A stretch of 64,000 nt of DNA from Egibacter rhizosphaerae (GTDB taxonomy: Bacteria; Actinomycetota; Nitriliruptoria; Euzebyales; Egibacteraceae): the NCBI RefSeq assembly GCF_004322855.1, contig NZ_CP036402.1, positions 2,356,001 to 2,420,000 of the forward strand, given 5' to 3'. The notes beneath the pieces were generated by a model. That model was not told where the DNA came from and did not search any database. It saw only the letters and a list, made by a program, of their open reading frames with translations. Positions 1 to 64,000 of the stretch are shown in pieces. Numbering within the stretch: the stretch's first letter is position 1; each line of letters starts with the position of its first letter. The translations under genes and the position numbers were made by a program.

Positions 1-1410
1 GGTCTCGCCGCGCAGCGCGCCCCCCACTTCCTCGCCATGGTCGAGCAGCGGCTGGCTGACCTCGTCGGCCCGGCCGCCGTGCACCGGGGTCTCGAGGTGC
101 GCACCTCCCTCGATCTCCGCGCCCAGGACGCCGCCGAGCGCGCGCACGCGGATGCGCTCGGGTCCCTGGACATCCCGGAGGGCGAGACGGCACCGGTGGC
201 CGCGCTCGTTGCGATCGACCCGGCGACGGGAGGGATCCGTGCGCACGTCGCCGGGGCCGACTTCGGCACGGACCAGTACGACCTCGTCACGGGCGGGCCC
301 GAGGGTCTCGGTCGCCAGCCGGGCTCGACGTTCAAGCCGTTCGCGCTGGCCGCCTTCGTCGAGGACGGCAACTCGCCGGACAGCATGGTCGACGCCCCGG
401 CCACGGCGACGTTCGCCGCCGAGGATGCCCGGCTGGACAGCGACTGGACGGTCGGGAACTACGAGGGGCAGGAGCTCGGGAGCGTGACGCTGCGCGAGGC
501 GACCTGGCGGTCGTCCAATACCGCATACGCCCAGCTGGCCATGGATCTCGGCCCGGAGCGGGTCCTCAACGCGGCGCGGAGGGCCGGGGTCGACGCACCC
601 GGGAAGCTGCGGCCCGATCCCTCGCTGGTACTCGGCACCGGTGCGGTGACGCCGCTGGAGCTCGCGGGTGCGTACAGCACGTTCGCGGCCGAGGGCACGC
701 GCCGGGCGCCGACCGCGGTGCTCGAGGTCGTCGATCACGAGGGTGAGCGGCAGTACCGTGCGAACACCGACGGCGACCGGGCGTTCGAGCCCGAGGTGGC
801 CCACGCCGTGACCGATGTGCTGCGGGGCGTGATCACCAGTGGCACCGGAACCGCCGCCGCCATCGGCCGTCCCGCCGCCGGCAAGACCGGTACGACCAGC
901 TCGCACGCGGACGCGTGGTTCGCCGGCTACACGCCCGACCTCGCGGCGGTCGCCTGGTTCGGGCATCGCGACGACAACGAGCCGATCCACGGCGCTCCGA
1001 CCGGCGGCGGGGCGCCGGCAGCCCTCTGGGCGGACTTCGTGGCCGAGGCGCTGGCCGATGTCGCGCCGAGCGAGTTCCCCCCGCCACCCGACGACCTGCC
1101 CCTGGCGGAGGACCTCGCCGACGCGCTCTGCGAGCCCGGCGACCCGGCGTGCGATGAGCCGGCCACGCCCGGACCGCCGGTCGGACCGGACGCCGACGGG
1201 GAGGCCGCGACCGATGCCCCGGGGGACGCGTCGACGGATGGTGCGTCGGATGGTGTGTCGAACGAGGCGCCGGACGGAGGGCCGTCGGGTCCGCCCGCGC
1301 CCTCGGATGACGCGACCGAGCCCTCGCGCGCGCCCGACGGGACACCCGCGACGACCCCCGGGGCCCCCGACCCCCCGGAAGGCGAGGGCGAGCCCCCCGC
1401 CGATGGTTGA
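1..1410 (+). CDS. Class A penicillin-binding protein, C-terminal part (truncated by window edge)
   Basis: The frame is open from base 1, so the start and the glycosyltransferase domain lie outside the window. The visible part is the transpeptidase domain that cross-links peptidoglycan on the outer face of the membrane. Its three catalytic motifs are clear: SxxK as GSTFKPF (Ser codon 325-327, Lys 334-336), SSN at 511-519 and KTGTT at 883-897. The entry sequence APHFLAMVEQRL is typical of PBP1-type enzymes. From about base 1072 the protein continues as a low-complexity Pro/Asp/Gly/Ser tail of about 110 residues, common in actinobacterial PBPs and probably wall-spanning. Family assignment is firm; the paralogue cannot be named. 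Confidence 0.93.
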   Translation, partial: GLAAQRAPHFLAMVEQRLADLVGPAAVHRGLEVRTSLDLRAQDAAERAHADALGSLDIPEGETAPVAALVAIDPATGGIRAHVAGADFGTDQYDLVTGGPEGLGRQPGSTFKPFALAAFVEDGNSPDSMVDAPATATFAAEDARLDSDWTVGNYEGQELGSVTLREATWRSSNTAYAQLAMDLGPERVLNAARRAGVDAPGKLRPDPSLVLGTGAVTPLELAGAYSTFAAEGTRRAPTAVLEVVDHEGERQYRANTDGDRAFEPEVAHAVTDVLRGVITSGTGTAAAIGRPAAGKTGTTSSHADAWFAGYTPDLAAVAWFGHRDDNEPIHGAPTGGGAPAALWADFVAEALADVAPSEFPPPPDDLPLAEDLADALCEPGDPACDEPATPGPPVGPDADGEAATDAPGDASTDGASDGVSNEAPDGGPSGPPAPSDDATEPSRAPDGTPATTPGAPDPPEGEGEPPADG

Positions 1411-1531
1411 CCGACCCTGCTGAAAGGGGCTCGGCGAGGCCCGAGTTGTTCGCTTCGCATCGCTGGGTAATGCTGCCACCCTGCAGCCGACGTACCGGGA
1501 ACCGGACCGCGCCCCGAGGGGGAGTGCGCTG

Positions 1532-2020
1532 TTGAGTGATCTGGTGATCCGCCACCCCGACGTCGACGAGCTCGAGATCGTCGCGTCGCTGACCGTCGAT
1601 GCGTACGCCGAGTACGCCGCGCACATGTCGCCCGACGCCTGGTCGGCGTTCGCGCACGACATCGCCAACGTGGCCGGGCGCATGTCCGACGGGGAGGTCC
1701 TCGTGGCCGAGCGCGCCGGCGACCTGGTCGGCTCGCTGACGCGCTACCCGAACTGGCGCGGCGCACAGGAGGGCTCGTCGTCGCTGCGCATGCTCGCGGT
1801 CCCCCCGCACGAACGCGGGCAGGGCGTTGGGCGGGCGCTGATGCTGCGTGCCATCGAGCTGAGCCGCGCCGAGGGCAAGGACCGCGTGGTGATGACGGTC
1901 CCGCCGGAGATGACCACCGCGCGCGACCTCGTCACCTCGCTCGGCTTCGAGCGCGAATCCTCGCTCGACCACACCCCCGCGCCCGGCGTCCACGCTCAGG
2001 GGTACGAGCTGCGGTTGTGA
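1532..2020 (+). CDS. GNAT family N-acetyltransferase
   Basis: This 162-residue protein has the GNAT acetyl-CoA binding motif in the middle (LAVPPHERGQGVGRALM, fitting the Q/RxxGxG/A signature) and the expected C-terminal SLGFERE strand-turn. Such enzymes move an acetyl group from acetyl-CoA to an amine; the substrate is not evident. The start is TTG at 1532, chosen because a GAGGGGGAG ribosome site lies just upstream (about 1516-1524) and no better start exists. It stands alone between the PBP gene and a convergent polyketide synthase. Confidence 0.85.
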   Translation: MSDLVIRHPDVDELEIVASLTVDAYAEYAAHMSPDAWSAFAHDIANVAGRMSDGEVLVAERAGDLVGSLTRYPNWRGAQEGSSSLRMLAVPPHERGQGVGRALMLRAIELSRAEGKDRVVMTVPPEMTTARDLVTSLGFERESSLDHTPAPGVHAQGYELRL

Positions 2021-2044
2021 GCGCAGTGGGTGCGGTGGCCGCGC

Positions 2045-3085
2045 TCAGGCGCCGCCGGCGTGCAGCAGCGCGGCGTAGAGGGTGAGTCCGGGCCCGAAGG
2101 CCAGCGCCACCACCGGGCCGTCGTGCGTGAGCTCGCCGCGGTCGCGTAGCTCCTCGAGGATGAGCAGCACGGTCGCGCTGGAGCAGTTGCCCCGCTCGGC
2201 GAGCACGTGCCGCGAGGCCGCGACCTGCCCCTCGTCGAGACCCAACCGGTCGGCGGCGACGTCGATGATGCGGGGGCCGCCGGGGTGGACGGCCCAGGCG
2301 GCCACGTCAGCGCGATCGAGGTCGTGCCGGGCCAGCAGCGTGTCAACCGCGTCGGCGACGTGCTCGCGCAGCACCGTCGGGACGCGTGGCGACAAGCGCA
2401 TGCGGAAGCCGCGGTCGGTGACGTCCCACGCCATGAGGTCGGCGTGCGCGGTGGCGGTGCGCGCTTCGAAGTCGCGGATCTCGAGTCCGGGCCCGGGGGT
2501 GAGCACGGCCGCGGCTGCGGCGTCCGCGAACAACGCGTGAGCGACCACCTGCTCGATGTCGGGGTCGGGGGGCTGCACATGCAGGCTGGTGAGCTCCACC
2601 GAGAGGACCGCGACGCGCTGCGCCCGAGCCCGCGCGGCATCGCTCGCCGCGGCGAGCGCGGGGATCGCGGCGTAGCAGCCCATGTGCCCGATGTGCAGGC
2701 GTTGCGCGTGTGGGGCAAGGCCCAGGTCGCGCGCGAGGAGGATGTCGAGTCCGGGCGTCGCGTAGCCGGTGCAGCTGACCACGACGAGCTGGTCGAGCTC
2801 TTCGGCCGCGAGACCCGCATCGTCCAGCGCCGCCGACAACGCGTCCTTGCCGAGCGGCATCGCCTCGGCGAGGAAGCGCTGCATGCGCGCCCGGGTGCCC
2901 CACGTGGAGACGTCCTCGATGCGTGGATCCACCACGCCATGGCGGCGGGCGATCCCCGACTGGGCCCACGCCCGCTCCGCCGCGCGCCGCTGGCCGAAGT
3001 GGTCGGCGAAGAAGTCGCGCCAGAGCGCGCCCTGATCGTGCTGGGGCGGAAGTGCGTTGGCCAGGCCCGTGATGGCAGCCGTCAT
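2045..3085 (-). CDS. Type III polyketide synthase (chalcone/stilbene synthase-like)
   Basis: The 346-residue protein has the thiolase fold and triad of type III PKSs: the nucleophilic Cys in HMGCYAAIPAL, His in WAVHPGGPRIID and Asn in ERGNCSSATV. It also has the CTGYATPG segment before the active site and a GPGLT-type C-terminal motif. Such enzymes extend an acyl-CoA starter with malonyl-CoA and cyclise the product to alkyl-pyrones or -resorcinols. It is the last gene of a same-strand set (SDR, methyltransferase, PKS), so the product may be methylated and reduced; this is inference. A 147-nt gap with a palindrome separates it from the methyltransferase gene, so it may have its own promoter. 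Confidence 0.9.
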   Translation of the reverse strand: MTAAITGLANALPPQHDQGALWRDFFADHFGQRRAAERAWAQSGIARRHGVVDPRIEDVSTWGTRARMQRFLAEAMPLGKDALSAALDDAGLAAEELDQLVVVSCTGYATPGLDILLARDLGLAPHAQRLHIGHMGCYAAIPALAAASDAARARAQRVAVLSVELTSLHVQPPDPDIEQVVAHALFADAAAAAVLTPGPGLEIRDFEARTATAHADLMAWDVTDRGFRMRLSPRVPTVLREHVADAVDTLLARHDLDRADVAAWAVHPGGPRIIDVAADRLGLDEGQVAASRHVLAERGNCSSATVLLILEELRDRGELTHDGPVVALAFGPGLTLYAALLHAGGA

Positions 3086-3166
3086 CGTCGCCGGATCCTG
3101 TCGTCCGTCGGCCCGCGGCGGTGCCCGGGCGCCCCCGTGTGTCGCGTGAGTTGCGCGGCTTTCGGT

Positions 3167-3182
3167 GACCTGTACCCAGGTC
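3167..3182. promoter_or_regulatory. Palindrome upstream of the type III PKS gene
   Basis: GACCTG and CAGGTC form a perfect 6-bp inverted repeat around TACC, about 80 bp upstream of the PKS start, in the gap between the methyltransferase and PKS genes. The size and position fit an operator for a dimeric repressor. No regulator gene lies beside it, so the role is inferred. Confidence 0.4.
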
Positions 3183-3232
3183 GAGCCTGACCGAACAGGC
3201 GTGAACGGGCCGTGCGTTTGGTGCGACCCGGA

Positions 3233-4003
3233 TCAACCGTATGAGTGGGACTCGGCCGGGCGCCAGCCGATCGCCTGGTAGACGGTGAGGGGTGCACCGC
3301 CCGGGCGCATCCGTACCGGCCGCCGCCGGTCGACGAGGAACCGCAGGTAGTCGAGGGGGTGGACCGTCAGCGCGTGGGTGCGCAGCCGCACCCCGTGGGC
3401 GTTGCACAACACACGCAGTCGGCGGGGGGACACGAACAGCGCGGGGTCATGGATTCGTGGGGGAGGTCCGCCGGGGAGGCGCTCCTGCACCCGACCCACG
3501 ACGAGGCGGGCGAGCGGGTTCCCCGCGATGGTGTCCACGACGAGCGTCCCACCCGGCGCGAGGATCCGGCAGCACTCCGCCACGGTCGAGGCGAGGTCGC
3601 CGACGTGCTCGAGGATCTCGCCGGCGACGACCACCTCGGCAGCTGCGTCGCCGAGGGGCAGACGGGCGGCGTCGCCCTGGACGACCTCGACCCCCGCGTC
3701 GCGGGCACGGGTGAGCGCGGAGGCGGTGAGGTCGACGCCGACGTGGCGGAACCCGCGCCCGCTCAGGTGTGGGGCGAGCAGCCCGGCGCCGCAGCCGACG
3801 TCGACGAGCAGGGCGCCCGGTTCGCGTGGGCGGGGCACGGCGGCGGCGCGGGCGGCGGCCAGCCAGTGCAGCGCGGCGAACGCGCCGTCGGGGCGCCACC
3901 ACTCGTCGGCGAGGTCGTCGTACTGGCGCGGGTCGTTGCGTGGCCGCTGGGGGGTGCGTGGCACGCCGCCCGCACGGGCGCCTCGGCCCCGGGTGCCGGC
4001 CAT
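3233..4003 (-). CDS. Class I SAM-dependent methyltransferase, UbiG-like
   Basis: The 256-residue protein opens with a UbiG-type entry (YDDLADEWWRPDGAF) and the SAM-binding motif I VDVGCGAGLLAPHL, followed by VGVDLTASAL, the acidic post-I strand, EILEHV and a RILAPGGTLVVDT motif. It resembles O-methyltransferases of quinone or phenolic lipids. The ATG at 4003 overlaps the upstream SDR stop by one base (TGATG), so the two are translationally coupled; the frame stays open further upstream only as a shadow of the SDR gene. With the PKS downstream, O-methylation of a polyketide phenol is plausible, but ubiquinone-type chemistry is only a family label here. Confidence 0.85.
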   Translation of the reverse strand: MAGTRGRGARAGGVPRTPQRPRNDPRQYDDLADEWWRPDGAFAALHWLAAARAAAVPRPREPGALLVDVGCGAGLLAPHLSGRGFRHVGVDLTASALTRARDAGVEVVQGDAARLPLGDAAAEVVVAGEILEHVGDLASTVAECCRILAPGGTLVVDTIAGNPLARLVVGRVQERLPGGPPPRIHDPALFVSPRRLRVLCNAHGVRLRTHALTVHPLDYLRFLVDRRRPVRMRPGGAPLTVYQAIGWRPAESHSYG

Positions 4004-4866
4004 CAGTCCGGCGGGTTGCGGCCGACGGTCGCGCCCGTGAGGTCGGTGACCTGGTCCCATGACGCCGCGAGCGCGTCCACGGTGGGGATGGCGTCGAAGT
4101 TCGCGCCCGGGGCCTGCATGACCGCGACCCGTGAGTAGTTGCCCCCGCCCGCGACGACGGCGATGCCGGTGTCGGTGCAGTCCTCGCTGGCGAGGTGCAC
4201 GACCGCGGGCGAGACCCAGCGCGGGTCGAGGCGTTCGAGCATCTCCTCGCTGAAGATGTCCTCGGTCATGCGGGTCGCCGCGACCGGGGCGACCGCGTTG
4301 GCGCTGACGTTGTACTTCGCACCCTCGAGAGCGAGCGTGTTGATCAGCCCGACGAGGCCCATCTTCGCCGCGCCGTAGTTCGACTGGCCGAAGTTGCCGA
4401 ACAACCCGCTCGTCGAGGTCGTGACGATGACGCGGCCGTAGGCCTGCTCGCGGAACCGGGGCCACGCCGCGCGCGTGACGTGGTAGGTCCCGTAGAGGTG
4501 GACCTTCTGGATCGCGTCCCATTGCTCGTCGGTCATCTTGTGAAAGGTGACGTCGCGCAGGATGCCCGCGTTGTTCACGACGACGTCGATGCGTCCGAAG
4601 GCCTCGACCGCGGCGTCGACGATGCGCTGGCCACCCTCCGGCTCCGCGACGTTGTCGGCGTTGGCGACCGCTTCACCGCCGGCGTCGCGGATCTCGGCGA
4701 CGACGCTCTCGGCCATCTCGCTCGACCGGCCCGTGCCGTCGCGATCGGCGCCCAGGTCGTTGACGACGACGCGAGCGCCTTCCTCGGCGAACAGGAGGGC
4801 GTGCGCGCGACCGACCCCGCCGCCCGCACCGGTGACGACAACGACGCGACCTTCGACTCCTGCCAT
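4003..4866 (-). CDS. Short-chain dehydrogenase/reductase (3-hydroxyacyl-CoA dehydrogenase-like)
   Basis: The 287-residue classical SDR has the NAD(P) motif TGAGGGVGRAHA near residue 12, NNAG at the end of beta-4, and catalytic Ser and Tyr-xxx-Lys in TTSTSGLFG and SNYGAAKMG. The extended C-terminal tail and the VNDLGAD motif resemble the dehydrogenase domain of peroxisomal multifunctional enzyme 2 and its bacterial single-domain relatives, which act on 3-hydroxyacyl-CoAs. The ATG at 4866 is preceded by GAGGGAG. It is the first gene of the reverse-strand SDR, methyltransferase, PKS set. Confidence 0.9.
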   Translation of the reverse strand: MAGVEGRVVVVTGAGGGVGRAHALLFAEEGARVVVNDLGADRDGTGRSSEMAESVVAEIRDAGGEAVANADNVAEPEGGQRIVDAAVEAFGRIDVVVNNAGILRDVTFHKMTDEQWDAIQKVHLYGTYHVTRAAWPRFREQAYGRVIVTTSTSGLFGNFGQSNYGAAKMGLVGLINTLALEGAKYNVSANAVAPVAATRMTEDIFSEEMLERLDPRWVSPAVVHLASEDCTDTGIAVVAGGGNYSRVAVMQAPGANFDAIPTVDALAASWDQVTDLTGATVGRNPPD

Positions 4867-4971
4867 GATCTCCCTCGCTGGACGCTGGACGCGTGTGCGG
4901 GGGCAGCCTAATGGGTCGCGAGGAGGGCGGTAGCCTGTCGCCGACCCTTGGGCATCGGTGCGGGGGGACGC

Positions 4972-5526
4972 ATGTCCGACGAGGAACTCCGGCGTCTGGC
5001 CGACGAGCAGCGCGCGGCGGACGCGGCCCGTGGGCGTGCGCGGGAGCGGTGGCTGCGGCAGCAGGACCGCGAAGAGGCCACCTTGCGCGGTGCGCTCGCC
5101 TCACTCGTGGAGGGTGCGGTGGTCGTGCGTCTGCAGACGACCGCGGGCCGTGCCCACAACGGCGTGCTCGCGGGTCTCGGACGCGACTTCTGCCGACTGC
5201 GGGTCACCGAGGACCGCGACATGTTCATCACGATCGCGGCCCTTGGGGTGGTCGAACCGGCCCCGGGGACCGACGCGCCGCCGGTCAGTGGCACCGCGGG
5301 GGCGAGCGCCGCCGGCGAAGACCTGACGCTCGCCGAGGTCCTGGGCCGGCTGGCGCCGGACAGCCCCTGGGTGTCGTTGCGCTGCGCAGGCACGGCGGAA
5401 CCGGTCACCGGCTCCCTGTGCGCCGCCGGCGTCGACGTCCTCACCGTGCGCCTCGACCGGGAGGCGGGCACGAACTGCTACGTCGCGCTGTCCGCTCTGA
5501 CGGAAGCGACGGTGCGGTTCGGATGA
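4972..5526 (+). CDS. Conserved actinobacterial hypothetical protein
   Basis: The 184-residue soluble protein starts with a charged helix (LRRLADEQRAADAARGRARE). Two related beta-rich halves follow, each pairing a stretch such as VVVRLQTTAGRAHNGVLAG with a CRLRVTEDRDMFITIAA-like strand, suggestive of a small Sm-like barrel. From memory, actinobacteria carry a comparable uncharacterised protein beside small MerR/BldC-like regulators, as here next to the HTH gene at 5575; that link was not checked. The ATG at 4972 follows a GGGGGG ribosome site; an upstream TTG at 4948 is possible. Function is unknown. Confidence 0.75.
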   Translation: MSDEELRRLADEQRAADAARGRARERWLRQQDREEATLRGALASLVEGAVVVRLQTTAGRAHNGVLAGLGRDFCRLRVTEDRDMFITIAALGVVEPAPGTDAPPVSGTAGASAAGEDLTLAEVLGRLAPDSPWVSLRCAGTAEPVTGSLCAAGVDVLTVRLDREAGTNCYVALSALTEATVRFG

Positions 5527-5574
5527 CCGCGGGGGGCGGCGCCTGGTCGGACGCCGCCGGCTCGCGGCTCCCGG

Positions 5575-5805
5575 CTAGCTCCCGGCGGGGGTCTTCGCGT
5601 CCGGGTAGAGGTGCTCGAGGGAACCGGGCTGGATCCGGCTGGCCTCGATGAACTCGTTCACGTCGTGTTCCTTGAGGCGGATCACTCGCCCGAACTTGTA
5701 GGCGGGGATCTGCCCTTCGTCGATGAGCCGATACAGCGTCCGCGGGGTGATCCCGAGACTGCGGGCCGCTTCGGCGGTACTCATCCAGCGGATCTCTTCT
5801 GACAT
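5575..5805 (-). CDS. Excisionase-family helix-turn-helix regulator
   Basis: The 76-residue protein is almost wholly one winged HTH of the MerR/excisionase type: STAEAARSLGITPRTLYRLI, then the wing YKFGRVIRLKEHDVNEFIE. It is about the size of BldC and of actinobacterial excisionase-like regulators. No integrase is nearby, so a regulatory role is more likely than phage excision. The ATG at 5805 is preceded by GAAGGGA on the minus strand; longer in-frame starts run into the intergenic region. It is divergent from the Flp pilus operon, and the shared 465-bp region carries a repeated hexamer that may be its target. Confidence 0.85.
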   Translation of the reverse strand: MSEEIRWMSTAEAARSLGITPRTLYRLIDEGQIPAYKFGRVIRLKEHDVNEFIEASRIQPGSLEHLYPDAKTPAGS

Positions 5806-6270
5806 CCGTATTTCCCTTCTGTGGGGGTCGTTGTCGCCGGAACGTTGTCCCCCCGGTTCGTCCCGGACGCTTCCAGGGAACGGTGTCCCTGCTGCAGCAC
5901 TGGGGCGCCCTGGCGGGACCCCGGTCGGCACGGTCAGGGCCCTCGTGACTCCCGCCCCACGCATCACACTACGCGGTCGAGCACCCTCGCACGGTACCTC
6001 ACTGCATGCCGTTATCCTACGGCATCAGCCTTCCCGTGTCGACCATCGGCGTAAACCGATGAGTTCACCTCCGAATCATACGGCACGGCACAAAGTTTGG
6101 ACAGCTAAGGAGTATACCCCTGCCGGTGACGTGTGTCGTGGCTGCGAACGGAGGGCTTGCGTGTTTCCGATGTCACGGCACACTGCCCGGCCATCAATGA
6201 TGGTGCGGACGGGACCACACGTTTCACCGCGGTATCCCGACACCATCGGTGGGATCGAGGAGCAGGTGCC
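5806..6270. promoter_or_regulatory. Divergent intergenic region with ACGGCA array upstream of the pilus operon
   Basis: This 465-bp stretch has no convincing gene and is AT-richer than its surroundings, especially 6050-6115. ATGCCGT (6006-6012) and ACGGCAT (6019-6025) form a perfect 7-bp inverted repeat with a 6-bp spacer. The same ACGGCA hexamer recurs at 6080-6085, 6085-6090 and 6175-6180. An AAGGAG at 6106-6111 precedes a possible 24-codon GTG-started leader peptide (6125-6199), of uncertain reality. The array is a candidate operator for the neighbouring HTH protein. Confidence 0.5.
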
Positions 6271-7077
6271 GTGGGAAGTGTCACCACAGGGCTCGACCGG
6301 CAGTCCACGGCGGACGAGGTCTCACGGGCGGGCACAAAGGCGGCCCGCCCACTGCGGCGGCGACGTGGCCTGCCCGGTGGCCGCGCCGTCGTCGGCGGGT
6401 TCCTCGTCGCCGGGTCGGCGGTCGGGCTGTTCGCCGCGTATCTGGATGCCACCCGCGGTCCCGTGACGCAGTGGGCGGTGGCCGCCCGAGACGTCGCGCC
6501 CGGCCAGGAGCTCACCACCCAGGATCTCGGGACCGTCCCGATCGACTTGCCCGAGGTGCTGCGATCCCGGTCCTTCAGCGACGCCGAGGCGCTCGTGGGC
6601 ACGATCGCGAGCGCACCGTTGTCCGAGGGCGAGCTCGTCCAGGCCAGCCACGTGGTGCCGGCCGACGAGCTCGTGGGACGGGATGAGCTCTCGTTCCCGG
6701 TCGCCGCGGATCGGGCGGTCGCCGGGTCGCTGGAGCCGGGGGAGCGCATCGACGTCCTCGTGACCTCCGATGACGAGACCGAAGCCGTCGTGCGCGATGT
6801 CCTGTTGACGGGGGTCGGCGGGGCGGAGGGAGCCGTGGCGGGCGTGGGCGACGAACTCGTCGTGACGGTCGCGCTCGACACACCCGCCGAGACGCTCGCG
6901 GTGACGCACGCGGCGGGCACGGGCGACATCACCCTCGTGCGCGCGACGGCGCGGGAGCTGCCCGACGAGGTGCCCGCGCGGTTCGCCCCCGACGAGGGTG
7001 GCTTCCTGCCGGATGCGCGGTCACAACCCGAGCTGGACGAGGGCCCGGACGAGGGCCCGGACGGGGAGGAGGGCTAG
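6271..7077 (+). CDS. cpaB: Flp pilus assembly protein CpaB/RcpC
   Basis: The 268-residue protein has a short cytoplasmic N terminus, one membrane segment (VVGGFLVAGSAVGLFAAYL) and an extracytoplasmic SAF domain (WAVAARDVAPGQELTTQDL; LVGTIASAPLSEGELVQ), the hallmark of CpaB. In Tad systems CpaB supports pilus biogenesis at the cell surface. The GTG at 6271 is chosen because GAGGAG (6257-6262) sits 8 nt upstream; in-frame starts further up (6133) lack a good ribosome site. The stop is directly followed by the next ATG, so it heads the pilus operon. Confidence 0.88.
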   Translation: MGSVTTGLDRQSTADEVSRAGTKAARPLRRRRGLPGGRAVVGGFLVAGSAVGLFAAYLDATRGPVTQWAVAARDVAPGQELTTQDLGTVPIDLPEVLRSRSFSDAEALVGTIASAPLSEGELVQASHVVPADELVGRDELSFPVAADRAVAGSLEPGERIDVLVTSDDETEAVVRDVLLTGVGGAEGAVAGVGDELVVTVALDTPAETLAVTHAAGTGDITLVRATARELPDEVPARFAPDEGGFLPDARSQPELDEGPDEGPDGEEG

Positions 7078-8385
7078 ATGGGCGAGCGGTTCGTCCTGCT
7101 GGGTCTCGGGCAGCCCCGCGCGGAATGGTTCCGCACGGTGGCGGCGTGGGCCACCTCCGGCGCGCTGCCCGCGGAGTTCCTCAAGTGCGTCTCGGCCGAG
7201 GAGCTGCGCGCGCACCTGTCGAGCAGCCGGATCTTCAGCGCCGCCCTGCTCGATGCCGGGCTGCCGGCCACCGACCGCGAGCTGATCGGCGCGGTGCGCG
7301 ATGCGGGCGCGGTGCCGATCGTGGTCGAGGCCCCCGGGGTCCAACGTGACTGGTCGGCGCTCGGGGCGGTCGCGGTCCTACCGGCACAGCTCGAGCGTGA
7401 GGACCTGCTCGACACCCTCGGCGCCCACGCGCCGCGCGTCAGCACGGGCGAGGCCCTGCCGCGTGAGCCCAGCGCCGACGACGGGCCGCCCCGCGAGGAG
7501 CCCGCTCCGGTCGTCACCGTCTGTGGACCGGGCGGCACCGGCGCATCGACGGCGGCGATCGCGCTCGCCCAAGGGCTCGCCTCCGAGCAGGATGCGCGGC
7601 GGCCGGTGCTGCTGGCGGACCTGTGCTTGCGCGCCGAGCAGGCGATGCTGCATGACGCCCGGGACGTGGTGCCCGGCGTCCAGGAGCTGGTCGAGGTGCA
7701 TCGCGGTAACCGGCCCACCCCCGGCGAGGTCCACGCGCAAACGTTCCGCGTCGTGGAGCGCGGCTACCACCTGCTCCTGGGGTTGCGGCGACCGCGGTAC
7801 TGGTCGGCGCTGCGTCCACGCTCGTTCTCGGCGGCCTTCGCTTCCTTGCGCCAGGCGTTCGGCACCGTCGTGTGCGACGTCACCGCGGACTTCGAGGGCG
7901 AGGCCGATGGCGGTTCCATGGACGTCGAGGAGCGCAACCTGATGAGCCGTACCGCCTTGGGGGAGGCGTCTGTGGTCCTGGCGGTCGGCGGCCCCGACAT
8001 GAAGGGCCTGCACGGGCTCGCGCGCCTGCTCGCCGAGCTGCGCGAGGCGGGTGCCGACGACGAACGGGTCGTGCCGGTGATCAACCGGGCCCCCCGGCAA
8101 GGCCGGAGGCGCGCGGCCCTCGCGGGAGCGCTACAGGAACTCGTCCCTTCCGATGTGCGGTCGGCGCCGGTGCTGTTGCCGCGGCGGCGGGTCGACGAGG
8201 CCTTGCGTGACGGCGTGCCGCTGCCCGGGCCGCTGCCCGACCACCTGCGAGGGGCGTTCCGGGCGACCCTCGAGCGCGCTGGAGCAGGTGCCCGAGAGGC
8301 CGCTGGTCCCGAGCCGGTCGTGCCCGGCTCGCTGGGGGCGTTCGCGGCCGATGTCGCGATCCCCGGCGAGGAAGCGACGCCGTGA
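7078..8385 (+). CDS. tadZ: CpaE/TadZ-like pilus localisation ATPase
   Basis: The 435-residue protein has an N-terminal receiver-like segment of about 120 residues without an obvious phosphoacceptor and a MinD/ParA-type ATPase domain starting at VVTVCGPGGTGASTAAIALA. The P-loop ends in GGTGAST rather than the classic GKGGxGKT, so the signature lysine is absent or shifted, as in several TadZ and Ssd proteins. It should place the Tad apparatus at the cell pole. The ATG at 7078 follows the cpaB stop immediately, and GAGGAGG overlaps the end of cpaB. Confidence 0.82.
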   Translation: MGERFVLLGLGQPRAEWFRTVAAWATSGALPAEFLKCVSAEELRAHLSSSRIFSAALLDAGLPATDRELIGAVRDAGAVPIVVEAPGVQRDWSALGAVAVLPAQLEREDLLDTLGAHAPRVSTGEALPREPSADDGPPREEPAPVVTVCGPGGTGASTAAIALAQGLASEQDARRPVLLADLCLRAEQAMLHDARDVVPGVQELVEVHRGNRPTPGEVHAQTFRVVERGYHLLLGLRRPRYWSALRPRSFSAAFASLRQAFGTVVCDVTADFEGEADGGSMDVEERNLMSRTALGEASVVLAVGGPDMKGLHGLARLLAELREAGADDERVVPVINRAPRQGRRRAALAGALQELVPSDVRSAPVLLPRRRVDEALRDGVPLPGPLPDHLRGAFRATLERAGAGAREAAGPEPVVPGSLGAFAADVAIPGEEATP

Positions 8386-8437
8386 CCCGACCGTCGGCCA
8401 ACCACGCCCCGGAGGATGTCGTCGCGAGGGGGCTCCG

Positions 8438-9757
8438 ATGACCTCGGCACCGTCGCAATCGCCGCTGGCGGAGGTCGAGCGGCGCGTGCAGGACCGCGCG
8501 AAGGAGCTCGACCTCGACCTGGCCGGTGACACCGCCGAGCGCCAGCTCGCGCGGCTGATCGACGAGGAGGTCGCTCGCTGGAGCGACGACTACAAGCGGG
8601 GGCTGCGTCCGTACGACCTCGCCGATGCCGAGCTGGTGCGTGAGCGGGCATGGCGCAACCTCGCGGGCTACGGCCCTTTGGAGCCGCTGCTGGCCGACGA
8701 GGACGTGTGGGAGGTGATGATCAACGCGCCCGACCAGGTCTTCGTGAAGCGCCACCGTGGGGTCTCGGGCTATCACGAGGAGGTGTTCCACGACGACGAG
8801 CACGTGGTGCGAACCCTGACAAAGATCCTCGACGACGCGACCCAGTCCCACCGAAAGCTCGACCCTGCCGAGGGGCTGCAGGACGCCCAGCTCGACACCG
8901 GCGCACGGCTGCACATCGTGCACCGCGATGTGGGACGGGACGGGCACCTGCTCGTCAACATCCGCAAGTTCACCGGGGTCGCGTTCCGGCATCTCGGCGA
9001 GCTCGTGGACCGCGACATGCTCTCCTCGGCCGCGGCACGGTTCCTGCGCGCGTGCGCTCGGGCCCGGCTTTCGACGGTGTTCGCCGGAGCGCCGGGCGCC
9101 GGCAAGACGACCTTGCTGTCGTGCACGGCCGCGGAGCTGGATCCGAGCCTGCGGGTCGTGGTCGCCGAGGAGGTCTTCGAAGCCGACGTTCCCCTGCCCA
9201 ACGTGGCCTCCATGCAGACGCGCGCGGCGCGTCCGGACCGGGCCGAGGTCGACCTGCGGCGTCTCGTTGCCGGGTTCCTCCGCATGGCCCCCGATGTCGC
9301 GATCGTCGGGGAGGTGAGGGATCGGGAGGCACTGCCCCTGCTGCTCACGCTGTCGTCGGGGGTCAAGGGCTTCACGACCATCCACGCGGGCTCGGCTCGA
9401 CAGGCGCTCACGCGGCTGCGGTTCATCGCCCAGCTCGCCGACACCTCGAGCGAGCTGCCGCTCTCCGCATTGAACAGCCTCGTGAGCGAGGCGATCGACA
9501 TCGTCGTCCATTCCGCCCGGCGTCGCGGGGAGGTGAAGGTGACCGAGATCCTGGCCGTGGAGGACCTGCAGGCGGGAGCCCAGGCGACGAACTTCACCGT
9601 GACGCCGCTCTTCACACGCGAACGATGGGACGGGGCGCTCGTGTGGAGCGGCGAACTGCCGTCGCGGGCGGTGTTCGCGCTCGAGGAGGCCGGTCACGAC
9701 CCTCGTGAGCTGCTCGAACACGGCGCACGGGTGGCAGGCCGGGGACCCGCGCCATGA
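8438..9757 (+). CDS. tadA: Type II/IV secretion ATPase TadA/CpaF
   Basis: The 439-residue protein is the hexameric ATPase that drives Flp pilin polymerisation at the inner face of the membrane. The CpaF entry GYGPLEPLLADEDVWEVMIN, Walker A GAPGAGKTTL, the acidic Walker B region (VAIVGEVRDREALPLL) and the TTIHAGSARQALTRL arm are all present. Length matches the family. The ATG at 8438 has GAGGGGG about 6 nt upstream; the frame runs further up only as a shadow of tadZ. Its last bases overlap tadB (ATGA), showing coupling. Confidence 0.93.
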   Translation: MTSAPSQSPLAEVERRVQDRAKELDLDLAGDTAERQLARLIDEEVARWSDDYKRGLRPYDLADAELVRERAWRNLAGYGPLEPLLADEDVWEVMINAPDQVFVKRHRGVSGYHEEVFHDDEHVVRTLTKILDDATQSHRKLDPAEGLQDAQLDTGARLHIVHRDVGRDGHLLVNIRKFTGVAFRHLGELVDRDMLSSAAARFLRACARARLSTVFAGAPGAGKTTLLSCTAAELDPSLRVVVAEEVFEADVPLPNVASMQTRAARPDRAEVDLRRLVAGFLRMAPDVAIVGEVRDREALPLLLTLSSGVKGFTTIHAGSARQALTRLRFIAQLADTSSELPLSALNSLVSEAIDIVVHSARRRGEVKVTEILAVEDLQAGAQATNFTVTPLFTRERWDGALVWSGELPSRAVFALEEAGHDPRELLEHGARVAGRGPAP

Positions 9758-10638
9758 TCGGTCTTGGGCTTGCTCTGCTGGGGGCCTACGGGGTGTTCCT
9801 GCTCTTCACCGCCGTCGCGTTCGGGTGGCGGGGCGTCGGACTCGGCCCGGGCGTGGCCACCCGCGTTCCACGCCGGCGACACGTGCACGACTACCTGGTG
9901 CAGGCCGGGCTGGAGGGGGTGCGACCGATCGAGCTCGGCGCCGTCATGGCCGTTCTGGCGGTCCTCGGAGGACTGATCGGCTTCCTGCTGTTCCCCGGCT
10001 ACCTGGTCCCCGTCGCCGTTGCCCTTCTCGCCAGCGTCGTGCCGGTGCTGTCCGCGCGGGCACGACGGGAGGCGCGGCTCGAGGCGGCCCGGGACGCGTG
10101 GCCGCGGCTGATCGAGGAGATCCGCCTGCAGGCCACCACGATGGGCAAGTCGATCCCGAACGCCCTGCTCACCGTGGGCCTCTCCGGTCCCGAGCAGCTG
10201 CGGCCCTCGTTCGAGGCGGCCCACCGGGAGTGGCTGATCTCCACGGACTTCCCGCGCACCGTCGCGGTCCTGAAGGCGCGGCTCGCCGATCCCACGGCGG
10301 ACGTCGTCTGCGAGACGCTGCTCGTCGCGCACGAGGTCGGCGGGACCGATCTGGATGCGCGGCTCACCGCCCTCGCCGAGGATCGCACGCAGGACCTCCA
10401 GGGACGCAAGGACGCACGGGCCAAGCAGGCGGGTGCACGGTTCGCGCGTTGGTTCGTGCTGGTCGTGCCGGTCGGCATGGCCCTCGCGGGTTTGTCGATC
10501 GGGGAGGGTCGCGAGGCCTACGCAACCCCGACCGGTCAGCTGTGGGTCCTGGCGGGGATCGCGCTCATCGCGGTGTGCTGGCTGTGGGCGGGCCGGATCA
10601 TGCGCCTCCCGGCGGAAGGGCGGGTGTTCCACGCATGA
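9754..10638 (+). CDS. tadB: Tad pilus inner-membrane platform protein TadB
   Basis: The 294-residue protein has an N-terminal hydrophobic segment, a paired membrane hairpin (AVMAVLAVLGGLIGFLLF and LVPVAVALLASVVPVL), a T2SSF cytoplasmic domain (ARDAWPRLIEEIRLQATT ... LKARLADPTADVVCETLL) and C-terminal membrane helices (VLVVPVGMALAGLSIG; LWVLAGIALIAVCWLW). It forms the membrane platform with TadC above the TadA ATPase. It overlaps tadA and tadC by 4 nt each (ATGA). Confidence 0.88.
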   Translation: MIGLGLALLGAYGVFLLFTAVAFGWRGVGLGPGVATRVPRRRHVHDYLVQAGLEGVRPIELGAVMAVLAVLGGLIGFLLFPGYLVPVAVALLASVVPVLSARARREARLEAARDAWPRLIEEIRLQATTMGKSIPNALLTVGLSGPEQLRPSFEAAHREWLISTDFPRTVAVLKARLADPTADVVCETLLVAHEVGGTDLDARLTALAEDRTQDLQGRKDARAKQAGARFARWFVLVVPVGMALAGLSIGEGREAYATPTGQLWVLAGIALIAVCWLWAGRIMRLPAEGRVFHA

Positions 10639-11543
10639 TCGAGCTCCTGGTCGCCGCGGGTCTCGCCATGTGGGCGGGCGCGACGCTCCTACTCAGCCAC
10701 TGTCGGTGGTTCGCGCGGTCGCCCCTGGACGCGCGTCTCCGTCCCTATTCGGCTCTCGGCGCGGGAAGGGAACCCAGGGCGGGCCTCCTGTCCTTCGAGT
10801 CGTTCCGCGAGATCATCGCCCCGCTGTCGCGGACCGTTGGTGAACGCCTCGCGCGCGTGATGGGCGTCACCGAGGACCTGGCGCTGCGCCTGCAACGCAT
10901 CCACTCGCCGCTCGATCCGACCGCCTTTCGGGTCCGGCAGATCGGGGCGGCCGTGGCCGCCGTCGGTGTGGCGGTCCTGCTCGTCATCGCGCTCGAGCCC
11001 CTTCGGGGGCCGTTGGCGGGGGTCCCATTGCTCGCCGGCCCCCTACTGGCCTTCCTGGTGATGGAGCAGCGGGTGGCGACGGCGAGCTCGCGTTGGCAGC
11101 GCCGGATCTACCTCGAACTACCCGTCGTTGCCGAACAGCTGGCGATGCTGTTGTCGAGCGGGTACTCGCTCGGCGCCGCCGTCCACCGCGTCGCGGTGCG
11201 TGGCAACGGGGCCGTCGCGACCGACCTTCGACGGGTCGCGGCGCGCATGCGGCAAGGCCTCTCCGAGGTCGAGGCCCTGCGGGAGTGGGCGGCGATCGCG
11301 CAGGTCGAGGCCGTCGACCGCCTCATGCCGGTCCTCGCGATGAACCGGGAGGCCAGCGACCTGGGGCGCCTGCTCGCCGACGAGGCCCGGGCCATCCGCA
11401 AAGCCGTGCAGCGGGAGAGCATCGAACGCATGGAGCGCAAGGGTCAACAGGTGTGGATCCCGGTGACGGTCGCGACCCTCGTACCCGGGATGATCTTCAT
11501 GCTCATCCCGTTCCTGGCAGCGGTCGAGCTGTTCGCGGGATGA
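10635..11543 (+). CDS. tadC: Tad pilus inner-membrane platform protein TadC
   Basis: This 302-residue T2SSF-domain protein is the partner of TadB. It has an N-terminal membrane helix (MIELLVAAGLAMWAGATLLL), a central hairpin (AVAAVGVAVLLVIALEPL; LLAGPLLAFLVM), the GspF-like cytoplasmic domain (LPVVAEQLAMLLSSGYSLG; LGRLLADEARAIRKAVQRE) and a C-terminal helix (LVPGMIFMLIPFLAAVELF). The start overlaps the tadB stop as ATGA at 10635. The frame remains open upstream through tadB but codes nothing recognisable there. Confidence 0.88.
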   Translation: MIELLVAAGLAMWAGATLLLSHCRWFARSPLDARLRPYSALGAGREPRAGLLSFESFREIIAPLSRTVGERLARVMGVTEDLALRLQRIHSPLDPTAFRVRQIGAAVAAVGVAVLLVIALEPLRGPLAGVPLLAGPLLAFLVMEQRVATASSRWQRRIYLELPVVAEQLAMLLSSGYSLGAAVHRVAVRGNGAVATDLRRVAARMRQGLSEVEALREWAAIAQVEAVDRLMPVLAMNREASDLGRLLADEARAIRKAVQRESIERMERKGQQVWIPVTVATLVPGMIFMLIPFLAAVELFAG

Positions 11544-11646
11544 ACGACTGCGGAAACGACCCTTGCGGAGAGCATCCACATGCGACACGATTTCGTCTTA
11601 TCAGCGAGAAGGTTCTGAATCGGCGGAGCCGGTGGCGGTGGTATGT

Positions 11647-11853
11647 ATGATCACACGATCCCGAGGACGGGTCGGCGCGGTCGGGAAGGTGGCGGCACGT
11701 CGGCACGAGGAGCGCGGGGAGGGCGTCGTATCGGTCGCCATCGCGGTGCTGATCATCGCGTTCCTCGGCGTGGCGCTGTGGTTGATCTTCGACGCGCTCG
11801 TCGACGACGTCGGCGACGACATCGAGACCCAGATCGAGGAGATCGGCGACTGA
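11647..11853 (+). CDS. Small pilin-like membrane protein (Flp/TadE-type)
   Basis: This 68-residue protein has a basic N terminus, RGEG immediately before a 20-residue hydrophobic helix (VVSVAIAVLIIAFLGVALWL) and an acidic tail. This is the layout of a Flp prepilin, with cleavage expected after the Gly before Glu. Position between tadC and the tadE genes supports a pilin or minor pilin role. The start is uncertain: ATG at 11647 is used, but a TTG at 11563 in the same frame is possible. The 103 bp upstream are unusually AT-rich for this operon and may hold a separate promoter. Confidence 0.65.
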   Translation: MITRSRGRVGAVGKVAARRHEERGEGVVSVAIAVLIIAFLGVALWLIFDALVDDVGDDIETQIEEIGD

Positions 11854-12284
11854 TCCCGGATGCACGGCGGACGGCGCACGGCGACCGCGGGTCCGGCCTT
11901 CTCGGGATGAGCATCGGCGTGCTGGTGTTCCTGGTCCTGCTGTTCACCGCGGTTCACACGCTGACCTACCTCTACGCGCAGAGTGTCGTCGAGGGGGTGA
12001 CGTACGAAGTGGCGCTTCAGCTCTCCGCGGCAGTCCGAACCGGTGGTGAGTTGGGCGGTGACCCCACCGACCCCACGGTGTACGGGCCGGTGTACGCCGA
12101 CGCGGAAGGAGCCCTGGGGGGCTACGCCGACCGGGTCGAGCTCGACCCCCCCCGCGTCGAGTCGGGGGAAGTGGTCGTGCGGGTCGAGGCCGAGGCGCTC
12201 GGGCTCGCCCCGGCCGCGACCTCGCAAGGGTTCCTCACCTCGTTCGAGCGGGAGGTGCGGATGCGCCTCGAGGGCCCGCAGTGA
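11850..12284 (+). CDS. tadE: TadE-like pilus protein (first copy), apparent CTG start
   Basis: The protein of about 144 residues has the TadE layout: a short polar N terminus with GDRGSG, one long membrane helix (GVLVFLVLLFTAVHTLTYL) and a periplasm-like beta-rich domain. No ATG, GTG or TTG in this frame lies between the preceding stop and the membrane helix except ATG 11907, which would cut into the GDRGSG region. CTG at 11850 overlaps the preceding TGA and has GAGGAG (11836-11841) 8 nt upstream, so initiation at CTG is likely; ATG 11907 is the fallback. Pseudopilin or assembly role inferred from family. Confidence 0.68.
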   Translation: MIPDARRTAHGDRGSGLLGMSIGVLVFLVLLFTAVHTLTYLYAQSVVEGVTYEVALQLSAAVRTGGELGGDPTDPTVYGPVYADAEGALGGYADRVELDPPRVESGEVVVRVEAEALGLAPAATSQGFLTSFEREVRMRLEGPQ

Positions 12285-12826
12285 CGCCTGACCCGACGCG
12301 ATCGCGCGGTCCGGTCTGCGCCGTCTCGTCTTCGCGGGGTCGGTGTCGAGGGCCGGCGCGGTGGTGGGGCCGGGAGGACGGGCTTGCCGGTGCGGAGGTC
12401 CTGCCGTTCGCCGTGCTCCTGTTCGTCGTTGGCGCCCTGCTGGTCGTGAACGTGTGGGCGGTCGTGGATGCTCGGCTGGCGGCGACGGCCGCGGCACGGG
12501 AGGCGGCGCGCGCATTCGCCACGGCGGACTCGGGCGAGGCGCTCGCAGCGGCGAACGCGGCGCGCGAGCGCACACTCGAGAGCCAGGGATGGGCCCGGGA
12601 GACCCTCGTGGCCGGGGCCTCGTCCCTGCCCCGACGCCATGAACGTTGCGCGGAGGCCACCGCGACCGTCACGCTGCGGGTGGACCCGATCCTGCTGCCG
12701 CAGGTCGGCTGGACGGACGGCTTCACGGCCACGGGCCGCCACACCGAGCTCGTCAACCCGCTGCGCGGAGGGCTCGAGGGCCCTGAGCTGCCGGCACCCG
12801 GTGAGGGCGGGTCGTTGTGCTCATGA
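12281..12826 (+). CDS. tadE: TadE-like pilus protein (second copy)
   Basis: The 181-residue protein has a basic N terminus (with WWGREDGLAGAEVLPF before the membrane), one membrane helix (VLLFVVGALLVVNVWAVV), an Ala-rich amphipathic helix (LAATAAAREAARAF) and a small C-terminal domain with two Cys (ERCAEA; GSLCS). This matches TadE/TadF-like pseudopilins. It starts with GTG overlapping the previous stop (GTGA) and overlaps the next gene. A second divergent TadE is common in actinobacterial Tad operons. Confidence 0.75.
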   Translation: MTPDPTRSRGPVCAVSSSRGRCRGPARWWGREDGLAGAEVLPFAVLLFVVGALLVVNVWAVVDARLAATAAAREAARAFATADSGEALAAANAARERTLESQGWARETLVAGASSLPRRHERCAEATATVTLRVDPILLPQVGWTDGFTATGRHTELVNPLRGGLEGPELPAPGEGGSLCS

Positions 12827-13317
12827 GATGGCCGCTGCGCGGGGCGCTCGTTCCCGACACGGGCAGCGCGTTGCTGCTCGTTCCGGCGGGGCTGCTCATC
12901 CTGGTCGTGCTGGCGGGCCTCGCGGTCGACGCTGCCATCGCGTACATGGCGCGTCGGGAGGTGGCCTCCATCGCGAGTGGGGCGGCGAACGAGGCCGTCA
13001 TCGCGGCGCTGCAGTCCGAGGCGTTCTACCGCGAGGACGGGACGTTGCGCATCGACGACGAGGACGTTCGTGCGATCGCTGCACAGGCGGTCGGCGACGC
13101 AGGGCCGGTCGAAGCCGTCCTCGTGGACGAGGGGACGGGGTGCACCGAGGGTGTGGTGGACGACCGCATCGCCGTGACGGTGGAGGTCGCCGGAACCGTC
13201 GAACTCGTCTTCACGCCCGCGCTCGGCGAGCGGCCGACCCACGAGACCCACGCGTCGAGCACCGCGGTGGCCGATCCCTCCGACCTCGGGCCGTTCAGCG
13301 CGACCTGCGGCCGGTGA
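12823..13317 (+). CDS. TadG-like pilus assembly protein
   Basis: The 164-residue protein begins PDTGSALLLVPAGLLILVVLAG, a TadG/TadE-type N-terminal membrane segment, followed by DAAIAYMARREVASIASGAANEA, the conserved helix of TadG-like proteins. The rest is a short extracellular beta domain; the vWA domain of long TadG proteins is absent. The start is ATG 12823, overlapping the upstream stop (ATGA); GTG 12817 is also possible. It is the last gene of the pilus operon. No prepilin peptidase gene is present here. Confidence 0.7.
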   Translation: MRWPLRGALVPDTGSALLLVPAGLLILVVLAGLAVDAAIAYMARREVASIASGAANEAVIAALQSEAFYREDGTLRIDDEDVRAIAAQAVGDAGPVEAVLVDEGTGCTEGVVDDRIAVTVEVAGTVELVFTPALGERPTHETHASSTAVADPSDLGPFSATCGR

Positions 13318-13321
13318 GCGG

Positions 13322-14953
13322 TCACGAGGGGCGACGTCGGCTGACCTCGATGCGGTCGCACCCCTGTGAATCGGTGCTCACTCGCGGCGCGCCGTGGATC
13401 ACGCCCGCCTCGCGGGTCCGCGCGGGTTGCGCCTGCTCGTCCGCCGCCGGCCAACGGTCGAACAGCAGGATCCGGCCGGTCGCAGGTGCGTAGAGCCCCG
13501 GGGTGGCGGAGCCGTCGCAGTTCCAGTCGCCCACCAGGAGATCCTGGTCGGGAGCGGAGAGCTCGAAGGTCCATGCGTCCTCGGCGCTGCGGACCTCGAG
13601 GCGTTCGCCGTCCCACAGCACGCGTTCGTCACAGCCGTCGCCGGTGACGTCGGCGGCGAGCGACGTCGACGCCTCGCCCGTGGGTGGCCGTGGGCATGTC
13701 CCGTGCCCGGCGCCCGGACCCGCGGGGCCCGGATCCTCGTCGATCCCGCCAGCGGCGTCGGGCTCGAGGCTCCCCGCCTCGTCAGCGGGCTCGTCGGGCT
13801 CGACGCTCCCCTCGCGCTCGTCCGCGCCGCCGCCCTCGACGCCCGTGGGCGCTCGCTCGTCGGTCGGCCAGGAGACCGCGACCGCGACGGGCCCGACGAG
13901 CAGGGCCGCGGCCAGGGCGATCACGACGGACCACCGGACCCGCGGCCCCCGACGGGCGCGCCCCCGCGCGACGAGCGGCCGCGGGCGGAACGCACGGGCG
14001 CGGTCGAGGGCGCCCGGGCCGGGGGCGCGAGCGTCGCGTACGACCGCTGCGGCCGACCCGCGACGTAGCGGGGGTGCAGCCGTGGTGCCGGGCCCCTCCG
14101 TCGTGGGGGCTGTCGGTACGCGTCCGACGGCCGTCGCGCCCGGACGGGCTGCCCGCAGGCGTGCGGCGAGAGCGGCAGGGTCGAGGCAGTCGTCGGGGCC
14201 GACCGTCAGGGCTTCGTCGATCGTGTCGGCGATCGCCGGTGGGACGTCCTGGACCACCATGTCCAGCCGGGGAACGCCGCCGGGCCCCGGCAGCGGACGT
14301 TGGCCAGCGATCGTCTCGTACGCCAGGGCCCCGAGGGACCGGACGTCGCTGGCACGGCTCGGCGCCGTACCGGCCTCCACCGCCGGGTCGGAGGGACCGG
14401 GAGTTCCGGCCGAGTCGGCGGCCTCATCCGTGCCCGCCCTCCCGAAGTCGGCCAGCAGGGGCTCATCGCGCTCGGTCAGCAGGACGTTGGCCGGTTTCAC
14501 GTGCCCGTGCAGGACCCCACGGCGGTGAGCTGCGGAGAGCGCCTCAGCGACCGGGGCGATGACCTCGATCGCCTCCGGCCACGAGAGCGGTCCGTGCGAT
14601 CCGAGCCGGTCCGCGAGGCTCCCACCCTCCGCGAACCGCATGACGAGCGCGACGCCGTTCCCTGTATCGGCGGTGTCGAGGATGCCGATGATGTGCGGGT
14701 GGTCCAGCCCTCTGAGAAGGGCCGTCTCGCGGTGGAGCTCCTCGCTCGGGCCGGGCACGTACTTGATGCCGACGAACGGCCCCGACGCGTCGTGCCGGCG
14801 GGCTCGCCAGACGCTGCCGGCGTCGCCGTTCCCGAGTCGATCCAGCAGCTCGTAGCCCGGGACGTCGGGCCGTTGCTGGTTAGCCCGTGGGCCGTGGGAA
14901 CAGTCGGTCGGGCCATCGCCGCTCGAGGTCCGCTCGGGGGGTTGCTCGTTCAT
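13322..14953 (-). CDS. Membrane Ser/Thr kinase-like protein with degenerate catalytic loop (probable pseudokinase)
   Basis: The 543-residue protein has an N-terminal Hanks-type kinase domain: Gly loop LGNGDAGSVWRA, FVGIKYV with the ATP-binding Lys, the alpha-C Glu in LHRETALL and DFG in LLADFGRA. The catalytic loop reads HGHVKPANVLL, so the base Asp of HRD/HGD is His (codon 14501-14503). A membrane helix (VVIALAAALLVGPVAVAV) leads to an extracellular domain with DVTGDGCDE and VGDWNCDGSATPG, which resembles FG-GAP/VCBS repeats. It may bind ATP but is unlikely to phosphorylate normally. The ATG at 14953 has GAGGCGG upstream; it is convergent with the pilus operon. Confidence 0.82.
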   Translation of the reverse strand: MNEQPPERTSSGDGPTDCSHGPRANQQRPDVPGYELLDRLGNGDAGSVWRARRHDASGPFVGIKYVPGPSEELHRETALLRGLDHPHIIGILDTADTGNGVALVMRFAEGGSLADRLGSHGPLSWPEAIEVIAPVAEALSAAHRRGVLHGHVKPANVLLTERDEPLLADFGRAGTDEAADSAGTPGPSDPAVEAGTAPSRASDVRSLGALAYETIAGQRPLPGPGGVPRLDMVVQDVPPAIADTIDEALTVGPDDCLDPAALAARLRAARPGATAVGRVPTAPTTEGPGTTAAPPLRRGSAAAVVRDARAPGPGALDRARAFRPRPLVARGRARRGPRVRWSVVIALAAALLVGPVAVAVSWPTDERAPTGVEGGGADEREGSVEPDEPADEAGSLEPDAAGGIDEDPGPAGPGAGHGTCPRPPTGEASTSLAADVTGDGCDERVLWDGERLEVRSAEDAWTFELSAPDQDLLVGDWNCDGSATPGLYAPATGRILLFDRWPAADEQAQPARTREAGVIHGAPRVSTDSQGCDRIEVSRRRPS

Positions 14954-15071
14954 CGCCGCCTCGGATCGCCGCCCGTGGCCTGTTGGGGACACCCGATGGA
15001 CGCGGTTGTCCCGATACGTAAGACTCTACGATGCGATTCGACTGAGTTCGACTGACGTAGGGGGCGACGAT

Positions 15072-16178
15072 GTGCACGGTGGCCAGCGGAGCCGGGGAAT
15101 GACGGGCGGCGCCGGCGCGGGGCATCGGGTGTCCACCGAACGGGCTCGTGGGCTCTTGGCCCTGGGTATCTGGGTCGCAGTGCTCCTCGGTGCCCTGCTC
15201 CTGTTCCACGGCCTGGGACGTGGACCCTTGGGGGCGCCGCCGCTGGCGGATCCTGAGGGGCTCGCCCAGTGGTTCGCGACGCGTGGTCCGGCCGAAGCGC
15301 TCATGGCGGTACTGCGGCTGCTCGTGCTCGCGCTCGCGTGGTACTTGCTCGGCGTCACGACCGTCGGCGTGGTCGCACGGCTCGCACGGATGGTGCGGCT
15401 GGTGCGCTGCGCGGACGCGCTGACGGTGCCGCCCGTTCGACGGCTCCTGCAGGGCGCCCTCGGGCTGGGACTCGCCACGGCCGCGGTGGCAGGTGTCACC
15501 GTGCCGGGAGCCTCCCCGGCGCCTCAGGAGCGTGGTGAGGCGGCGGTGCTCGTCGCCGCGCAGGACGTCGCCGGCGTGGTGGTGGACGGCCCGCGTGATG
15601 ATGCCGCGGACGAGGACCCCGATGCCGGCTCGGCTCCCGGCCCCGGCTCGGCTCCCGGCACCAGCTCGGATATCGGGTCACCACCCCTTCCCGGGGAAGA
15701 CCCCGGTGTCCTGCCCGAGGCGGGGACCGGCGGGACCTTCGAGGTCGAGTCGGGCGAGCACGAGGCCACGGGCAGCCCGGGCTCGGGCAACGGGGGCAAG
15801 GCCTCGGAGGACGGGGATGAGCGGCCGGAGGCGGGTGAGGTGGGCGAGCGGCCGGAGGCGGGTGAGGCCGACGAGTCGAACGACGGTAACGACCGAGAAG
15901 GCGGAGATGGCGAGCCGGGCGGGCAACCCGGAACCGACGGCGGCGAGGAGGGGGACGCGGTCTGGCGGGTGGAGCCCGGCGAGCACCTGTGGGCCATCGC
16001 CGAGGCCGCGCTCGCCGATGCCTGGGACAGCCCGCCGTCGGACGGGGACGTCCACGCGTACTGGCAGTGCCTGCTCGAGGAGAACCGCTCGGCCCTTCCG
16101 GATCCGGGCAACCCCGACCTCGTGTACCCGGGTGTCGAGCTCACGCTGCCGCCCCTGCCCGATGCCCCGAGCCGGTAG
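15072..16178 (+). CDS. Membrane-anchored LysM-domain protein
   Basis: The protein of about 368 residues has three hydrophobic segments near the N terminus (LLALGIWVAVLLGALLLF, LMAVLRLLVLALAWYLLGV and the Ala-rich stretch after residue 130). A long acidic, repetitive linker follows, with an 18-nt and a 27-nt in-gene duplication near 15630 and 15830. It ends in a LysM-like peptidoglycan-binding domain (VWRVEPGEHLWAIAEAAL ... NPDLVYPGVELTLPPLP). GTG 15072 is preceded by GGGGG with good spacing; ATG 15099 is an alternative. Two TTCGACTGA direct repeats (15037, 15047) lie in the divergent promoter region shared with the kinase-like gene. Confidence 0.8.
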   Translation: MHGGQRSRGMTGGAGAGHRVSTERARGLLALGIWVAVLLGALLLFHGLGRGPLGAPPLADPEGLAQWFATRGPAEALMAVLRLLVLALAWYLLGVTTVGVVARLARMVRLVRCADALTVPPVRRLLQGALGLGLATAAVAGVTVPGASPAPQERGEAAVLVAAQDVAGVVVDGPRDDAADEDPDAGSAPGPGSAPGTSSDIGSPPLPGEDPGVLPEAGTGGTFEVESGEHEATGSPGSGNGGKASEDGDERPEAGEVGERPEAGEADESNDGNDREGGDGEPGGQPGTDGGEEGDAVWRVEPGEHLWAIAEAALADAWDSPPSDGDVHAYWQCLLEENRSALPDPGNPDLVYPGVELTLPPLPDAPSR

Positions 16179-16241
16179 CCCGATGCCCCGGGCCGGTGGC
16201 CCGACGCCCCGAGCTAGTGGCCCGACGCCCCGAGCTAACAG
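16158..16241. repeat. 21-bp tandem repeat, 4 units, first unit contains the stop codon
   Basis: Four units of 21 bp (16158, 16179, 16200, 16221) share the core CCCGAYGCCCCGRGC. The first unit encodes the last residues of the LysM protein and its TAG stop; the rest are untranslated. An intrinsic terminator hairpin follows. The remaining 220 bp up to rpsF show no gene. Confidence 0.9.
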
Positions 16242-16260
16242 CCCGAGGAGCGGGCGTTTT
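16241..16260 (+). terminator. Intrinsic terminator after the LysM gene
   Basis: GCCCG (16241-16245) pairs with CGGGC (16251-16255) around the loop AGGAG, followed by GTTTT. The compact GC stem with a T run fits a rho-independent terminator that separates the LysM gene from the ribosomal/replication block. Confidence 0.7.
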
Positions 16261-16480
16261 CCGCAGACTCGAGGAATCGATCGCTTCGCATGTCGCAGCC
16301 AGCCCGTAGGCTGCCGCCATCGGGTCACCGTCCGGGGCCCGGTGCGCGGAGGTTCCCTGCAGGGCCGGCGGCGGGTGCTGCCGGGCTGGGACGGCGCTAC
16401 GCTACACGGGTTGACCGTCCTGCTCCCGGCGGCGCGCCGCGCCAACGGTCCGGGGGCCACTCCGACCACAGGATGGGCTG

Positions 16481-16786
16481 ATGCACACCTATGAGCTCAT
16501 GATCATCTCGCACGGCAGCCTCGCCGAGGACACCGTGCAGAGCGTCATCGATCGCTTCCAGAAGCTGGTCGGCGACCTCGGCGGGAGCGTCGATCGGGTC
16601 GATCACTGGGGCAAACGCGAGTTCGCCTACGAGATCGACCACATGCGCGAGGGCTACTACACCGTCCTCGACATCCAGCTCCCCGGCGACCAGCTCGCCG
16701 AGCTCGAGCGCCAGCTGCACATCGCCGACGAAGTCGTGCGCCACAAGGCCATCCGCCCGGACCTCCGGACGAAGAAGGTCGGCTGA
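16481..16786 (+). CDS. rpsF: 30S ribosomal protein S6
   Basis: The 101-residue protein is full length. It has the S6 ferredoxin-like fold sequence: YELMIISHGSL at the start, then VDRVDHWGKREFAYEI and HMREGYYTVLDIQLP. It binds 16S rRNA in the platform with S18. It is the first gene of the conserved rpsF-ssb-rpsR-rplI-dnaB block. Its ribosome site is weak (AGGATGGG region). Confidence 0.97.
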   Translation: MHTYELMIISHGSLAEDTVQSVIDRFQKLVGDLGGSVDRVDHWGKREFAYEIDHMREGYYTVLDIQLPGDQLAELERQLHIADEVVRHKAIRPDLRTKKVG

Positions 16787-16830
16787 CCCGACGCCGCAGC
16801 TCGCGGCCCGGACCGACGACAGGAGCATCC

Positions 16831-17289
16831 GTGGCGGTCGAGAACCAGATCAGCATCATCGGCAACCTCGCCGACGACCCCGAACTGCGTTTCACGCCGA
16901 ACGGGGTCGCGGTGGCGAACGTGCGCGTCGCGGTGAACCGCCGGATCCGCAACTCGGAGACCGGCGAGTGGGACGAGCGCCTCGACGGGTTCTTCACGTG
17001 CAACGTGTGGCGCGACATGGCCGAGAACATCGCCGACAGCCTCGAGAAGGGCTCGCGGGTCGTCGTGATCGGGCGGCTGCGCAGCCGGTCGTTCGAGGAC
17101 AAGGAAGGCCAGACCCGCTGGGTCACCGAGATCGAGGCCGACGAGATCTGCCCGTCCCTGCGCTTCGCGCGGGCCCAGGTGACCCGCAACCCGCGCGGGG
17201 GCGGCGCTGCCCGCAGCGGCGACGGCGACGGGCAGCAAGCGAGCGCGCCGCCGCCCGAGGCGCCGGACACCGACGACGTCCCGTTCTAG
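16831..17289 (+). CDS. ssb: Single-stranded DNA-binding protein
   Basis: The 152-residue protein has an N-terminal OB fold ([59 protein letters not shown]), a short Gly-rich linker and the acidic C-terminal tip DDVPF that recruits replication and repair partners. It coats ssDNA at forks. Initiation is at GTG 16831 with GGAGC upstream. It sits between rpsF and rpsR, as in most bacteria. Confidence 0.97.
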
Positions 17290-17314
17290 GAGCCAGTCCA
17301 GGAGGAGCGACACG

Positions 17315-17551
17315 ATGGCGCAGCAAACAGGACCGCGTGGTGGTGGCAAGCCCAAGGAGTGCTACTTCACCAAGCACAAGATCAGCTACATCGACTACAA
17401 GGACGTCGCGCTGCTGAAGAAGTTCGTCAGCGACCGCGGCAAGATCCGGTCGGCGCGGGTGACGGGCACGAGCCCGCAGTACCAGAAGCTGCTCGCCGAG
17501 GCGATCAAGAACGCCCGCGAGATGGCGCTGCTGCCGTACCACTACCGCTAG
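17315..17551 (+). CDS. rpsR: 30S ribosomal protein S18
   Basis: This 78-residue S18 has the typical core [20 protein letters not shown] and ends MALLPYHYR. It binds S6 in the 30S platform. No Cys pair of the zinc-binding (C+) type is present; only one Cys occurs (KECYFTKH). AGGAGGAGCG precedes the ATG. Confidence 0.97.
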
Positions 17552-17569
17552 GGACGGCGCGTCCGTCCC
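17551..17569 (+). terminator. Hairpin in the rpsR-rplI spacer
   Basis: GGGACGG (17551-17557) pairs perfectly with CCGTCCC (17563-17569) around CGCGT, starting on the last base of the rpsR stop codon. There is no T run, so it is more likely an attenuator or RNA-processing or stability element inside the operon than a full terminator. Confidence 0.55.
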
Positions 17570-17609
17570 CCGCCCGCTCGCGGAGCAGCCCGGGAGGAGC
17601 ACGCAGACG

Positions 17610-18056
17610 ATGAAGGTGATCTTGAAGCGCGACGTGGACAACCTCGGCGAGGCCGGGGACGTCGTGGACGTCGCCAACGGGTACGGCAACAACTACCTCG
17701 TGCCACGGGGCCTCGCGATGCGCGCGACCAAGGGCGCGCTCGCCGATGCCGAGGCGATGCAGCGCTCGCGCCAGCGACGTGCCGAACGCTCGCGCGCGGC
17801 TGCCGAGGAGCAGCAGGCCGAGCTCGAGCGCGCCCCGGTCGTTCTGACCGCCAACGCGGACGACGAGGGCACCCTCTACGGGTCGGTCGGGGTGACCCAG
17901 GTCGCCAAGGGCATCTCGGAGCAGCTCGGCGCGAAGGTCGAGAAGAAGCGCATCCGCCTCGACCGGCCGATCAAGGAGACCGGCGTCCACGACGTCCCCG
18001 TGCAGCTGCATGCCGACGTCGTGGCGACCGTGCGAGTGGAGATCGCCCCGGCCTAG
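17610..18056 (+). CDS. rplI: 50S ribosomal protein L9
   Basis: The 148-residue L9 is full length. The N-terminal rRNA-binding domain has VILKRDVDNLGEAGDVVDVANGY broken by the classic NNYLVPRGLA motif. A charged connecting helix (RQRRAERSRAAAEEQQAELE) and the C-terminal domain (GTLYGSVGVTQVA) follow. Ribosome site GGGAGGAG is upstream. It is followed closely by dnaB. Confidence 0.97.
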   Translation: MKVILKRDVDNLGEAGDVVDVANGYGNNYLVPRGLAMRATKGALADAEAMQRSRQRRAERSRAAAEEQQAELERAPVVLTANADDEGTLYGSVGVTQVAKGISEQLGAKVEKKRIRLDRPIKETGVHDVPVQLHADVVATVRVEIAPA

Positions 18057-18070
18057 GAAGGATCCGGCAA

Positions 18071-19471
18071 TTGGCCACCGAGCCGCGTGAGCTCGGGACC
18101 CCTTCCCCCGGTCGCGGCGGCAACGCGCACGACCGCGTCCCCCCGCACAACCTCGAGGCCGAGGTCAGCGTCCTCGGCAGCATGCTGCTGTCCAAGGACG
18201 CGATCGCCGAAGTCAACGAGATCCTGCGCGCCGAGGACTTCTACCGCGGCGCGCACCGGACGATCTACGAGACGATCGTCGACCTCTACGACCGCGGCGA
18301 GCCGGTCGACTCCGTCGTGCTCGGCGACGAGCTCGACCGTCGGGGGCTGCTCGAGAGCGTCGGCGGCGTCGTCGCGATCAGCGACCTCATCAGCCGCGTG
18401 CCGACCGCCGCGAACGCCGGCTACTACGCGCGCATCGTGGCCGAGCAGGCGCTGCGGCGCCGCCTGATCGACACCGGCACGCAGATCGCCCAGCTCGGCT
18501 ACCAGGGCGAGGACGGCGCCGAGGAGACGATCGACAAGGCCGAGGCGCTGATGTACGCGGTCAGCCAACGCGACCGCCACAGCGAGTTCGCGCCCATGAA
18601 GGATCTCCTCGCCGAGTCCTTCGAGCTGATCGAGCAGCTGCACGAGAACGACTCCTCGCTCACGGGCCTGTCGACCGGCTTCTACGACCTCGACGACCTC
18701 ACCGCCGGGTTACAGGACCAGAACCTCATCATCCTCGCCGCCCGTCCCGGCATGGGGAAGTCGACGCTCGTGACCAACCTCGCGACCAACGTGGCGGTCG
18801 AGCAGCGCCGGCCGGTCGTGATCTTCAGCCTCGAGATGTCGAAGATGGAGCTCGTGCAGCGCGTGCTCGCCGCGGAAGCCCGCGTCGACAGCGAGCGTCT
18901 GCGCACGGGGCGGCTCGCCGAGTCCGACTGGCCCAAGCTCAGCCAGGCGATGGGGCGGCTGGCCGAGGCCCCGATCTACATCGACGACACGCCCGGCGTG
19001 AACATGATGGAGCTGCGGTCGAAGTGTCGGCGGCTGAAGCAGCAGCACGGCCTCGACCTGGTGGTCCTCGACTACCTGCAGCTCATGCAGCCGCACAAGC
19101 GGACCGAGAGCCGCGTGCAGGAGGTCAGCGAGCTCAGCCGCGGGATGAAGATCCTCGCCAAGGAGCTCGACATCCCCGTGGTGGCGCTGTCGCAGCTCTC
19201 GCGCCGTCCCGAGGACCGCCACGACCGCCGACCGCAACTGGCCGACCTGCGCGAGTCCGGCTCGATCGAGCAGGACGCCGACCTCGTCGCGTTCATCTAC
19301 CGCGACGAGGTCTACGACCCGGACACGGCCGCGAAGGGCGAGGCCGAACTGATCGTCGCGAAGAACCGCAACGGGCCACTGCGCACGATCCGGTTGACCT
19401 TCATCGGCAACCACTCCCGCTTCGCGAACATGGCCCGCGGCTCCAGCGGCGGCGGCGACCAACCGATGTGA
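18071..19471 (+). CDS. dnaB: Replicative DNA helicase DnaB
   Basis: The 466-residue protein unwinds DNA at the fork. The N-terminal domain (HNLEAEVSVLGSMLLSKDAI) is followed by the RecA-like helicase core with Walker A ARPGMGKSTL, FSLEMSKMELVQR, LVVLDYLQLMQP (Walker B region) and the DLRESGSIEQDADLV motif. No intein interrupts it. The start is TTG 18071, supported by AAGGA at 18058-18062 and close spacing to rplI. Its TGA stop is the first triplet of a 15-bp tandem repeat. Confidence 0.97.
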   Translation: MATEPRELGTPSPGRGGNAHDRVPPHNLEAEVSVLGSMLLSKDAIAEVNEILRAEDFYRGAHRTIYETIVDLYDRGEPVDSVVLGDELDRRGLLESVGGVVAISDLISRVPTAANAGYYARIVAEQALRRRLIDTGTQIAQLGYQGEDGAEETIDKAEALMYAVSQRDRHSEFAPMKDLLAESFELIEQLHENDSSLTGLSTGFYDLDDLTAGLQDQNLIILAARPGMGKSTLVTNLATNVAVEQRRPVVIFSLEMSKMELVQRVLAAEARVDSERLRTGRLAESDWPKLSQAMGRLAEAPIYIDDTPGVNMMELRSKCRRLKQQHGLDLVVLDYLQLMQPHKRTESRVQEVSELSRGMKILAKELDIPVVALSQLSRRPEDRHDRRPQLADLRESGSIEQDADLVAFIYRDEVYDPDTAAKGEAELIVAKNRNGPLRTIRLTFIGNHSRFANMARGSSGGGDQPM

Positions 19472-19528
19472 CGGCGCGCTCAGTGACGGCGCGCTCGGTG
19501 GCGGCGCGCGCGGTCGGAGGCGCGAGTC
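19469..19528. repeat. 15-bp tandem repeat beginning with the dnaB stop codon
   Basis: Units begin at 19469, 19484, 19499 and, degenerate, at 19514, with consensus TGRCGGCGCGCTCGG. The first TGA is the dnaB stop. The array fills the gap between the convergent dnaB and CWB2 genes. Confidence 0.85.
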
Positions 19529-19536
19529 ACTCGCGC
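19520..19536. terminator. Hairpin between convergent dnaB and CWB2 genes
   Basis: GCGCGAG (19520-19526) pairs with CTCGCGC (19530-19536) around TCA, which is the complement of the stop codon of the reverse-strand CWB2 gene. The symmetric stem could end transcription in both directions, though no T run is present. Confidence 0.4.
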
Positions 19537-20642
19537 GCGCCCAGGATCAGCGCCTCGATCTCGTCCTCGAGCTCGTGGGGCACCGAGGCCGTGCCACCGA
19601 CGAGCACGACCTCCTCCAGTCGGTCGGCACGCGCCACGAGCACGTCGCGCGCCGCGTTGCCCAGCTCGCCGGGCACCGTCACGAGCGGTGCGCCGGCGTC
19701 CGCCGCGAACGGTCCGGTCGCCAGCGCATCCGCGAAGTCGGTGCCCGACGTGAGGATCAGCCGCTCGGCGTCGCGGTAGGGCGGCACGCCGTCGAGCACA
19801 CGGGCCACCGACGCGGCCGTCTCGAACCGGTCGTCGCCCGAGATGCGCTCGAGGTGCTCGACGCCGTCGAGGCCGGCGAGCGCCCCGCTGACCGGGTTGT
19901 CGATGGCGGCCTGCCCGCCGATCAGCACGACGCGTTCGGCGCGGAGTTCGTCGATCGCCTCCGCCGCGGCGGTCGGCAAGCTGTCGGGCTCGGTCAGCAG
20001 AACCGGGTGCGGGCCGGCGGAGGCCAGCGGTCCCGCGGCCAGCGCGTCGGCGAAGTCGCGCCCGCTGACGAGCAGCACGGTCGTGGCGCCGCCGAACGAG
20101 CCGACCTCCTCGGCAGCGAACCCCTCGGCGACGAGCGCGGCCGTCTCGAACCGGTCGTCGCCTGCGTACCGCTCGAGGTCGGCGTCGGTGGGTCCGGTCA
20201 GATCCTCTGCGGCCTCGGCGCTGATCACGCCCTGCCCGCCGATGAGGTGGATCCGGGTCGGGGCGAGTTCCTCGATCGCGTCGGCCACGACGTCGGGGAC
20301 CTCGTCGGCCTCGTCGTCGACGAGGAGCACGGGAGCGTTCTGCCGGCCCGCGAGACCGGAGGCGGGCAGGGCGTCCGCGAAGCCGTGGCCGGCGGCCACG
20401 ACCACCTCGTCGCTGCCGTCGGGGTAGGCGGCCAGGGCCAGGCGAGCCGCGGTGTCGAAGCGGTCCTGGCCCGCCACCCGGGTGATCTCCACCTCGGCCT
20501 CGGGCGTTTGGGCGAACAGCGCGACGCCGAGCAGCACGGCGCCGACGGCGATGATGCCCAGTGGGATGCGCAGGTGGTCCCCGAGCCCCGAATCGGGTTC
20601 GGTCTCAGGGGTCGGTTCGTCGGTCGGCGCCGTGGACTCCAT
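19527..20642 (-). CDS. Membrane-anchored protein with cell-wall-binding type 2 repeats
   Basis: The 371-residue protein has an N-terminal acidic cytoplasmic tail, one membrane helix (IPLGIIAVGAVLLGVALFA) and then three CWB2 (PF04122-type) repeats. Each has an R-G/S-D/Q-DRFxTAA entry (VAGQDRFDTAARLA; YAGDDRFETAALVA; ISGDDRFETAASVA), an FADAL core and an L/V-IGG or VGG turn. CWB2 triplets bind anionic wall polymers non-covalently. Instead of a signal peptide it has a membrane anchor, so it may tether membrane to wall. The ATG at 20642 lacks a strong ribosome site; TTG 20651 is possible. It is convergent with dnaB. Confidence 0.85.
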   Translation of the reverse strand: MESTAPTDEPTPETEPDSGLGDHLRIPLGIIAVGAVLLGVALFAQTPEAEVEITRVAGQDRFDTAARLALAAYPDGSDEVVVAAGHGFADALPASGLAGRQNAPVLLVDDEADEVPDVVADAIEELAPTRIHLIGGQGVISAEAAEDLTGPTDADLERYAGDDRFETAALVAEGFAAEEVGSFGGATTVLLVSGRDFADALAAGPLASAGPHPVLLTEPDSLPTAAAEAIDELRAERVVLIGGQAAIDNPVSGALAGLDGVEHLERISGDDRFETAASVARVLDGVPPYRDAERLILTSGTDFADALATGPFAADAGAPLVTVPGELGNAARDVLVARADRLEEVVLVGGTASVPHELEDEIEALILGARE

Positions 20643-20682
20643 CAGCGCCAACGATAGGCGTCCGACGTCGCCCGGGTCCGAA

Positions 20683-21864
20683 TCACGTGTCCGGCAGGCG
20701 GCGTGCGGCGGCGTCGAGCTCGGCGAGGTCGGCGGCGGCCTGACCGGCGCGCCAGCCACCGGCGTTGCTGACCTCCGTCGACCGCCGCTGCAGGTGGGGG
20801 AAGGCGTCGTGGATCGCCTCCTCGACGCGCTCGCTGCGGGCGGCCAGGACCGGCAGGACGCGCTCGTCGCTCGCGGCCGCGGCCGCGACCTCGGCCTCGT
20901 CGGCCTCGCGCAGCCGCTGGCCGATGCGGTGGGCGAACCCGAGCAGGAACGAGCGCCGGAACGACCGGGTGCGCGACCGTCCCGCCGCGTCGCGGCGCGT
21001 GCCCTGCCGGTGCATCGCGCTCGTGGCCTGCGTGAGCAGCGACGTCGCCAGCAGCTCGACCGCGTCGAGGTCGCGATCATCGCCGGCGATCGTCACCCAC
21101 CCGAACCCCGGCGTCATCACCGCCCGGCAGCGGTTCGCCTCGGCGACGGCGGCGACGAGGTGGCACTTCGCGCTGGCGTACGGGTCGTCGACCAGGTGCC
21201 GCCGCAGCGATGGAGCCCCCGCCTCCCGCGCCTGGGCGTCGAGGAGGGCGTGATCGATCGCGTGCCGGGCGAGCAGCTCCTGGGCCTTGGCCGTCAGCGC
21301 CTCGGCCTCCTCGTCGAACTCGGTGGACTCGGCCTTGGCGAGCAGGCCGCGCACGCGCGCGAGCACCCGGTCGTCGATGCGGCCGGTGGCGGTGGTCGAC
21401 GCGTTGGCCGCGCCGGGAGGGGGGAGTGTCCGCGGCACCTCGGGGAGCCGGGTCAGTACACACCAGGCGGCGGCCCCGAGCGTGATCAGCTCGCCGGGTT
21501 CGTCGGGGCTCAGGTCCGCTCGTGGCCCGAGTACCTCCAGCTCGGCCGCCCACCGTGGGTCGAGCGTGCGGCCGGCTTCCGTGTGCGCTCGACCGTCCCG
21601 GATCGCGTGCCGCGCCACCACGGCGGCGTGCCGCTCGGTGAGCTCGCGCTGTGTCACGTGGACCAGCGCGGCCGGGTTCCAGCCCCGCGACCACAGCGCG
21701 CCCACCTCGGCGGCGAGGCGAGCGTGGACGACCGTCCGGGCGCGGGTGCCGCCTCGCGCGAGCTGGGCGAGCAACTCGTCGTGGTGTTCGCGGTCGACCG
21801 ACCACCACCACGCGGCCGCGTCGAGCAGCGTGTCGGGGTCCTGGCTGGCGCGTGTGCGTGTCAT
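20683..21864 (-). CDS. DUF2786 domain protein
   Basis: The protein of about 393 residues has a central DUF2786 region (RVRGLLAKAESTEFDEEAEA then AKAQELLARHAID), followed by a helical domain with RTRSFRRSFLLGFAHRIGQRL. DUF2786 proteins are widespread in actinobacteria and in phages and their biochemical role is unknown to me. The N-terminal 160 residues look like a separate alpha-helical domain. The start at ATG 21864 is preferred; GTG 21900 is possible. It is divergent from the hydrolase gene at 22129. Confidence 0.78.
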   Translation of the reverse strand: MTRTRASQDPDTLLDAAAWWWSVDREHHDELLAQLARGGTRARTVVHARLAAEVGALWSRGWNPAALVHVTQRELTERHAAVVARHAIRDGRAHTEAGRTLDPRWAAELEVLGPRADLSPDEPGELITLGAAAWCVLTRLPEVPRTLPPPGAANASTTATGRIDDRVLARVRGLLAKAESTEFDEEAEALTAKAQELLARHAIDHALLDAQAREAGAPSLRRHLVDDPYASAKCHLVAAVAEANRCRAVMTPGFGWVTIAGDDRDLDAVELLATSLLTQATSAMHRQGTRRDAAGRSRTRSFRRSFLLGFAHRIGQRLREADEAEVAAAAASDERVLPVLAARSERVEEAIHDAFPHLQRRSTEVSNAGGWRAGQAAADLAELDAAARRLPDT

Positions 21865-21961
21865 GGACGCAGTGTGCGGGCTGGTCGGGCCGATGAGCAC
21901 ACGTCACGCTCGGCGGCTTGTGGAGATACGGGGCGAGGGTCGGTCATCGGCCCAGCGAGCC

Positions 21962-22023
21962 GTGATCGCCCGTGGCGCGCAGGTGATCGCCCGTGGCGGG
22001 CAGGTGGTCGCCATGCCGGGCAG
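21962..22023. repeat. 21-bp tandem repeat, 3 units, in a divergent intergenic region
   Basis: Units at 21962, 21983 and (diverged) 22004 share GTGATCGCCCGTGGCGSGCAG. The array lies between the divergent DUF2786 and alpha/beta hydrolase genes. The rest of the 264-bp gap shows no gene. Confidence 0.8.
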
Positions 22024-22128
22024 CCGGTCGGGTCTGGACGCGGGGCCGGGGCGGAGGGCAACCTCCTCCCATCCGCACGACGGTGCTCGGCGACGGCGCT
22101 CGTCCGCGAGGGCCAGCTCGGTGGGGAG

Positions 22129-22926
22129 ATGGCAAGGGTCACGGTTGCGGGGCTCGAGATCGCGTTCGAGCGGGCCGGGACCGGGCCTCCCCTGCTCCTG
22201 CTCCACGGGGGATGGAGCGACCACCGTGCCTGGCGCCCCCAGCTCGAGGAACTGGCGGACGAGTTCACCGTGATCGCGTGGGCCGCACCAGGATGCGGTC
22301 GCTCCGCGGATCCGCCGGCGGACTTCCGCCTGCCCGACTACGCGGACTGTGTCGCCGGGCTCGTGGACGCACTCGGGCTGGCTCGCCCCCACATGCTGGG
22401 CCTGTCCTTCGGCGGCGGACTCGCGCTGGAGGTCTATCGCCGTCACCCGGCCATCGTGCGCACGCTGGTGCTGGCGGCGGCCTACGCCGGCTGGGCGGGG
22501 TCGCTGCCGCCCGACGTCGTGGAGCAGCGGTTGGCTCGCGCGTTGCGGGAGGCCGAGCTGCCTCCCGAGCAGTGGGCCGACGGGTACCTGCCCGGGATGT
22601 TCGCCGCCGGTGCACCGCCGGGGGCTGTCGAGGAATACCGCACGATGATGCTGGACGCCCGTCTCGCCGGCATCCGGGCGATGCTGCAGGGGTTCGCCGA
22701 GGCGGACCTGCGCGACGTGCTTCCCACGATCGACGTGCCGACCCTGCTGTTGTACGGCGCCGAGGACCAGCGGTCCCCGCTGAGCGTCGCCGAGGACCTC
22801 CACGCCCGCATCCCGACGTCGCGCCTCGTCGTCATTCCCGACATCGGACACGTCAGCAACCTCGAGGCGCCGGACGTGTTCAACGAGGAGGTCCGCAGCT
22901 TCCTCCACGAACACACGCGCGTGTGA
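22129..22926 (+). CDS. Alpha/beta hydrolase
   Basis: The 265-residue hydrolase has the oxyanion motif LLLHGGWSDH, nucleophile elbow GLSFGGG (Ser), catalytic Asp in LLYGAEDQRSP and His in PDIGHVSN. It resembles proline iminopeptidase-like or haloperoxidase-like members; substrate unknown. The ATG at 22129 is preferred by homology-like length, although GGGGAG abuts it directly and spacing is poor. It is convergent with the hotdog gene, with a GC hairpin between them. Confidence 0.88.
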   Translation: MARVTVAGLEIAFERAGTGPPLLLLHGGWSDHRAWRPQLEELADEFTVIAWAAPGCGRSADPPADFRLPDYADCVAGLVDALGLARPHMLGLSFGGGLALEVYRRHPAIVRTLVLAAAYAGWAGSLPPDVVEQRLARALREAELPPEQWADGYLPGMFAAGAPPGAVEEYRTMMLDARLAGIRAMLQGFAEADLRDVLPTIDVPTLLLYGAEDQRSPLSVAEDLHARIPTSRLVVIPDIGHVSNLEAPDVFNEEVRSFLHEHTRV

Positions 22927-22960
22927 GGTGCTCGCCGACCCGATCGGCCGGTTCCTGGGT

Positions 22961-22978
22961 GCCCGTCTCGAGGCGGGC
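22961..22978. terminator. GC hairpin between convergent genes
   Basis: GCCCG (22961-22965) and CGGGC (22974-22978) flank an 8-nt loop in the 109-bp gap between the convergent hydrolase and hotdog genes. No T run is seen, so a terminator role is only plausible. Confidence 0.3.
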
Positions 22979-23035
22979 GTCGACCCGCCATCGCCACACT
23001 CCGCGCGTGACATCCGTCAGTCGGCGGTGCAGCGA

Positions 23036-23764
23036 TCACGCTCCTACGCGGGCTTGGAGTTCGATCCACAGCGTGTCCGCCACCGCGAGGACCTCGCCGC
23101 GGGCGTCCTGCAGTGCCGACGCGGCGTAGAACTTGCGCCGCTCGGAGCCCCGCCCCCAGCCGAGCACGATGAGCTCCTCTCCCGTGGGCACGGGCGCGTC
23201 CTGGCGGATGCGCAGGCTGGCGAGCACCGTTCGGCGGCCCTCGAACACCATGTAGCCCGAGGGGCAGTCGAGCGCGGACCACACGAACACGGGAGCGACC
23301 GCGCCGTCGTCACCCGCGAGCGTCGCGTCCGGCGTCCACCGGGAGGCGACCGTCGCGGTGTCAGCCGGTTCCGACGGATCCATGCGGCCAGGGAAGATCC
23401 GCAATCCGTCCCCCGGTTCCCGCTGGGGGCCGCAGACGAAACAGGTCGGGAACGCGTGGTGCTCGAAGCCGACGAAGTTGGCTTCGGCAGCACTTGCCTC
23501 CTCGGGAGTGAGGGACGTGGGAGGAACCACGTCGGGGGGCGTCGACGGCCGGGCGCGGGCCACGAGCACGTCGCGATCCCACACCTCGAGGCCCTCGGCC
23601 GTCGCCACCGCGGTCAGGGGCGTGTCGAGCGGTGGTGGCGCGTGCAGGTCCACCGCCGCGGGGGTGTCGAGCAGCGCGGCGATGGTGCCGCAGGAGTACC
23701 CGCCGTGTCCCGAGTCGGGCGGACCGTTGAACCGGGACGGGATGGTCAGCGTCGTGGTCGACAT
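23036..23764 (-). CDS. Hotdog-fold thioesterase-like protein
   Basis: The 242-residue protein has two weakly similar halves. The first holds PPDSGHGGYSCGTIAALL, like the substrate-tunnel helix of hotdog proteins; the second holds HHAFPTCFVCGPQREPGDGL, a motif typical of this actinobacterial thioesterase-like group, and a VVWSALDCPSGY-like segment (VFVWSALDCPSGYMVF). It may hydrolyse or bind acyl-CoA. The ATG at 23764 has an excellent AGGAGGTG site. The 244-bp divergent region shared with the DUF421 gene holds no gene. Confidence 0.75.
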   Translation of the reverse strand: MSTTTLTIPSRFNGPPDSGHGGYSCGTIAALLDTPAAVDLHAPPPLDTPLTAVATAEGLEVWDRDVLVARARPSTPPDVVPPTSLTPEEASAAEANFVGFEHHAFPTCFVCGPQREPGDGLRIFPGRMDPSEPADTATVASRWTPDATLAGDDGAVAPVFVWSALDCPSGYMVFEGRRTVLASLRIRQDAPVPTGEELIVLGWGRGSERRKFYAASALQDARGEVLAVADTLWIELQARVGA

Positions 23765-24008
23765 CGGCACCTCCTGGATCGGAACACGCCACTCAACGGC
23801 TGTTCGTCGGGGCCTCGGCCAAGTGCACGGCGTCGCGGTAGCCCCACGGGCAGGTGTACAACCCGAGGCGCCAGCCGTGCGTTCCGCTGGCGCGCGAGGG
23901 CGTAGGGGAAGGGCCCGCGGTGACCGGGGGGCGTGTTGGCCGTGTGCCGTGTGGGCCGACCGGGCACCCGGGCACGCTGTGGCCCTGTCCCCTGAGGAGT
24001 GTGCGCCC

Positions 24009-24581
24009 ATGGAGTGGTTCGCAAGCAGTTGGCCGGTCCTGGCCACGGTCGTGGCGTCCACCGTCGGCGTCTATCTCGTGGTGCTCGTTTCGACGCGGAT
24101 CGTGGGACTGCGCTCGTTCAGCCAGATGTCGGGCTTCGATTTCGCCGTGAACATCGCCCTGGGTTCGATGATCGCCGCCACCGCGGTGAACGCGGACGTG
24201 AGCCTGGCCGATGGGGCGGTGGCAGTGGCGGTGCTGTTCGTGGTGCAAGTCCTGATCGCGAAGATCCGGCGCTACGGGTTCGGGACGGATTGGGTCAACA
24301 ATCGGTCGCTGCTGCTGATGGCCGGACCGGAGTTCGTCGAGGAGCACCTGCGCCGCAGCCAACTGACCAAGGACGACGTGCGCTACAAGCTGCGAGAGGC
24401 GAACGTCTTCCGGTACGAGGACGTGCGGGCGGTCATCCTGGAGACCACCGGGGAGGTCTCGGTGTTGCACTCCCGCGACGACGAGCAGCTCGACCCCGAC
24501 CTCGTCGCCGACGTCGTCGGTGCCGAACGCCTCGTGCCGGGATCCGAACCCCCCGAGCGGGGCGCGGAACCACCCGGCTGA
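24009..24581 (+). CDS. DUF421 (YetF-like) membrane protein
   Basis: The 190-residue protein has three membrane helices at the N terminus (VLATVVASTVGVYLVVLV; FDFAVNIALGSMIAAT; VAVAVLFVVQVLIA). The family signature GLRSFSQMSGFDFAV precedes helix 2, and the C-terminal cytoplasmic domain has LTKDDVRYKLREANV and VRAVILETTGEVSVL. In Bacillus, YetF-family proteins affect spore germination and membrane processes; role here unknown. GAGGAG lies 9 nt before ATG 24009. Confidence 0.88.
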   Translation: MEWFASSWPVLATVVASTVGVYLVVLVSTRIVGLRSFSQMSGFDFAVNIALGSMIAATAVNADVSLADGAVAVAVLFVVQVLIAKIRRYGFGTDWVNNRSLLLMAGPEFVEEHLRRSQLTKDDVRYKLREANVFRYEDVRAVILETTGEVSVLHSRDDEQLDPDLVADVVGAERLVPGSEPPERGAEPPG

Positions 24582-24609
24582 CCTCTGGGCGCGAGCACGG
24601 AACCGTGGC

Positions 24610-25254
24610 TCAGGGATCGGTGGGCAACGCGTCCGAGGACGGGCAGGCGACACCTCGGTCGTCGCGGTCGATCGGGTCCTCGGCGCGGTCCATCGCGGGT
24701 CCCGGCCGCTCCGACCGCTGCTGCCCGAAGATCTGGGTGACCCACAGCACCCCGTCGTCGCGGCAGACGACACCGATGCCGACCGCGTCGAACCGGTGCT
24801 CGAGGATCGCGTGGCGGTGCCCCTCCGAGCGCATCAGCCCCACGTGGGCCTCCGCGGTGGTCCGAGAGTCGATGGCGATGTTCTCGCCGGTGGCGACGAA
24901 GCGGTGGTGCTCACGGTAGTCGTCGGGGGAGTGCTCGAACCGGCCGAACGCGATCATCTCCTCGGACCACCCGCGCGCCAGCTCCGCGAGGTCCGGATCC
25001 CAGTCGAGGGGGGTCCCCCCGCGTTCGGCACGCTCGTCGTTGACCCGTTCGAGGATGTCGTGCGCGAGCTCGTCCGCGTCGGCGGGGTCCTGCCACCCGA
25101 TGTCGCGGGACTCGGCTGCCGACGGGGGCTCGGGGTCGTCGACGGGCAGGAGCGCCGCCGCGACCCCGAGCGAGACCACGAGCAGGACCAGGCCGCCGAT
25201 CTCGCGGCCGGTCAGGCCTCGTGTCCGCTGCCCCGCGCCCATTGGTGAGGGCAT
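24610..25254 (-). CDS. Membrane-anchored CAP/SCP domain protein
   Basis: The protein of about 210 residues has a single N-terminal membrane helix (IGGLVLLVVSLGVAAALL) and an extracytoplasmic CAP (SCP/PR1) domain: ILERVNDERAERGGTPLDWD, ARGWSEEMIAFGRFEHS, ENIAI and GHRHAILEHRFDAVGIGVV, which supply the conserved His and Glu cavity residues. Bacterial CAP proteins are secreted and of mostly unknown function. ATG 25254 and ATG 25242 are both possible starts. Confidence 0.85.
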   Translation of the reverse strand: MPSPMGAGQRTRGLTGREIGGLVLLVVSLGVAAALLPVDDPEPPSAAESRDIGWQDPADADELAHDILERVNDERAERGGTPLDWDPDLAELARGWSEEMIAFGRFEHSPDDYREHHRFVATGENIAIDSRTTAEAHVGLMRSEGHRHAILEHRFDAVGIGVVCRDDGVLWVTQIFGQQRSERPGPAMDRAEDPIDRDDRGVACPSSDALPTDP

Positions 25255-25323
25255 CGGCCGGTTGGGGCACGACCTTCAACAATGAGCGCGGCCGACATGA
25301 CGCGACTCGCACGGATGTCCGGC

Positions 25324-26781
25324 TCAGGGGCAGGGTTCGGGTTCGACCGTGAGCTCGTCGAAGTCGTTCGCGCCCTCCACCAGCACGCAGGCCTCGGAGT
25401 CGTCGAACTGGTCGTGCACACCGACGGCCGTGACGCCACCGCCCTCGGTGAACAGCTCCACGCTCACGTCGGGGTCGAGCTCCGGCGCCTGCTCGGCGAG
25501 GTCCTCCCACGCGTCGACGTCGTCGACCGCGTCGCCCTCGTCGAAGCCGAAGTCCGGTTCGTGCACGCTGCCGGGCGCCTGCTGGTAGGCCAGGCCCTCG
25601 GCGAACATTACGGCGTAGCCGCCCTCCGGCCCGCTGAACTCGTCGTCGAACTCGTCGTCGAACTCGTCATCGAACAGGTCGTCCTCGTCGAGTTCGAGCT
25701 CGTCGTCGAAGAGCTCCTCGTCGTTCAGAAGGGGGTCGTCGGCGGGATCGAGCATGTCGCCGAACATGCTCTGGAAGCCCTCGACGACGCCGACCACGTC
25801 CCACTCGGCCGCGTCCTCGGGCACGTCGATGGCACCGCTGAACTCCTCGAAGTCGAGCCGCACACCGAACGACTCGACGTCGTCGGGCATCTCGTCGGCG
25901 TCGGCCACGTCCCAGTCCGCGAACTGGGTGAAGTCCGCCTCGATGCGGGTCAGCTCACCGCCGTCGACCCAGACGTCGGTCGTGAACTCCTCGTCGGGGA
26001 CGTCGCCCATGTCGAGGTCCTCGGCACCGGGGCCGGCCGGTGCGTCGAAGACGAGGTTCCCGGTGTCCTCGACGAACCGGGCCACCGCGGGCAGGGGCGC
26101 GCTGACCGCGAGGTGCTCCCCGACGTCGTCGGAGTCGACGTACTCGACCGCGACGTCCTCCTCGTAGAGCCGCTCGAGGTCCTCGAGGATCTCCTCCTCG
26201 GCCTCCTCGAAGGCCTCCTCGAGATCGGAGAAGGACTCGTCGCCCATCTGGCCGTCGTCGAGCTCCTCGAGCTGTTCGAGGGCCTCCTCCACGCCCACGA
26301 TCGCGATCCACTCGCCGTCGAAGAGCGCGCTCGTGGGGAACTGCAACATCCCGCCGAACATGCCCAGGGCCATCTCCATCTCCTGGACCTCGGACTCGCT
26401 GCCGTCGAACACCTCGACCAGGTGGTCGACGTCCACGCGCACGAAGATCTCGTCCTGACCCTCGGCACGCATCTCGAACGCGTCCCCGCCATCCACGACC
26501 GCAGCGAACTCGAACGCGTCGTCGTCGAACCCGAACGACGTGCGCAGCGAGGAGTTGAGCCACGTCTCGGCATGCTCGGGTTCGAGTCCGTCATCCTGGA
26601 AGAGGGCAATCAGCGAGTCCTGATCGGCCAGTACTGACGTGTCGATGGTTGTCCCGCCGCTGCCCGCCAAATTCTCTAGCGCCTCGTCCAGCGCCCCCCG
26701 AGGATCCTCCTGCGCGCCTGACCCGCATGCCGTGAGTAGTAGCATCAAGCCCGCGGTAAATGCGAAGACAAGCAACCTCAT
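25324..26781 (-). CDS. Acidic lipoprotein of unknown function
   Basis: The 485-residue precursor has a signal peptide ending in the lipobox LLLTAC, so the mature protein should be lipid-anchored outside the membrane. The body is strikingly acidic. It recalls LppX/LprG-type or DUF6612-like lipoproteins by layout (two beta-sheet halves, FVRVDVDHLVEVFDG; ELTRIEADFTQFADW) but I do not recognise the family. An internal (D)DEFDDEF run comes from a 12-bp DNA repeat. The ATG at 26781 has GGGAGGT upstream. Confidence 0.75.
   Translation of the reverse strand: MRLLVFAFTAGLMLLLTACGSGAQEDPRGALDEALENLAGSGGTTIDTSVLADQDSLIALFQDDGLEPEHAETWLNSSLRTSFGFDDDAFEFAAVVDGGDAFEMRAEGQDEIFVRVDVDHLVEVFDGSESEVQEMEMALGMFGGMLQFPTSALFDGEWIAIVGVEEALEQLEELDDGQMGDESFSDLEEAFEEAEEEILEDLERLYEEDVAVEYVDSDDVGEHLAVSAPLPAVARFVEDTGNLVFDAPAGPGAEDLDMGDVPDEEFTTDVWVDGGELTRIEADFTQFADWDVADADEMPDDVESFGVRLDFEEFSGAIDVPEDAAEWDVVGVVEGFQSMFGDMLDPADDPLLNDEELFDDELELDEDDLFDDEFDDEFDDEFSGPEGGYAVMFAEGLAYQQAPGSVHEPDFGFDEGDAVDDVDAWEDLAEQAPELDPDVSVELFTEGGGVTAVGVHDQFDDSEACVLVEGANDFDELTVEPEPCP
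25636..25683. repeat. 12-bp in-frame tandem repeat in the acidic lipoprotein gene
   Basis: Four 12-bp units (consensus GAACTCGTCGTC, last unit diverged) encode repeated DDEF on the reverse strand. The in-frame length keeps the gene open and allows copy-number change. Confidence 0.85.
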
Positions 26782-27074
26782 CACGTACCTCCCGTCTGTG
26801 GAAGCGTTGATACTAGCGGGTTCGGTGACCTTCCGGTGACGACCATCCACTCCCTTTCGGGCAATGCGATGCCGGGATGAGAACGCCACGTCCTCCGCGT
26901 CGTCCTCAACGGAACGGGCATTAGGCCGTGACCGGTGACAGCGTGGACGCCCGCTCGCGACGCACCGGGCATCCGCGCCGTGGCCCCCGGTTCGGACCGT
27001 GGCCGCGCCGGTGAACTTCCGCGACGTGCGCTGCGTATCCCCTCGCGAGGAACCCGTCGACACGGAGGCTCGTG

Positions 27075-27716
27075 ATGGTACTGGGACCGTTGCGCAGACT
27101 GCTGATCGTGCTGGGGGCGTTGCTGCTGGTGGCGGGGTGCGCGGACGACGTCGACGAGCCGGCGGCCGACACCGATGGCGACCCCGCTGACGAGGAACCC
27201 GACGGCGATCCGGACGACGACGAGCCCGACGAACCGGCCGACGACGAACCCGACGTCGACGAGCCCGACGACGAACCGGCCGAGGAAGACGACGCCGCGG
27301 AGGCCGACGTGGGGCTCCGGATCGAGGACGGCGACCTCGGCGAGTTCCTCGTCGACGGGGAGGGCATGACGCTCTACCTGTTCACCCAGGACGAGGGCGG
27401 CGAGAGTGTCTGCTACGACGAGTGCGCGGAGAACTGGCCACCGTTGCTCGTCGACGACGACGTCGAGGCGGGCGAGGGGGTCGACGAGGACCTCGTCAGC
27501 ACGACGACCCGCGACGACGGCGAGGAGCAGGTGACCTACGGCGACTGGCCCCTGTACTACTGGATCGCGGACGAGGAACCGGGTGACACCGACGGCCAAG
27601 GCGTCGAGGATGTCTGGTACCTCGTGAGCCCCGACGGCGAGGAGATCACCGGCTCCGCCGATGACGCCGACGAGGACGACGGGGACGGCGAGGGCGAGAT
27701 GGACACCGGCTACTGA
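27075..27716 (+). CDS. Lipoprotein with COG4315 (secreted repeat) domain
   Basis: The 213-residue precursor has a lipobox (LLLVAGC), a low-complexity Asp/Glu/Pro spacer of about 60 residues and one COG4315/PF03640-type domain: GEFLVDGEGMTLYLFTQD, GGESVCYDECAENWPPLL and QVTYGDWPLYYW. The paired Cys (CYDEC) are conserved in the family. Function is unknown; some members are membrane-bound and expressed under stress. ATG 27075 is 6 nt after GGAGG. It lies just upstream of an ECF sigma gene, an arrangement that suggests shared control. The 293-bp divergent gap upstream holds no gene. Confidence 0.85.
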   Translation: MVLGPLRRLLIVLGALLLVAGCADDVDEPAADTDGDPADEEPDGDPDDDEPDEPADDEPDVDEPDDEPAEEDDAAEADVGLRIEDGDLGEFLVDGEGMTLYLFTQDEGGESVCYDECAENWPPLLVDDDVEAGEGVDEDLVSTTTRDDGEEQVTYGDWPLYYWIADEEPGDTDGQGVEDVWYLVSPDGEEITGSADDADEDDGDGEGEMDTGY

Positions 27717-27726
27717 GGCCGGGGAG

Positions 27727-28287
27727 GTGGACGCCGTCCAGCGCGAGCGGTCCGAGCAGGCGCGTCTGGTCGCGGGCGTGGCCGAGGGCGACCGGGGGGC
27801 TCTCGCCGCGCTCTACGACGCCTATGCGGGCCCGCTGTACGGCTTCGCGCTGCGGCGCCTCGGCGACGCGGCCCTAGCGGAGGAACTCGTGCAACAGGTG
27901 CTCCTGCAGGTGTGGCGGCACGCGGGCCGCTACGACCCCCAGCGGGGCTCGGTGCGGACCTGGATCATGGCGATCGCGCGGAACGCCACCGTCGACCTGC
28001 ACCGGCGCCGGCCCGCCGACCGGCCCACGTGGCCGCTGCCGGACCGCGCCGTGCCCGATGAGAACGACGAGCTGGAGCACCTGCTGCAGGCAGAGATGGT
28101 CCGAGCGGCGCTGGAGCGGCTGTCCCACGAGCACCGTCGTGTGCTGGAGCTCGTCTACTTCCGCGGGTGCAGTCAGGCCGAGGCCGCCGAGCAGCTGGGC
28201 CTGCCGTTGGGCACCGTCAAGTCACGCACCTACTACGCGCTCAAGGCGTTCCGGCTGGCTCTCGAGGAGCTGGGGGAGGCACCGTGA
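27727..28287 (+). CDS. ECF RNA polymerase sigma factor (SigK-like)
   Basis: The 186-residue protein has region 2 (LYDAYAGPLYGFALRRLGD, AEELVQQVLLQVWRHAGRYD, GSVRTWIMAIARNATVDLHR) and region 4 (LERLSHEHRRVLELVYFRGC, SQAEAAEQLGLPLGTVKSRT). It resembles the SigK/RpoE-like ECFs paired with zinc-binding anti-sigma factors. The GTG at 27727 is used; the ribosome site is GAGGCCGGGG. It overlaps the anti-sigma gene by 4 nt. Confidence 0.93.
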   Translation: MDAVQRERSEQARLVAGVAEGDRGALAALYDAYAGPLYGFALRRLGDAALAEELVQQVLLQVWRHAGRYDPQRGSVRTWIMAIARNATVDLHRRRPADRPTWPLPDRAVPDENDELEHLLQAEMVRAALERLSHEHRRVLELVYFRGCSQAEAAEQLGLPLGTVKSRTYYALKAFRLALEELGEAP

Positions 28288-29003
28288 GCACCCGGGACGA
28301 TCGACACGGCGACGAAGCCTGCGAGGGCATCCGCGAGGAGCTCGGCGGGTACGTGCTCGGGGGCCTCGAGGAGCGCGAGGTCGCCGTCGTCGACGTGCAC
28401 CTCGCCAGCTGCCCGGCGTGCCGCGCCGAGCTCGACGAGCTGTCCGGTCTGCCGGACCTGTTGGAACTGGCCGCGGAGACCCCGCCCCGCGTGCCGCCGG
28501 ACCTGCGCGACCGCGTGGTCACCAGCGCTGCGCTGGAGCCTGCCGAGCCCGACCGGCCATCCTCCTGGGCTCGGCTCGTGCTCACCGTCGCGGCCGCCGT
28601 GCTGATCGGGGTCGCGCTCGGAGCGGCCGCGACCGTCGCGACGGTGGCCGGCGATCCCCCCGCGGACGATGTGGTGGCACTCGGCGACAGCGGACCGGAC
28701 GAGGGCCTCGAGAGGGCCATCGACGGCGAGGCGCGGCTGCGCGACTCCCCCTCCGGCGTGCAGCTGCAGCTCGAGGCGCGGGGCCTGCAGCCGGACCCGG
28801 ACGTGGCCTACTACCACGTCTGGCTGGAGCTGCCCTCCGGGGACCGGGTCAGCGCCGGCACCGTGCTGCCCGACGAGGACGGCGAGGTCGACGCGTCGCT
28901 GACCTGCGGCGGCGCGCTGGAGGACTACGACGCGTTGACGATCACCGCGCATCCGTACCTCGACGCCGAGGGCGACGCGCTCGTGCGCACCACGTTGAAC
29001 TGA
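28284..29003 (+). CDS. Membrane anti-sigma factor (RskA-like, zinc-binding)
   Basis: The 239-residue protein has an N-terminal ZAS domain with HxxxCxxC (VHLASCPACRAELDEL), a membrane helix (LVLTVAAAVLIGVALGAAAT) and an extracytoplasmic RskA-type C-terminal domain (VAYYHVWLELPSGDRVSAG). It should hold the sigma factor encoded immediately upstream at the membrane. GTGA overlap (28284-28287) implies stoichiometric translation. Confidence 0.92.
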   Translation: MSTRDDRHGDEACEGIREELGGYVLGGLEEREVAVVDVHLASCPACRAELDELSGLPDLLELAAETPPRVPPDLRDRVVTSAALEPAEPDRPSSWARLVLTVAAAVLIGVALGAAATVATVAGDPPADDVVALGDSGPDEGLERAIDGEARLRDSPSGVQLQLEARGLQPDPDVAYYHVWLELPSGDRVSAGTVLPDEDGEVDASLTCGGALEDYDALTITAHPYLDAEGDALVRTTLN

Positions 29004-29041
29004 CGGTGTGCGAGGACGGCCGACGGGCTGCGCGCGCTCGG

Positions 29042-30148
29042 TCAGCGCGTCGCCTTGGACGCGACGTAGAGGCAGTTCAGCGGGTCGTCGGGCAGGTCGT
29101 GCACCCCGATCTCGGCGAAGCCGGCGTCGCCCAACAGGCCGGTGGCCCGGTCGCGCCCCCACGCGGTTCCCAGACCCGCGCCGTCCTCGGACAGCGAGAC
29201 GGTCAGGCAGTGCAGGGTGCTCACCGAGTAGATGAACGGGGCCAGCGGATGGTCGAGGTTGTCCTCCAGGGAGCTGGCCGCGTCGACGTCGTACATCACG
29301 AACACGCCGCCGGGTGCCAGGGCGTCGTGGATCCGTCGGAGCACGCCCGCGGGATCCACCAGATCGTGGATGACATCGAACGCGAACACGGCGTCGAACG
29401 GGGGGTCCACGGGCAGTTCGCGCGCGTCGCGCGCGTCGAACGAGACGTTGCCCAGCGCCCAGCCGGCCGCTTCCTCGCGCGCCCGATCGAGCGCGTGGGT
29501 GGCGATGTCGTAGCCCACGAACCTCGAGGCCGGGTAGTGGCGGGCCATGAGGTTGGTGGAGTGTCCGGTGCCACAGCCCACGTCGGCGACACGGATGCCG
29601 TGAAGCATGCGCTCGGGCAACGGGCTCGCGCACGGCAGGATGCCCTCCATGAGGGTGCTGTCCAGGACGCCGCGTGAGAGGCCGTCCATGACATTGGTGA
29701 AGGCGGGTCGATAGGCCTCGAACGGGACCCCGCCGCCCTCGGTGAACGCTCGGGCGACGTCGGGGACGTAGGTGGCCAGCAGCGAGGTGATCTGGCTCTG
29801 CGGCGCGAGGTTGAGGGCACCGCCGCCGGTGAGGCAGACCGCGTGCTCGGTTGGCAGCTCGTAGCGGACGGTCCGTGGGTCGTAGCTGACGACGCCGGCA
29901 GCGGTCAGGGCCGCGAGCCACTCCCGGACGTAGCGTTCGCTCGCTCCGCCACGAGCGGCGAGCTCGTCGCTCGAGGCTGGGGCCTCCGCGAGCCGGTCCA
30001 GCAGGCCCGTGCGATGGCCGACATCGATCATGTAGGTGACCATGCCGCCGGTGTAGTAGCCGAACACCCGCTCCGCGAAGGCTTCCACGGCGGCGGGGTC
30101 GGGTGAGGGCTCGGCTGTGCTCCCGCGGTGTTCGAGGTCGGTGGTCAT
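29042..30148 (-). CDS. SAM-dependent methyltransferase with N-terminal winged helix
   Basis: The 368-residue protein has an N-terminal winged-helix segment (LAARGGASERYVREWLAALT) as in Rv2258c-like and small-molecule O-methyltransferases. A class I SAM domain follows: VADVGCGTGHSTNLMARHYP, VGYDIATHAL, FDAVFAFDVIHDLVDP and LRRIHDALAPGGVFVMYDV. Length matches that family. Substrate unknown. The ATG at 30148 has GGGGAGG upstream. Confidence 0.88.
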   Translation of the reverse strand: MTTDLEHRGSTAEPSPDPAAVEAFAERVFGYYTGGMVTYMIDVGHRTGLLDRLAEAPASSDELAARGGASERYVREWLAALTAAGVVSYDPRTVRYELPTEHAVCLTGGGALNLAPQSQITSLLATYVPDVARAFTEGGGVPFEAYRPAFTNVMDGLSRGVLDSTLMEGILPCASPLPERMLHGIRVADVGCGTGHSTNLMARHYPASRFVGYDIATHALDRAREEAAGWALGNVSFDARDARELPVDPPFDAVFAFDVIHDLVDPAGVLRRIHDALAPGGVFVMYDVDAASSLEDNLDHPLAPFIYSVSTLHCLTVSLSEDGAGLGTAWGRDRATGLLGDAGFAEIGVHDLPDDPLNCLYVASKATR

Positions 30149-30301
30149 CGCCTCCCCTTTCTCCCGGCGGCCGTCGGTCAGGCCGCTACGGGAGGACACT
30201 ACGGGCGTGGTGCCGCGCGCCTCATCGGGCGGAATGCGCAACATGGCTTGCGGGCGGATGGGTGGATTCACCCACGCCGGGGACCGAGCCGCGGGGGCGG
30301 A

Positions 30302-30583
30302 TCAGGGGTGGCGCTTGGTCATCTCATCGGGGTACTCGTGGAAGTACCGGGTGATCGTGTCGAGCGAGAACTCCGGCAGGATGGCGCTGGCGGGCTCGCG
30401 CTCGAGCAGGAAGACGAACGACGTGCGGACGAGCCGGTCGGCCTCGACCCCCTGGGGGAGGCCGGCCTGCGCGCGATCGGGCACGGTCACCCGGTGACGG
30501 GTCGTGCCGCTGTCGCTGCTCACCGTCACGTCGAACGTGTCGGGTGTGCCCGTGGGTTGGACGTCGATGTCGTGTGCGCTCAT
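30302..30583 (-). CDS. Small conserved hypothetical protein
   Basis: The 93-residue protein has a beta-rich N-terminal half (FDVTVSSDSGTTRHRVTVP) and a helical C-terminal half (FVFLLEREPASAILPEFSLDTITRYF). Actinobacteria encode similar short proteins of unknown function. The ATG at 30583 has only a weak ribosome site. It precedes the methyltransferase gene on the same strand by 153 bp. Confidence 0.6.
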   Translation of the reverse strand: MSAHDIDVQPTGTPDTFDVTVSSDSGTTRHRVTVPDRAQAGLPQGVEADRLVRTSFVFLLEREPASAILPEFSLDTITRYFHEYPDEMTKRHP

Positions 30584-30871
30584 GCGAGCAGTCTTGCAGG
30601 CGCGGCGCGGACTCATGCATGCGCTGGTGGGCAGATGACCGCAGGGGCGCGGCCGTCCGCGTGGCAGCCCGCGGGTCGGTAGCGGAGGTTTCGAGTTCGG
30701 CAGCCTGGTCACAGTGGAGCGCGCTAAGCGTCAGCGGTGTCGGAAGCTCGGGCGCCGGTTGGCACTCCGCCTCGTGGGCGGACTACCGCGACGGTGCGGA
30801 GTCGTGCGCCCGCCAGTGACCCCTGCCGTCCCAAGGGTGCCGCCACGGCGGGGGGTGGTCGGGGCGTCTGC

Positions 30872-31867
30872 GTGTGGAAGAAGGTGAGGGCCCTGCTGCA
30901 GCAGCCCACTAACGAATTGCGTCACGAGGCGCTGTTTCACGCCGGTCACGATGGCCTCGTCGACTCGGTTGTGCCCTTCGTGCGCGAGGGGGTGCGCGAG
31001 GGTGAGGCCGTCCTGGTCGGCGCCACGCCGGCGAAGCTGGCTGCGATCCGTGCGGGGCTGCAGGAGGCCGAGATCGAGGCCGTGCAATGGCAGCGCAACG
31101 ACGAGCGCTACGCCCGTCCGTCGCCGCTCCTGGGCGAGACGCTGCGATGGTGCGAGGCCGAGCTCGCTCGGGGGCAGCGGGTGCGCCTGTTGAGCGAGCC
31201 GCCGCTGGCCTCGGCCTCGCACGAGGACGCCCGGGAACTGTCCCTGATCGATGCCGCGTTCAACGAGGTCGCCGGCCTGGCGGGTGTGGCGGCGGTCTGT
31301 CTCTACGACCTCGAGGCGGTCCCCTCGCGGTGGATCGCGCAAGCGCGCCGGAGCCATGCCGAGTTGGTCGAACGGGACGGACGCCGGCCCAGCGAGGCCT
31401 ACGTCGGACCTCGGGAGCTTTTGGCCGACGAGCACCTCGGGCCCCTGCCCTGGCCCTCGGGGGCGGTGCAGGAGCTGATCTGCCCCGCGCCCGACGAGGC
31501 GTGCTCAGCCGCGCGTGAGCTGGGTCGGGGCGCGGGACTGCCCGATCACCGCCTCGAGGCCTTCGTGGAGGCGGTCGGGGAGGTCGCCACCAACGCATGG
31601 GTGCACGCCCTTCCCGACCGGGGCCGCTTCTGGTGGGGTGAGGCACGGCTGGTCTGCGAGGTGAGCGACTACGGCCCGATCGATGCCGACGGCTCCCTGG
31701 ACCCCCTGACCGGATACACCCCGCCGACCGCCGAGCGTCCCGGCGGAGGGCTGTGGCGCACCCGCCAGCTCGCCGACCTGGTCCAGATCCGCAGCCACGC
31801 GCACCGCACCGTCGTGCGGGTGCACGTCGACCTGCCCTCGGTCGCTCGCGCGGCCACCCCCCGCTGA
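30872..31867 (+). CDS. MEDS-domain anti-sigma regulatory kinase (RsbW-like)
   Basis: The 331-residue protein joins an N-terminal MEDS domain (LRHEALFHAGHDGLVDSVVP; GEAVLVGATPAKLAAI; RLLSEPPLASASHEDARELS) to a C-terminal HATPase domain of the RsbW type (EAFVEAVGEVATNAWVHAL, with the N-box Asn; GGGLWRTRQLADLVQI). Such fusions are common in actinobacteria; they are thought to sense small molecules or redox state and to modulate sigma or anti-sigma partner switching. GTG 30872 is used; GTG 30884 is possible. The 288 bp upstream hold no gene. Confidence 0.82.
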   Translation: MWKKVRALLQQPTNELRHEALFHAGHDGLVDSVVPFVREGVREGEAVLVGATPAKLAAIRAGLQEAEIEAVQWQRNDERYARPSPLLGETLRWCEAELARGQRVRLLSEPPLASASHEDARELSLIDAAFNEVAGLAGVAAVCLYDLEAVPSRWIAQARRSHAELVERDGRRPSEAYVGPRELLADEHLGPLPWPSGAVQELICPAPDEACSAARELGRGAGLPDHRLEAFVEAVGEVATNAWVHALPDRGRFWWGEARLVCEVSDYGPIDADGSLDPLTGYTPPTAERPGGGLWRTRQLADLVQIRSHAHRTVVRVHVDLPSVARAATPR

Positions 31868-32109
31868 AAGACAAGCCGGGCTCGGGAATGCCGTCCGGCG
31901 CGGACGCGTTGGCCCACACGGCGGCGTGCGGGCCTGCGGTGCGCACCTGTCCGGACGGCCCCGGGAGGGGCAAAGCGGCTCCCCGACGGTCACCCATCGC
32001 AGTGCGTCCCACCCTGCGTGGGCGTTTACCGGCGGAAGTGCGCGCCGATGGGGGCCGTGGGCCCGCACGCCGCCGCACGTCCCGACCCTCCACGAGAAGA
32101 AGCGCTCCC

Positions 32110-33000
32110 TTGCCTGCCATCCCGACCATCCACCCCGCCGCCAGCCCCGCCACCCTGCGCCTCGCCGAGCTCGGAGCCGAACTGCCGTCGGTCCCCCGGC
32201 GTCGGCCGCTGACCGTGTTGTGCGAACACGCCGAGCGGGACGCTGCGGCCGCCCGCCGCGTCGAGCAGGCCGTGCACACGCGCACTCACCACGCACTCGG
32301 CCGGGTCGGTGCCGCGCCGACGGTCGCTCGTGGCGGCGCCCTGCTCGCGGGCTCCACCCTGCTGGGCTTCGCGATCGCGCTGCTGTTGCAGGCCGAACTG
32401 GGTGCCGGCCCCTGGGACGTGCTGATCGGCGGCATCGCGGCACAACTCGGTGCCAGTCACGGGGCCGCGGCGGTGGCTGCCGGGGCGCTCGCGATCGGTC
32501 TCGGGGTCGCGATGGGCGGACGCCGGGCCGTCGGACCCGGGACGCTGGTCACCGTCGCGGTCGTGGGGCCCACCGTCGACGCGGCCCGCGCCGTGGTGCC
32601 GGCTGCTGCCAACGCCTTCGCGGGCACCGCGATGCTCGCTCTTGCGCTGGTCGCGATCGTCGCGGCGGTTTCGCTCATCGTCAGTGCGCGATTGGGGGGA
32701 GGCGCCGTGGAGGTGCTGACCCAGGGCCTGCGCGCACGCGGGGTGCCGATGCGGTGGGCGCGCACCGGGCTCGAGGCGACCGCGAGCGCGGTGGGATGGC
32801 TCGCCGGAGGTCCCGCGGGGCTTGCCACGGTCATCATCGCGGCCTCGATCGGTCACCTGCTGGCCTGGGCGTTGCCGCCCGCCCCGCCCCCCGGTCCGTC
32901 CTCCGAGGAAGCCAATGCATGCGACCGAACTGGATGTCCGGTTCTCGGACCTCGACCCGTACGGGCACGTCAACCACGCGGTGTACCTCACCTACTGTGA
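32110..33000 (+). CDS. YczE/YitT-like integral membrane protein
   Basis: The protein of about 296 residues has an atypical polar N terminus of about 80 residues and then the YczE core: LLGFAIALLLQAELGAGPWDVLIGG, five to six membrane helices and GPGTLVTVAVVGPTVD. Bacillus YczE-family proteins are membrane proteins of unknown transport role. The start is uncertain (TTG 32110, with GAGAAGAAG upstream, or a later GTG). The frame stays open for 86 bp into the thioesterase gene, giving a Pro/Arg-rich tail that is probably not conserved. Confidence 0.68.
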   Translation: MPAIPTIHPAASPATLRLAELGAELPSVPRRRPLTVLCEHAERDAAAARRVEQAVHTRTHHALGRVGAAPTVARGGALLAGSTLLGFAIALLLQAELGAGPWDVLIGGIAAQLGASHGAAAVAAGALAIGLGVAMGGRRAVGPGTLVTVAVVGPTVDAARAVVPAAANAFAGTAMLALALVAIVAAVSLIVSARLGGGAVEVLTQGLRARGVPMRWARTGLEATASAVGWLAGGPAGLATVIIAASIGHLLAWALPPAPPPGPSSEEANACDRTGCPVLGPRPVRARQPRGVPHLL

Positions 33001-33310
33001 GATCGGTCGCGTCGCCGCGCTCGAAGCGGTCGGCATGCCGCTCGATCGGATGCAGCGCGACGGCTTTCACGTCCCCATCGTCGAGGTGCTCGTACGCTTC
33101 GAGCAGCCGGCGGTCCTGGGCGATCGACTGACGGTGACCTCCGTGCTCACCGAACTGCGGGCCGCCTCGGCTCGCTGGGAACAGACCATCTCGCGTGGGG
33201 CCCGGACGCTCGCGACCGCCTGGGTGCGCAATGCGATCACCGATTCGGACGGCCGTCCCTGCCGGGGTCCCGCAGGGTTGGCCGAAGCCCTCGACGCCCT
33301 GCGCGGGTGA
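32915..33310 (+). CDS. Acyl-CoA thioesterase, 4HBT/YbgC family
   Basis: The 131-residue hotdog protein starts MHATELDVRFSDLDPYGHVN; the DxDxxGHVNN-like motif (DLDPYGHVNHAVYL) carries the catalytic Asp of the 4-hydroxybenzoyl-CoA thioesterase family, followed by YCEIGRVAALEAVG. It should hydrolyse acyl-CoA esters. ATG 32915 has GAGGAA upstream and lies inside the end of the YczE-like gene in another frame. Confidence 0.88.
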   Translation: MHATELDVRFSDLDPYGHVNHAVYLTYCEIGRVAALEAVGMPLDRMQRDGFHVPIVEVLVRFEQPAVLGDRLTVTSVLTELRAASARWEQTISRGARTLATAWVRNAITDSDGRPCRGPAGLAEALDALRG

Positions 33311-33477
33311 CCGGTGCGGACCGCACCGGCGTACCGGCACATCCGGTGGAGATTCGGGCTGGTCTCGTCCGACGGCGACGCGTAGCGTCCCGCGGCCTCG
33401 AGGGAGCGACCGGACCGGCGGGATCGGCGGGCGGCAGGCATCGGAGGCCGTCACTCCGCGGGAGGGAGTCGGGCGTC

Positions 33478-34881
33478 ATGAGCGAGGAGGCCGCGCGGCA
33501 GCGTCCAGGAGCAGCGGGGCCGCAAGCCCCGGATACTGGGGCCGGGCACGCGCTCGTGATCGGCGCGGGCATGGCCGGGCTGGCGATCGCTAAGGCGCTC
33601 GCCGAACGGTTCGGACGGGTGACCGTCCTCGACCGTGACCGGATCCCCCCGGACGTCGCCCACCGCAAGGGCGTGCCCCAGGATCGGCACCTGCATCTGC
33701 TGCTGCCCTCGGGGGCGGCCGCGCTCGAGAGCCTCTTCCCGGCTCTCGGCGACGAGCTGGTCGACGACGGGGCCGCGACCGGGGAGACCGACCGGATCCG
33801 GATGTGCCTCAACGGTCACCGGTTGGCGCCGGCTCGGACCGGCCACCGCGCGCTGTTCGCCAGCCGACCGTTCGTCGAGGCGCACGTGCGTCGGCGTGTG
33901 CGCGAGGTACCGACGGTCACCCTCCGGGAGGGTTGCCGGGTCGTCGACCTGGCCCTCGATGATGCGAGCGCGCGTGTGGTCGGCGTGCACATCGGCACCC
34001 CCGGCGGGGACGATCCGGAGTTGCTGCGCGCCGAGCTCGTCGTGGACTGTTCCGGACGGCGCTCCCCCGTGCCGGACTGGCTGGCCGCTCACGGCTACGC
34101 CGAGCCGGAGGTGGGCGAGCTCCCTATCGAGCTGCGGTACGTGACCCGGCGCTTTCGGCTCCCCGAGGGTGCACTCGACGGCGATCAGCACGTGCTCGTC
34201 GGCCCGATGGCCGACGGGCCCCGCGGCGCGGCGATGACCCACGTGGAGGACGGCAGCTGGATCCTCACGCTGTTCACGATGGCCGGCGAGCGCGTCCCCA
34301 CCGACGTCGCGGGCTTCGAGCAGTTCGCGCGCGACCTGCCGATCGGCGACATCGGGGAGGCCATCCGCGAGGGCGAGGCGTTGGACGAGGCGGCGAACTA
34401 CCGGTTCCCCGCGAACCGTCGCCGCTACTACGAGCGCCTGGACGCGTTCCCCGCGGGCCTGCTGGTCGCCGGCGACGCGGTGTGCTCCTTCAACCCGATC
34501 TACGGACAGGGGATGTCGGTGGCCTCGATCGAGGCGACCAGCCTGAGACGACTGCTGCGCTCGGGCGATGTCCCCACCCCCCGCACCTGGTTCACCGCCA
34601 TCGCGCCGGTGGTGGACACCGCGTGGGACCAGGCGATCGGGGCTGATCTCGCGGTCCGTGCGGTCGAGGGACGGCGCGGCGTGCCCGCCCGGGCCATCAA
34701 CCGCTACCTGGCGAGCCTGCACGCCGCGGCTGCCCACGAACCGGAGCTCGCGGCGCGGTTCGTGCGCGTCGCGGGCCTCGTCGACCCGCCATCCCGGCTG
34801 CTGCATCCGACCACCGTCGCGCGGGTGCTTCGCGCGCGGGTGCTCCGCTCGCGGCTGCGTCGCCCCGGCCCCACTCGGTGA
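33478..34881 (+). CDS. FAD-dependent oxidoreductase (tryptophan halogenase/geranylgeranyl reductase-like)
   Basis: The 467-residue flavoprotein has the dinucleotide motif VIGAGMAGLAIAKAL, VLDRDRIPPDV, the conserved GVPQDRHLHLLLPSG segment and the GDAVCSFNPIYGQGMSVASIEA motif near the C terminus. This pattern is seen in monooxygenase-like FAD proteins of actinobacteria that are often annotated as 2-polyprenyl-6-methoxyphenol hydroxylase-like. No halogenase WxWxIP motif is present. Reaction unknown; hydroxylation or double-bond reduction of a hydrophobic substrate is plausible. GGAGGGAG lies about 10 nt upstream of ATG 33478. Confidence 0.85.
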   Translation: MSEEAARQRPGAAGPQAPDTGAGHALVIGAGMAGLAIAKALAERFGRVTVLDRDRIPPDVAHRKGVPQDRHLHLLLPSGAAALESLFPALGDELVDDGAATGETDRIRMCLNGHRLAPARTGHRALFASRPFVEAHVRRRVREVPTVTLREGCRVVDLALDDASARVVGVHIGTPGGDDPELLRAELVVDCSGRRSPVPDWLAAHGYAEPEVGELPIELRYVTRRFRLPEGALDGDQHVLVGPMADGPRGAAMTHVEDGSWILTLFTMAGERVPTDVAGFEQFARDLPIGDIGEAIREGEALDEAANYRFPANRRRYYERLDAFPAGLLVAGDAVCSFNPIYGQGMSVASIEATSLRRLLRSGDVPTPRTWFTAIAPVVDTAWDQAIGADLAVRAVEGRRGVPARAINRYLASLHAAAAHEPELAARFVRVAGLVDPPSRLLHPTTVARVLRARVLRSRLRRPGPTR

Positions 34882-34978
34882 GGGTCCCGCCCCCGAGCTC
34901 GACGCCCGGATCAGCGGATGCCTAGACTCCGCCAGGGAAGGGGTGCGGATACGGTGAACGACAGGTATCGGGGGGCGC

Positions 34979-35617
34979 GTGACGTGGGACGTCGCAGGCC
35001 TCACTGATGCGCTGGCGCGTGGCGACGAGGGCGCTGCGCGCCGTCGTCTGGCGGGACTCCGTGGGGACTCGGGGCAGTGGGACGACGCGATGGAGCAGTT
35101 GGCGACGCGCGCCGCGGACGATGCGGTCGCGCTGGAGCTGCTCGTGGAGGCGATCGACGAGTCGGGCCTCGCGCGCCGCGCGGTCGCGCGGGTCCTGGTC
35201 GACGAGGCTGCGGTCGAGGACGTCGCCCAGGACGTGCTGGTGGGCGTGGCGACGTCGGTGGGATCGTTCCGCGGCGAGGCCCGCTTCTCGACCTGGTTGC
35301 ACGCGCTCGCTCGCAACCGTGCGGTCGACCACCTGCGGCGTCAGCGCGCCACATCCCCGCTCGAGGCCGAGGACGTCGGTGACGCCGAGCGCATGAGTTC
35401 GCTCATCGCGGGGCGCGAGACCGCGCGACAGCTGCTCTCGCGTCTGCCCGAGCACTACCGCGAGCCGGTGCGGCTGCGTGACGTCGAGCGTCTGCCCTAC
35501 GGCGAGATCGCCGACCGTCTCGACCGCAACGAGAACACCGTGAAGGCCCATGTCGCCCGCGGGCGCGCGCTGCTGGCGACGATGCTGGAGCCGTTCCCGG
35601 GCGAGGGCGCGCGTTGA
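34979..35617 (+). CDS. ECF-type RNA polymerase sigma factor
   Basis: The 212-residue protein has an unusual Ala/Arg-rich N terminus of about 60 residues, then region 2 (VEDVAQDVLVGVATSVGSFR; ARFSTWLHALARNRAVDHLR) and region 4 (SRLPEHYREPVRLRDVERLP; YGEIADRLDRNENTVKAHVA). GTG 34979 follows a run of G. The stop overlaps the next gene, a Ser/Thr kinase, by one base (TGATG). No anti-sigma gene is present, so phosphorylation by the kinase may control it; this is inference, matching the ECF-STK classes known from other actinobacteria and planctomycetes. Confidence 0.88.
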   Translation: MTWDVAGLTDALARGDEGAARRRLAGLRGDSGQWDDAMEQLATRAADDAVALELLVEAIDESGLARRAVARVLVDEAAVEDVAQDVLVGVATSVGSFRGEARFSTWLHALARNRAVDHLRRQRATSPLEAEDVGDAERMSSLIAGRETARQLLSRLPEHYREPVRLRDVERLPYGEIADRLDRNENTVKAHVARGRALLATMLEPFPGEGAR

Positions 35618-37017
35618 TGCGGGGTGCCCTCGAGTGGGTCGGGCGGTTCCGCCTCGTCGAGGTGATCGGCACCGGCGCGTTCGCGACCGTGCACCGCGCC
35701 GAGGACGAACGTCTCGGCGACACCGTCGCGGTGAAGGTGCTCGCGGAGAACCACAGCCTCGACCCCGAGGTGCGGGAACGCTTCCTGGACGAGGGCCGGG
35801 TGTTGCGGCGCATCGACAGTCCACACGTCGTCAGCGTTCACGACCTCGGCGAGACCGATCGCCAACAGCCCTACCTCGTGTTGGAGCACGCCGACCGCGG
35901 CACCTTGGCCGACCGGGTCGCCACGCGCCGCGCGCAGGGATGGGCCGCTCACCCCCAAGACGTCCTGACCATCGCCGAGCCCTTGGCCGCGGCGATCGAG
36001 TCGGTCCATCGCGCCGATCTCGTGCACCGGGACCTGAGTCCCGGCAACCTCCTGATCCGCTCGACCGTGGCGCCGAGCACGTCCGCGAGCTCCGGGCTGC
36101 TCGACGCCGACGAGCGTCTGCTCGTCGCCGATCTCGGCCTCTGCAAGGATCTCGCCCGCCACTCCGGCCTCACCGCGGCAGGGGGCACCGACGGGTTCCG
36201 CCCGCCCGAGCAACGCGCCGGGCCCGCGGTGGTGTCCCCCGGCGCTGACTTGTGGGCGTTGTCGGCACTGCTCGTGTGGCTGGTCGTCGGGCGGGCGCCC
36301 GAGCAGGTCGAGGACGTGCCAGCCGCCATCGCGTCCGCGGGGTTGCCGCGGTCGCTGGGCGAGGTGCTCGAGCGCAGCCTCGCCCACGACCCGGGGCAGC
36401 GCCATGCCGACGGCACGGAGTGGTGGCGGAGCGTGCACGCTGCGGTCGCGCCGCCGAGAGGCCCTGGCGCGGGGCCGCGCGCAGGAGGCGGTGACCCCGG
36501 GGCCGGTGATCCAGGGACGTTCGCGCAGGGGCCTTCGGACGACGGGGTCGGCCCTCCACCCGATCCGCAGGACCGCCACGATCTGCCAGCCCCCTCTGGC
36601 GAGGCGGCCCGGCAGGGCTCTTCGTCCATGCCGGTTCGGGTCCTGCGGGGTCTGGCCTTGCTGGGCGTGGGGCTGGGCGTCGGGATCCTCGGCGGCCTGC
36701 TCCTCGATCGGGATCCCGTCGAGCTGCGCGATCTCGGCGACGGCGACGTCCACGTCGAGCGCTCCGCCGGTGATGCGTCGGTGGCGCTCGCCGGCCCCGA
36801 GGAGGTGCCCGTCGGTGAGACCGCCGTCTTCGTCGCCGACCTCGACGGGGTCGACGGGTGGGCGTGGATCGCGCCCGACGGGACCGTGCGCGCAGGCCAG
36901 TCGCGTCTGCAGTTCCGCACCTCGACGCCCGGGGTCGCCACGGTGCGGCTGCTCGGTGTCCCCGACGAGGGGGATCCGCTGGAGGTGACCCACGACGTCC
37001 GAGTGATCGCGGACTGA
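35617..37017 (+). CDS. Membrane Ser/Thr protein kinase
   Basis: The 466-residue protein has a complete Hanks kinase domain: IGTGAFATVHRA, VAVKVL, alpha-C Glu in FLDEGRVL, catalytic loop VHRDLSPGNLLI with the base Asp, DLG in place of DFG (VADLGLCKDL), and a GTDGFRPPEQR activation/APE-like region. A Pro/Gly-rich linker, a membrane helix (LRGLALLGVGLGVGILGGLL) and a small extracellular PKD-like beta domain (DGWAWIAPDGTVRAGQSRL) follow. It should sense outside signals and phosphorylate targets inside, the sigma factor upstream being the obvious candidate. Confidence 0.9.
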   Translation: MRGALEWVGRFRLVEVIGTGAFATVHRAEDERLGDTVAVKVLAENHSLDPEVRERFLDEGRVLRRIDSPHVVSVHDLGETDRQQPYLVLEHADRGTLADRVATRRAQGWAAHPQDVLTIAEPLAAAIESVHRADLVHRDLSPGNLLIRSTVAPSTSASSGLLDADERLLVADLGLCKDLARHSGLTAAGGTDGFRPPEQRAGPAVVSPGADLWALSALLVWLVVGRAPEQVEDVPAAIASAGLPRSLGEVLERSLAHDPGQRHADGTEWWRSVHAAVAPPRGPGAGPRAGGGDPGAGDPGTFAQGPSDDGVGPPPDPQDRHDLPAPSGEAARQGSSSMPVRVLRGLALLGVGLGVGILGGLLLDRDPVELRDLGDGDVHVERSAGDASVALAGPEEVPVGETAVFVADLDGVDGWAWIAPDGTVRAGQSRLQFRTSTPGVATVRLLGVPDEGDPLEVTHDVRVIAD

Positions 37018-37118
37018 TGTCGAGATCGCTTGTCGAGATCGCTGCAACCGACGTCGGAGGCGCTGCGACGAACGGAGTGAAGGGCAGAGCCAAAGGTTCG
37101 GGTCGAAAGGGGATGACG

Positions 37119-37865
37119 ATGCGGGACTGGTGGAGACACGGGGGCCTCCTCGGGCTGCTCGTGGTGCTGGCGTTCGCTCTCATGGCGTGCGGTGAGGACG
37201 AGGACGCCGAGACCGAGACGGTCGACGACGAGGAGACCGAGGCCGAGACGGGCGACGAGGCCGAGGACGGGGAGGACGAGGAACGGATCGCCGAGCTGGA
37301 GGACGAGCTCGAGGAGGCGCGCGAGGCGGCCGGCGACGGAGCCGATGGGCCCGATGGTGGCGATGAGGGGGCTGGGTCCGACGACGAGGAGACCGAGGGG
37401 GAGGCCGAGGACGGGAGCGTGCAGCCCGGAACGACACGGACACGGGGTGAGCCGCTGGCGGAGCTGCCCGGACCCCTCGACGGCGAGGTGACGGCCTACA
37501 TCGACCAGTTCGCCCGCCGGGGCGAGCTCGTGGAGCTGTCGTTCACGATCGTGAACTCGCACGAGAGCGAGGGCTGGGGGTCTGGCTGGGGAGAGGGACC
37601 CAGCATGATGGACGGCGGGCTCGACGACGACGACCCCGCCAATCACAGCATCTACGGGGTGACGCTCGTCGACAGCGAGAACGCGCAGCGCCACTACCCC
37701 ATGCGCGACCCGGACGGACGGTGCACGTGCAGCTCCGACGCGCCGAACCTGAACTCGGGCGACAGCGTCGGGATGTCGGCCACCTACCCCGCCCCGCCCG
37801 ATGACGTCGACGAGATGACGGTGCAGATCCCGCACTTCGGCTCGATCGACTTGGAGTTCGAGTGA
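37119..37865 (+). CDS. Acidic lipoprotein with possible coiled coil
   Basis: The 248-residue precursor has a signal peptide with lipobox ALMAC, an acidic segment with a heptad-like stretch (ERIAELEDELEEAREAAG) and a C-terminal beta domain (ELVELSFTIVNSHESEGW; RHYPMRDPDGRCTCSSDAP) resembling DUF4352-like Ig folds. Function unknown. The ATG at 37119 is favoured over ATG 37113 because AAGGGG lies at a better distance. The upstream 100 bp contain two 13-bp TGTCGAGATCGCT copies at 37019-37048. Confidence 0.72.
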   Translation: MRDWWRHGGLLGLLVVLAFALMACGEDEDAETETVDDEETEAETGDEAEDGEDEERIAELEDELEEAREAAGDGADGPDGGDEGAGSDDEETEGEAEDGSVQPGTTRTRGEPLAELPGPLDGEVTAYIDQFARRGELVELSFTIVNSHESEGWGSGWGEGPSMMDGGLDDDDPANHSIYGVTLVDSENAQRHYPMRDPDGRCTCSSDAPNLNSGDSVGMSATYPAPPDDVDEMTVQIPHFGSIDLEFE

Positions 37866-38524
37866 TGGCTGCCCGCGCCCTGGCCGCTGGGGGGCCGCCG
37901 TGGACCGTGTTCGCCGCTGCGCTCGGGGTCGGCGGTGCCGGTCTGCTCCTCCTCGCGGTGCCCGCGGTGGCCGACGAGCAGGACGAGCGCGCCCCGGAGG
38001 CGCCCGGGGTGGCCGACCTCCCGGGCGCGAGCAACGCGCCGGTGCCGCTCGAGGGCGAGCTGGTGCCGCTTGAGGGCGAGCCGCTGGCGCTCGAGGCCAC
38101 GATCGCCTCGCTCTACGGCGACGTCGACGGCGTCACCGTGACCGAGGGCGAGGACGGGACCGAGATCTCCACCGCCGCCGACATCCTGTTCGAGTTCGAC
38201 GAGTCCGACCTCACCGACGAGGCGATGGAGGTGCTCGCCGAGGCCGCCGAGATCCTCGCGGAAGCGGAGCCGGACGACGTCCTCGTCGAGGGGCACACCG
38301 ACGGGATCGGCGACGACGACTACAACGACCAGCTGTCGCTCGAGCGTGCCGAGGCGGTGATCGCCGAGCTCGCCGATCGCGACGAGCTGTCGGGCATCGC
38401 GTTCGAGGCCGAGGGGCGCGGTTCCCGCGAGCCCATCGCGGCGGAGGAGGACGAGGACGGCAACGACCTCGAGGACGGGCGGGCGCGCAACCGCCGGGTC
38501 GAGCTCAGCTTCGAGGACGGGTGA
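37865..38524 (+). CDS. OmpA-family (peptidoglycan-binding) protein
   Basis: The protein of about 219 residues has a signal-like N terminus (GVGGAGLLLLAVPAVADE) and a C-terminal OmpA domain: ILFEFDESDLTDEAMEVL, VLVEGHTDGIGDDDYNDQLS, LERAEAVIAEL and GRARNRRVELSF with the Arg/Asp pair that binds diaminopimelate. It should anchor to peptidoglycan. It starts at ATG 37865 or GTG 37862, both overlapping the stop of the lipoprotein gene, so the two are probably translated together. Confidence 0.88.
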   Translation: MAARALAAGGPPWTVFAAALGVGGAGLLLLAVPAVADEQDERAPEAPGVADLPGASNAPVPLEGELVPLEGEPLALEATIASLYGDVDGVTVTEGEDGTEISTAADILFEFDESDLTDEAMEVLAEAAEILAEAEPDDVLVEGHTDGIGDDDYNDQLSLERAEAVIAELADRDELSGIAFEAEGRGSREPIAAEEDEDGNDLEDGRARNRRVELSFEDG

Positions 38525-38564
38525 GTCGGATCGGTTCGGCAGACGACGAGATGAGGAGGCGCTG

Positions 38565-39422
38565 ATGTCCGCGGAGATTCCGGCCGGTTGGTACCCGGAC
38601 CCGGGTGGATCTGGGGGTGTGCGGTGGTGGGACGGCTCGCACTGGACCGATGAGGTGCGCGCCGAGGAGGCCCGGGACACCTCCGCGGGCGCAGGGGATC
38701 ACCCGGCTGACCCGGCGGTCGGGGGCGGACCCGGGCAGCCCGCGGTCACGGCGGCACCGCCCCTCACGGGGCAGCTGTCGACGACCGCGAAACTGCTCGT
38801 CGTGCTGCTGGCCGCGCCGTTCGTCCTCGAACTGCTCGGCACCGTCGCCGCTCTGCTGTTCTTCCCCGGTGTCGCCGACATCGGCGGGTTCGGCGATCTC
38901 GCGGGGGCAATCGCGCCGTGGCTCGGCCTCGGGGTGGTGACGGGCCTGCTGGGAGTCGCGAGCACGGTCGTGTTCATCGTCTGGTTCTGGCAGGTGTACT
39001 CGAACGTGTCGCGACTCAGCCACGTCCGCTCGCGTCTGGGGACGGGCTGGGCCGTGGGCACGTGGTTCGTGCCGGTGCTGAACCTCATCCGCCCCTACTC
39101 GATGGCCTGGGAGGCCTACACCGCGGGCATCCCCGACGACCACATCCGCTTCCGCGACCGCGAGTGGCGTCGACGCCAGCGGCCCGCGGGATGGCTGATC
39201 CCGGCGTGGTGGGCCGCGGCGCTCGCCTACACGGCCAGCACGTTCGAGTTCCAGGCGAACTGGGGCGGCGATGGGGTCGACTTCTTCTTCCCGTGGTGGG
39301 TGACGCTACCGGCCCAGGCGGCGGCAACCGTGCTCGCGATCGCGGTCGTGGCGCTCATCACGCGCCGCCAGCTCGCGCGCGTGGGCCTCGAGTGGACGTG
39401 GCGACCCGGGGGGACGCGATGA
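38565..39422 (+). CDS. DUF2510 plus DUF4328 membrane protein
   Basis: The 285-residue protein has an N-terminal DUF2510 motif (PAGWYPDPGGSGGVRWWDG SHWT). A DUF4328-like membrane domain with five to six helices follows, including SRLGTGWAVGTWFVPVLNL then IRPYSMAWEAY. DUF2510 modules occur at the N terminus of many actinobacterial membrane proteins; role unknown. GAGGAGG precedes ATG 38565. It overlaps the next gene by ATGA. Confidence 0.85.
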   Translation: MSAEIPAGWYPDPGGSGGVRWWDGSHWTDEVRAEEARDTSAGAGDHPADPAVGGGPGQPAVTAAPPLTGQLSTTAKLLVVLLAAPFVLELLGTVAALLFFPGVADIGGFGDLAGAIAPWLGLGVVTGLLGVASTVVFIVWFWQVYSNVSRLSHVRSRLGTGWAVGTWFVPVLNLIRPYSMAWEAYTAGIPDDHIRFRDREWRRRQRPAGWLIPAWWAAALAYTASTFEFQANWGGDGVDFFFPWWVTLPAQAAATVLAIAVVALITRRQLARVGLEWTWRPGGTR

Positions 39423-40069
39423 GCGGTGAGCCACCGAGCCCCCCGCACCCGTCTTCCGGGCCACCCGCCAGCGGCTGGTATCCCGACCCGGAGGGCTCCG
39501 GCGGGCTGCGCTACTGGGACGGGGCCCAGTGGACGACCCGGACGGTCGACGCGGCACGAGCCGGTTCCGGCGACGCGAATCGCAGCCGCACGTGGCTCTG
39601 GGTGACGGTCATCGTCTGCGTGACCCTGCTGGCGCTCGGCGGCCTCGCCGCGTGGACGTTCACGACCGTTTTCGGGGTGTTCGACGACGCGTTCTCCGAC
39701 TTCCCCGGGTTCGACGATCTTGGCATCGGGGCGCTCGAGGCGGCCGGAACGACTGCCGAGTTGCTCGCGGCCGGCGACGAGGGCGGGCTGGAGGCCCTCT
39801 GGTGCGAACCGCCCGACGCGGCGCGCGACTCCGCCGAGGTGTGGCGGGACCTGGAGGCGGTCGAAGCGCGGCTCGGGGAGCTCCGCGACGCCGAGGCGCG
39901 GTCCTCACGCGGATCGTCGCCCGTCGGGCACGCGACGCTCGTCACCGAGCATCCCGAGGGCGAGCAGGCGTGGCGGGCCCAACTCCGCGAACAGGACGAG
40001 TCGTGGCGCGTGTGCGACCTCACGCCCGACGACGACGCGACACCGCAGGACCTCGACGAGGAGGTCTGA
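39419..40069 (+). CDS. DUF2510 single-pass membrane protein
   Basis: The 216-residue protein has a DUF2510 motif (ASGWYPDPEGSGGLRYWDGA), one membrane helix (WLWVTVIVCVTLLALGGLAA) and an extracytoplasmic helical domain with two Cys (ALWCEPPDA; WRVCDLTPDD), which may form a disulfide. The pair with the upstream DUF2510 gene suggests duplication of the module or partners in one complex. ATGA overlap at 39419. Confidence 0.8.
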   Translation: MSGEPPSPPHPSSGPPASGWYPDPEGSGGLRYWDGAQWTTRTVDAARAGSGDANRSRTWLWVTVIVCVTLLALGGLAAWTFTTVFGVFDDAFSDFPGFDDLGIGALEAAGTTAELLAAGDEGGLEALWCEPPDAARDSAEVWRDLEAVEARLGELRDAEARSSRGSSPVGHATLVTEHPEGEQAWRAQLREQDESWRVCDLTPDDDATPQDLDEEV

Positions 40070-40103
40070 CGGCAAGACCCACCCGTGACCGAAAGGAGGG
40101 GCC

Positions 40104-41177
40104 ATGCATACCCGACACCATCCCGCCCGTGCGCGCGGCGCGGTGATAGCCATCCTCGTCCTCGCGTTCACCGCGTTGCTCGCCGGCGTGGCTCACGCGG
40201 ACGAGGACGCCGACGTCTGGCGCATGGAGGGGGACGATCGGTTCGGCACCGCGGTGGCCGTGTCCGAGCAGCAGCCCTACTACCAGTTCCCCGAGGACAT
40301 CATCGTCGCGACGGGCATGAACTACCCGGATGCGCTCGCCGCCGGACCCGCGGCGCACCAGCCCGGAGCGGGTCGGGGCAGCATCCTGTTGACCGCTCGC
40401 AACGTGTTGCCGTCGGTGACCGAGGATCGGATCGGGGACATCCTGCCCGACACGATCTACCTCGTGGGCGGCACCGCGGCGGTCTCGCGAGAGGTCGAGG
40501 CCGAGCTCTACCGCCTGGCCAACGACGTCGAGCGGATCGCCGGGCCGACCCGGTTCCACACGGCCGCGGAAGTGTCGCGCACGTTCTTCAGCGGCACCGG
40601 CGGTGACGTCGTCGTCGCGACCGGCACGGATTACCCGGACGCCCTGTCGGGCACGCCGCTCGCTCGGGCGGCGGGCGGCCCGGCCCTCCTCACCGCGCGC
40701 GACCACCTGCCGAGCCCGACCGAGGACGAGCTGTCGCGGCTCTCGCCGGACCGAGTGTTCGTGATCGGTGGAACGGCTGCCATCTCCGACTCGGTCATCT
40801 CCGAGATTCGTTCCACCACCTCCGCGGAAGTGTTCCGGATCGCGGGCGCGAACCGCTACGATACCTCCGCGCGGGTCGCTGAGCTCATCAGCGGTCGGCA
40901 GGCGTTCGTCGCCACTGGCGAGGACTACCCGGACGCCCTGACCGGGGGCGCGCTGGCCGGGTACGGGGGCGACCCCGTCATGCTCGTCGCCCAGGACCAC
41001 GCACCCGAGCCCGTCCTGGAGCAGCTGCGGGAGCGCGAAGCGGAGGAGATCATCGTTCTCGGCGGCACCTCGGCCGTCTCGAGCTCGACCGAGGAGGAGC
41101 TGCGCTACTACGAGCAGGGTGGCGGCAACGGCAACGGCAACGGTCCGTGTCCCCCCGAACCTGGCTCCCCCTGCTGA
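40104..41177 (+). CDS. Secreted protein with cell-wall-binding type 2 repeats
   Basis: The 357-residue precursor has a signal peptide (VIAILVLAFTALLAGVAHA) and three CWB2 repeats. Each has an RF-xTA entry (MEGDDRFGTAVAVS; IAGPTRFHTAAEVS; IAGANRYDTSARVA), a DYPDAL core and a GGT turn. It ends in a Gly/Asn-rich GGGNGNGNG tail with CPPEPGSPC. It carries no other enzymatic domain, so it may be a wall coat or adhesin-like protein. An AAAGGAGGGG site precedes ATG 40104. Confidence 0.88.
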   Translation: MHTRHHPARARGAVIAILVLAFTALLAGVAHADEDADVWRMEGDDRFGTAVAVSEQQPYYQFPEDIIVATGMNYPDALAAGPAAHQPGAGRGSILLTARNVLPSVTEDRIGDILPDTIYLVGGTAAVSREVEAELYRLANDVERIAGPTRFHTAAEVSRTFFSGTGGDVVVATGTDYPDALSGTPLARAAGGPALLTARDHLPSPTEDELSRLSPDRVFVIGGTAAISDSVISEIRSTTSAEVFRIAGANRYDTSARVAELISGRQAFVATGEDYPDALTGGALAGYGGDPVMLVAQDHAPEPVLEQLREREAEEIIVLGGTSAVSSSTEEELRYYEQGGGNGNGNGPCPPEPGSPC

Positions 41178-41334
41178 GCCGTGGGGCTGGTTGGTTCGGG
41201 GTGCGCGATGGGCCACTGGACCCGTCCGCCGGGGTGGGGCATGCTCCGATGGGGACGGCCACGATGCTCGGGGGTCAGGGGGACCGCAACCACCATCGGC
41301 CGGTCCTGGCCGCGCGAGTGGAGGAGGCCGCCCC

Positions 41335-42753
41335 GTGCTCGGCGCCAAACCGGGTCACCGCTGGGCCGCGTTCCGTCGCGGCGACGTCCTCACCATCACC
41401 GCCGCCACCGTCGTTGCCCTCGGGCTGCTCGTTGTGCTCCGGCTCTGGCCCGTCCTCGACGTTCGGTGGGAGAACCACCCCGCGCACTTCTGGCTGGTGC
41501 TGGCCGCGTCAGCGGTCGCCACCACCCTCGGCCTCGCCATGGTCGGGGCCGCACGCCGGCGTCAGGATGCGCGCCTGTTCGTGGTCTCGCTGGCGTTCCT
41601 TGCCGGTGCGGGTTTCCTGGGCCTGCACGCACTGGCCACGCCAGGTGTTCTGCTCGGCCCCAACGCTGGCTTCGAGCTGGCGACACCGGTCGGCCTCACC
41701 ATCGGTGGCGTGCTCGTGGCCATGTCCGCCATTGAGTTCCGACCGTCGACCGCGCGACGCATCACGAGATGGTCGGGGTGGCTGTTGGGTGTCCTCGTGG
41801 CCGTCATGATCGTGTGGGCGGGGTTCTCCCTCGCGGGCCTCCCCCCGTTGCACGATCCGGTGCCCGAGGAGGCCCTTCAGGGATGGCAACTCGTTCTGGC
41901 CGGTGTCGGGGTTCTGGGGTACGGCGCGGGTTCGATCGGCTACCTGCGGCTGCACCGGCGTCGCGGCGCGCGCGTGGTCCTCGCGATCGCCACGGGGTTC
42001 GCGCTCCTCGCTGCCGCGATGATCGTGATCGCGTTCGCCGCGAACTGGCAGCTGTCCTGGTGGGAGTGGCACGTGCTCATGCTCGCCGCGTTCGGCCTGA
42101 TCGCCGCCGCGGCCCGCCGGGAGTGGCACGAGGAGCGCTTCAGTGCGCTGTATCTCGAGCGCACCCTGCAACACACGCAGGAGGCCAGCGTCCTGTTCGC
42201 CGACCTCGCGGGCTTCACCACGTTCGCCGAGCGCAGCGAGCCCCGGGCGGTCCAAGCGATGCTGAACACGTACTTCGCCCGGCTCGTGCCGCTCATGGCT
42301 GAGCTGGGTGGCGAGGTGCACCAGCTCATCGGTGACGCCGTCATGGTGGTGTTCAACAAGAACGGCGATCAACCGCGCCATGCGCTGCTCGCCGCGCGTG
42401 CGGCGCTCGCGTTCCAGACGGCGGCCGAGGAGATCGCCGAGGCCCGTCCGGACTGGCCGCGGTTCCGTGTCGGCGTGAACACCGGTGAGGTGGCTGCCGG
42501 TGTGCTCGGGGAACGGGGCCACCGCAAACACGACGTCATCGGCGACACGGTCAATCTCGCAGCGCGGCTCGAGGGGCAGGCTCCCATCGGCGGGGTCCTG
42601 ATCGGAGAGGGGACCCGAGCCCGGCTGCCGGCCGAGGCTCGCGTCGAGGCGCTGGCGCCACTGGTGCTCAAGGGGAAGGCCGAGCCCGTGACGGCGTACC
42701 TGCTCCACGATCTCGGCACGCCCGACCCGCGGCCCGAGGAGACGAGTCGGTGA
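41335..42753 (+). CDS. Membrane class III adenylate/guanylate cyclase
   Basis: The 472-residue protein has about eight membrane helices and a C-terminal class III cyclase domain: VLFADLAGFTTFAERSEP (first metal Asp), HQLIGDAVMVVFN (second metal Asp) and DVIGDTVNLAARLEG with the Asn and Arg of the transition-state pair. It should make cAMP from ATP at the membrane; the substrate-specifying position next to DVIGDT favours adenylate. GTG 41335 has GGAGGAGG 7 nt upstream. A cNMP-binding histidine kinase is encoded 3.5 kb downstream, a possible receiver. Confidence 0.9.
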   Translation: MLGAKPGHRWAAFRRGDVLTITAATVVALGLLVVLRLWPVLDVRWENHPAHFWLVLAASAVATTLGLAMVGAARRRQDARLFVVSLAFLAGAGFLGLHALATPGVLLGPNAGFELATPVGLTIGGVLVAMSAIEFRPSTARRITRWSGWLLGVLVAVMIVWAGFSLAGLPPLHDPVPEEALQGWQLVLAGVGVLGYGAGSIGYLRLHRRRGARVVLAIATGFALLAAAMIVIAFAANWQLSWWEWHVLMLAAFGLIAAAARREWHEERFSALYLERTLQHTQEASVLFADLAGFTTFAERSEPRAVQAMLNTYFARLVPLMAELGGEVHQLIGDAVMVVFNKNGDQPRHALLAARAALAFQTAAEEIAEARPDWPRFRVGVNTGEVAAGVLGERGHRKHDVIGDTVNLAARLEGQAPIGGVLIGEGTRARLPAEARVEALAPLVLKGKAEPVTAYLLHDLGTPDPRPEETSR

Positions 42754-42799
42754 CCCGCGCTTCGGCATCGCTGCCGACCCCAGCCGTCGCGGATCGGCC

Positions 42800-44290
42800 G
42801 TGAGCCCCGGGGCGACCGAGTCCGCGCATCACGGCATCGCCTGGGGCTCCCCCGCGGCCCGATGGGTGCTCGCGGCCACGGTAACCGGCAGTGGGCTCGC
42901 CCTGCTTGACGCGACCACCGTGAGCGTCGCCCTGCCGTCGATCGGCCGTCAGCTCGGCGCGACGGTCGGTGGCTTGCAGTGGACGGTGAGCGCCTACACG
43001 CTCACGCTCGCCTCGTTGATCCTCCTCGCGGGGTCCCTGGCGGATCGCTTCGGCCGTCGCCGCGTCTTCGTGATCGGCATCGTCTGGTTCGGGGCGGCCT
43101 CGGCGTTGTCGGCCCGGGCCCCGACCCTCGAAACGCTGGTCGCCGCGCGTGCCCTGCAAGGCGTTGGCGGCGCGCTCCTGACGCCGGGGAGCCTCGCGAT
43201 CCTGCAGGCCTCCTTCGCCGAGGGCGCGCGCGCGATCGGCGCGTGGTCGGGGCTCGGGGCGATCGCCGCAGCCGTCGGTCCCCTGGTGGGCGGAGTGCTC
43301 GTCATGACCGTGGGGTGGCGGACGATCTTCTGGGTGAACCTGCCGGTGGCGTCGGTCGTGGTGTGGATCACGCTGCGCCACGTGCCCGAGTCGCGGGCGG
43401 CGAGCGGAGTGGCCCGGCGCTTCGACGTGGAGGGCGCGGTGCTGGCCACGCTCGGGCTCGGGTTCGTCACGTGGGCCCTCATCGCCGTCGGCGAGCGGGG
43501 CGCCGAGCCCGTGGTCTGGCTTATCGGGGCGGCGGGGCTCCTCGCACTCACCGCCTTCCTCTGGGTGCAGCGACGCACCCCCGAGCCGATGATGCCCCTC
43601 GCACTGTTCGCCGCCCGGCAGTTCTCGGCGGCGAACGCGGTCACGTTCATCGTCTACGGCGGGATGGCGGTGCTGTTCTTCCTGTTGGTCGTGCAGCTCC
43701 AACAGGTGCTCGGTGCCTCGCCGCTCCTCGCCGGGGCCGCGCTCCTGCCCATCACCCTGTTCATGCTGGCGTTGTCGGCCCGGGCGGGAGGGGTCGCCGA
43801 ACGCGCGGGGCCGCGCCGGTTGATGGCCGTCGGTCCGCTCGTCATGGCCGTAGGACTCGTGCTGGTGGCAAGTATCGATGCGGATGCGAGCTACCTGGTC
43901 GACGTTCTGCCGGCGGTCGCGGTGTTCGGCTTCGGGCTCGCCCTGATGGTGGCGCCGTTGACCGCGACGGCGCTCGCGGCCGCGGACGAGGGACGGTCCG
44001 GGATCGCGTCGGGGATCAACAACGCCATCTCCCGCACGGCGGGGCTCCTCGCGGTGGCCGCCATTCCACCGCTCGTCGGGCTGACGGGCGACGCGTTCGC
44101 CGACCCTGCCAGGCTCTCGGCGGGGTTCCGCGACGCGATGCTCGTGGCCGCAGTCATCGTGGCATCGGGCGGGGTGCTCGCGTGGCTCACGATCCGCGAC
44201 GAATCACTCGGCGGGAGGCCGGCATGCCCGGCCAGCCGGCTGGCGCGCCGCCGGCACTGCGCGGTCGACGGAGCACCGCTGGAACCCTGA
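42800..44290 (+). CDS. MFS drug/multidrug exporter, DHA2 (14-TMS) family
   Basis: The 496-residue transporter has the DHA2 signatures LDATTVSVALPSIGRQLGA in TM1, GSLADRFGRRRVFVIG (motif A), and ALQGVGGALLTPGSLAIL (motif C-like) with about 14 helices. It probably exports drugs or toxic metabolites by proton antiport. Initiation at GTG 42800. No TetR regulator is adjacent. Confidence 0.92.
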   Translation: MSPGATESAHHGIAWGSPAARWVLAATVTGSGLALLDATTVSVALPSIGRQLGATVGGLQWTVSAYTLTLASLILLAGSLADRFGRRRVFVIGIVWFGAASALSARAPTLETLVAARALQGVGGALLTPGSLAILQASFAEGARAIGAWSGLGAIAAAVGPLVGGVLVMTVGWRTIFWVNLPVASVVVWITLRHVPESRAASGVARRFDVEGAVLATLGLGFVTWALIAVGERGAEPVVWLIGAAGLLALTAFLWVQRRTPEPMMPLALFAARQFSAANAVTFIVYGGMAVLFFLLVVQLQQVLGASPLLAGAALLPITLFMLALSARAGGVAERAGPRRLMAVGPLVMAVGLVLVASIDADASYLVDVLPAVAVFGFGLALMVAPLTATALAAADEGRSGIASGINNAISRTAGLLAVAAIPPLVGLTGDAFADPARLSAGFRDAMLVAAVIVASGGVLAWLTIRDESLGGRPACPASRLARRRHCAVDGAPLEP

Positions 44291-44614
44291 CGGAACAGCG
44301 ATCGGTGCGGGCGACGCCATGAGGGATCGAACGCGAACGAAGCGCCATCGTGATGACTTTCTTTCCGCCCCCTCGCTGGCGACTGACGAGGCATGAGGGG
44401 CCCATTGACGGGCGAAAACCACGGGAGCAACGTGCATTGCCTGGGGACTGCGTATCCGGGGACGTTCTCGTCGTGATCCGGGGCGTACCACTCGCGGACG
44501 GCCGATGCCGCGGTCCTCCCGTCGCGCGGAGAGGGTTGCGGTGCTCAGGTTGGCGGATTCGCGGGAGTGCGGTCGGGTCGAGCCCTTCCGTGCGCGACGC
44601 GAAGGGATCGGCGA
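44291..44614. other. Intergenic region without a recognised gene
   Basis: I see no gene, repeat or RNA in these 324 bp. An AT-richer patch (44345-44395) and a TTGACG at 44405-44410 without a convincing -10 may belong to the promoter of the two-component genes downstream. Confidence 0.5.
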
Positions 44615-46258
44615 ATGACTGCGCCCGTCATCCTCGCCGTCGATGACGATCCGACCGTGCGCTCGGCCGTCGAGGCGGACCTTCGGGACCACTACGCGGA
44701 GCACTACCGCGTCGTCGGGGCCTCCTCCGGTGACGAGGCACTTCACGCCCTGCGCCGGCTCCGCGCCCGCGACGACCCGGTAGCCCTGTTGTTGGCCGAC
44801 CAGCGGATGCCGGGCATGACCGGGGTGGAGCTGTTGCAGCACGCGGTCGAGTTGTACCCGGACGCCAAGCGTGCCCTGCTCACCGCCTACGCCGACACCG
44901 AGGCGGCGATCGCGGCGATCAACGACGCCGGCGTGGACCACTACCTGCTCAAGCCCTGGCATCCCCCCGAGGAGCGGCTCTACCCGGTGCTCGACGACCT
45001 TCTCGAGACGTGGCGACCGCCGCCGCTCGTGGCGGACCTACGGGTCATCGGCCACCGCTGGTCTCCCGCCTCGCACGCCGTGCGACAGCTGCTTGCCCGC
45101 AACCTCGTGCCCTACCGTTGGCTGGACCTGGAGCGGGAGCCGGAAGCGACGACGCTCTTGGAACTCGTTGGCGAGGACACCGCCGGGCTGCCGGTGGTCG
45201 TGCTGGGCGATGGCAACGCGATGTCCCGGCCCGGGTTGCCCGAGCTCGCGCAGGCGGTCGGCCTGAAGGTGCAGGCGGAGCGGGCCACCTACGACCTCGT
45301 GGTCATCGGCGCGGGACCGGCCGGGCTCGCGGCGGGAGTGTACGGGGCCTCCGAGGGCCTGAGCACGCTGGTGGTCGATCAGATCTCCGCCGGGGGACAG
45401 GCGGGGACGAGCTCCCGCATCGAGAACTACCTCGGCTTCCCGGCAGGGCTCTCCGGAGCGGATCTCACGATGCGCGCACACCAGCAGGCCTCCCGGTTCG
45501 GTGCGGAGATCCTGACCCCCGTGTGCGCGGTGCGAATCGATCGCGTCGACCCCTACCGCATCGTGCGACTCGACGACGGCAGCGAGGTCACGGCCTCTGG
45601 CGTGGTCGTGGCCACCGGGGTGAGCTACCGCACGCTGCAGGTACCGGGCGTCGAGGGGCTGACAGGTGCCGGCGTGTACTACGCGGCCGGCCGGTCCGAG
45701 GCGCTCGACCACGAGGGCGGCGAGATGTTCGTGATCGGCGGGGGCAACTCGGCCGGGCAGGGGGCGATGTTCCTCACCAACCACGCCGCGCACGTGACCC
45801 TGCTCGTCCGCGAGCCGTCGCTGGCCGGCACGATGTCGCGCTACCTGCAGGAGCAGCTGGAGTCCGCGGACAACCTCTCGATTCGCTACGGCACGGTCGT
45901 CACCGAGGTGAAGGGCAGCGACCACCTCGAAGCGTTGGTCCTCGCGGGCGGCGACGGGACGACCGAAACCGTGCCGGCGGACGCGCTGTTCGTGTTCATC
46001 GGCATGGCCCCCCGCACCGACTGGGTCCAGCCCGTCGTCGCCACGGACCCGGCCGGGTTCCTGCTCACGGGTCTGGAAGTGGGTGTGAGGCCGCAGGGGT
46101 GGAACGTGGCGCGGCAACCCCTCCAGCTCGAGACCAGCGCCCCCGGGGTCTTCGCGGCGGGGGACGTGCGCGCGGGCTCGATCAAGCGCGTCGCGAGCGC
46201 GGTGGGTGAGGGAGCGATGGCGGTCCGGTTCGTGCACGAGCACTTGGCGAACCTGTGA
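44615..46258 (+). CDS. Response-regulator receiver fused to thioredoxin reductase-like flavoprotein, no redox Cys pair
   Basis: The 547-residue protein has a receiver domain (acidic DDD in AVDDDPTVRS, phosphoacceptor Asp in LLADQRMPGMTG, Lys in YLLKPW). A glutaredoxin-like linker domain (VIGHRWSPASHAVRQLL; LPVVVLGDG) precedes a thioredoxin reductase-type FAD/NADPH module (VIGAGPAGLAAGVYG; VIGGGNSAGQGAMFL; APGVFAAGDVRAG). Where thioredoxin reductases have CxxC the sequence is VYYAAGRSEALDH, and the only Cys I find is in TPVCAVRI, so dithiol exchange is not expected. It overlaps the histidine kinase gene by GTGA. Output may be NAD(P)H oxidation gated by phosphorylation. Confidence 0.9.
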   Translation: MTAPVILAVDDDPTVRSAVEADLRDHYAEHYRVVGASSGDEALHALRRLRARDDPVALLLADQRMPGMTGVELLQHAVELYPDAKRALLTAYADTEAAIAAINDAGVDHYLLKPWHPPEERLYPVLDDLLETWRPPPLVADLRVIGHRWSPASHAVRQLLARNLVPYRWLDLEREPEATTLLELVGEDTAGLPVVVLGDGNAMSRPGLPELAQAVGLKVQAERATYDLVVIGAGPAGLAAGVYGASEGLSTLVVDQISAGGQAGTSSRIENYLGFPAGLSGADLTMRAHQQASRFGAEILTPVCAVRIDRVDPYRIVRLDDGSEVTASGVVVATGVSYRTLQVPGVEGLTGAGVYYAAGRSEALDHEGGEMFVIGGGNSAGQGAMFLTNHAAHVTLLVREPSLAGTMSRYLQEQLESADNLSIRYGTVVTEVKGSDHLEALVLAGGDGTTETVPADALFVFIGMAPRTDWVQPVVATDPAGFLLTGLEVGVRPQGWNVARQPLQLETSAPGVFAAGDVRAGSIKRVASAVGEGAMAVRFVHEHLANL

Positions 46259-47685
46259 GCGCTACCCAGAGCACGCGGGCCCTGCGCGGCTCCGAACTGC
46301 TCGAGGCGCTGCCCCAGGATCTGCTGGACGAGCTCGCCTCCCAGGGCACGAGGAGTCGAGTGGAGGCGGGGGCGATCGTGCTCGAGGAGGGCGCTGTCGC
46401 GGACGCGATGTTCGTCGTGGTGGAGGGCGAGCTCGAGGCGCACAAGCGAGTGGGTGGCTCATGGGTCGCGGTCGGCACGGTCGGGCCCGGTGAGCTCGTC
46501 GGTGAACTCGGGCTCGTCTCGGGTCAGCCCCGGTCCGTGCGGATCCAGGCGACGGTCCCGTCGGTCCTGGTGCGGATCGACGCCGTCGCCCTCGACGCCG
46601 TCCTCGCGCATCCCGGCGCCGCCCGGGTGGCGTTGGCCACCGCGACACGACGGCGCGAGACGCAAGAACTCCTGTTGCGCGAGCACGGTCGCATGGCGAC
46701 CCTCGGGACGCTCACCGCCGGACTCCTGCACGAACTGAACAACCCCGCGGCGGCGGTCCACCGCGCCGTGACCCGCCTGTCCGACGTCCTCGATGCCGAG
46801 GAGCGGGCGAGCGCCGCGCTGGTCGCGGCGGGTGAGTCGGGGTTGCGTTCACGCCTCGCCGTCCTCGTGGAGGGCGCCCGTCGCTCGCCCGAGCAGGGCC
46901 CGCTCGCGCAGGCCGAGGCAGAGGAGACGTTGCGTCGGTTCCTCGATCAGCGGGGTGTCGCCCGGGCGTGGGTGCCCGCTAGCGCCCTCGCCGCCGCCGG
47001 GATCACGGCGGAGCATCTGACGATGCTGGACGGCACGGAGCCCGCCACGGTCGACCGGGCGGTGGCATGGCTCGCGGCGCGCGCCGACCGGGCACGCCTG
47101 CTGGACGAAGCGGCGACCGGCGTCGAGCGGGTCACCGAGATCGTCGGGGCGGTCAAACGCTACGCGCACCACGACGAAGCGCCGGTGCAGGACGTCGCGG
47201 TCCACGACGGCCTGGAGGCGGCCCTGACGCTGCTGCGGCACAAGGTCGGGGCGGGGATCGCGATCACGCGGGACTACGCGGCGACCCTGCCATGGATCGA
47301 GGGTCACCCCGGCGACCTCAACGGCGTGTGGACGAACCTGCTCGACAACGCGATCGACGCGGTCGGCGAGAAAGGAGAGGTCACGATCGCGACGCGGGCG
47401 ATCGATGACGGCGTCGAGGTGAAGATCATCGACGACGGTCCAGGGATCCCGCCCGACCGGCTCGACCGTGTCTTCGACCCCTTCTACACGACCAAGCCGG
47501 TCGGGGCCGGGACCGGCCTCGGCCTGGCGACCGCGCGAGCGGTGGTCGTCGAGGGACACCGGGGCGGACTCGAGATCGAGTCGCATTCCGGTCGAACCGC
47601 CGTCATCGTGACGCTGCCCGGATCGAGGTCGCGGGTTTCATCTGCCGACGACGGGCGGGAACAGGCGAGGAGCGGCGATGGCTAG
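46255..47685 (+). CDS. cNMP-binding sensor histidine kinase
   Basis: The 476-residue soluble protein has an N-terminal cyclic-nucleotide-binding domain (ALPQDLLDELASQGTRSRV; phosphate cassette GELVGELGLVSGQPRSVRI with the Arg). A HisKA helix with phosphoacceptor His (AGLLHELNNPAAAVH) and an HATPase domain (WTNLLDNAIDAVGEKGEV N box; DDGPGIPPDRLDRVFDPF; GTGLGLATAR) follow. No membrane helix is present, so the input is cytoplasmic, probably cAMP. It overlaps and surely phosphorylates the receiver-flavoreductase upstream. Similar pairs occur in other bacteria. Confidence 0.92.
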   Translation: MSATQSTRALRGSELLEALPQDLLDELASQGTRSRVEAGAIVLEEGAVADAMFVVVEGELEAHKRVGGSWVAVGTVGPGELVGELGLVSGQPRSVRIQATVPSVLVRIDAVALDAVLAHPGAARVALATATRRRETQELLLREHGRMATLGTLTAGLLHELNNPAAAVHRAVTRLSDVLDAEERASAALVAAGESGLRSRLAVLVEGARRSPEQGPLAQAEAEETLRRFLDQRGVARAWVPASALAAAGITAEHLTMLDGTEPATVDRAVAWLAARADRARLLDEAATGVERVTEIVGAVKRYAHHDEAPVQDVAVHDGLEAALTLLRHKVGAGIAITRDYAATLPWIEGHPGDLNGVWTNLLDNAIDAVGEKGEVTIATRAIDDGVEVKIIDDGPGIPPDRLDRVFDPFYTTKPVGAGTGLGLATARAVVVEGHRGGLEIESHSGRTAVIVTLPGSRSRVSSADDGREQARSGDG

Positions 47686-47797
47686 GACGATCTTCGAGCG
47701 CTACGGCGGCTTCGCGAAGGTCGGCCGAGTGGTGAGCGCGTTCTACGGCAGGGTCCTCGACTCGCCGGTGCTCGCGCCCCACTTCGACGACATCGGG
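47678..47797 (+). pseudogene. Truncated haemoglobin, N-terminal fragment
   Basis: The ATG at 47678 (GAGGAG upstream, overlapping the kinase stop) opens about 40 residues that match the A-B helices of group I truncated globins (FERYGGFAKVGRVVSAFYGR then VLDSPVLAPHFDDI). The match stops abruptly at 47797, before the haem-binding E and F helices. The frame continues with unrelated Arg-rich residues to 47965. It is a broken gene that would be coupled to the signalling pair. Confidence 0.7.
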
Positions 47798-47801
47798 CAG
47801 C

Positions 47802-47948
47802 AGCCTCGGCCTGGTTCTCGGTTCGCGCTGTCCCCTCCAGGTCATGAGCGTGAGGACCGCCGCGGCGCAGTACGGCTACCTCGCCGGGGCCGCCGTTGGT
47901 GGTGCGGCGCTCGCCACCGGGGGCTATTCGGGGCTGGGGGTCGCCTTG
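47802..47948 (+). pseudogene. MFS transporter, C-terminal fragment
   Basis: In a frame with no good start, about 49 residues (LGLVLGSRCPLQVMSVRTAA then AQYGYLAGAAVGGAALATGG) look like the last membrane hairpin of an MFS permease. No transporter body precedes it; it abuts the globin fragment. The identification rests on general pattern and is moderate. Confidence 0.45.
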
Positions 47949-48225
47949 GCAACTGCACGACCTGATGCTGAGCCGCCAGGACCGGCTTGCGCGCAACGAC
48001 CTCCTCGCCTATGCGGGCGAGCTGGGGCTGGACGTCGACCGGGTCACCTGCGAGCTGTCCGAGGGGACGCACCGGCCGCGGGTCCGCGAGGACGTGCGCA
48101 GCGGCGTCGCCAGTGGCGTCGCCGGAACGCCGACGCTCTTCCTTGGCGGGGAACGACGCGACGACCTTGTTGACGCGTACCGGCTCATGAGCGAGATCGA
48201 GGACCGCCTCGGGCCGGTCACCTGA
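47946..48225 (+). pseudogene. DsbA-family thiol oxidoreductase, C-terminal fragment
   Basis: About 90 residues (WQLHDLMLSRQDRLARNDLL; LDVDRVTCELSEGTHRPRV; SGVAGTPTLFLGGERRDDL) match the C-terminal helical insert and the cis-Pro segment (GTPT) of DsbA/FrnE-like proteins. The N-terminal thioredoxin half with CxxC is missing; the upstream sequence belongs to the MFS fragment. It lacks a plausible start of its own. Confidence 0.65.
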
Positions 48226-48414
48226 CGACCGAGCGCTGGTGCCGGACGCCTCCTCGGATCGGGGCGGGCACCGGCGACCGGCGATGGGAGCGCGATGATC
48301 GACCCGATCCCGCCGCCCTCGGAGGGGGTGGATGGCAGTTGAGGACTGCCCGCCGGACTCGACGACGCGTAAGGTAGGGCGGCCCGGTCGCGACGAGGTG
48401 GGGAAAGCCCGCGC

Positions 48415-49473
48415 ATGGTCTCCGCCGGCACGGTCCGGTTCTGTCGCCTCCCCGATGGCTCGCGGGTGGCGTACGCCTCCGCCGGTACCGGCCCGCCGGT
48501 GGTCATGGTGCCCGGGTGGCTGTGTCACCTCGAGGAGAGTTGGAGCCACCACGCTGCGGCCAGCGCACGAACCAAGCTGGCGCGATCCCACCGGTTCGTC
48601 TGGTACGACCGCCTGGGCTGCGGCCTGTCGGACCGCGACGGGTTCGAGCTGTCGATCGAGAACGACGTCGCGCAGCTGACCGCCGTACTCGACGCCGCCG
48701 GGATTGGCTCCGCAGACCTGATCGGCTACTCCTTCGGCGCGCCGCCCGCCGCGCTGTTCGCCGCGCGCTTCCCGGATCGGGTGCGCCGCCTCGTGTTCTA
48801 CTCCGGGTTCGCGCGGGGGACGGCGATGATGCCCCGCGAGAGCCTCGAGGCGCTCCAGCAGCTCATCCGGACCGACTGGTCGATGGCCTCGCAGCTGTTG
48901 GCCACCCGGCTCCTGCCCAACGCCTCCTCCAGGGACCTGCGGTGGTTCAGCCGCTTCCAGCGCGTCGCGGCCGAGCCGGAAATGGCGGCGCTCCTCCTCG
49001 CCCACACCTGGGAGATGGACGTACGGGACGTGCTGCCGGACATCCGCTGTCCGGTCCTGGTGGCACACGACCGGGAGGATCAGACAATACCGGCGACGGC
49101 CAGCGAGGAGATCGCCGTGCTCGTGCCGGGCGCCGAGTTCCACCTGTTCGAGGGCAACGAGCACGACCCGTTCATTCGCGACGCCGGGTCGGTGGTCGAG
49201 GCCATCCTCGCCTTCGTCGAGGGGCGACCGATCCCCTCTGGTGCGGCGCCGAGGCCGGATGGCGCCGTGCTGACCCCGCGTGAGCAGGAGGTGCTGCGCC
49301 AGCTGGCCGCGGGCGCCACCAACCAGCAGATCGCCTCGGCGCTGCGGATCCGGACGAAGACCGTCGAGCGGCACGTCACCAACCTGTACCGAAAGCTCGG
49401 CGCCGGCGGGCGCGCCGACGCGACCCGCCACGCGGTCGCGATGGAGCTCGTCCCCGGCGAGCCTTCGGCCTGA
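48415..49473 (+). CDS. Alpha/beta hydrolase fused to a LuxR-type HTH domain
   Basis: The 352-residue protein has an N-terminal alpha/beta hydrolase domain (VVMVPGWLCHLEES oxyanion; YDRLGCGLSD; nucleophile Ser in GYSFGAPPA; Asp in VAHDREDQTIP; His in EGNEHDPF). A C-terminal LuxR/GerE helix-turn-helix follows (LTPREQEVLRQLAAGATNQQ; SALRIRTKTVERHVTNLYRK). The hydrolase half may act as a ligand-binding or turnover sensor for a regulator. ATG 48415 has GGGGAAAG upstream. Confidence 0.9.
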   Translation: MVSAGTVRFCRLPDGSRVAYASAGTGPPVVMVPGWLCHLEESWSHHAAASARTKLARSHRFVWYDRLGCGLSDRDGFELSIENDVAQLTAVLDAAGIGSADLIGYSFGAPPAALFAARFPDRVRRLVFYSGFARGTAMMPRESLEALQQLIRTDWSMASQLLATRLLPNASSRDLRWFSRFQRVAAEPEMAALLLAHTWEMDVRDVLPDIRCPVLVAHDREDQTIPATASEEIAVLVPGAEFHLFEGNEHDPFIRDAGSVVEAILAFVEGRPIPSGAAPRPDGAVLTPREQEVLRQLAAGATNQQIASALRIRTKTVERHVTNLYRKLGAGGRADATRHAVAMELVPGEPSA

Positions 49474-49500
49474 TCCAGCTCGGCCGATCCGGGTCGCGAG

Positions 49501-49570
49501 CCCGACTGCCCGGCCCCGACTGCCCGGCCCGGCAGCCCGGATCCCGACTGCCCGGCCCCGACTTCGAGCG
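49501..49570. repeat. 14-bp tandem repeat downstream of the hydrolase-LuxR gene
   Basis: Five units of 14 bp (49501, 49515, 49529, 49543, 49557; consensus CCCGACTGCCCGGC, units 3 and 5 diverged) start 27 bp after the stop codon. The 299-bp gap otherwise shows no gene. Confidence 0.85.
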
Positions 49571-49772
49571 AGTTCGGCCCGAGCCCGGCCGCCATGGGTG
49601 CGGGGTTTCCCGTACAGCCGTTCGCGGGGTCCTCCCGACGCGGGGTCGCGGAGGCGTTGCCTACCGTCGCACTCGTGGGAGGCCCGGCATCCGGCTCCGG
49701 TCCTGAGGGACGCGACTGAAGGGGATCCGCGCCGCACCCGTCGTGCACGAGGCATGGAAGGGGAGGATCGTG

Positions 49773-51098
49773 ATGGTGCGTCGCAGCGCGTGGGTGGCGG
49801 GGCTGCTGCTGGCCGGTGTGCTCGGCCTCCTGGCCCTGGTGATCGGGGTGGGCGTGGTCACGGACCGACCCACCGACACGGTGGTGACGATCGACCGCGA
49901 CCTCCCCGAGGTGGTGACCTTCCTCGAGGCGGAGCGCGCCTTGATGGACCACCACGACGTGGACTACACCGAGTACGCGGTCACGGTCGAGGACCCGGCG
50001 CTGCGCGTCCGGGTGCTCGAGGTCGGCGAGGGACCGCCGGTACTGGTCCTGCCCCCCGCGGCGGGGGAGGCGGCTCGCCTGGCCCCCCTGCTCGGTCAGC
50101 TGGAGGGCTACCGGTTCCTGCTCGTCAACCTCCCGGGTGGCGGAGCCAGCGACGGTATCGACCTGCGGGCGGTCGACCAGCGCCCGATGGCTCGCGCCAC
50201 GCTCGATGCCGTGTATGCCCACTTCGGCCTGGACGAGGTCCCCGTCGTCGGGGCTTCTGTCGGCGGGACCTGGGCGCTGTGGTACGCCCTCGACCGTCCC
50301 GAGCGCGTGAGCGCCGTCGGGCAGCTCGGGGTGCCCGTGGCCGTGGAAGGCACGGTGGTGCCTCCCGCGCTCGTCGTGCTCGGCATACCGGGCGTGGACC
50401 GGATCGCTGCCGCGACGGTCATGGTCTCGGATGCGCCGTCCGACGCCGCCGACAGCTTCGAGGAGGCGTTCGGCCACCCCAACGGGACCGCGCAGCGGCT
50501 GCCTGCGGCGGCCCTCGAGTTCGAGCACGCCGTGCAGCGACTGCCGACGTACGCGCTGACGTGGCGCAGCCTCGCCCAGGACAGCCTTCGCATGGCCGGG
50601 TTCGGTGGTTGGGCGACCACGGTCGAGATCCGTTCGGACGAGCTGGGTGAGCTCAAGTCCCCCGTCCTGCTCGTGTGGCCCTCCGAGGATCCGTTCGGTG
50701 GCCCCGCGGTCGGCGAGGAGCTCGCGGGCCTCCTTCCGGATGCCCGCCTGCACATCGCGGGCACCGGGCACCTGCCGTGGCTCGACGACGCCGAGGGGGT
50801 AGCCGAACTCCTCGACCGTTTCCTCGATGCCTCGGGGCCCGCGGCTGGGCCTGACGCGTCGAGACGGTGGCCGACGGCCGGCTCCTCGACGGCCAGCTCG
50901 ACCGCCTCGGCTAGTGCAGTCGACCAGCGGCGGAACCGTCGTGGATCAACTGCTGCGGCGACATCTCCGCCGAGCGCTTCCGGAGCTCCAGCGCATCCCT
51001 GGCCTGGCCGAACGAGACGACCAACACGCATCCCAGACGCAACCCTTGACAGAGGTTTGATCAACTGTCAGATTTCAAATTGGGACTCGCGAGACTGA
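49773..51098 (+). CDS. Membrane-anchored alpha/beta hydrolase with read-through tail
   Basis: The protein has an N-terminal membrane helix (VAGLLLAGVLGLLALVIGVG) and an alpha/beta hydrolase domain with nucleophile Ser in GASVGGTWA, Asp in PSEDPFGG and His in AGTGHLPW. The fold should end near residue 355 (about 50838). The remaining 85 residues to the stop at 51098 are low-complexity Ser/Ala/Arg/Pro and overlap the promoter-like region of the next operon, so the original end seems lost or the stop was displaced. ATG 49773 is 6 nt after AGGGGAGG. Substrate unknown. Confidence 0.8.
   Translation: MVRRSAWVAGLLLAGVLGLLALVIGVGVVTDRPTDTVVTIDRDLPEVVTFLEAERALMDHHDVDYTEYAVTVEDPALRVRVLEVGEGPPVLVLPPAAGEAARLAPLLGQLEGYRFLLVNLPGGGASDGIDLRAVDQRPMARATLDAVYAHFGLDEVPVVGASVGGTWALWYALDRPERVSAVGQLGVPVAVEGTVVPPALVVLGIPGVDRIAAATVMVSDAPSDAADSFEEAFGHPNGTAQRLPAAALEFEHAVQRLPTYALTWRSLAQDSLRMAGFGGWATTVEIRSDELGELKSPVLLVWPSEDPFGGPAVGEELAGLLPDARLHIAGTGHLPWLDDAEGVAELLDRFLDASGPAAGPDASRRWPTAGSSTASSTASASAVDQRRNRRGSTAAATSPPSASGAPAHPWPGRTRRPTRIPDATLDRGLINCQISNWDSRD
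51046..51074 (+). promoter_or_regulatory. Candidate promoter and operator of the low-GC operon
   Basis: TTGACA (51046-51051) and CAGATT (51069-51074) are spaced by 17 bp; the -35 is perfect, the -10 weak. Between them lies TTGATCAA (51057-51064), a perfect palindrome that could be an operator. Two CTCGCGAG palindromes (51086-51093, 51133-51140) follow. The GC drop begins here. Confidence 0.5.
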
Positions 51099-51156
51099 CG
51101 CGGCTAGCAGCTCTCCCCGGGGTCGTTCGCCCCTCGCGAGCGGGCCTCGGGGCCTG

Positions 51157-51193
51157 GAACCGTCGGTCGGTGCCTCGGCGGCCCCGACGGTTC
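51157..51193 (+). promoter_or_regulatory. Perfect 10-bp stem in the operon leader
   Basis: GAACCGTCGG (51157-51166) and CCGACGGTTC (51184-51193) form a perfect stem with a 17-nt GC-rich loop, ending 33 nt before the M24 start and 23 nt before its GGAGG site. No T run follows. It may be a leader RNA structure or protein-binding site; I do not recognise a riboswitch class. Confidence 0.5.
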
Positions 51194-51226
51194 ATGCTTC
51201 ATCTGGCGTAACCATCGGAGGTTGGG

Positions 51227-52384
51227 ATGACGAACGCGTGGGAAGCCAAGGCCAGTCCATTCCCTATGGACGAGTACGAAACCCGCCTCGAGAACGTCCG
51301 CCGCGAGATGCACGCACAAGCGTTGGACGGTCTGCTCGTCATGGGGCCCGAGGACCTTTACTACCTCACTGGTTACCGCTCGATGGGCTACTTCGCCCAC
51401 CAGGTGCTGATTGTGCGGCCGTCCGGGGAACCGCTCATGCTTTCAAGGGTCCTCGAGCAGCGGATGTACCTCGCCAACTCGTGGAGTCAGCGCTACCACG
51501 CGTACGGGGACGACGAGAATCCGATTGAGGCGACCATTGAAGCTCTCCGCGGTGAAGGGCTCGGCGCCGGGAATCGGCTTGGTGTGCCGCTCGGGAGTAA
51601 GCACCTATCTCCTGTGGACGCCGTCAAGTTGCAGGACGCCATGCCGGGCGCGGAATGGGTTGACGCGACCGGACTCGTGGCCCGCCTGCGGTCCACCAAG
51701 TCCGACCGGGAGATTGAATACATCCGCCAGGCAGCGAGTTTCACCCGAACTGCGTTCCGGGCCGCCGCCGAAGCTGCAGCGGAAGGGAAGACGGAGAATG
51801 ACCTGGCAGCAGCCTTTCTCGGCTCCATGATTGCAGAGGGTAGTGAGAAACCAGCTAGTGGCCCGCTGGTCGGGTCAGGCCCCCGTTCGTCGTACGGCCA
51901 CAGCTCTTGGGAAGGTCGGCCCCTTGAACGTGGCGACCTGATCTTCCTGGAAGGGGGGGGCTGTGTCCGTCGCTACCACGCAGGTGCGATGCGCACCATC
52001 GCCATTGGCGAGCCCAGCGAGCAGGCCCGCGCATTGGAGGAAGGCAGTCGCGCCGCCGCGACGGCTGCGGTGGAGGCGTTGAAGCCCGGCGCGACATCCG
52101 GAGACGTCGATAAGGCGTGTCGCGACGCTGTTGCTGAACTCGGCTTAAGTGAACACTTCCGCCACCGCACCGGATACTCAATAGGGATGGGCTTTAACAA
52201 TTGGATCGACGGGTTCAGTCTCCGTCCCGCCGGTGACGAGGAGATCAAGTCCAGTATGGTTTTCCACGTCGTCCCGTTCCTCAGTACTCCGGACTTCGCA
52301 GTAGCGTTGAGCGAGACAGTACTAGTAAGTCCCGAGGGCGGTGAGCGAGTGGTCGCCTTGCCTCCTGAGCTCATTGTTCGGTAA
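51227..52384 (+). CDS. M24-family (creatinase/ectoine hydrolase-like) enzyme
   Basis: The 385-residue protein has the N-terminal creatinase domain (MDEYETRLENVRREMHAQAL; DLYYLTGYRSMGYFAHQVL) and a C-terminal pita-bread domain (DREIEYIRQAASFTRTAF; FRHRTGYSIGMGFNNWIDGF; VALSETVLVSPEGG). The metal-binding Asp pair is replaced (LEGGGCVRRYHAGAMRT), as in metal-free members such as creatinase and the ectoine hydrolase DoeA/EutD, so it may open a cyclic or guanidino C-N bond rather than act as an aminopeptidase. GGAGG precedes ATG 51227. First gene of the low-GC operon. Confidence 0.85.
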   Translation: MTNAWEAKASPFPMDEYETRLENVRREMHAQALDGLLVMGPEDLYYLTGYRSMGYFAHQVLIVRPSGEPLMLSRVLEQRMYLANSWSQRYHAYGDDENPIEATIEALRGEGLGAGNRLGVPLGSKHLSPVDAVKLQDAMPGAEWVDATGLVARLRSTKSDREIEYIRQAASFTRTAFRAAAEAAAEGKTENDLAAAFLGSMIAEGSEKPASGPLVGSGPRSSYGHSSWEGRPLERGDLIFLEGGGCVRRYHAGAMRTIAIGEPSEQARALEEGSRAAATAAVEALKPGATSGDVDKACRDAVAELGLSEHFRHRTGYSIGMGFNNWIDGFSLRPAGDEEIKSSMVFHVVPFLSTPDFAVALSETVLVSPEGGERVVALPPELIVR

Positions 52385-52408
52385 CTCCGTGCGCGGACAG
52401 GAGGGGCC

Positions 52409-53397
52409 ATGACTCGGATTGTCTCGTGGGAAGACATGGAAGCCATAAATATGGCCCCACGAGACATCATCGAATTGACGGAAGAAGTTTACGTTCGCGA
52501 TCATGCTGGCGACGTGGAAGTTCCGGACAAGATTGGTGTTCATCCCCCTCGAGAGAATTCTCATTCCTCCACGCGATGCCCGCGTGTCTGCCGTACCGGC
52601 GCGCGGTCGGGATGAAGTGGGTCGCGTACTACCCGGGGAACACCCACGAAGGGTTGGTGGACTCCACTGGGATAGTCGTATTGAACGATTACGAGACGGG
52701 GCATCCGAAGGCAATCCTGGACGGCATGTGGATTACGTTCGCGCGAACCGCAGCGTGTGCAGCAGTTTTTGCCCGGTATCTCACAGCACGGCGGAACCCC
52801 CAGAGCTTGGCCCTGCTTGGCGCCGGCGGTCTGGCTCGTTGGTCGCTCGCCATGCTTTCTGAGGAGTTCACTTCGCTGAGTGAAGTGCGGGTCACCTCGA
52901 GGAGTAGGGAGAGCCGAGACTCCTTCTGCAAGGAGTTGGCACCGCTAGGGGCCTGGAACCTGCGGTCGTGCGAAACGGCCGAAGAGGCGGTGAAGGATGC
53001 CGAGATTGTGGTCAGCGCCATCGTGCCGCACGCGACGCCACCGTTTCGGGCGGAGTGGTTGGCGCCCGGCTCTCTCCTAATTGCGCTCGATCACCTCCAT
53101 GCGTGGGATAGTAGAACCTTTATCGAGGCCTCCCGCCTCATAGGGGACGCCGAGCAGTTCCTGGTCAACGCTGCTCCAAACTATGGTCTGGATTGGGGGT
53201 CCTTGGGTGGCTACGGCGATATAGGCGCAATCGCGGCGGGGGCAATGGCGGCACGGGAGCCCGACGAGTCACGTCTCGTCGGAATACCGACTGGTAAGGC
53301 GAGCATCGACATCGCGCTGGCTGCGGATCTCCTCACACGTAACGGAGCCAGCGGTCGGCTCGCGGTGGACCTCGGGCCGAGACAGGTGGGGCACTGA
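52409..53397 (+). pseudogene. Ornithine cyclodeaminase/mu-crystallin family gene with one frameshift
   Basis: The N-terminal 51 codons (WEDMEAINMAPRDIIELTEE; VPDKIGVHPPRENS) and the rest (FLHAMPACLPYRRAVGMKWV; LGAGGLARWSLAML dinucleotide motif; VVSAIVPHATPPF) match one OCD-family protein of about 330 residues. They lie in different frames, joined near 52556-52563, where one base appears lost. Family members deaminate ornithine or reduce cyclic imines; EutC of ectoine use is one. GGAGGGG precedes ATG 52409. Either a real inactivation or a sequencing error; neighbours are intact. Confidence 0.8.
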
Positions 53398-54608
53398 TGC
53401 TGTTACGCAACTTCAATCTGCTTGATGTCCTTTCAGGCGAGATCCGGGAAGGGTGGTCGCTGCAGGTCGAGGACGGGCGAATTTTTTGGATCGGGGAAGA
53501 GGACCGCGTGCCGGGGGCCGGCGAGCCAGTGGACCTCGGCGGGGCAACAGTCATGCCGGGACTGATCAACTGCCATGTGCACTTGAGCTACGGCGGTGAG
53601 GCAGATCCGAGCACGCGGGTGAACCGTGGCGCCGGGGAAGAAGCGCTCGTGGCGGCCCGACACGCTTGTCAGACCCTCAATGGTGGAGTGACGACGGTAA
53701 GGGACTGCGGGAGTCCAACGCGGGCGGCGACCGTGGTGCGGGAGGCGGTTTCCCGCGGAAGACTGGCGGGGCCGCGCGTACTGTCGAGCGGACGCCTGAT
53801 CACCATGACCGGCGGCCACGGACATTGGACCGGGGTCGAGGTGGACGGTGCCGACGGTGTGCGAACCATGGTGCGGGAGGAGATCAAGCACGGGGCGGAT
53901 TGGATCAAGTTCGCCGCGAGTGGGGGAGTGCTGACTCCCGGCACGCTCCTTGGCGCCCCTTCCTTCACTGCGGAGGAGATGGCCGCGGGCGTCGAAGCGG
54001 CGGCCTTCTTGGGGCGGCGAGTCGCCGCCCACGCAATCGGCACCGAGGGGATTAAGAACGCGCTTCGAGCGGGCGTCACCTCGATCGAGCACGGCAGCTA
54101 CCTCGACGCCGAGGCGATCGAAATGATGCTGGAGCGGGACGCCACGCACGTGCCGACCTTGTCGGCCTACTACAACGTGATCCACCACGGCGTCGAGGGC
54201 GGAGTACCACAAGAGGCCGTCAATAAGGCAGCGGGGGCCCATGAGGACAACCGCAACAGCCTCGTTCGGTCGTTGGAAGCGGGGGTCAACGTAGCCGTCG
54301 GAACGGATGCGGGGACGCCCTTCAATTCACACGGAGGGGTCGCCCTGGAACTGGAACTGATGGTCGACGCGGGCGCTTCCCCACTGCAGGCCCTGCAGTC
54401 TGGGACCATTAACGCTGCGCGCAACCTCGGGATCGAGTCCTTCTGCGGCTCCATCGAGAAGGGCAAGTCGGCAGACCTGCTGGTCCTCGACCGCAGCCCC
54501 TTCGAGGACTTGAACGTGCTCAGGGAGCCGCGCGCTGTGATGGTCGCCGGTAGTTGGGCGCCGCCCTGCGACACCCCCGAGGGCCCGCTGGGTCTGCTGG
54601 GAACGTAA
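53397..54608 (+). CDS. Metal-dependent amidohydrolase (imidazolonepropionase/Xaa-dipeptidase-like)
   Basis: The 403-residue enzyme has the amidohydrolase metal motifs: HxH in NCHVHLSYGG, the carboxylated Lys in WIKFAASGG, His in AAHAIGTEG, His in SIEHGSYL and Asp in GTDAGTP. The small beta-sandwich is built from both termini (PGLINCH entry; KSADLLVLDRSP exit). Close relatives by pattern hydrolyse N-acyl amino acids, Xaa-Arg/Lys dipeptides or imidazolonepropionate. TGATG overlap with the OCD gene shows coupling. Nuclear role in this operon: hydrolysis of an amide or cyclic amide. Confidence 0.88.
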   Translation: MLLRNFNLLDVLSGEIREGWSLQVEDGRIFWIGEEDRVPGAGEPVDLGGATVMPGLINCHVHLSYGGEADPSTRVNRGAGEEALVAARHACQTLNGGVTTVRDCGSPTRAATVVREAVSRGRLAGPRVLSSGRLITMTGGHGHWTGVEVDGADGVRTMVREEIKHGADWIKFAASGGVLTPGTLLGAPSFTAEEMAAGVEAAAFLGRRVAAHAIGTEGIKNALRAGVTSIEHGSYLDAEAIEMMLERDATHVPTLSAYYNVIHHGVEGGVPQEAVNKAAGAHEDNRNSLVRSLEAGVNVAVGTDAGTPFNSHGGVALELELMVDAGASPLQALQSGTINAARNLGIESFCGSIEKGKSADLLVLDRSPFEDLNVLREPRAVMVAGSWAPPCDTPEGPLGLLGT

Positions 54609-54633
54609 AGGCACGAAGGTGAGAGGACGTAAG

Positions 54634-55575
54634 GTGCAGGGTACCGCCTATTTCGACGGCGAATTCATCGATCTCCGGGAAGCGAAAGTCAGCGTCCGGT
54701 CACACGCGTTCAACTATGGCATCAGTGTTTTTGAGGGTATACGCGGTTACTGGGTGGAAGCAGCCGGGGAGGTCCGAATCTTCAGACTTGAGGATCACCT
54801 CAGGCGCATGGTCAGCTCGGCAAAATTGCTGCAGATGAACGACTTCCAAGACGTCGAATGGCTCACCCAGACGTGTTGCGATCTTATCCGCAGAGGTGAC
54901 TTCCGAGAGAACGTCTACCTGCGTCCCATCCTGTACAAGGATGCACCGGATGGGCTCGGAGTGCGCCTCGATCGTGCCCCCGATGCGTTTCTGGCCTATC
55001 TGTTCCCGCAAGGAGACTACGTTCCCGCGGACCGACCGCTGCGCGTGGGCGTCGGGTCGTGGCGACGGCTTGACGATAACGCCATCCCAGCGCGAGGAAA
55101 GATCGGCGGCGCGTATGTGAACGCGGCGTTAGCAAAGACGGAGGCTGTGCAGCGAGGGTATGACGAGTGCGTGATGCTGACACAGGCCGGCACAGTCGCT
55201 GAGGGCAGCACCGAGAACATATTCCTCGTTGATCAGTCCGGGAAGCTTGTTACACCGACAACAACGGACGACATCCTCGTCGGGATCACGCGCGACACCG
55301 TCATGCATCTAGCGCGGCAGGAACTCGACCTCGAGGTAGAGGAACGCGTGGTGGACCGCTCTGAGCTGTATCGGGCCTCAGAGGTGTTTCTGTGCGGGAC
55401 TGGGGCAGAGATCGCTGCCGCGGGCGAAATTGATGAGCGCCAGGTGGGGACGGGGAAAATCGGACCTGTGACCCAGCGCTTGCGCGAACTCTATGCGGAG
55501 GCGGTTCGCGGACAACTTGCGGGCTACGAGGAGTGGAACACGAGGGTGACCCTGCCGAGGGGGGAGCCTGGCTGA
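54634..55575 (+). CDS. Class IV aminotransferase (branched-chain type)
   Basis: The protein of about 313 residues has the bacterial BCAT pattern: RSHAFNYGISVFEGIRGYW, the PLP Lys region ARGKIGGAYVNAALAKTEA, the GYDECVMLTQAGTVAEGSTE phosphate-binding run with ENIFLVD, GITRDTVMHLA and FLCGTGAEI. It transfers amino groups between branched-chain-like amino or keto acids and glutamate. In this operon it may transaminate a breakdown product. GTG 54634 with GAGAGGA upstream is preferred; GTG 54619 is possible. Confidence 0.9.
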   Translation: MQGTAYFDGEFIDLREAKVSVRSHAFNYGISVFEGIRGYWVEAAGEVRIFRLEDHLRRMVSSAKLLQMNDFQDVEWLTQTCCDLIRRGDFRENVYLRPILYKDAPDGLGVRLDRAPDAFLAYLFPQGDYVPADRPLRVGVGSWRRLDDNAIPARGKIGGAYVNAALAKTEAVQRGYDECVMLTQAGTVAEGSTENIFLVDQSGKLVTPTTTDDILVGITRDTVMHLARQELDLEVEERVVDRSELYRASEVFLCGTGAEIAAAGEIDERQVGTGKIGPVTQRLRELYAEAVRGQLAGYEEWNTRVTLPRGEPG

Positions 55576-55659
55576 GAGGGGGGTGGACGGCAAGTCGGGA
55601 GGCCCGCGTCTGAATGGTCGATGAATACGAGTTTCAGAGCACCATAAGCGAGGTTAGAC

Positions 55660-56730
55660 ATGGCTAGATCCTTGAGCGTCATACTGGTCGGTCTTGTGGG
55701 TTTGCTCGCAATGGCCTGTGCCGATGACACCGACGAAGTTGAAGCCGAGCCACCTGAGGATGAGGAGGCCGATGAAGAGGCGAACGAGGAGACCGACGAG
55801 GAATCAGCGGGAGAAGCAGATATCGAGCTGAGTGCACTCATTTATGAGGAACCCGAGAAGGAAGAGGATAGTATCAACTTCTTTCGGCTCTACATGGACC
55901 GAGTGGAGGAAGAGAGCGACGGGCAGATCGTTTTTGAAGACGTGGCTGGGCCAGAAACAATTCCCACCGGCGACCAGATGTCGACGGTCGCCGATGGAGC
56001 CTTCGACATGGTGTTGACGTTCACAGCGCATGCGGGGGACGTTCCCGAGGTGGAGACCGCGCCGCTCTCTAGGTTAACCCCCGAGGAGGAACGCGGAAGC
56101 GGCTATTACGACTGGTTCGTCGAAGCCCACGAGGAGCGCATCGGTGTGACGCCGATCGGTCGGGCAACGACCAACTCGGGGTTCCAGATCTTTTCCACAG
56201 AGCCTATTGAGGGCATGGATGACTTGTCGGGGATGGATATCCGTTCGCACTCAGGGTATGACCCCTTTTTCCATGCGTTGGGAATGGAAACGCATCACAT
56301 GGATATCGGTGAGATTTACTCTGCCCTCGACCGCGGTGTTGTTGAGGCGGCGCCCTACCCGCTGTACGTCTACGACCTCGGAATTCACGAAGTCGCAGAG
56401 TACGCAGTAGAGCCGGCGTTCGGGACTTCCCACTCCACGTGGAGTTACATTAACACCGATACCTTTGAGGGGATGTCGGAGGACCTACAGGAACTGATGC
56501 TCGGTGTGCAGCAGGACCTCGAAGGGGAGATCGACGAACTAATCGAAGGGTGGCATGCCGAGGAGCGCGAGCGACTGGAGGAGGCTGGCATGGAGTTCCT
56601 CTCGCTGCCCGAGGGTGAGGCCGAGGAATTTCAGGAACTCTACATAGATTCCCGGTTCGAGGGGCTCGTGGAGGACGACTTCTTAACTGCGGCGGAGGCG
56701 GAAGAGGCACGCGAACTCACGGGAAACTAG
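55660..56730 (+). CDS. dctP: TRAP transporter solute-binding lipoprotein, DctP family
   Basis: The 356-residue precursor has a lipobox (LLAMAC) and an acidic linker, as expected in a monoderm where the binding protein must be tethered. The DctP fold follows (FFRLYMDRVEEESDGQIVFE; GDQMSTVADGAFDMVLTFTA; GMDIRSHSGYDPFFHALGME; IYSALDRGVVEAA; WSYINTDTFEGM). The usual R of the carboxylate site lies in the LSGMDIRS region. It should deliver an organic-acid-like ligand to DctQM. Confidence 0.9.
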   Translation: MARSLSVILVGLVGLLAMACADDTDEVEAEPPEDEEADEEANEETDEESAGEADIELSALIYEEPEKEEDSINFFRLYMDRVEEESDGQIVFEDVAGPETIPTGDQMSTVADGAFDMVLTFTAHAGDVPEVETAPLSRLTPEEERGSGYYDWFVEAHEERIGVTPIGRATTNSGFQIFSTEPIEGMDDLSGMDIRSHSGYDPFFHALGMETHHMDIGEIYSALDRGVVEAAPYPLYVYDLGIHEVAEYAVEPAFGTSHSTWSYINTDTFEGMSEDLQELMLGVQQDLEGEIDELIEGWHAEERERLEEAGMEFLSLPEGEAEEFQELYIDSRFEGLVEDDFLTAAEAEEARELTGN

Positions 56731-56806
56731 AACGTTCTGCAGTGTCCTAACAGCAGCCAAGGTGTGAGCGACTGATGGCAAGGCTGACCGACGGTGACCG
56801 TCCCCG

Positions 56807-57328
56807 ATGACTAGTATGGGAAGGTTGTTCGACAGGGTACTCGACATCGCGGGCGCGCTGGTCGGCTTTCTGGTTGTGTTCCAAGCCATCGCGGTCGCGG
56901 TGAACGTCGCCACCCGCTTCTTCTTTGACTTCACGATCGCGGCGGTGCTGGGGCTCACGGAGTGGAGCGTCGTGTGCATGGCATTCCTGGGGGCCGCCTG
57001 GTTGGAGCGCGAACGAGGCCATGTTGCCATGGATGCGATAGTGGATCGCTTCCATGGGCGCAGTAGGGTAGTACTTGAACTATTGGCCGTGGCGGTCGGG
57101 CTCGTGGCGTCAGCGGTCCTCGCCTACTACGGGACGAAGGTAAGCTACGACATGTGGGTGGCGGGAACCCACGACTTTTTTCGGATGCAGTACCTGCCGC
57201 AGGCGTACGTAATGGCGGTTATTCCGGTCGGGGGCGCACTTCTCTTCCTCCAGCTGCTGCGGCGCGGATGGACAGCGGCCACCAGCCGTCAAGATCGAGC
57301 GGAACCCGGTGAGGCGGGAGATGCGTAG
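56807..57328 (+). CDS. dctQ: TRAP transporter small permease, DctQ family
   Basis: The 173-residue protein has four membrane helices and the DctQ signature (LTEWSVVCMAFLGAAWLERE then RGHVAMDAIVDRF), the conserved acidic-aromatic cluster of small TRAP subunits. It complexes with DctM. ATG 56807 and ATG 56816 are both possible. Confidence 0.9.
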   Translation: MTSMGRLFDRVLDIAGALVGFLVVFQAIAVAVNVATRFFFDFTIAAVLGLTEWSVVCMAFLGAAWLERERGHVAMDAIVDRFHGRSRVVLELLAVAVGLVASAVLAYYGTKVSYDMWVAGTHDFFRMQYLPQAYVMAVIPVGGALLFLQLLRRGWTAATSRQDRAEPGEAGDA

Positions 57329-57464
57329 CGGGCGTTGGGGCAAGTCGGGTTCGCGCAACGGCATGGTGGCGGGCTGTTGGTCGTGTTTGGTTATGGCGAG
57401 AGCAACGAGCGGGTTGGTCGGAGGGGTCGTGCGCATGCCGAGTGCTGAGGGGCGAGGCTAGCTC

Positions 57465-58775
57465 ATGGAATGGCCGCTAGTTCTCGTGCTCCTCTTCGGT
57501 GGGTTTCTAATTCTGGTCCTGCTCGGCGTACCGGTCGTGTACGCGTTCTTCGGGGTCAACATTGCTTGGCTCTATGTGCTTCTCGGCAGTGCGGGCTTGG
57601 AGCAGCTTATCCGGAGCGTCTACGGCTCGTTGGCCCTCTTTGTGCTCTTGCCCATCACTTTGTTCATCTTCATGGGCGAGTTGATGTTTAGATCAGACGT
57701 TGCCCAACGAGTCCTGGACGCATTGGACGCTTGGCTGGGCAAACTGCCCGGCCGGCTGTCGATTCTTGCGGTCGTGGCAGGGGCCCTCATGTCGGCTTTG
57801 AGCGGGGCGAGCATCGGGAGCACTGCAATGCTTGGGGGCACGCTCGTGCCGGAGATGCGTCGGCGCGGCTACAGCAAGGCCATGAGCCTAGGGCCGGTGC
57901 TCGGCAGTGGCGGCATCTCGATCATGATTCCACCGAGCGGGCTCGCAGTTATCCTCGCCGTGATAGCTGGCATCTCCGTGGGCGCGACTCTGATCGCCAT
58001 CATTATTCCCGGGGTCATACTGGGTCTTGCCTACGCTAGCTACATAATCGCGCGCGCTGTGATGCGCCCTGAGGAAGCGCCCCGCTACGACGTGAAGCGC
58101 ATCCCGATGTCCGCGCGCTTGTGGATGGGTTTGAAGTACATAGCCCCTTTGGCGCTGATACTTTTTCTTGTGGTTGGTACGATCTTCCTGGGGATTGCCA
58201 CACCGACGGAAGCAGCGGCGCTCGGTGTGGTGGGGGCCTTCGTTCTAGCGCTCGTCTATGGGGGTTTCTCATGGGCGGGCTCGCGGCGGGCTGTCATGAC
58301 GACCGCGCGGACGTCTGTGATGGTGCTCGTTCTGCTAGCTGGCGCGGAGGCATTCTCCCAAGTGCTGGCGCTGACTGGAGCGCACCGCGGACTCGCGGAC
58401 TGGACAGTCAACCTGCCGCTCCCACCGATCCTTATCATCGCTATGATGCTGGTCATGACGCTTATTCTTGGTATGTTTATTGGCGGCGTCCCGCTAATGC
58501 TTATCACCCTGCCGATATTCATCCCTGTGGTCGAGACACTGGGATTCAGCCCCCTGTGGTACGGGGTGCTCACGCTACTCGCCGTGGAGATGGCACAGAC
58601 GACGCCCCCCTACGGAATCCTACTATTCGTAATGAAGGGTGTGGCTCCGGCGGATATTACTATCGCAGATGTAACCCGAGCCGCGCTACCCTATATTGGT
58701 ATTGACGCTGTCGTGATGGTTATACTTATCGTCGCGCCCGCGCTGGTACTGTGGTTGCCCGGCATGATGGGCTAA
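57465..58775 (+). CDS. dctM: TRAP transporter large permease, DctM family
   Basis: The 436-residue protein has about 12 membrane helices with DctM motifs (MGELMFRSDVAQRVLDALDA; ALSGASIGSTAMLGGTLVPE; SGGISIMIPPSGLAVILAVI; FLGIATPTEAAALGVVGAF). The broken-helix Na+/substrate motif GASIGSTA is intact. It imports the ligand with Na+. The 136 bp between dctQ and dctM show no gene. Ribosome site weak (GCGAGG). Confidence 0.93.
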   Translation: MEWPLVLVLLFGGFLILVLLGVPVVYAFFGVNIAWLYVLLGSAGLEQLIRSVYGSLALFVLLPITLFIFMGELMFRSDVAQRVLDALDAWLGKLPGRLSILAVVAGALMSALSGASIGSTAMLGGTLVPEMRRRGYSKAMSLGPVLGSGGISIMIPPSGLAVILAVIAGISVGATLIAIIIPGVILGLAYASYIIARAVMRPEEAPRYDVKRIPMSARLWMGLKYIAPLALILFLVVGTIFLGIATPTEAAALGVVGAFVLALVYGGFSWAGSRRAVMTTARTSVMVLVLLAGAEAFSQVLALTGAHRGLADWTVNLPLPPILIIAMMLVMTLILGMFIGGVPLMLITLPIFIPVVETLGFSPLWYGVLTLLAVEMAQTTPPYGILLFVMKGVAPADITIADVTRAALPYIGIDAVVMVILIVAPALVLWLPGMMG

Positions 58776-58866
58776 CAGGGATAAGCCCCAGCAATGCACC
58801 TGAATCCGAAAATGGAGCCCCCGAGACTTCCCAAGTAGTGGGAAATCGATTGCGCGGAGGTGGATG

Positions 58867-59634
58867 ATGGATGAGAGTATTTCTCAAGTCGAGCTTGGAC
58901 GAGGGAGCATCCGTAGCATCGTTGACCTTACACAACCGCTCTCGGAGCATACACCCGTTATCCCGATACCGCGGCCATACGAGGGCTCTCCACGGTTCGA
59001 GATGCACGAAATCAGTCGGTACGACGAGCGCGGTCCGGTCGCGTACTGGAATTGGTTCGTTGGCGGAGAGCATGTGGGAACCCATTTCGATGCGCCTGTC
59101 CACTGGGTGTCGGGGCAAGGGGGTGAAACGGTCGACCAGGTTGAGCCCCGCTGGCTCATCGGGCCGGCGGTCGTTCTGGACCGTGTCGCGCAATGCGAAA
59201 AGGACCCCGACTATTTGCTCGACATTCCCGATGTGGAGGAGTTCGAGGGGCAGCATGGACCGCTGCCCGACGGTGGGTGGTTGCTATACCGGTCGGGATG
59301 GGGGCGGTACGCCCACGAGGAGAATCGTTTCCTCAACGCGGACGAAAGGGGCTGTCACACGCCCGGGGTGACCGCACGCTGTGCGCGATGGCTGAGCGAG
59401 GAGCGCCCGATTTGCGGTTTCGGGGTCGAGACAGTGGGAACGGATTCCGGGCTCGCGTGGGAACAGGATCCGCCGTTCCCGATCCATCACTATCTGCACG
59501 GAGCCGGCAAGTACGGCCTCACGCAACTTGCGAACCTGGAGCAACTGCCTGAGACGGGGGTCACACTCGTCGTGGCTCCGCTGCGGATCGTCGGGGGGTC
59601 GGGCAGCCCCGCTCGCGTCTTCGCGTTGGTTTGA
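58867..59634 (+). CDS. Cyclase family protein (kynurenine formamidase-like)
   Basis: The 255-residue protein has the cyclase/KynB metal motif HxGTHxDxPxH as GEHVGTHFDAPVHW, preceded by VDLTQPLSEHTPVIPIP and followed by LLYRSGWGR and the conserved FGVETVGTDSGLA. Family members hydrolyse N-formylkynurenine, other formamides, or cyclic imides and isatin. Last gene of the low-GC operon, so it likely acts in the same pathway. ATG 58867 or 58864; GAGGTG lies just upstream. Confidence 0.88.
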   Translation: MDESISQVELGRGSIRSIVDLTQPLSEHTPVIPIPRPYEGSPRFEMHEISRYDERGPVAYWNWFVGGEHVGTHFDAPVHWVSGQGGETVDQVEPRWLIGPAVVLDRVAQCEKDPDYLLDIPDVEEFEGQHGPLPDGGWLLYRSGWGRYAHEENRFLNADERGCHTPGVTARCARWLSEERPICGFGVETVGTDSGLAWEQDPPFPIHHYLHGAGKYGLTQLANLEQLPETGVTLVVAPLRIVGGSGSPARVFALV

Positions 59635-59715
59635 AAGCTCGGGGCTAGCTGCGCATCCCGAGGGCTCTTGTTGCCTGCAAGGAAGCCACACGATGGCACG
59701 TGGGCACCACCGGGG

Positions 59716-60442
59716 TCAGCAGCGAGCGAGCAGGACGTCGTTCGCGTCGGGCCCGGAGAGCGTGAAGGCCTCGTCGAAGCCGGCTCGCCGCAGCGCCGCG
59801 AACCAGTCGTCGCGGGGAAACGCCGCGCAGACGTGCCGGTCGTGCACGGCGCGCACCGTGGCGCCCTCTCGCAGCAGGTACGCGAAGTCGACGATGTAGG
59901 TGGGGTCGTCCGGGTCGGCCTCCCAGGTCCACTCGAGATAACGCAGGTCGCGCTCGCCCCGGTCGCGGCCACCGTGGTGGGTGCCGGTGGTGAACGTTTC
60001 CCTGACGAAGTCGGGGGCGAACAGCGCGAGACCGCCGGGGAGCACGTGGTCGTAGGCAGTGCGCGCCGCGTGGAGGTCGTCCAGGGTCGTGAGGTAGCTC
60101 GCCGCGTCGTGGACGAACACCGCGTCGAAGCGGCGGCCGAGGCGGACGGTGCGCATGTCCCCGGCCAGGTGGGTGCATTCCGGGTTGATCCGCCGGCTGG
60201 TCTCGAGCATCGCCTCGGAGGCGTCGACGAGGACGAGGTCGAAGTGGGCCTTCAGGTGGTTCGCGTTGTTCCCGCCGCCGCTGCCGAGTTCGAGGACGGT
60301 GGTGACCGTCCGGGTGGCGTGCCCGAGCAAGTGGCGGTACTGCTCGGCCTCGTCCGCGTACTCCTCGGGCGGCGGTGAGAAGATGGAACCACTCGGCGAG
60401 GTCGCCGTAGAGCTTCGGGGCGTGTGGGGCGGGTTCGTCCAC
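59716..60442 (-). pseudogene. SAM-dependent methyltransferase gene with one frameshift
   Basis: The N-terminal piece (DEPAPHAPKLYGDLAEWFHL) and the main domain (PPEEYADEAEQYRHLLGHAT; VLELGSGGGNNANHLK; FDAVFVHDAASYL; HVLPGGLALFAPDF) form a typical class I methyltransferase of about 240 residues, but in two frames joined near 60366-60377 in the run CACCGCCGCCCGAGG. One base seems inserted. It could be inactive or a sequencing error. GTG 60442 is taken as start; ATG 60466 is an alternative. Confidence 0.78.
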
Positions 60443-60493
60443 GACCGGGAGTCTACGAGCGGCCATGAGGCCTGGATGCAGTGGGCCCGGGCC

Positions 60494-60590
60494 GCGTGGT
60501 GCGGCCGGGTTCGCGTGGTGCGGCCGCGTTCGCGGGTGGCGCCGCGTTCGTGAGGTCGGGCGCCCGGGTTCACGGGTGGCGCCGGACCTG
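60494..60590. repeat. Degenerate 18-22-bp tandem repeat upstream of the methyltransferase gene
   Basis: Units at 60494, 60513, 60532, 60550 and 60572 share GYGTGGTGCGGCCGSGTTC-like cores that decay toward the right. The following 60591-60810 is of lower GC and holds an imperfect inverted repeat (60615-60629 with 60687-60701, 13 of 15 matching) but no gene. Confidence 0.65.
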
Positions 60591-60810
60591 CGCTCGACCG
60601 TCGGCAACGCTTGAGCGCGACATCTTGCGTCCGAGCGTCATGGTCAATCTGGTGCAACCTTCGTTGGGATCTCGAACGCACCTCCGTGCAAGATCTCGCG
60701 CTGGATCGACGAGGACACTTCGGCGCAGCGCGGAACACGCACTCAGCGCACGGAGCCGGTGGTTCGGGTGTGCTCACCGCCGGCATCACACCCCCGACAG
60801 GGTCTGAGTC

Positions 60811-61000
60811 GGGTAACCCGTGGGTGGGGACCGCCCGTGCTCAGCCGATCCGTTGGCGGGGGCCGTGCTCAGCTAATCCGTGGGTGGGGACCGCCCGTGC
60901 TCAGCCGATCCGTTGGCGGGGGCCGCCCGAGGCTCAGCTAATCCCTTGGCGGGGACCGCCCGAGGTCAGCCGATCCGTTGGCGGGGGCCGCCCGAGGTCA
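60811..61000. repeat. 28-33-bp tandem repeat, 6 units, spanning the flavodoxin stop codon
   Basis: Units at 60811, 60844, 60872, 60904, 60937 and 60969 alternate GCCGATCCGTTGGCGGGGGC and GCTAATCCSTKGGYGGGGAC cores and all end in TCA. The TCA of unit 5 (60966-60968) is the reverse-strand flavodoxin stop; unit 6 is coding (LTSGGPRQRIG). Each unit can form a GGCGG/CCGCC hairpin. Confidence 0.93.
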
Positions 61001-61496
61001 GCTCCTGGGCGAGGCGCTGACCCCACTGGCGGGCGCGCTCCACCTCCCCCTCGCTGAGCGGACCGGTGGTATCGCCGACGTAGAAGCTGCGCGGCGCGAT
61101 GCGCCGAAACCCGAGGGCGCGCAGGCGTCGATCGGCGCCGCGTGCTGCCGATCCGGGCACCCGCGGCTTCGCGATGCGCGTGTCGAAGGCGGTCGCGGCG
61201 ACCTCCCTCGAGAGCTTCGGGAGTGCGTCGAGCCACTCGCGCACGCCGATGCCGGGCGACACGAGCGCCTCGGAAGTCCGCTGCGCAGCGTCCCGCCGGG
61301 TGGATTCCCGACTCATCCCGAACGCGTGGGTCGGTCCACCGACGACGAGCAGTTCGACGTCGTCGGGGATCGCGGCGGGGGCGGCCCCGACCTCCTGGAT
61401 CCGGACCGCCGCACGGTCGGCGAGCCCGGCGGCGATGCCGCGAGCGATCGCCTCGGTGTTGCCGTACATGGACTCGAAGACGACCAGCACGCTCAT
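60966..61496 (-). CDS. Flavodoxin-domain protein
   Basis: The 176-residue protein has the FMN phosphate loop ESMYGNTEAIARGIAAGL at the N terminus and VVGGPTHAFGM for the second loop, a short-chain flavodoxin fold, with a C-terminal amphipathic helix. Actinobacterial relatives are annotated as flavodoxin/nitric oxide synthase or protoporphyrinogen oxidase-like. The last 11 residues are encoded by a unit of the 32-bp tandem repeat. It lies upstream, in the same direction, of no partner; a ferredoxin gene precedes it on the same strand. Confidence 0.88.
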   Translation of the reverse strand: MSVLVVFESMYGNTEAIARGIAAGLADRAAVRIQEVGAAPAAIPDDVELLVVGGPTHAFGMSRESTRRDAAQRTSEALVSPGIGVREWLDALPKLSREVAATAFDTRIAKPRVPGSAARGADRRLRALGFRRIAPRSFYVGDTTGPLSEGEVERARQWGQRLAQELTSGGPRQRIG

Positions 61497-61534
61497 CCGG
61501 CGACCCTTCTCGTCTCGTTACGCAGCCAGTTCCC

Positions 61535-61870
61535 TCAGGCGGCTTGCGAGGTCCCCCAGGCGGCCACCTTCGGGTGGTCGACGGCCTGGGTCCGACGAGG
61601 GTTCCGCCCTCCGGGGCTGCCGAGCCCGGTCACCGCGTCAGCCAAGAACTCGTCGTTGATCGCGATGAACGCGACCCACTCAGCGGGGACGTCGTCCTCG
61701 TAGTAGATCGCGTCGACGGGGCAGACGTCGGTGCACGCCTCACAGTCGGTGCACTCGTCGGGGTGGATGTAGAACATCCGCGGACCCTCGTAGATGGCGT
61801 GGGCAGGGCATTCGTCGACGCAGGCCGCGTCCTTCACGTCGATGCACGGTGCGGTGATGACGTGGGCCAT
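61535..61870 (-). CDS. Ferredoxin with two iron-sulfur clusters
   Basis: The 111-residue protein has a first Cys set in APCIDVKDAACVDECP and a second in CTDCEACTDVCPVDAI, the arrangement of FdxA-type 7Fe/8Fe ferredoxins, plus the typical long C-terminal tail (VAFIAINDEFLADAVTGLG). It carries low-potential electrons in the cytoplasm. ATG 61870 has GGAGGAAC. Only 38 bp separate it from the flavodoxin gene, so co-transcription is likely. Confidence 0.9.
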   Translation of the reverse strand: MAHVITAPCIDVKDAACVDECPAHAIYEGPRMFYIHPDECTDCEACTDVCPVDAIYYEDDVPAEWVAFIAINDEFLADAVTGLGSPGGRNPRRTQAVDHPKVAAWGTSQAA

Positions 61871-62076
61871 GGCCGTTCCTCCGGTCGGCGCCGGTGGGTT
61901 CGCTGAGAAGCGCCCCACACCGTGCGCGCTGGTCGCCTCGACCCGATGCTTTCCGCCTCCTCCCCCGCGGATACGGCCGGTCGGCCCTGCCGAGCGCGCC
62001 ATCCGTCCCTGTGGAAGGCTCCAGACGCGCGATCACCGGCATGCGGTGCAGCATGGGCGGCATCCGAGGCCGGTGT

Positions 62077-62151
62077 CCGGGATGAGCAGCCCCGGGACCA
62101 GCCGCCCCGGGACCAGCCGGCCCGGGACGAGCCGCCCCGGGATGCGCTGGC
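62077..62151. repeat. 15-bp tandem repeat, 5 units, downstream of a small gene
   Basis: Units at 62077, 62092, 62107, 62122 and 62137 share CCGGGACSAGCCGCC. The array ends 10 bp beyond the stop codon of the reverse-strand gene at 62162. The rest of the 291-bp gap to the ferredoxin gene shows no gene. Confidence 0.9.
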
Positions 62152-62161
62152 CCCTGGTAGC

Positions 62162-62530
62162 TCAGAGAACGTCGCAGTCCTCGGCCACGGTGATCCGACG
62201 GACGCCCGCCGAACCGCCGCCACGAGTCTCCAGGACCTCCACGGGCACGCGCTGATCAAGGGCCTGCACCCGCCGAAGCCGTGCGCGCAGCTGCTCGGGC
62301 GAGGCATCGACGAGGTCGTCGGCAGTCAACACGACGAGCTCGTTGTGTACGCGCACGCGGCTGGCGCCGTCGGTGGTGAGCTCGACCCCGTGTCCGTCGC
62401 CGACGAGTCGGACGCGCTCGTCGCACGACACGACGCGCATGATCAAGCGAAGCTGCACCAGCCTCGCGTCGGTGGCGACGCCGGCCTCATGGGCTCGCTG
62501 GCCGAGCGTCGGCTCGGGTGGTGTGCTCAC
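62162..62530 (-). CDS. Small hypothetical protein
   Basis: The 122-residue protein starts at GTG 62530 (AAGGGA 7 nt upstream). It has a Leu/Val/Arg-rich beta-helix pattern (RLVQLRLIMRVVSCDERVRL; ELVVLTADDLVDASPEQLRA) and ends VAEDCDVL. I do not recognise the family. Codon usage matches its neighbours, so it is probably real. Confidence 0.6.
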   Translation of the reverse strand: MSTPPEPTLGQRAHEAGVATDARLVQLRLIMRVVSCDERVRLVGDGHGVELTTDGASRVRVHNELVVLTADDLVDASPEQLRARLRRVQALDQRVPVEVLETRGGGSAGVRRITVAEDCDVL

Positions 62531-62684
62531 GACGGTCCCTTCGCCTGGACGCGCCCGTGCGCGGATCCTTGACGGTACCCAGGGTGCCGCCTCGGTCCAC
62601 CTCCCCACATGAGGCGGTGGTCCCTGCTTCTACGGGCCGATGGCCCGGATCGTCGTTCGAGTCCGCCACCTGCCGCTGCGGCGT

Positions 62685-63236
62685 TCACGGTGGCGTGGGG
62701 GCCGGAGGTGCCGGGCGGCGGAGGGCCAGTACGGCGTAGGCGCCCATCGCGATGAGGAGCGGGAGCGCGTAGACGAGGTTGAACCAGGCGAGCCAGACGA
62801 CCTGCTCGCCCATCGTCGGCACACTCGCGGCGATGCGCGCGGCCGCCAGGTGGTATGGCAGGTCGAAGGCGAGGTCGGCCAGCGAGACCACGACCCCGAG
62901 CCCGAAGGTCGTCGGCAGCGTGAGCGACGCCGGGGGGCGGAAGCGGGCACCGCCGCGGCGCCACCGCACGATCGCGAGCACGAGGATCGCCGCGATCACG
63001 CCCCACTCGATGACGGACCACCATCGCGGCGGGGTGATCGGCACGAAACCCCATCCGACGACGAGGAGCACCCCACCCGCGAAGTGGGTGCCGATCAACC
63101 CGGCGACGAACGTCGCCGTGCGCCGGAACGGTTGCTCGGTGCCGAGCAGGTAGACGGCCGCGGCGATGGCCAGCAAGTGCAGGCTGTCCGCGAGGGCGAG
63201 GGCGGTCAGGGTGCTGAACAACGGGGCTCCCGTCAC
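62685..63236 (-). CDS. Integral membrane protein, GAP/LysE-like
   Basis: The 183-residue protein has five to six membrane helices. The entry ALALADSLHLLAIAAAVYLL and the FVAGLIGTHFAGGVLLVVG segment resemble the GAP (Sap) and LysE-like exporter families, which start with a short-helix hairpin. Substrate unknown. GTG 63236 is used; its ribosome site is weak. The 250-bp divergent gap to the YCII gene holds no gene. Confidence 0.7.
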   Translation of the reverse strand: MTGAPLFSTLTALALADSLHLLAIAAAVYLLGTEQPFRRTATFVAGLIGTHFAGGVLLVVGWGFVPITPPRWWSVIEWGVIAAILVLAIVRWRRGGARFRPPASLTLPTTFGLGVVVSLADLAFDLPYHLAAARIAASVPTMGEQVVWLAWFNLVYALPLLIAMGAYAVLALRRPAPPAPTPP

Positions 63237-63486
63237 GTCGCACGGTCAGCGCAGTGTCGCCCGGGCGCACCCGCTGGCCAAGGGCGTGACCGCTTGGGAC
63301 GGAGGGTGCTCATGGGCGAGCCCGCGCAGGCCGAGGCCGCCCCCCGGCACGAGACCGCTGTCGACGGGACCGCCGCTGATGCCGCGCTCACACCGAGACA
63401 TTCCTCGGCGCGTGGTGTCGAATCCGCCGGGAGGTGTTCGACGCACCGGGTGTACGTCGCACACGACCAGAAAGGAAGGCGACGAG

Positions 63487-63918
63487 ATGCGCTTCATGAT
63501 CATTCGCAAGGCGGATGCCGCCACCGAGGCCGGTGAGCTGCCGACCGAGGACCAGATGGAGGCGATGACCGCGTACAACGAGGAGCTCCTCAAGGCCGGG
63601 GTGCTCGCCGGCGGCGAGGGGTTGCAGCCCTCCTCCAAGGGCGCGCGCGTGACGTTCTCCGGAGGGACGCCGTCCGTGGTCGACGGGCCGTTCACGGAGA
63701 CCAAGGAGCTGATCGCCGGGTTCACGCTGATCGAGGTGCGCTCCCGCGAGGAGGCGATCGAGTGGGTCAAGCGCTGGCCCGAATCCGATGTCGAGCTCGA
63801 GCTGCGGCAGGTGTTCGCACCCGAGGACTTCGGCGACGCGTACACGCCCGAGCTCGAGGAGCGAGAGACGCGGATGGCCGAGCAGCTCGATGAACGCTCG
63901 GCGGACGAGACGTCGTAG
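63487..63918 (+). CDS. YCII-related (DGPF) domain protein
   Basis: The 143-residue protein has the YCII/DGPF pattern: MRFMIIRKADA, MEAMTAYNEELLKAGVLAGG, the VVDGPFTETKELIAGFTLIE motif that names the family, and EAIEWVKRWPE. Such genes typically pair with an ECF sigma factor gene, as here 11 bp downstream. AAGGAAGG precedes ATG 63487. It may be a ligand-binding or ferredoxin-like-fold enzyme; its function is not established. Confidence 0.92.
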   Translation: MRFMIIRKADAATEAGELPTEDQMEAMTAYNEELLKAGVLAGGEGLQPSSKGARVTFSGGTPSVVDGPFTETKELIAGFTLIEVRSREEAIEWVKRWPESDVELELRQVFAPEDFGDAYTPELEERETRMAEQLDERSADETS

Positions 63919-63929
63919 GGGCCCGCCGA

Positions 63930-64000
63930 ATGGCAGGCGGCGACCAGCAGGCGACGCGCGAGACGATCGAGGCCGTCTGGCGCATCGAGTCGGCGAAGTT
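63930..64000 (+). CDS. ECF sigma factor, N-terminal start (truncated by window edge)
   Basis: Only 23 codons are visible. They read into TIEAVWRIESAK, the entry typical of the RNA polymerase sigma factors encoded beside YCII proteins (SigJ/ECF41-like neighbours are different; this matches the SigG-like type). The position after a YCII gene supports the call. Confidence 0.7.
   Translation, partial: MAGGDQQATRETIEAVWRIESAK

Follow-up and report, generated by a model that had tools for sequence, protein, structure and literature searches.

Ectoine/hydroxyectoine catabolic clusters (uehABC-eutABCDE, doeABCD) resemble the operon described here in three components: a TRAP transporter, a member of the OCD family and a metal-free M24 protein of the DoeA type. 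The isatin hydrolase clusters of indole/indole-acetate degraders share with it a cyclase of the same clade, with its metal motif and aromatic pocket. Both of these motifs (metal motif, HxG[T/A]HxDxPxH; pocket motif, WXW/FXW) were defined for isatin hydrolase in PMC6117287, whose authors linked isatin hydrolase activity to a GLQC or GLAS signature. As for uptake, PMC4646407 states that TRAP binding proteins rely on a conserved arginine for carboxylates.

ORF calls in the 64-kb window (the whole stretch of DNA that was analysed) gave eight genes at 51227-59634, all on the plus strand. Gene families were assigned with Pfam and NCBIfam, as follows.

51227..52384, plus strand: metal-free M24 (DoeA/creatinase-like) hydrolase, 385 aa (PF00557, PF01321)
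52409..53397, plus strand: OCD/mu-crystallin-family NAD(P)-dependent dehydrogenase or imine reductase gene, frame split (PF02423)
53397..54608, plus strand: COG1228-type amidohydrolase, Xaa-Pro/Xaa-Arg carboxypeptidase group (profiles and metal-ligand motifs)
54619..55575, plus strand: class IV PLP aminotransferase, IlvE type (PF01063, NCBIfam, expected PLP-lysine motif)
55660..56730, plus strand: TRAP substrate-binding protein DctP (PF03480, conserved carboxylate arginine R195)
56807..57328, plus strand: TRAP small permease DctQ (PF04290)
57465..58775, plus strand: TRAP large permease DctM (PF06808; TIGR00786 above cut-off)
58864..59634, plus strand: isatin-hydrolase-clade cyclic amidohydrolase (PDB matches, motifs)

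The intergenic gaps, in gene order, were 24, -1, 10, 84, 76, 136 and 88 nt. The first-pass annotation counted eight to nine genes on one strand; the eight genes and the single strand stand, and the ninth gene does not. As it stands, the locus is a catabolic operon of known families with no assigned substrate, and we tentatively read it as a horizontally acquired operon for breaking down a carboxylic acid with an amide bond.

The GC content of the operon was 58-67% per 1-kb bin, and most flanking bins were at 70-76%. The GC3 of the seven intact operon genes was 0.69-0.79 (z -2.3 to -4.8) against 0.887 +/- 0.040 for the 51 other genes of the window; thus, the operon DNA looks foreign. TTA, ATA, CTA and similar host-rare codons were 7- to ~30-fold commoner in the operon. 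The visibly lower GC than that of the flanks, which had been noticed at first pass, was therefore found both in the bins and in GC3, and the proposed check of codon and GC deviation has now been run with this outcome. Since the other TRAP regions of the same genome that were checked have a host-like GC of 0.70-0.73, the TRAP genes of this genome are not low in GC per se. With this foreign-looking composition, the operon looks horizontally acquired, with Alphaproteobacteria as likely donors. The 64-kb window contains no tRNA, and no repeat worth naming was found within either border (each border was searched by itself, and the two were not compared). As for an empty site, the right-flank methyltransferase was present in six relatives with no other queried flank gene near it; the left alpha/beta hydrolase gene (49743-51098) was not among the queries.

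Alignment of the M24 protein against the five metal ligands of its family (D, D, H, E, E) showed four or more of them replaced: the first Asp is Glu; the second Asp, the His and the first Glu are lost; and the last Glu is ambiguous. The assignment to a metal-free type, made previously from the translation, thus holds. The closest PDB match was DoeA (6twk, E 1e-37). This DoeA-type protein, together with a TRAP transporter (compare UehABC) and an OCD protein (compare EutC; PMC5924519), would suit an ectoine/hydroxyectoine pathway in which DoeB and DoeD have given way to amidohydrolase and class IV aminotransferase, which we consider very improbable. The M24 protein scored 263 bits with the NCBIfam profile DoeA_2 (cut-off, 575), whereas the positive control, a genuine same-class DoeA (locus L089), reached 745 bits; with the EutD profile the score was 182 bits (cut-off, 613). 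The protein also has a deletion within the segment that reads PPxWxEG in DoeA-like proteins. No DoeB/EutE is encoded in the operon, and the best match genome-wide was 29.8 bits over 139 residues. Because the operon aminotransferase belongs to class IV (PF01063), the cluster has no class III DoeD/Atf. By DctP sequence, the binding proteins TeaA and UehA rank well below 4mnc, and the operon differs from the ectoine clusters further in its additional amidohydrolase and cyclase. A search for EctC gave no match, and neither did the control sequences. Ectoine use by the operon was rejected on the DoeA scores and the lack of a convincing DoeB genome-wide, in agreement with the former view that the operon resembles ectoine-use clusters without belonging to them.

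The OCD gene is frameshifted at ~52553-52566. From the ATG at 52409, which has a good ribosome site, ~50 N-terminal residues can be read in one frame; in the other frame, the Pfam OCD profile is matched from position 51 onwards only, and GC by codon position switches at ~52559. The gene is either a pseudogene or affected by an assembly error. Its closest named families are SbnB and archaeal alanine dehydrogenase. Note that the frame split is absent from the first-pass annotation. With this gene frameshifted, the pathway would be shortened, aided by another dehydrogenase, or decaying. That the whole operon is a decaying, non-functional island, with the frameshift as a sign of pathway loss, seems rather improbable to us: the lack of a regulator gene in the operon and its poor codon fit to the host would suit decay, but the seven other genes are open over their full length with conserved motifs, and a single indel may be an assembly error. 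A promoter and terminator scan gave nothing above chance.

The amidohydrolase contains all metal-ligand motifs of COG1228 (HxH, Lys, His, His, Asp) in order (HVH, WIKF, AAHA, IEHG and GTDAG). Its top NCBIfam profile was Xaa-Pro dipeptidase, with 314 bits, under the cut-off of 500. The aminotransferase passed PRK06606 (326 bits; cut-off, 279) and ilvE_I (283 bits; cut-off, 246), and its top PDB match was 6gkr. The specificity of these two enzymes is too broad to name a substrate. The dipeptidase profile and the IlvE scores would be expected if the operon scavenged proline-containing or other dipeptides; in that case the M24 protein and the COG1228 enzyme would be the prolidases, and branched-chain amino acids thus released would go to the aminotransferase. 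However, the M24 protein lacks the prolidase metal ligands, and an isatin-hydrolase-type cyclase has no place in such a pathway, so that we give dipeptide scavenging a low probability.

The DctP model (mean pLDDT 69.7, which is middling) matched TRAP binding proteins with Z 26-27. The modelling thus gave a clear TRAP fold but no ligand-specific match, many TRAP binding proteins being about equally similar, and singled out no substrate. The nearest PDB sequences to DctP were 4mnc/4mni, of which we take the ligand to be benzoylformate. Isatinate, which isatin hydrolase forms, is 2-aminobenzoylformate.

The top PDB matches of the cyclase were isatin hydrolases (E 7e-70 to 2.5e-62). The metal motif is present as HVGTHFDAPVH at residue 70 and the aromatic pocket motif as WNW within YWNWF at residue 61; GLTQ stands in place of GLQC/GLAS. 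GxTQ was found in most phylum relatives of the cyclase with a readable motif, including those at L131 and L137. By its sequence, the protein is a member of the isatin-hydrolase clade and a predicted cyclic amidohydrolase, rather than the KynB-like cyclase proposed initially; KynB arylformamidase was rejected (31.9 bits on TIGR03035; cut-off, 223; GLTQ where KynB has I(L/I)E). Clade relatives adjoin TPP decarboxylases, and those at L133 and L137 are also near an acyl-CoA ligase and a 2-aminobenzoyl-CoA monooxygenase-like protein. These companions, the TPP decarboxylase and the CoA ligase, are missing from the operon, which differs from the isatin hydrolase clusters also in having no oxygenase or 2-aminobenzoyl-CoA enzyme. 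A search for TPP decarboxylase in the own genome gave only generic matches of 28-33%.

A second DctP-DctQ-DctM-cyclase set is present in the same genome (C1:2816.3-2820.3 kb), with a cyclase 63-65% identical to that of the operon. It has no M24, OCD, amidohydrolase or aminotransferase gene, and acyl-CoA ligase, thiolase and DUF35-like genes lie upstream. Therefore, the TRAP genes and cyclase may be a separable module. Taken with the wider spacing before DctP (84 nt, after 10 nt upstream of the aminotransferase gene), this would fit two modules lying side by side, of which TRAP and cyclase serve an aryl-glyoxylate or isatin-like compound and the M24, OCD, amidohydrolase and aminotransferase genes a separate peptide or amino-acid pathway. 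Such an arrangement is possible but on the unlikely side, since the eight genes are alike in strand, short spacing and composition, which suits a single acquisition.

Under the reading as one acquired operon for an amide-bearing carboxylic acid, the operon probably imports an amide-containing organic acid, possibly aryl or N-heterocyclic, and degrades it by successive hydrolysis. At the level of families and motifs, the sequence gives DctPQM, whose DctP retains the carboxylate arginine, as importer of an organic acid, and three different hydrolases of C-N bonds. Of these, the isatin-hydrolase-type cyclase would open a lactam adjoining a carbonyl, the DoeA-type M24 protein would cleave a C-N bond by hydrolysis with no metal, and the amidohydrolase would cut N-acyl amino acids and dipeptides. 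The aminotransferase can pass the amino group of the freed amino acid to 2-oxoglutarate. The OCD dehydrogenase may formerly have oxidised or reduced an imine/amine intermediate. We infer that all these enzymes belong to one pathway, as well as their order and the aryl/N-heterocyclic nature of the substrate. The single strand, short gaps and common foreign composition speak for this reading, as do the families and motifs, the carboxylate arginine, the 4mnc/4mni match, the ring-hydroxylating dioxygenase gene near a DctP relative, the neighbours of the cyclase relatives and the analogous partner sets at L141, L143, L103 and L106. Against it speak the broken OCD gene, the missing regulator, TPP decarboxylase and CoA ligase, the broad specificity of amidohydrolase and aminotransferase, the middling DctP model, the weak plasmid sets and the absence, from the examined genome regions outside this genome, of a second family beyond the TRAP genes. 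The families identified are compatible with the first guess (a ring opened, an amide hydrolysed, the product transaminated), nothing speaks for a guanidino compound, and the window indeed names no substrate. It is doubtful, though conceivable, that the operon represents an undescribed oxygenase-free pathway in which an N-heterocyclic or N-aryl amide acid passes through the ring opener, the metal-free M24 protein and the COG1228 enzyme in series. If functional, the operon would be a testable example of an unassigned carboxylate-amide pathway. It would then also place two poorly assigned groups in a new context, namely actinobacterial isatin-hydrolase relatives and the metal-free M24 proteins outside DoeA and creatinase.

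A literature search found no paper describing this gene set and no known pathway made up of precisely these genes. The genome-wide queries were M24, DctP, cyclase and amidohydrolase, all run against one draw of 396 phylum genomes, and OCD, run against 189 relatives; four cyclase matches were left out of the neighbourhood survey. The search for the gene order, as suggested at first pass, was thus run in phylum genomes and plasmids only: the full set was not found again in the 396 genomes (families searched unequally) or among the examined plasmid matches, and no examined genome region outside this genome has two window families beyond the TRAP genes themselves. Neither of the observations named at first pass as refuting was made, gene association elsewhere having been covered in part. 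A pattern-based scan of genome contigs reached only 24-35% identity. Alphaproteobacteria were covered through plasmids only. At the DNA level the operon had no match in plasmids, and viral contigs gave no match to it. The hydantoinase/oxoprolinase operons at L141 and L143 encode some of the nearest amidohydrolase relatives detected (45-47% identity), together with an M24 protein, a permease and, as openers of cyclic amides, two HyuA/HyuB hydantoinase-oxoprolinase pairs, a set that resembles our operon. They differ from it in three respects: HyuAB stands where our operon has the cyclase, the permease is MFS rather than TRAP, and the M24 protein retains its metal ligands. Clusters of M24, PxpABC and D-amino-acid transaminase (L103, L104 and L106; rhizobial and Salipiger plasmids) contain a metal-free M24 protein of 35-38% identity, which at L103 and L106 lies together with PxpABC and with two features shared with our operon, TRAP genes and a class IV transaminase. 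Where our operon has the amidohydrolase and cyclase, these clusters have a Zn-dependent hydrolase and 5-oxoprolinase, and GntR regulators are present. The set on the L106 plasmid is weak (M24, 35%; class IV transaminase, 26%; DctP, 24%; DctM, 34%). An amidohydrolase-transaminase pair, also a weak match, was found on a plasmid in Nicoliella, and a DctP of Aminobacter pBAM2 with 30% identity lies together with a ring-hydroxylating dioxygenase.

Eight genes on one strand, with intergenic gaps of 24, -1, 10, 84, 76, 136 and 88 nt, were assigned with Pfam and NCBIfam to the M24, OCD, Amidohydro_1, Aminotran_4, DctP, DctQ, DctM and Cyclase families, in agreement with the gene set and low GC given in the first-pass annotation. 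GC3 of the seven intact genes was 0.69-0.79 vs 0.887 +/- 0.040 for the 51 other genes of the window, and codons rare in the host were enriched. Other TRAP regions of the genome (single contig, 4.64 Mb) have host-like GC; therefore, the composition is not explained by the gene type. The operon stretch is foreign to the host in composition. Apart from the operon, a second GC dip (0.665) was seen at 26001-27000.

The OCD gene is split as follows.
52409-52630, + strand: split OCD gene, frameshift between the start frame and the Pfam OCD frame
The start at 52409 is preceded by an AGGAGG-like site, and its frame ends after 68 codons; the Pfam OCD match lies in a different frame, its first aligned position being number 51 of the 314-position profile, and the frame indicated by codon-position GC changes at about 52559. 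The first 68 residues searched alone gave no Pfam match, so their OCD character is drawn from the position of the break and from reading of the sequence. The frameshift reflects either a pseudogene or an assembly error, and the operon is possibly decaying.

The M24, DctP, amidohydrolase and cyclase proteins were each searched against the same 396 genomes of the phylum under strict thresholds, and matches were obtained in five other genomes (34-35%), one genome (32%), 15 genomes (42-47%) and 32 genomes (48-65%), respectively; OCD had no match among 189 relatives under a strict threshold. In the regions around the matches (all but four for the cyclase; some contigs were short), our own genome excepted, no second operon family was found beyond the TRAP genes. 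The full set was not seen again; we do not call it absent, because matches were thresholded and DctQ, DctM and the aminotransferase lay outside the genome-wide searches. The same genome carries a second DctP-DctQ-DctM-cyclase set (L088 5294-9278 = C1:2816.3-2820.3 kb; identity to the window proteins: DctP, 36-38%; DctM, 38-39%; cyclase, 63-65%); genes for an acyl-CoA ligase, a thiolase and a DUF35-like protein lie to one side of it and a P450 gene to the other. Plasmid matches were looser sets only: a branched-chain transaminase adjoins the amidohydrolase in Nicoliella, an OCD gene lies near a transaminase in Pseudomonas, and metal-free M24 occurs with the 5-oxoprolinase PxpABC in three rhizobial/Salipiger clusters (L103, L104 and L106), of which L103 and L106 additionally hold a D-amino-acid (class IV) transaminase and TRAP genes (L106 identities: M24, 35%; transaminase, 26%; DctP, 24%; DctM, 34%). 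The operon is a new combination of known families.

An ectoine reading, suggested by M24 with OCD and TRAP genes, was rejected: the M24 protein scored 263 bits against NCBIfam DoeA_2 (cut-off, 575) vs 745 bits for DoeA of a same-class genome, which lies in a DoeB-DoeD-DoeA-DoeC-like cluster. The proposed metal-free character held, as the metal ligands were lost in the alignment in this protein and its DoeA-like relatives and retained in peptidase relatives. In the tree, it fell among metal-free M24 proteins with no supported sister, its exact place being unsure owing to long branches. One metal-free relative (L093 109-7041) adjoins, as read by eye, a spermidine-type ABC transporter and a histone-deacetylase-like protein.

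The aminotransferase exceeded the NCBIfam IlvE cut-offs. The amidohydrolase, in which metal motifs were found, scored 314 bits with the NCBIfam Xaa-Pro dipeptidase model (cut-off, 500); among its PDB relatives are Xaa-Pro and Xaa-Arg enzymes as well as other amidohydrolases, several of them presumably ochratoxin-degrading. In two regions with close amidohydrolase relatives (L141 273-12892 and L143 5900-17405), one operon combines the amidohydrolase gene with those for a metal-binding M24 protein, an MFS permease and two HyuA/HyuB pairs; M24, amidohydrolase, cyclic-amide opener and permease are thus a set seen with other parts. This likeness is one of analogy, not shared descent: M24 there retains the metal ligands, whereas the window M24 has lost them, and other amidohydrolase relatives (e.g. 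L144-L146, L095 and L096) occur without the M24-HyuAB set.

The operon itself stood with corrections, but the KynB-like identity first given to the cyclase did not: the score was 32 bits with the KynB model (cut-off, 223), and the top PDB matches were isatin hydrolases. The metal motif and aromatic pocket of isatin hydrolases, named with GLQC or GLAS in PMC6117287, are kept, with GLTQ replacing GLQC/GLAS. GLTQ looks like a clade variant, not loss of function, since GxTQ is the usual form among cyclase relatives of the phylum, several of them beside a TPP-dependent decarboxylase; GLTQLRNL was readable in L131 and L137, and the motif pattern returned nothing for L133. The decarboxylase, one 550-aa chain or two small chains, adjoins actinobacterial isatin-hydrolase relatives in L121, L123, L125, L128, L129, L133, L137, L139 and L140. 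The L133 and L137 cyclases additionally neighbour a CoA ligase as well as a flavin enzyme resembling 2-aminobenzoyl-CoA monooxygenase; for the flavin enzyme, our genome has a 54% match far from the window. The neighbourhood of cyclase and decarboxylase suggests isatinate decarboxylation.

The closest PDB sequence to DctP was 4mnc/4mni, whose ligand is presumably benzoylformate, and the predicted model has the TRAP fold. DctP retains the arginine linked to carboxylate binding in PMC4646407. A carboxylate importer with three C-N hydrolases and a transaminase would fit stepwise hydrolysis of an amide-bearing acid, both the substrate and the order of steps being putative.
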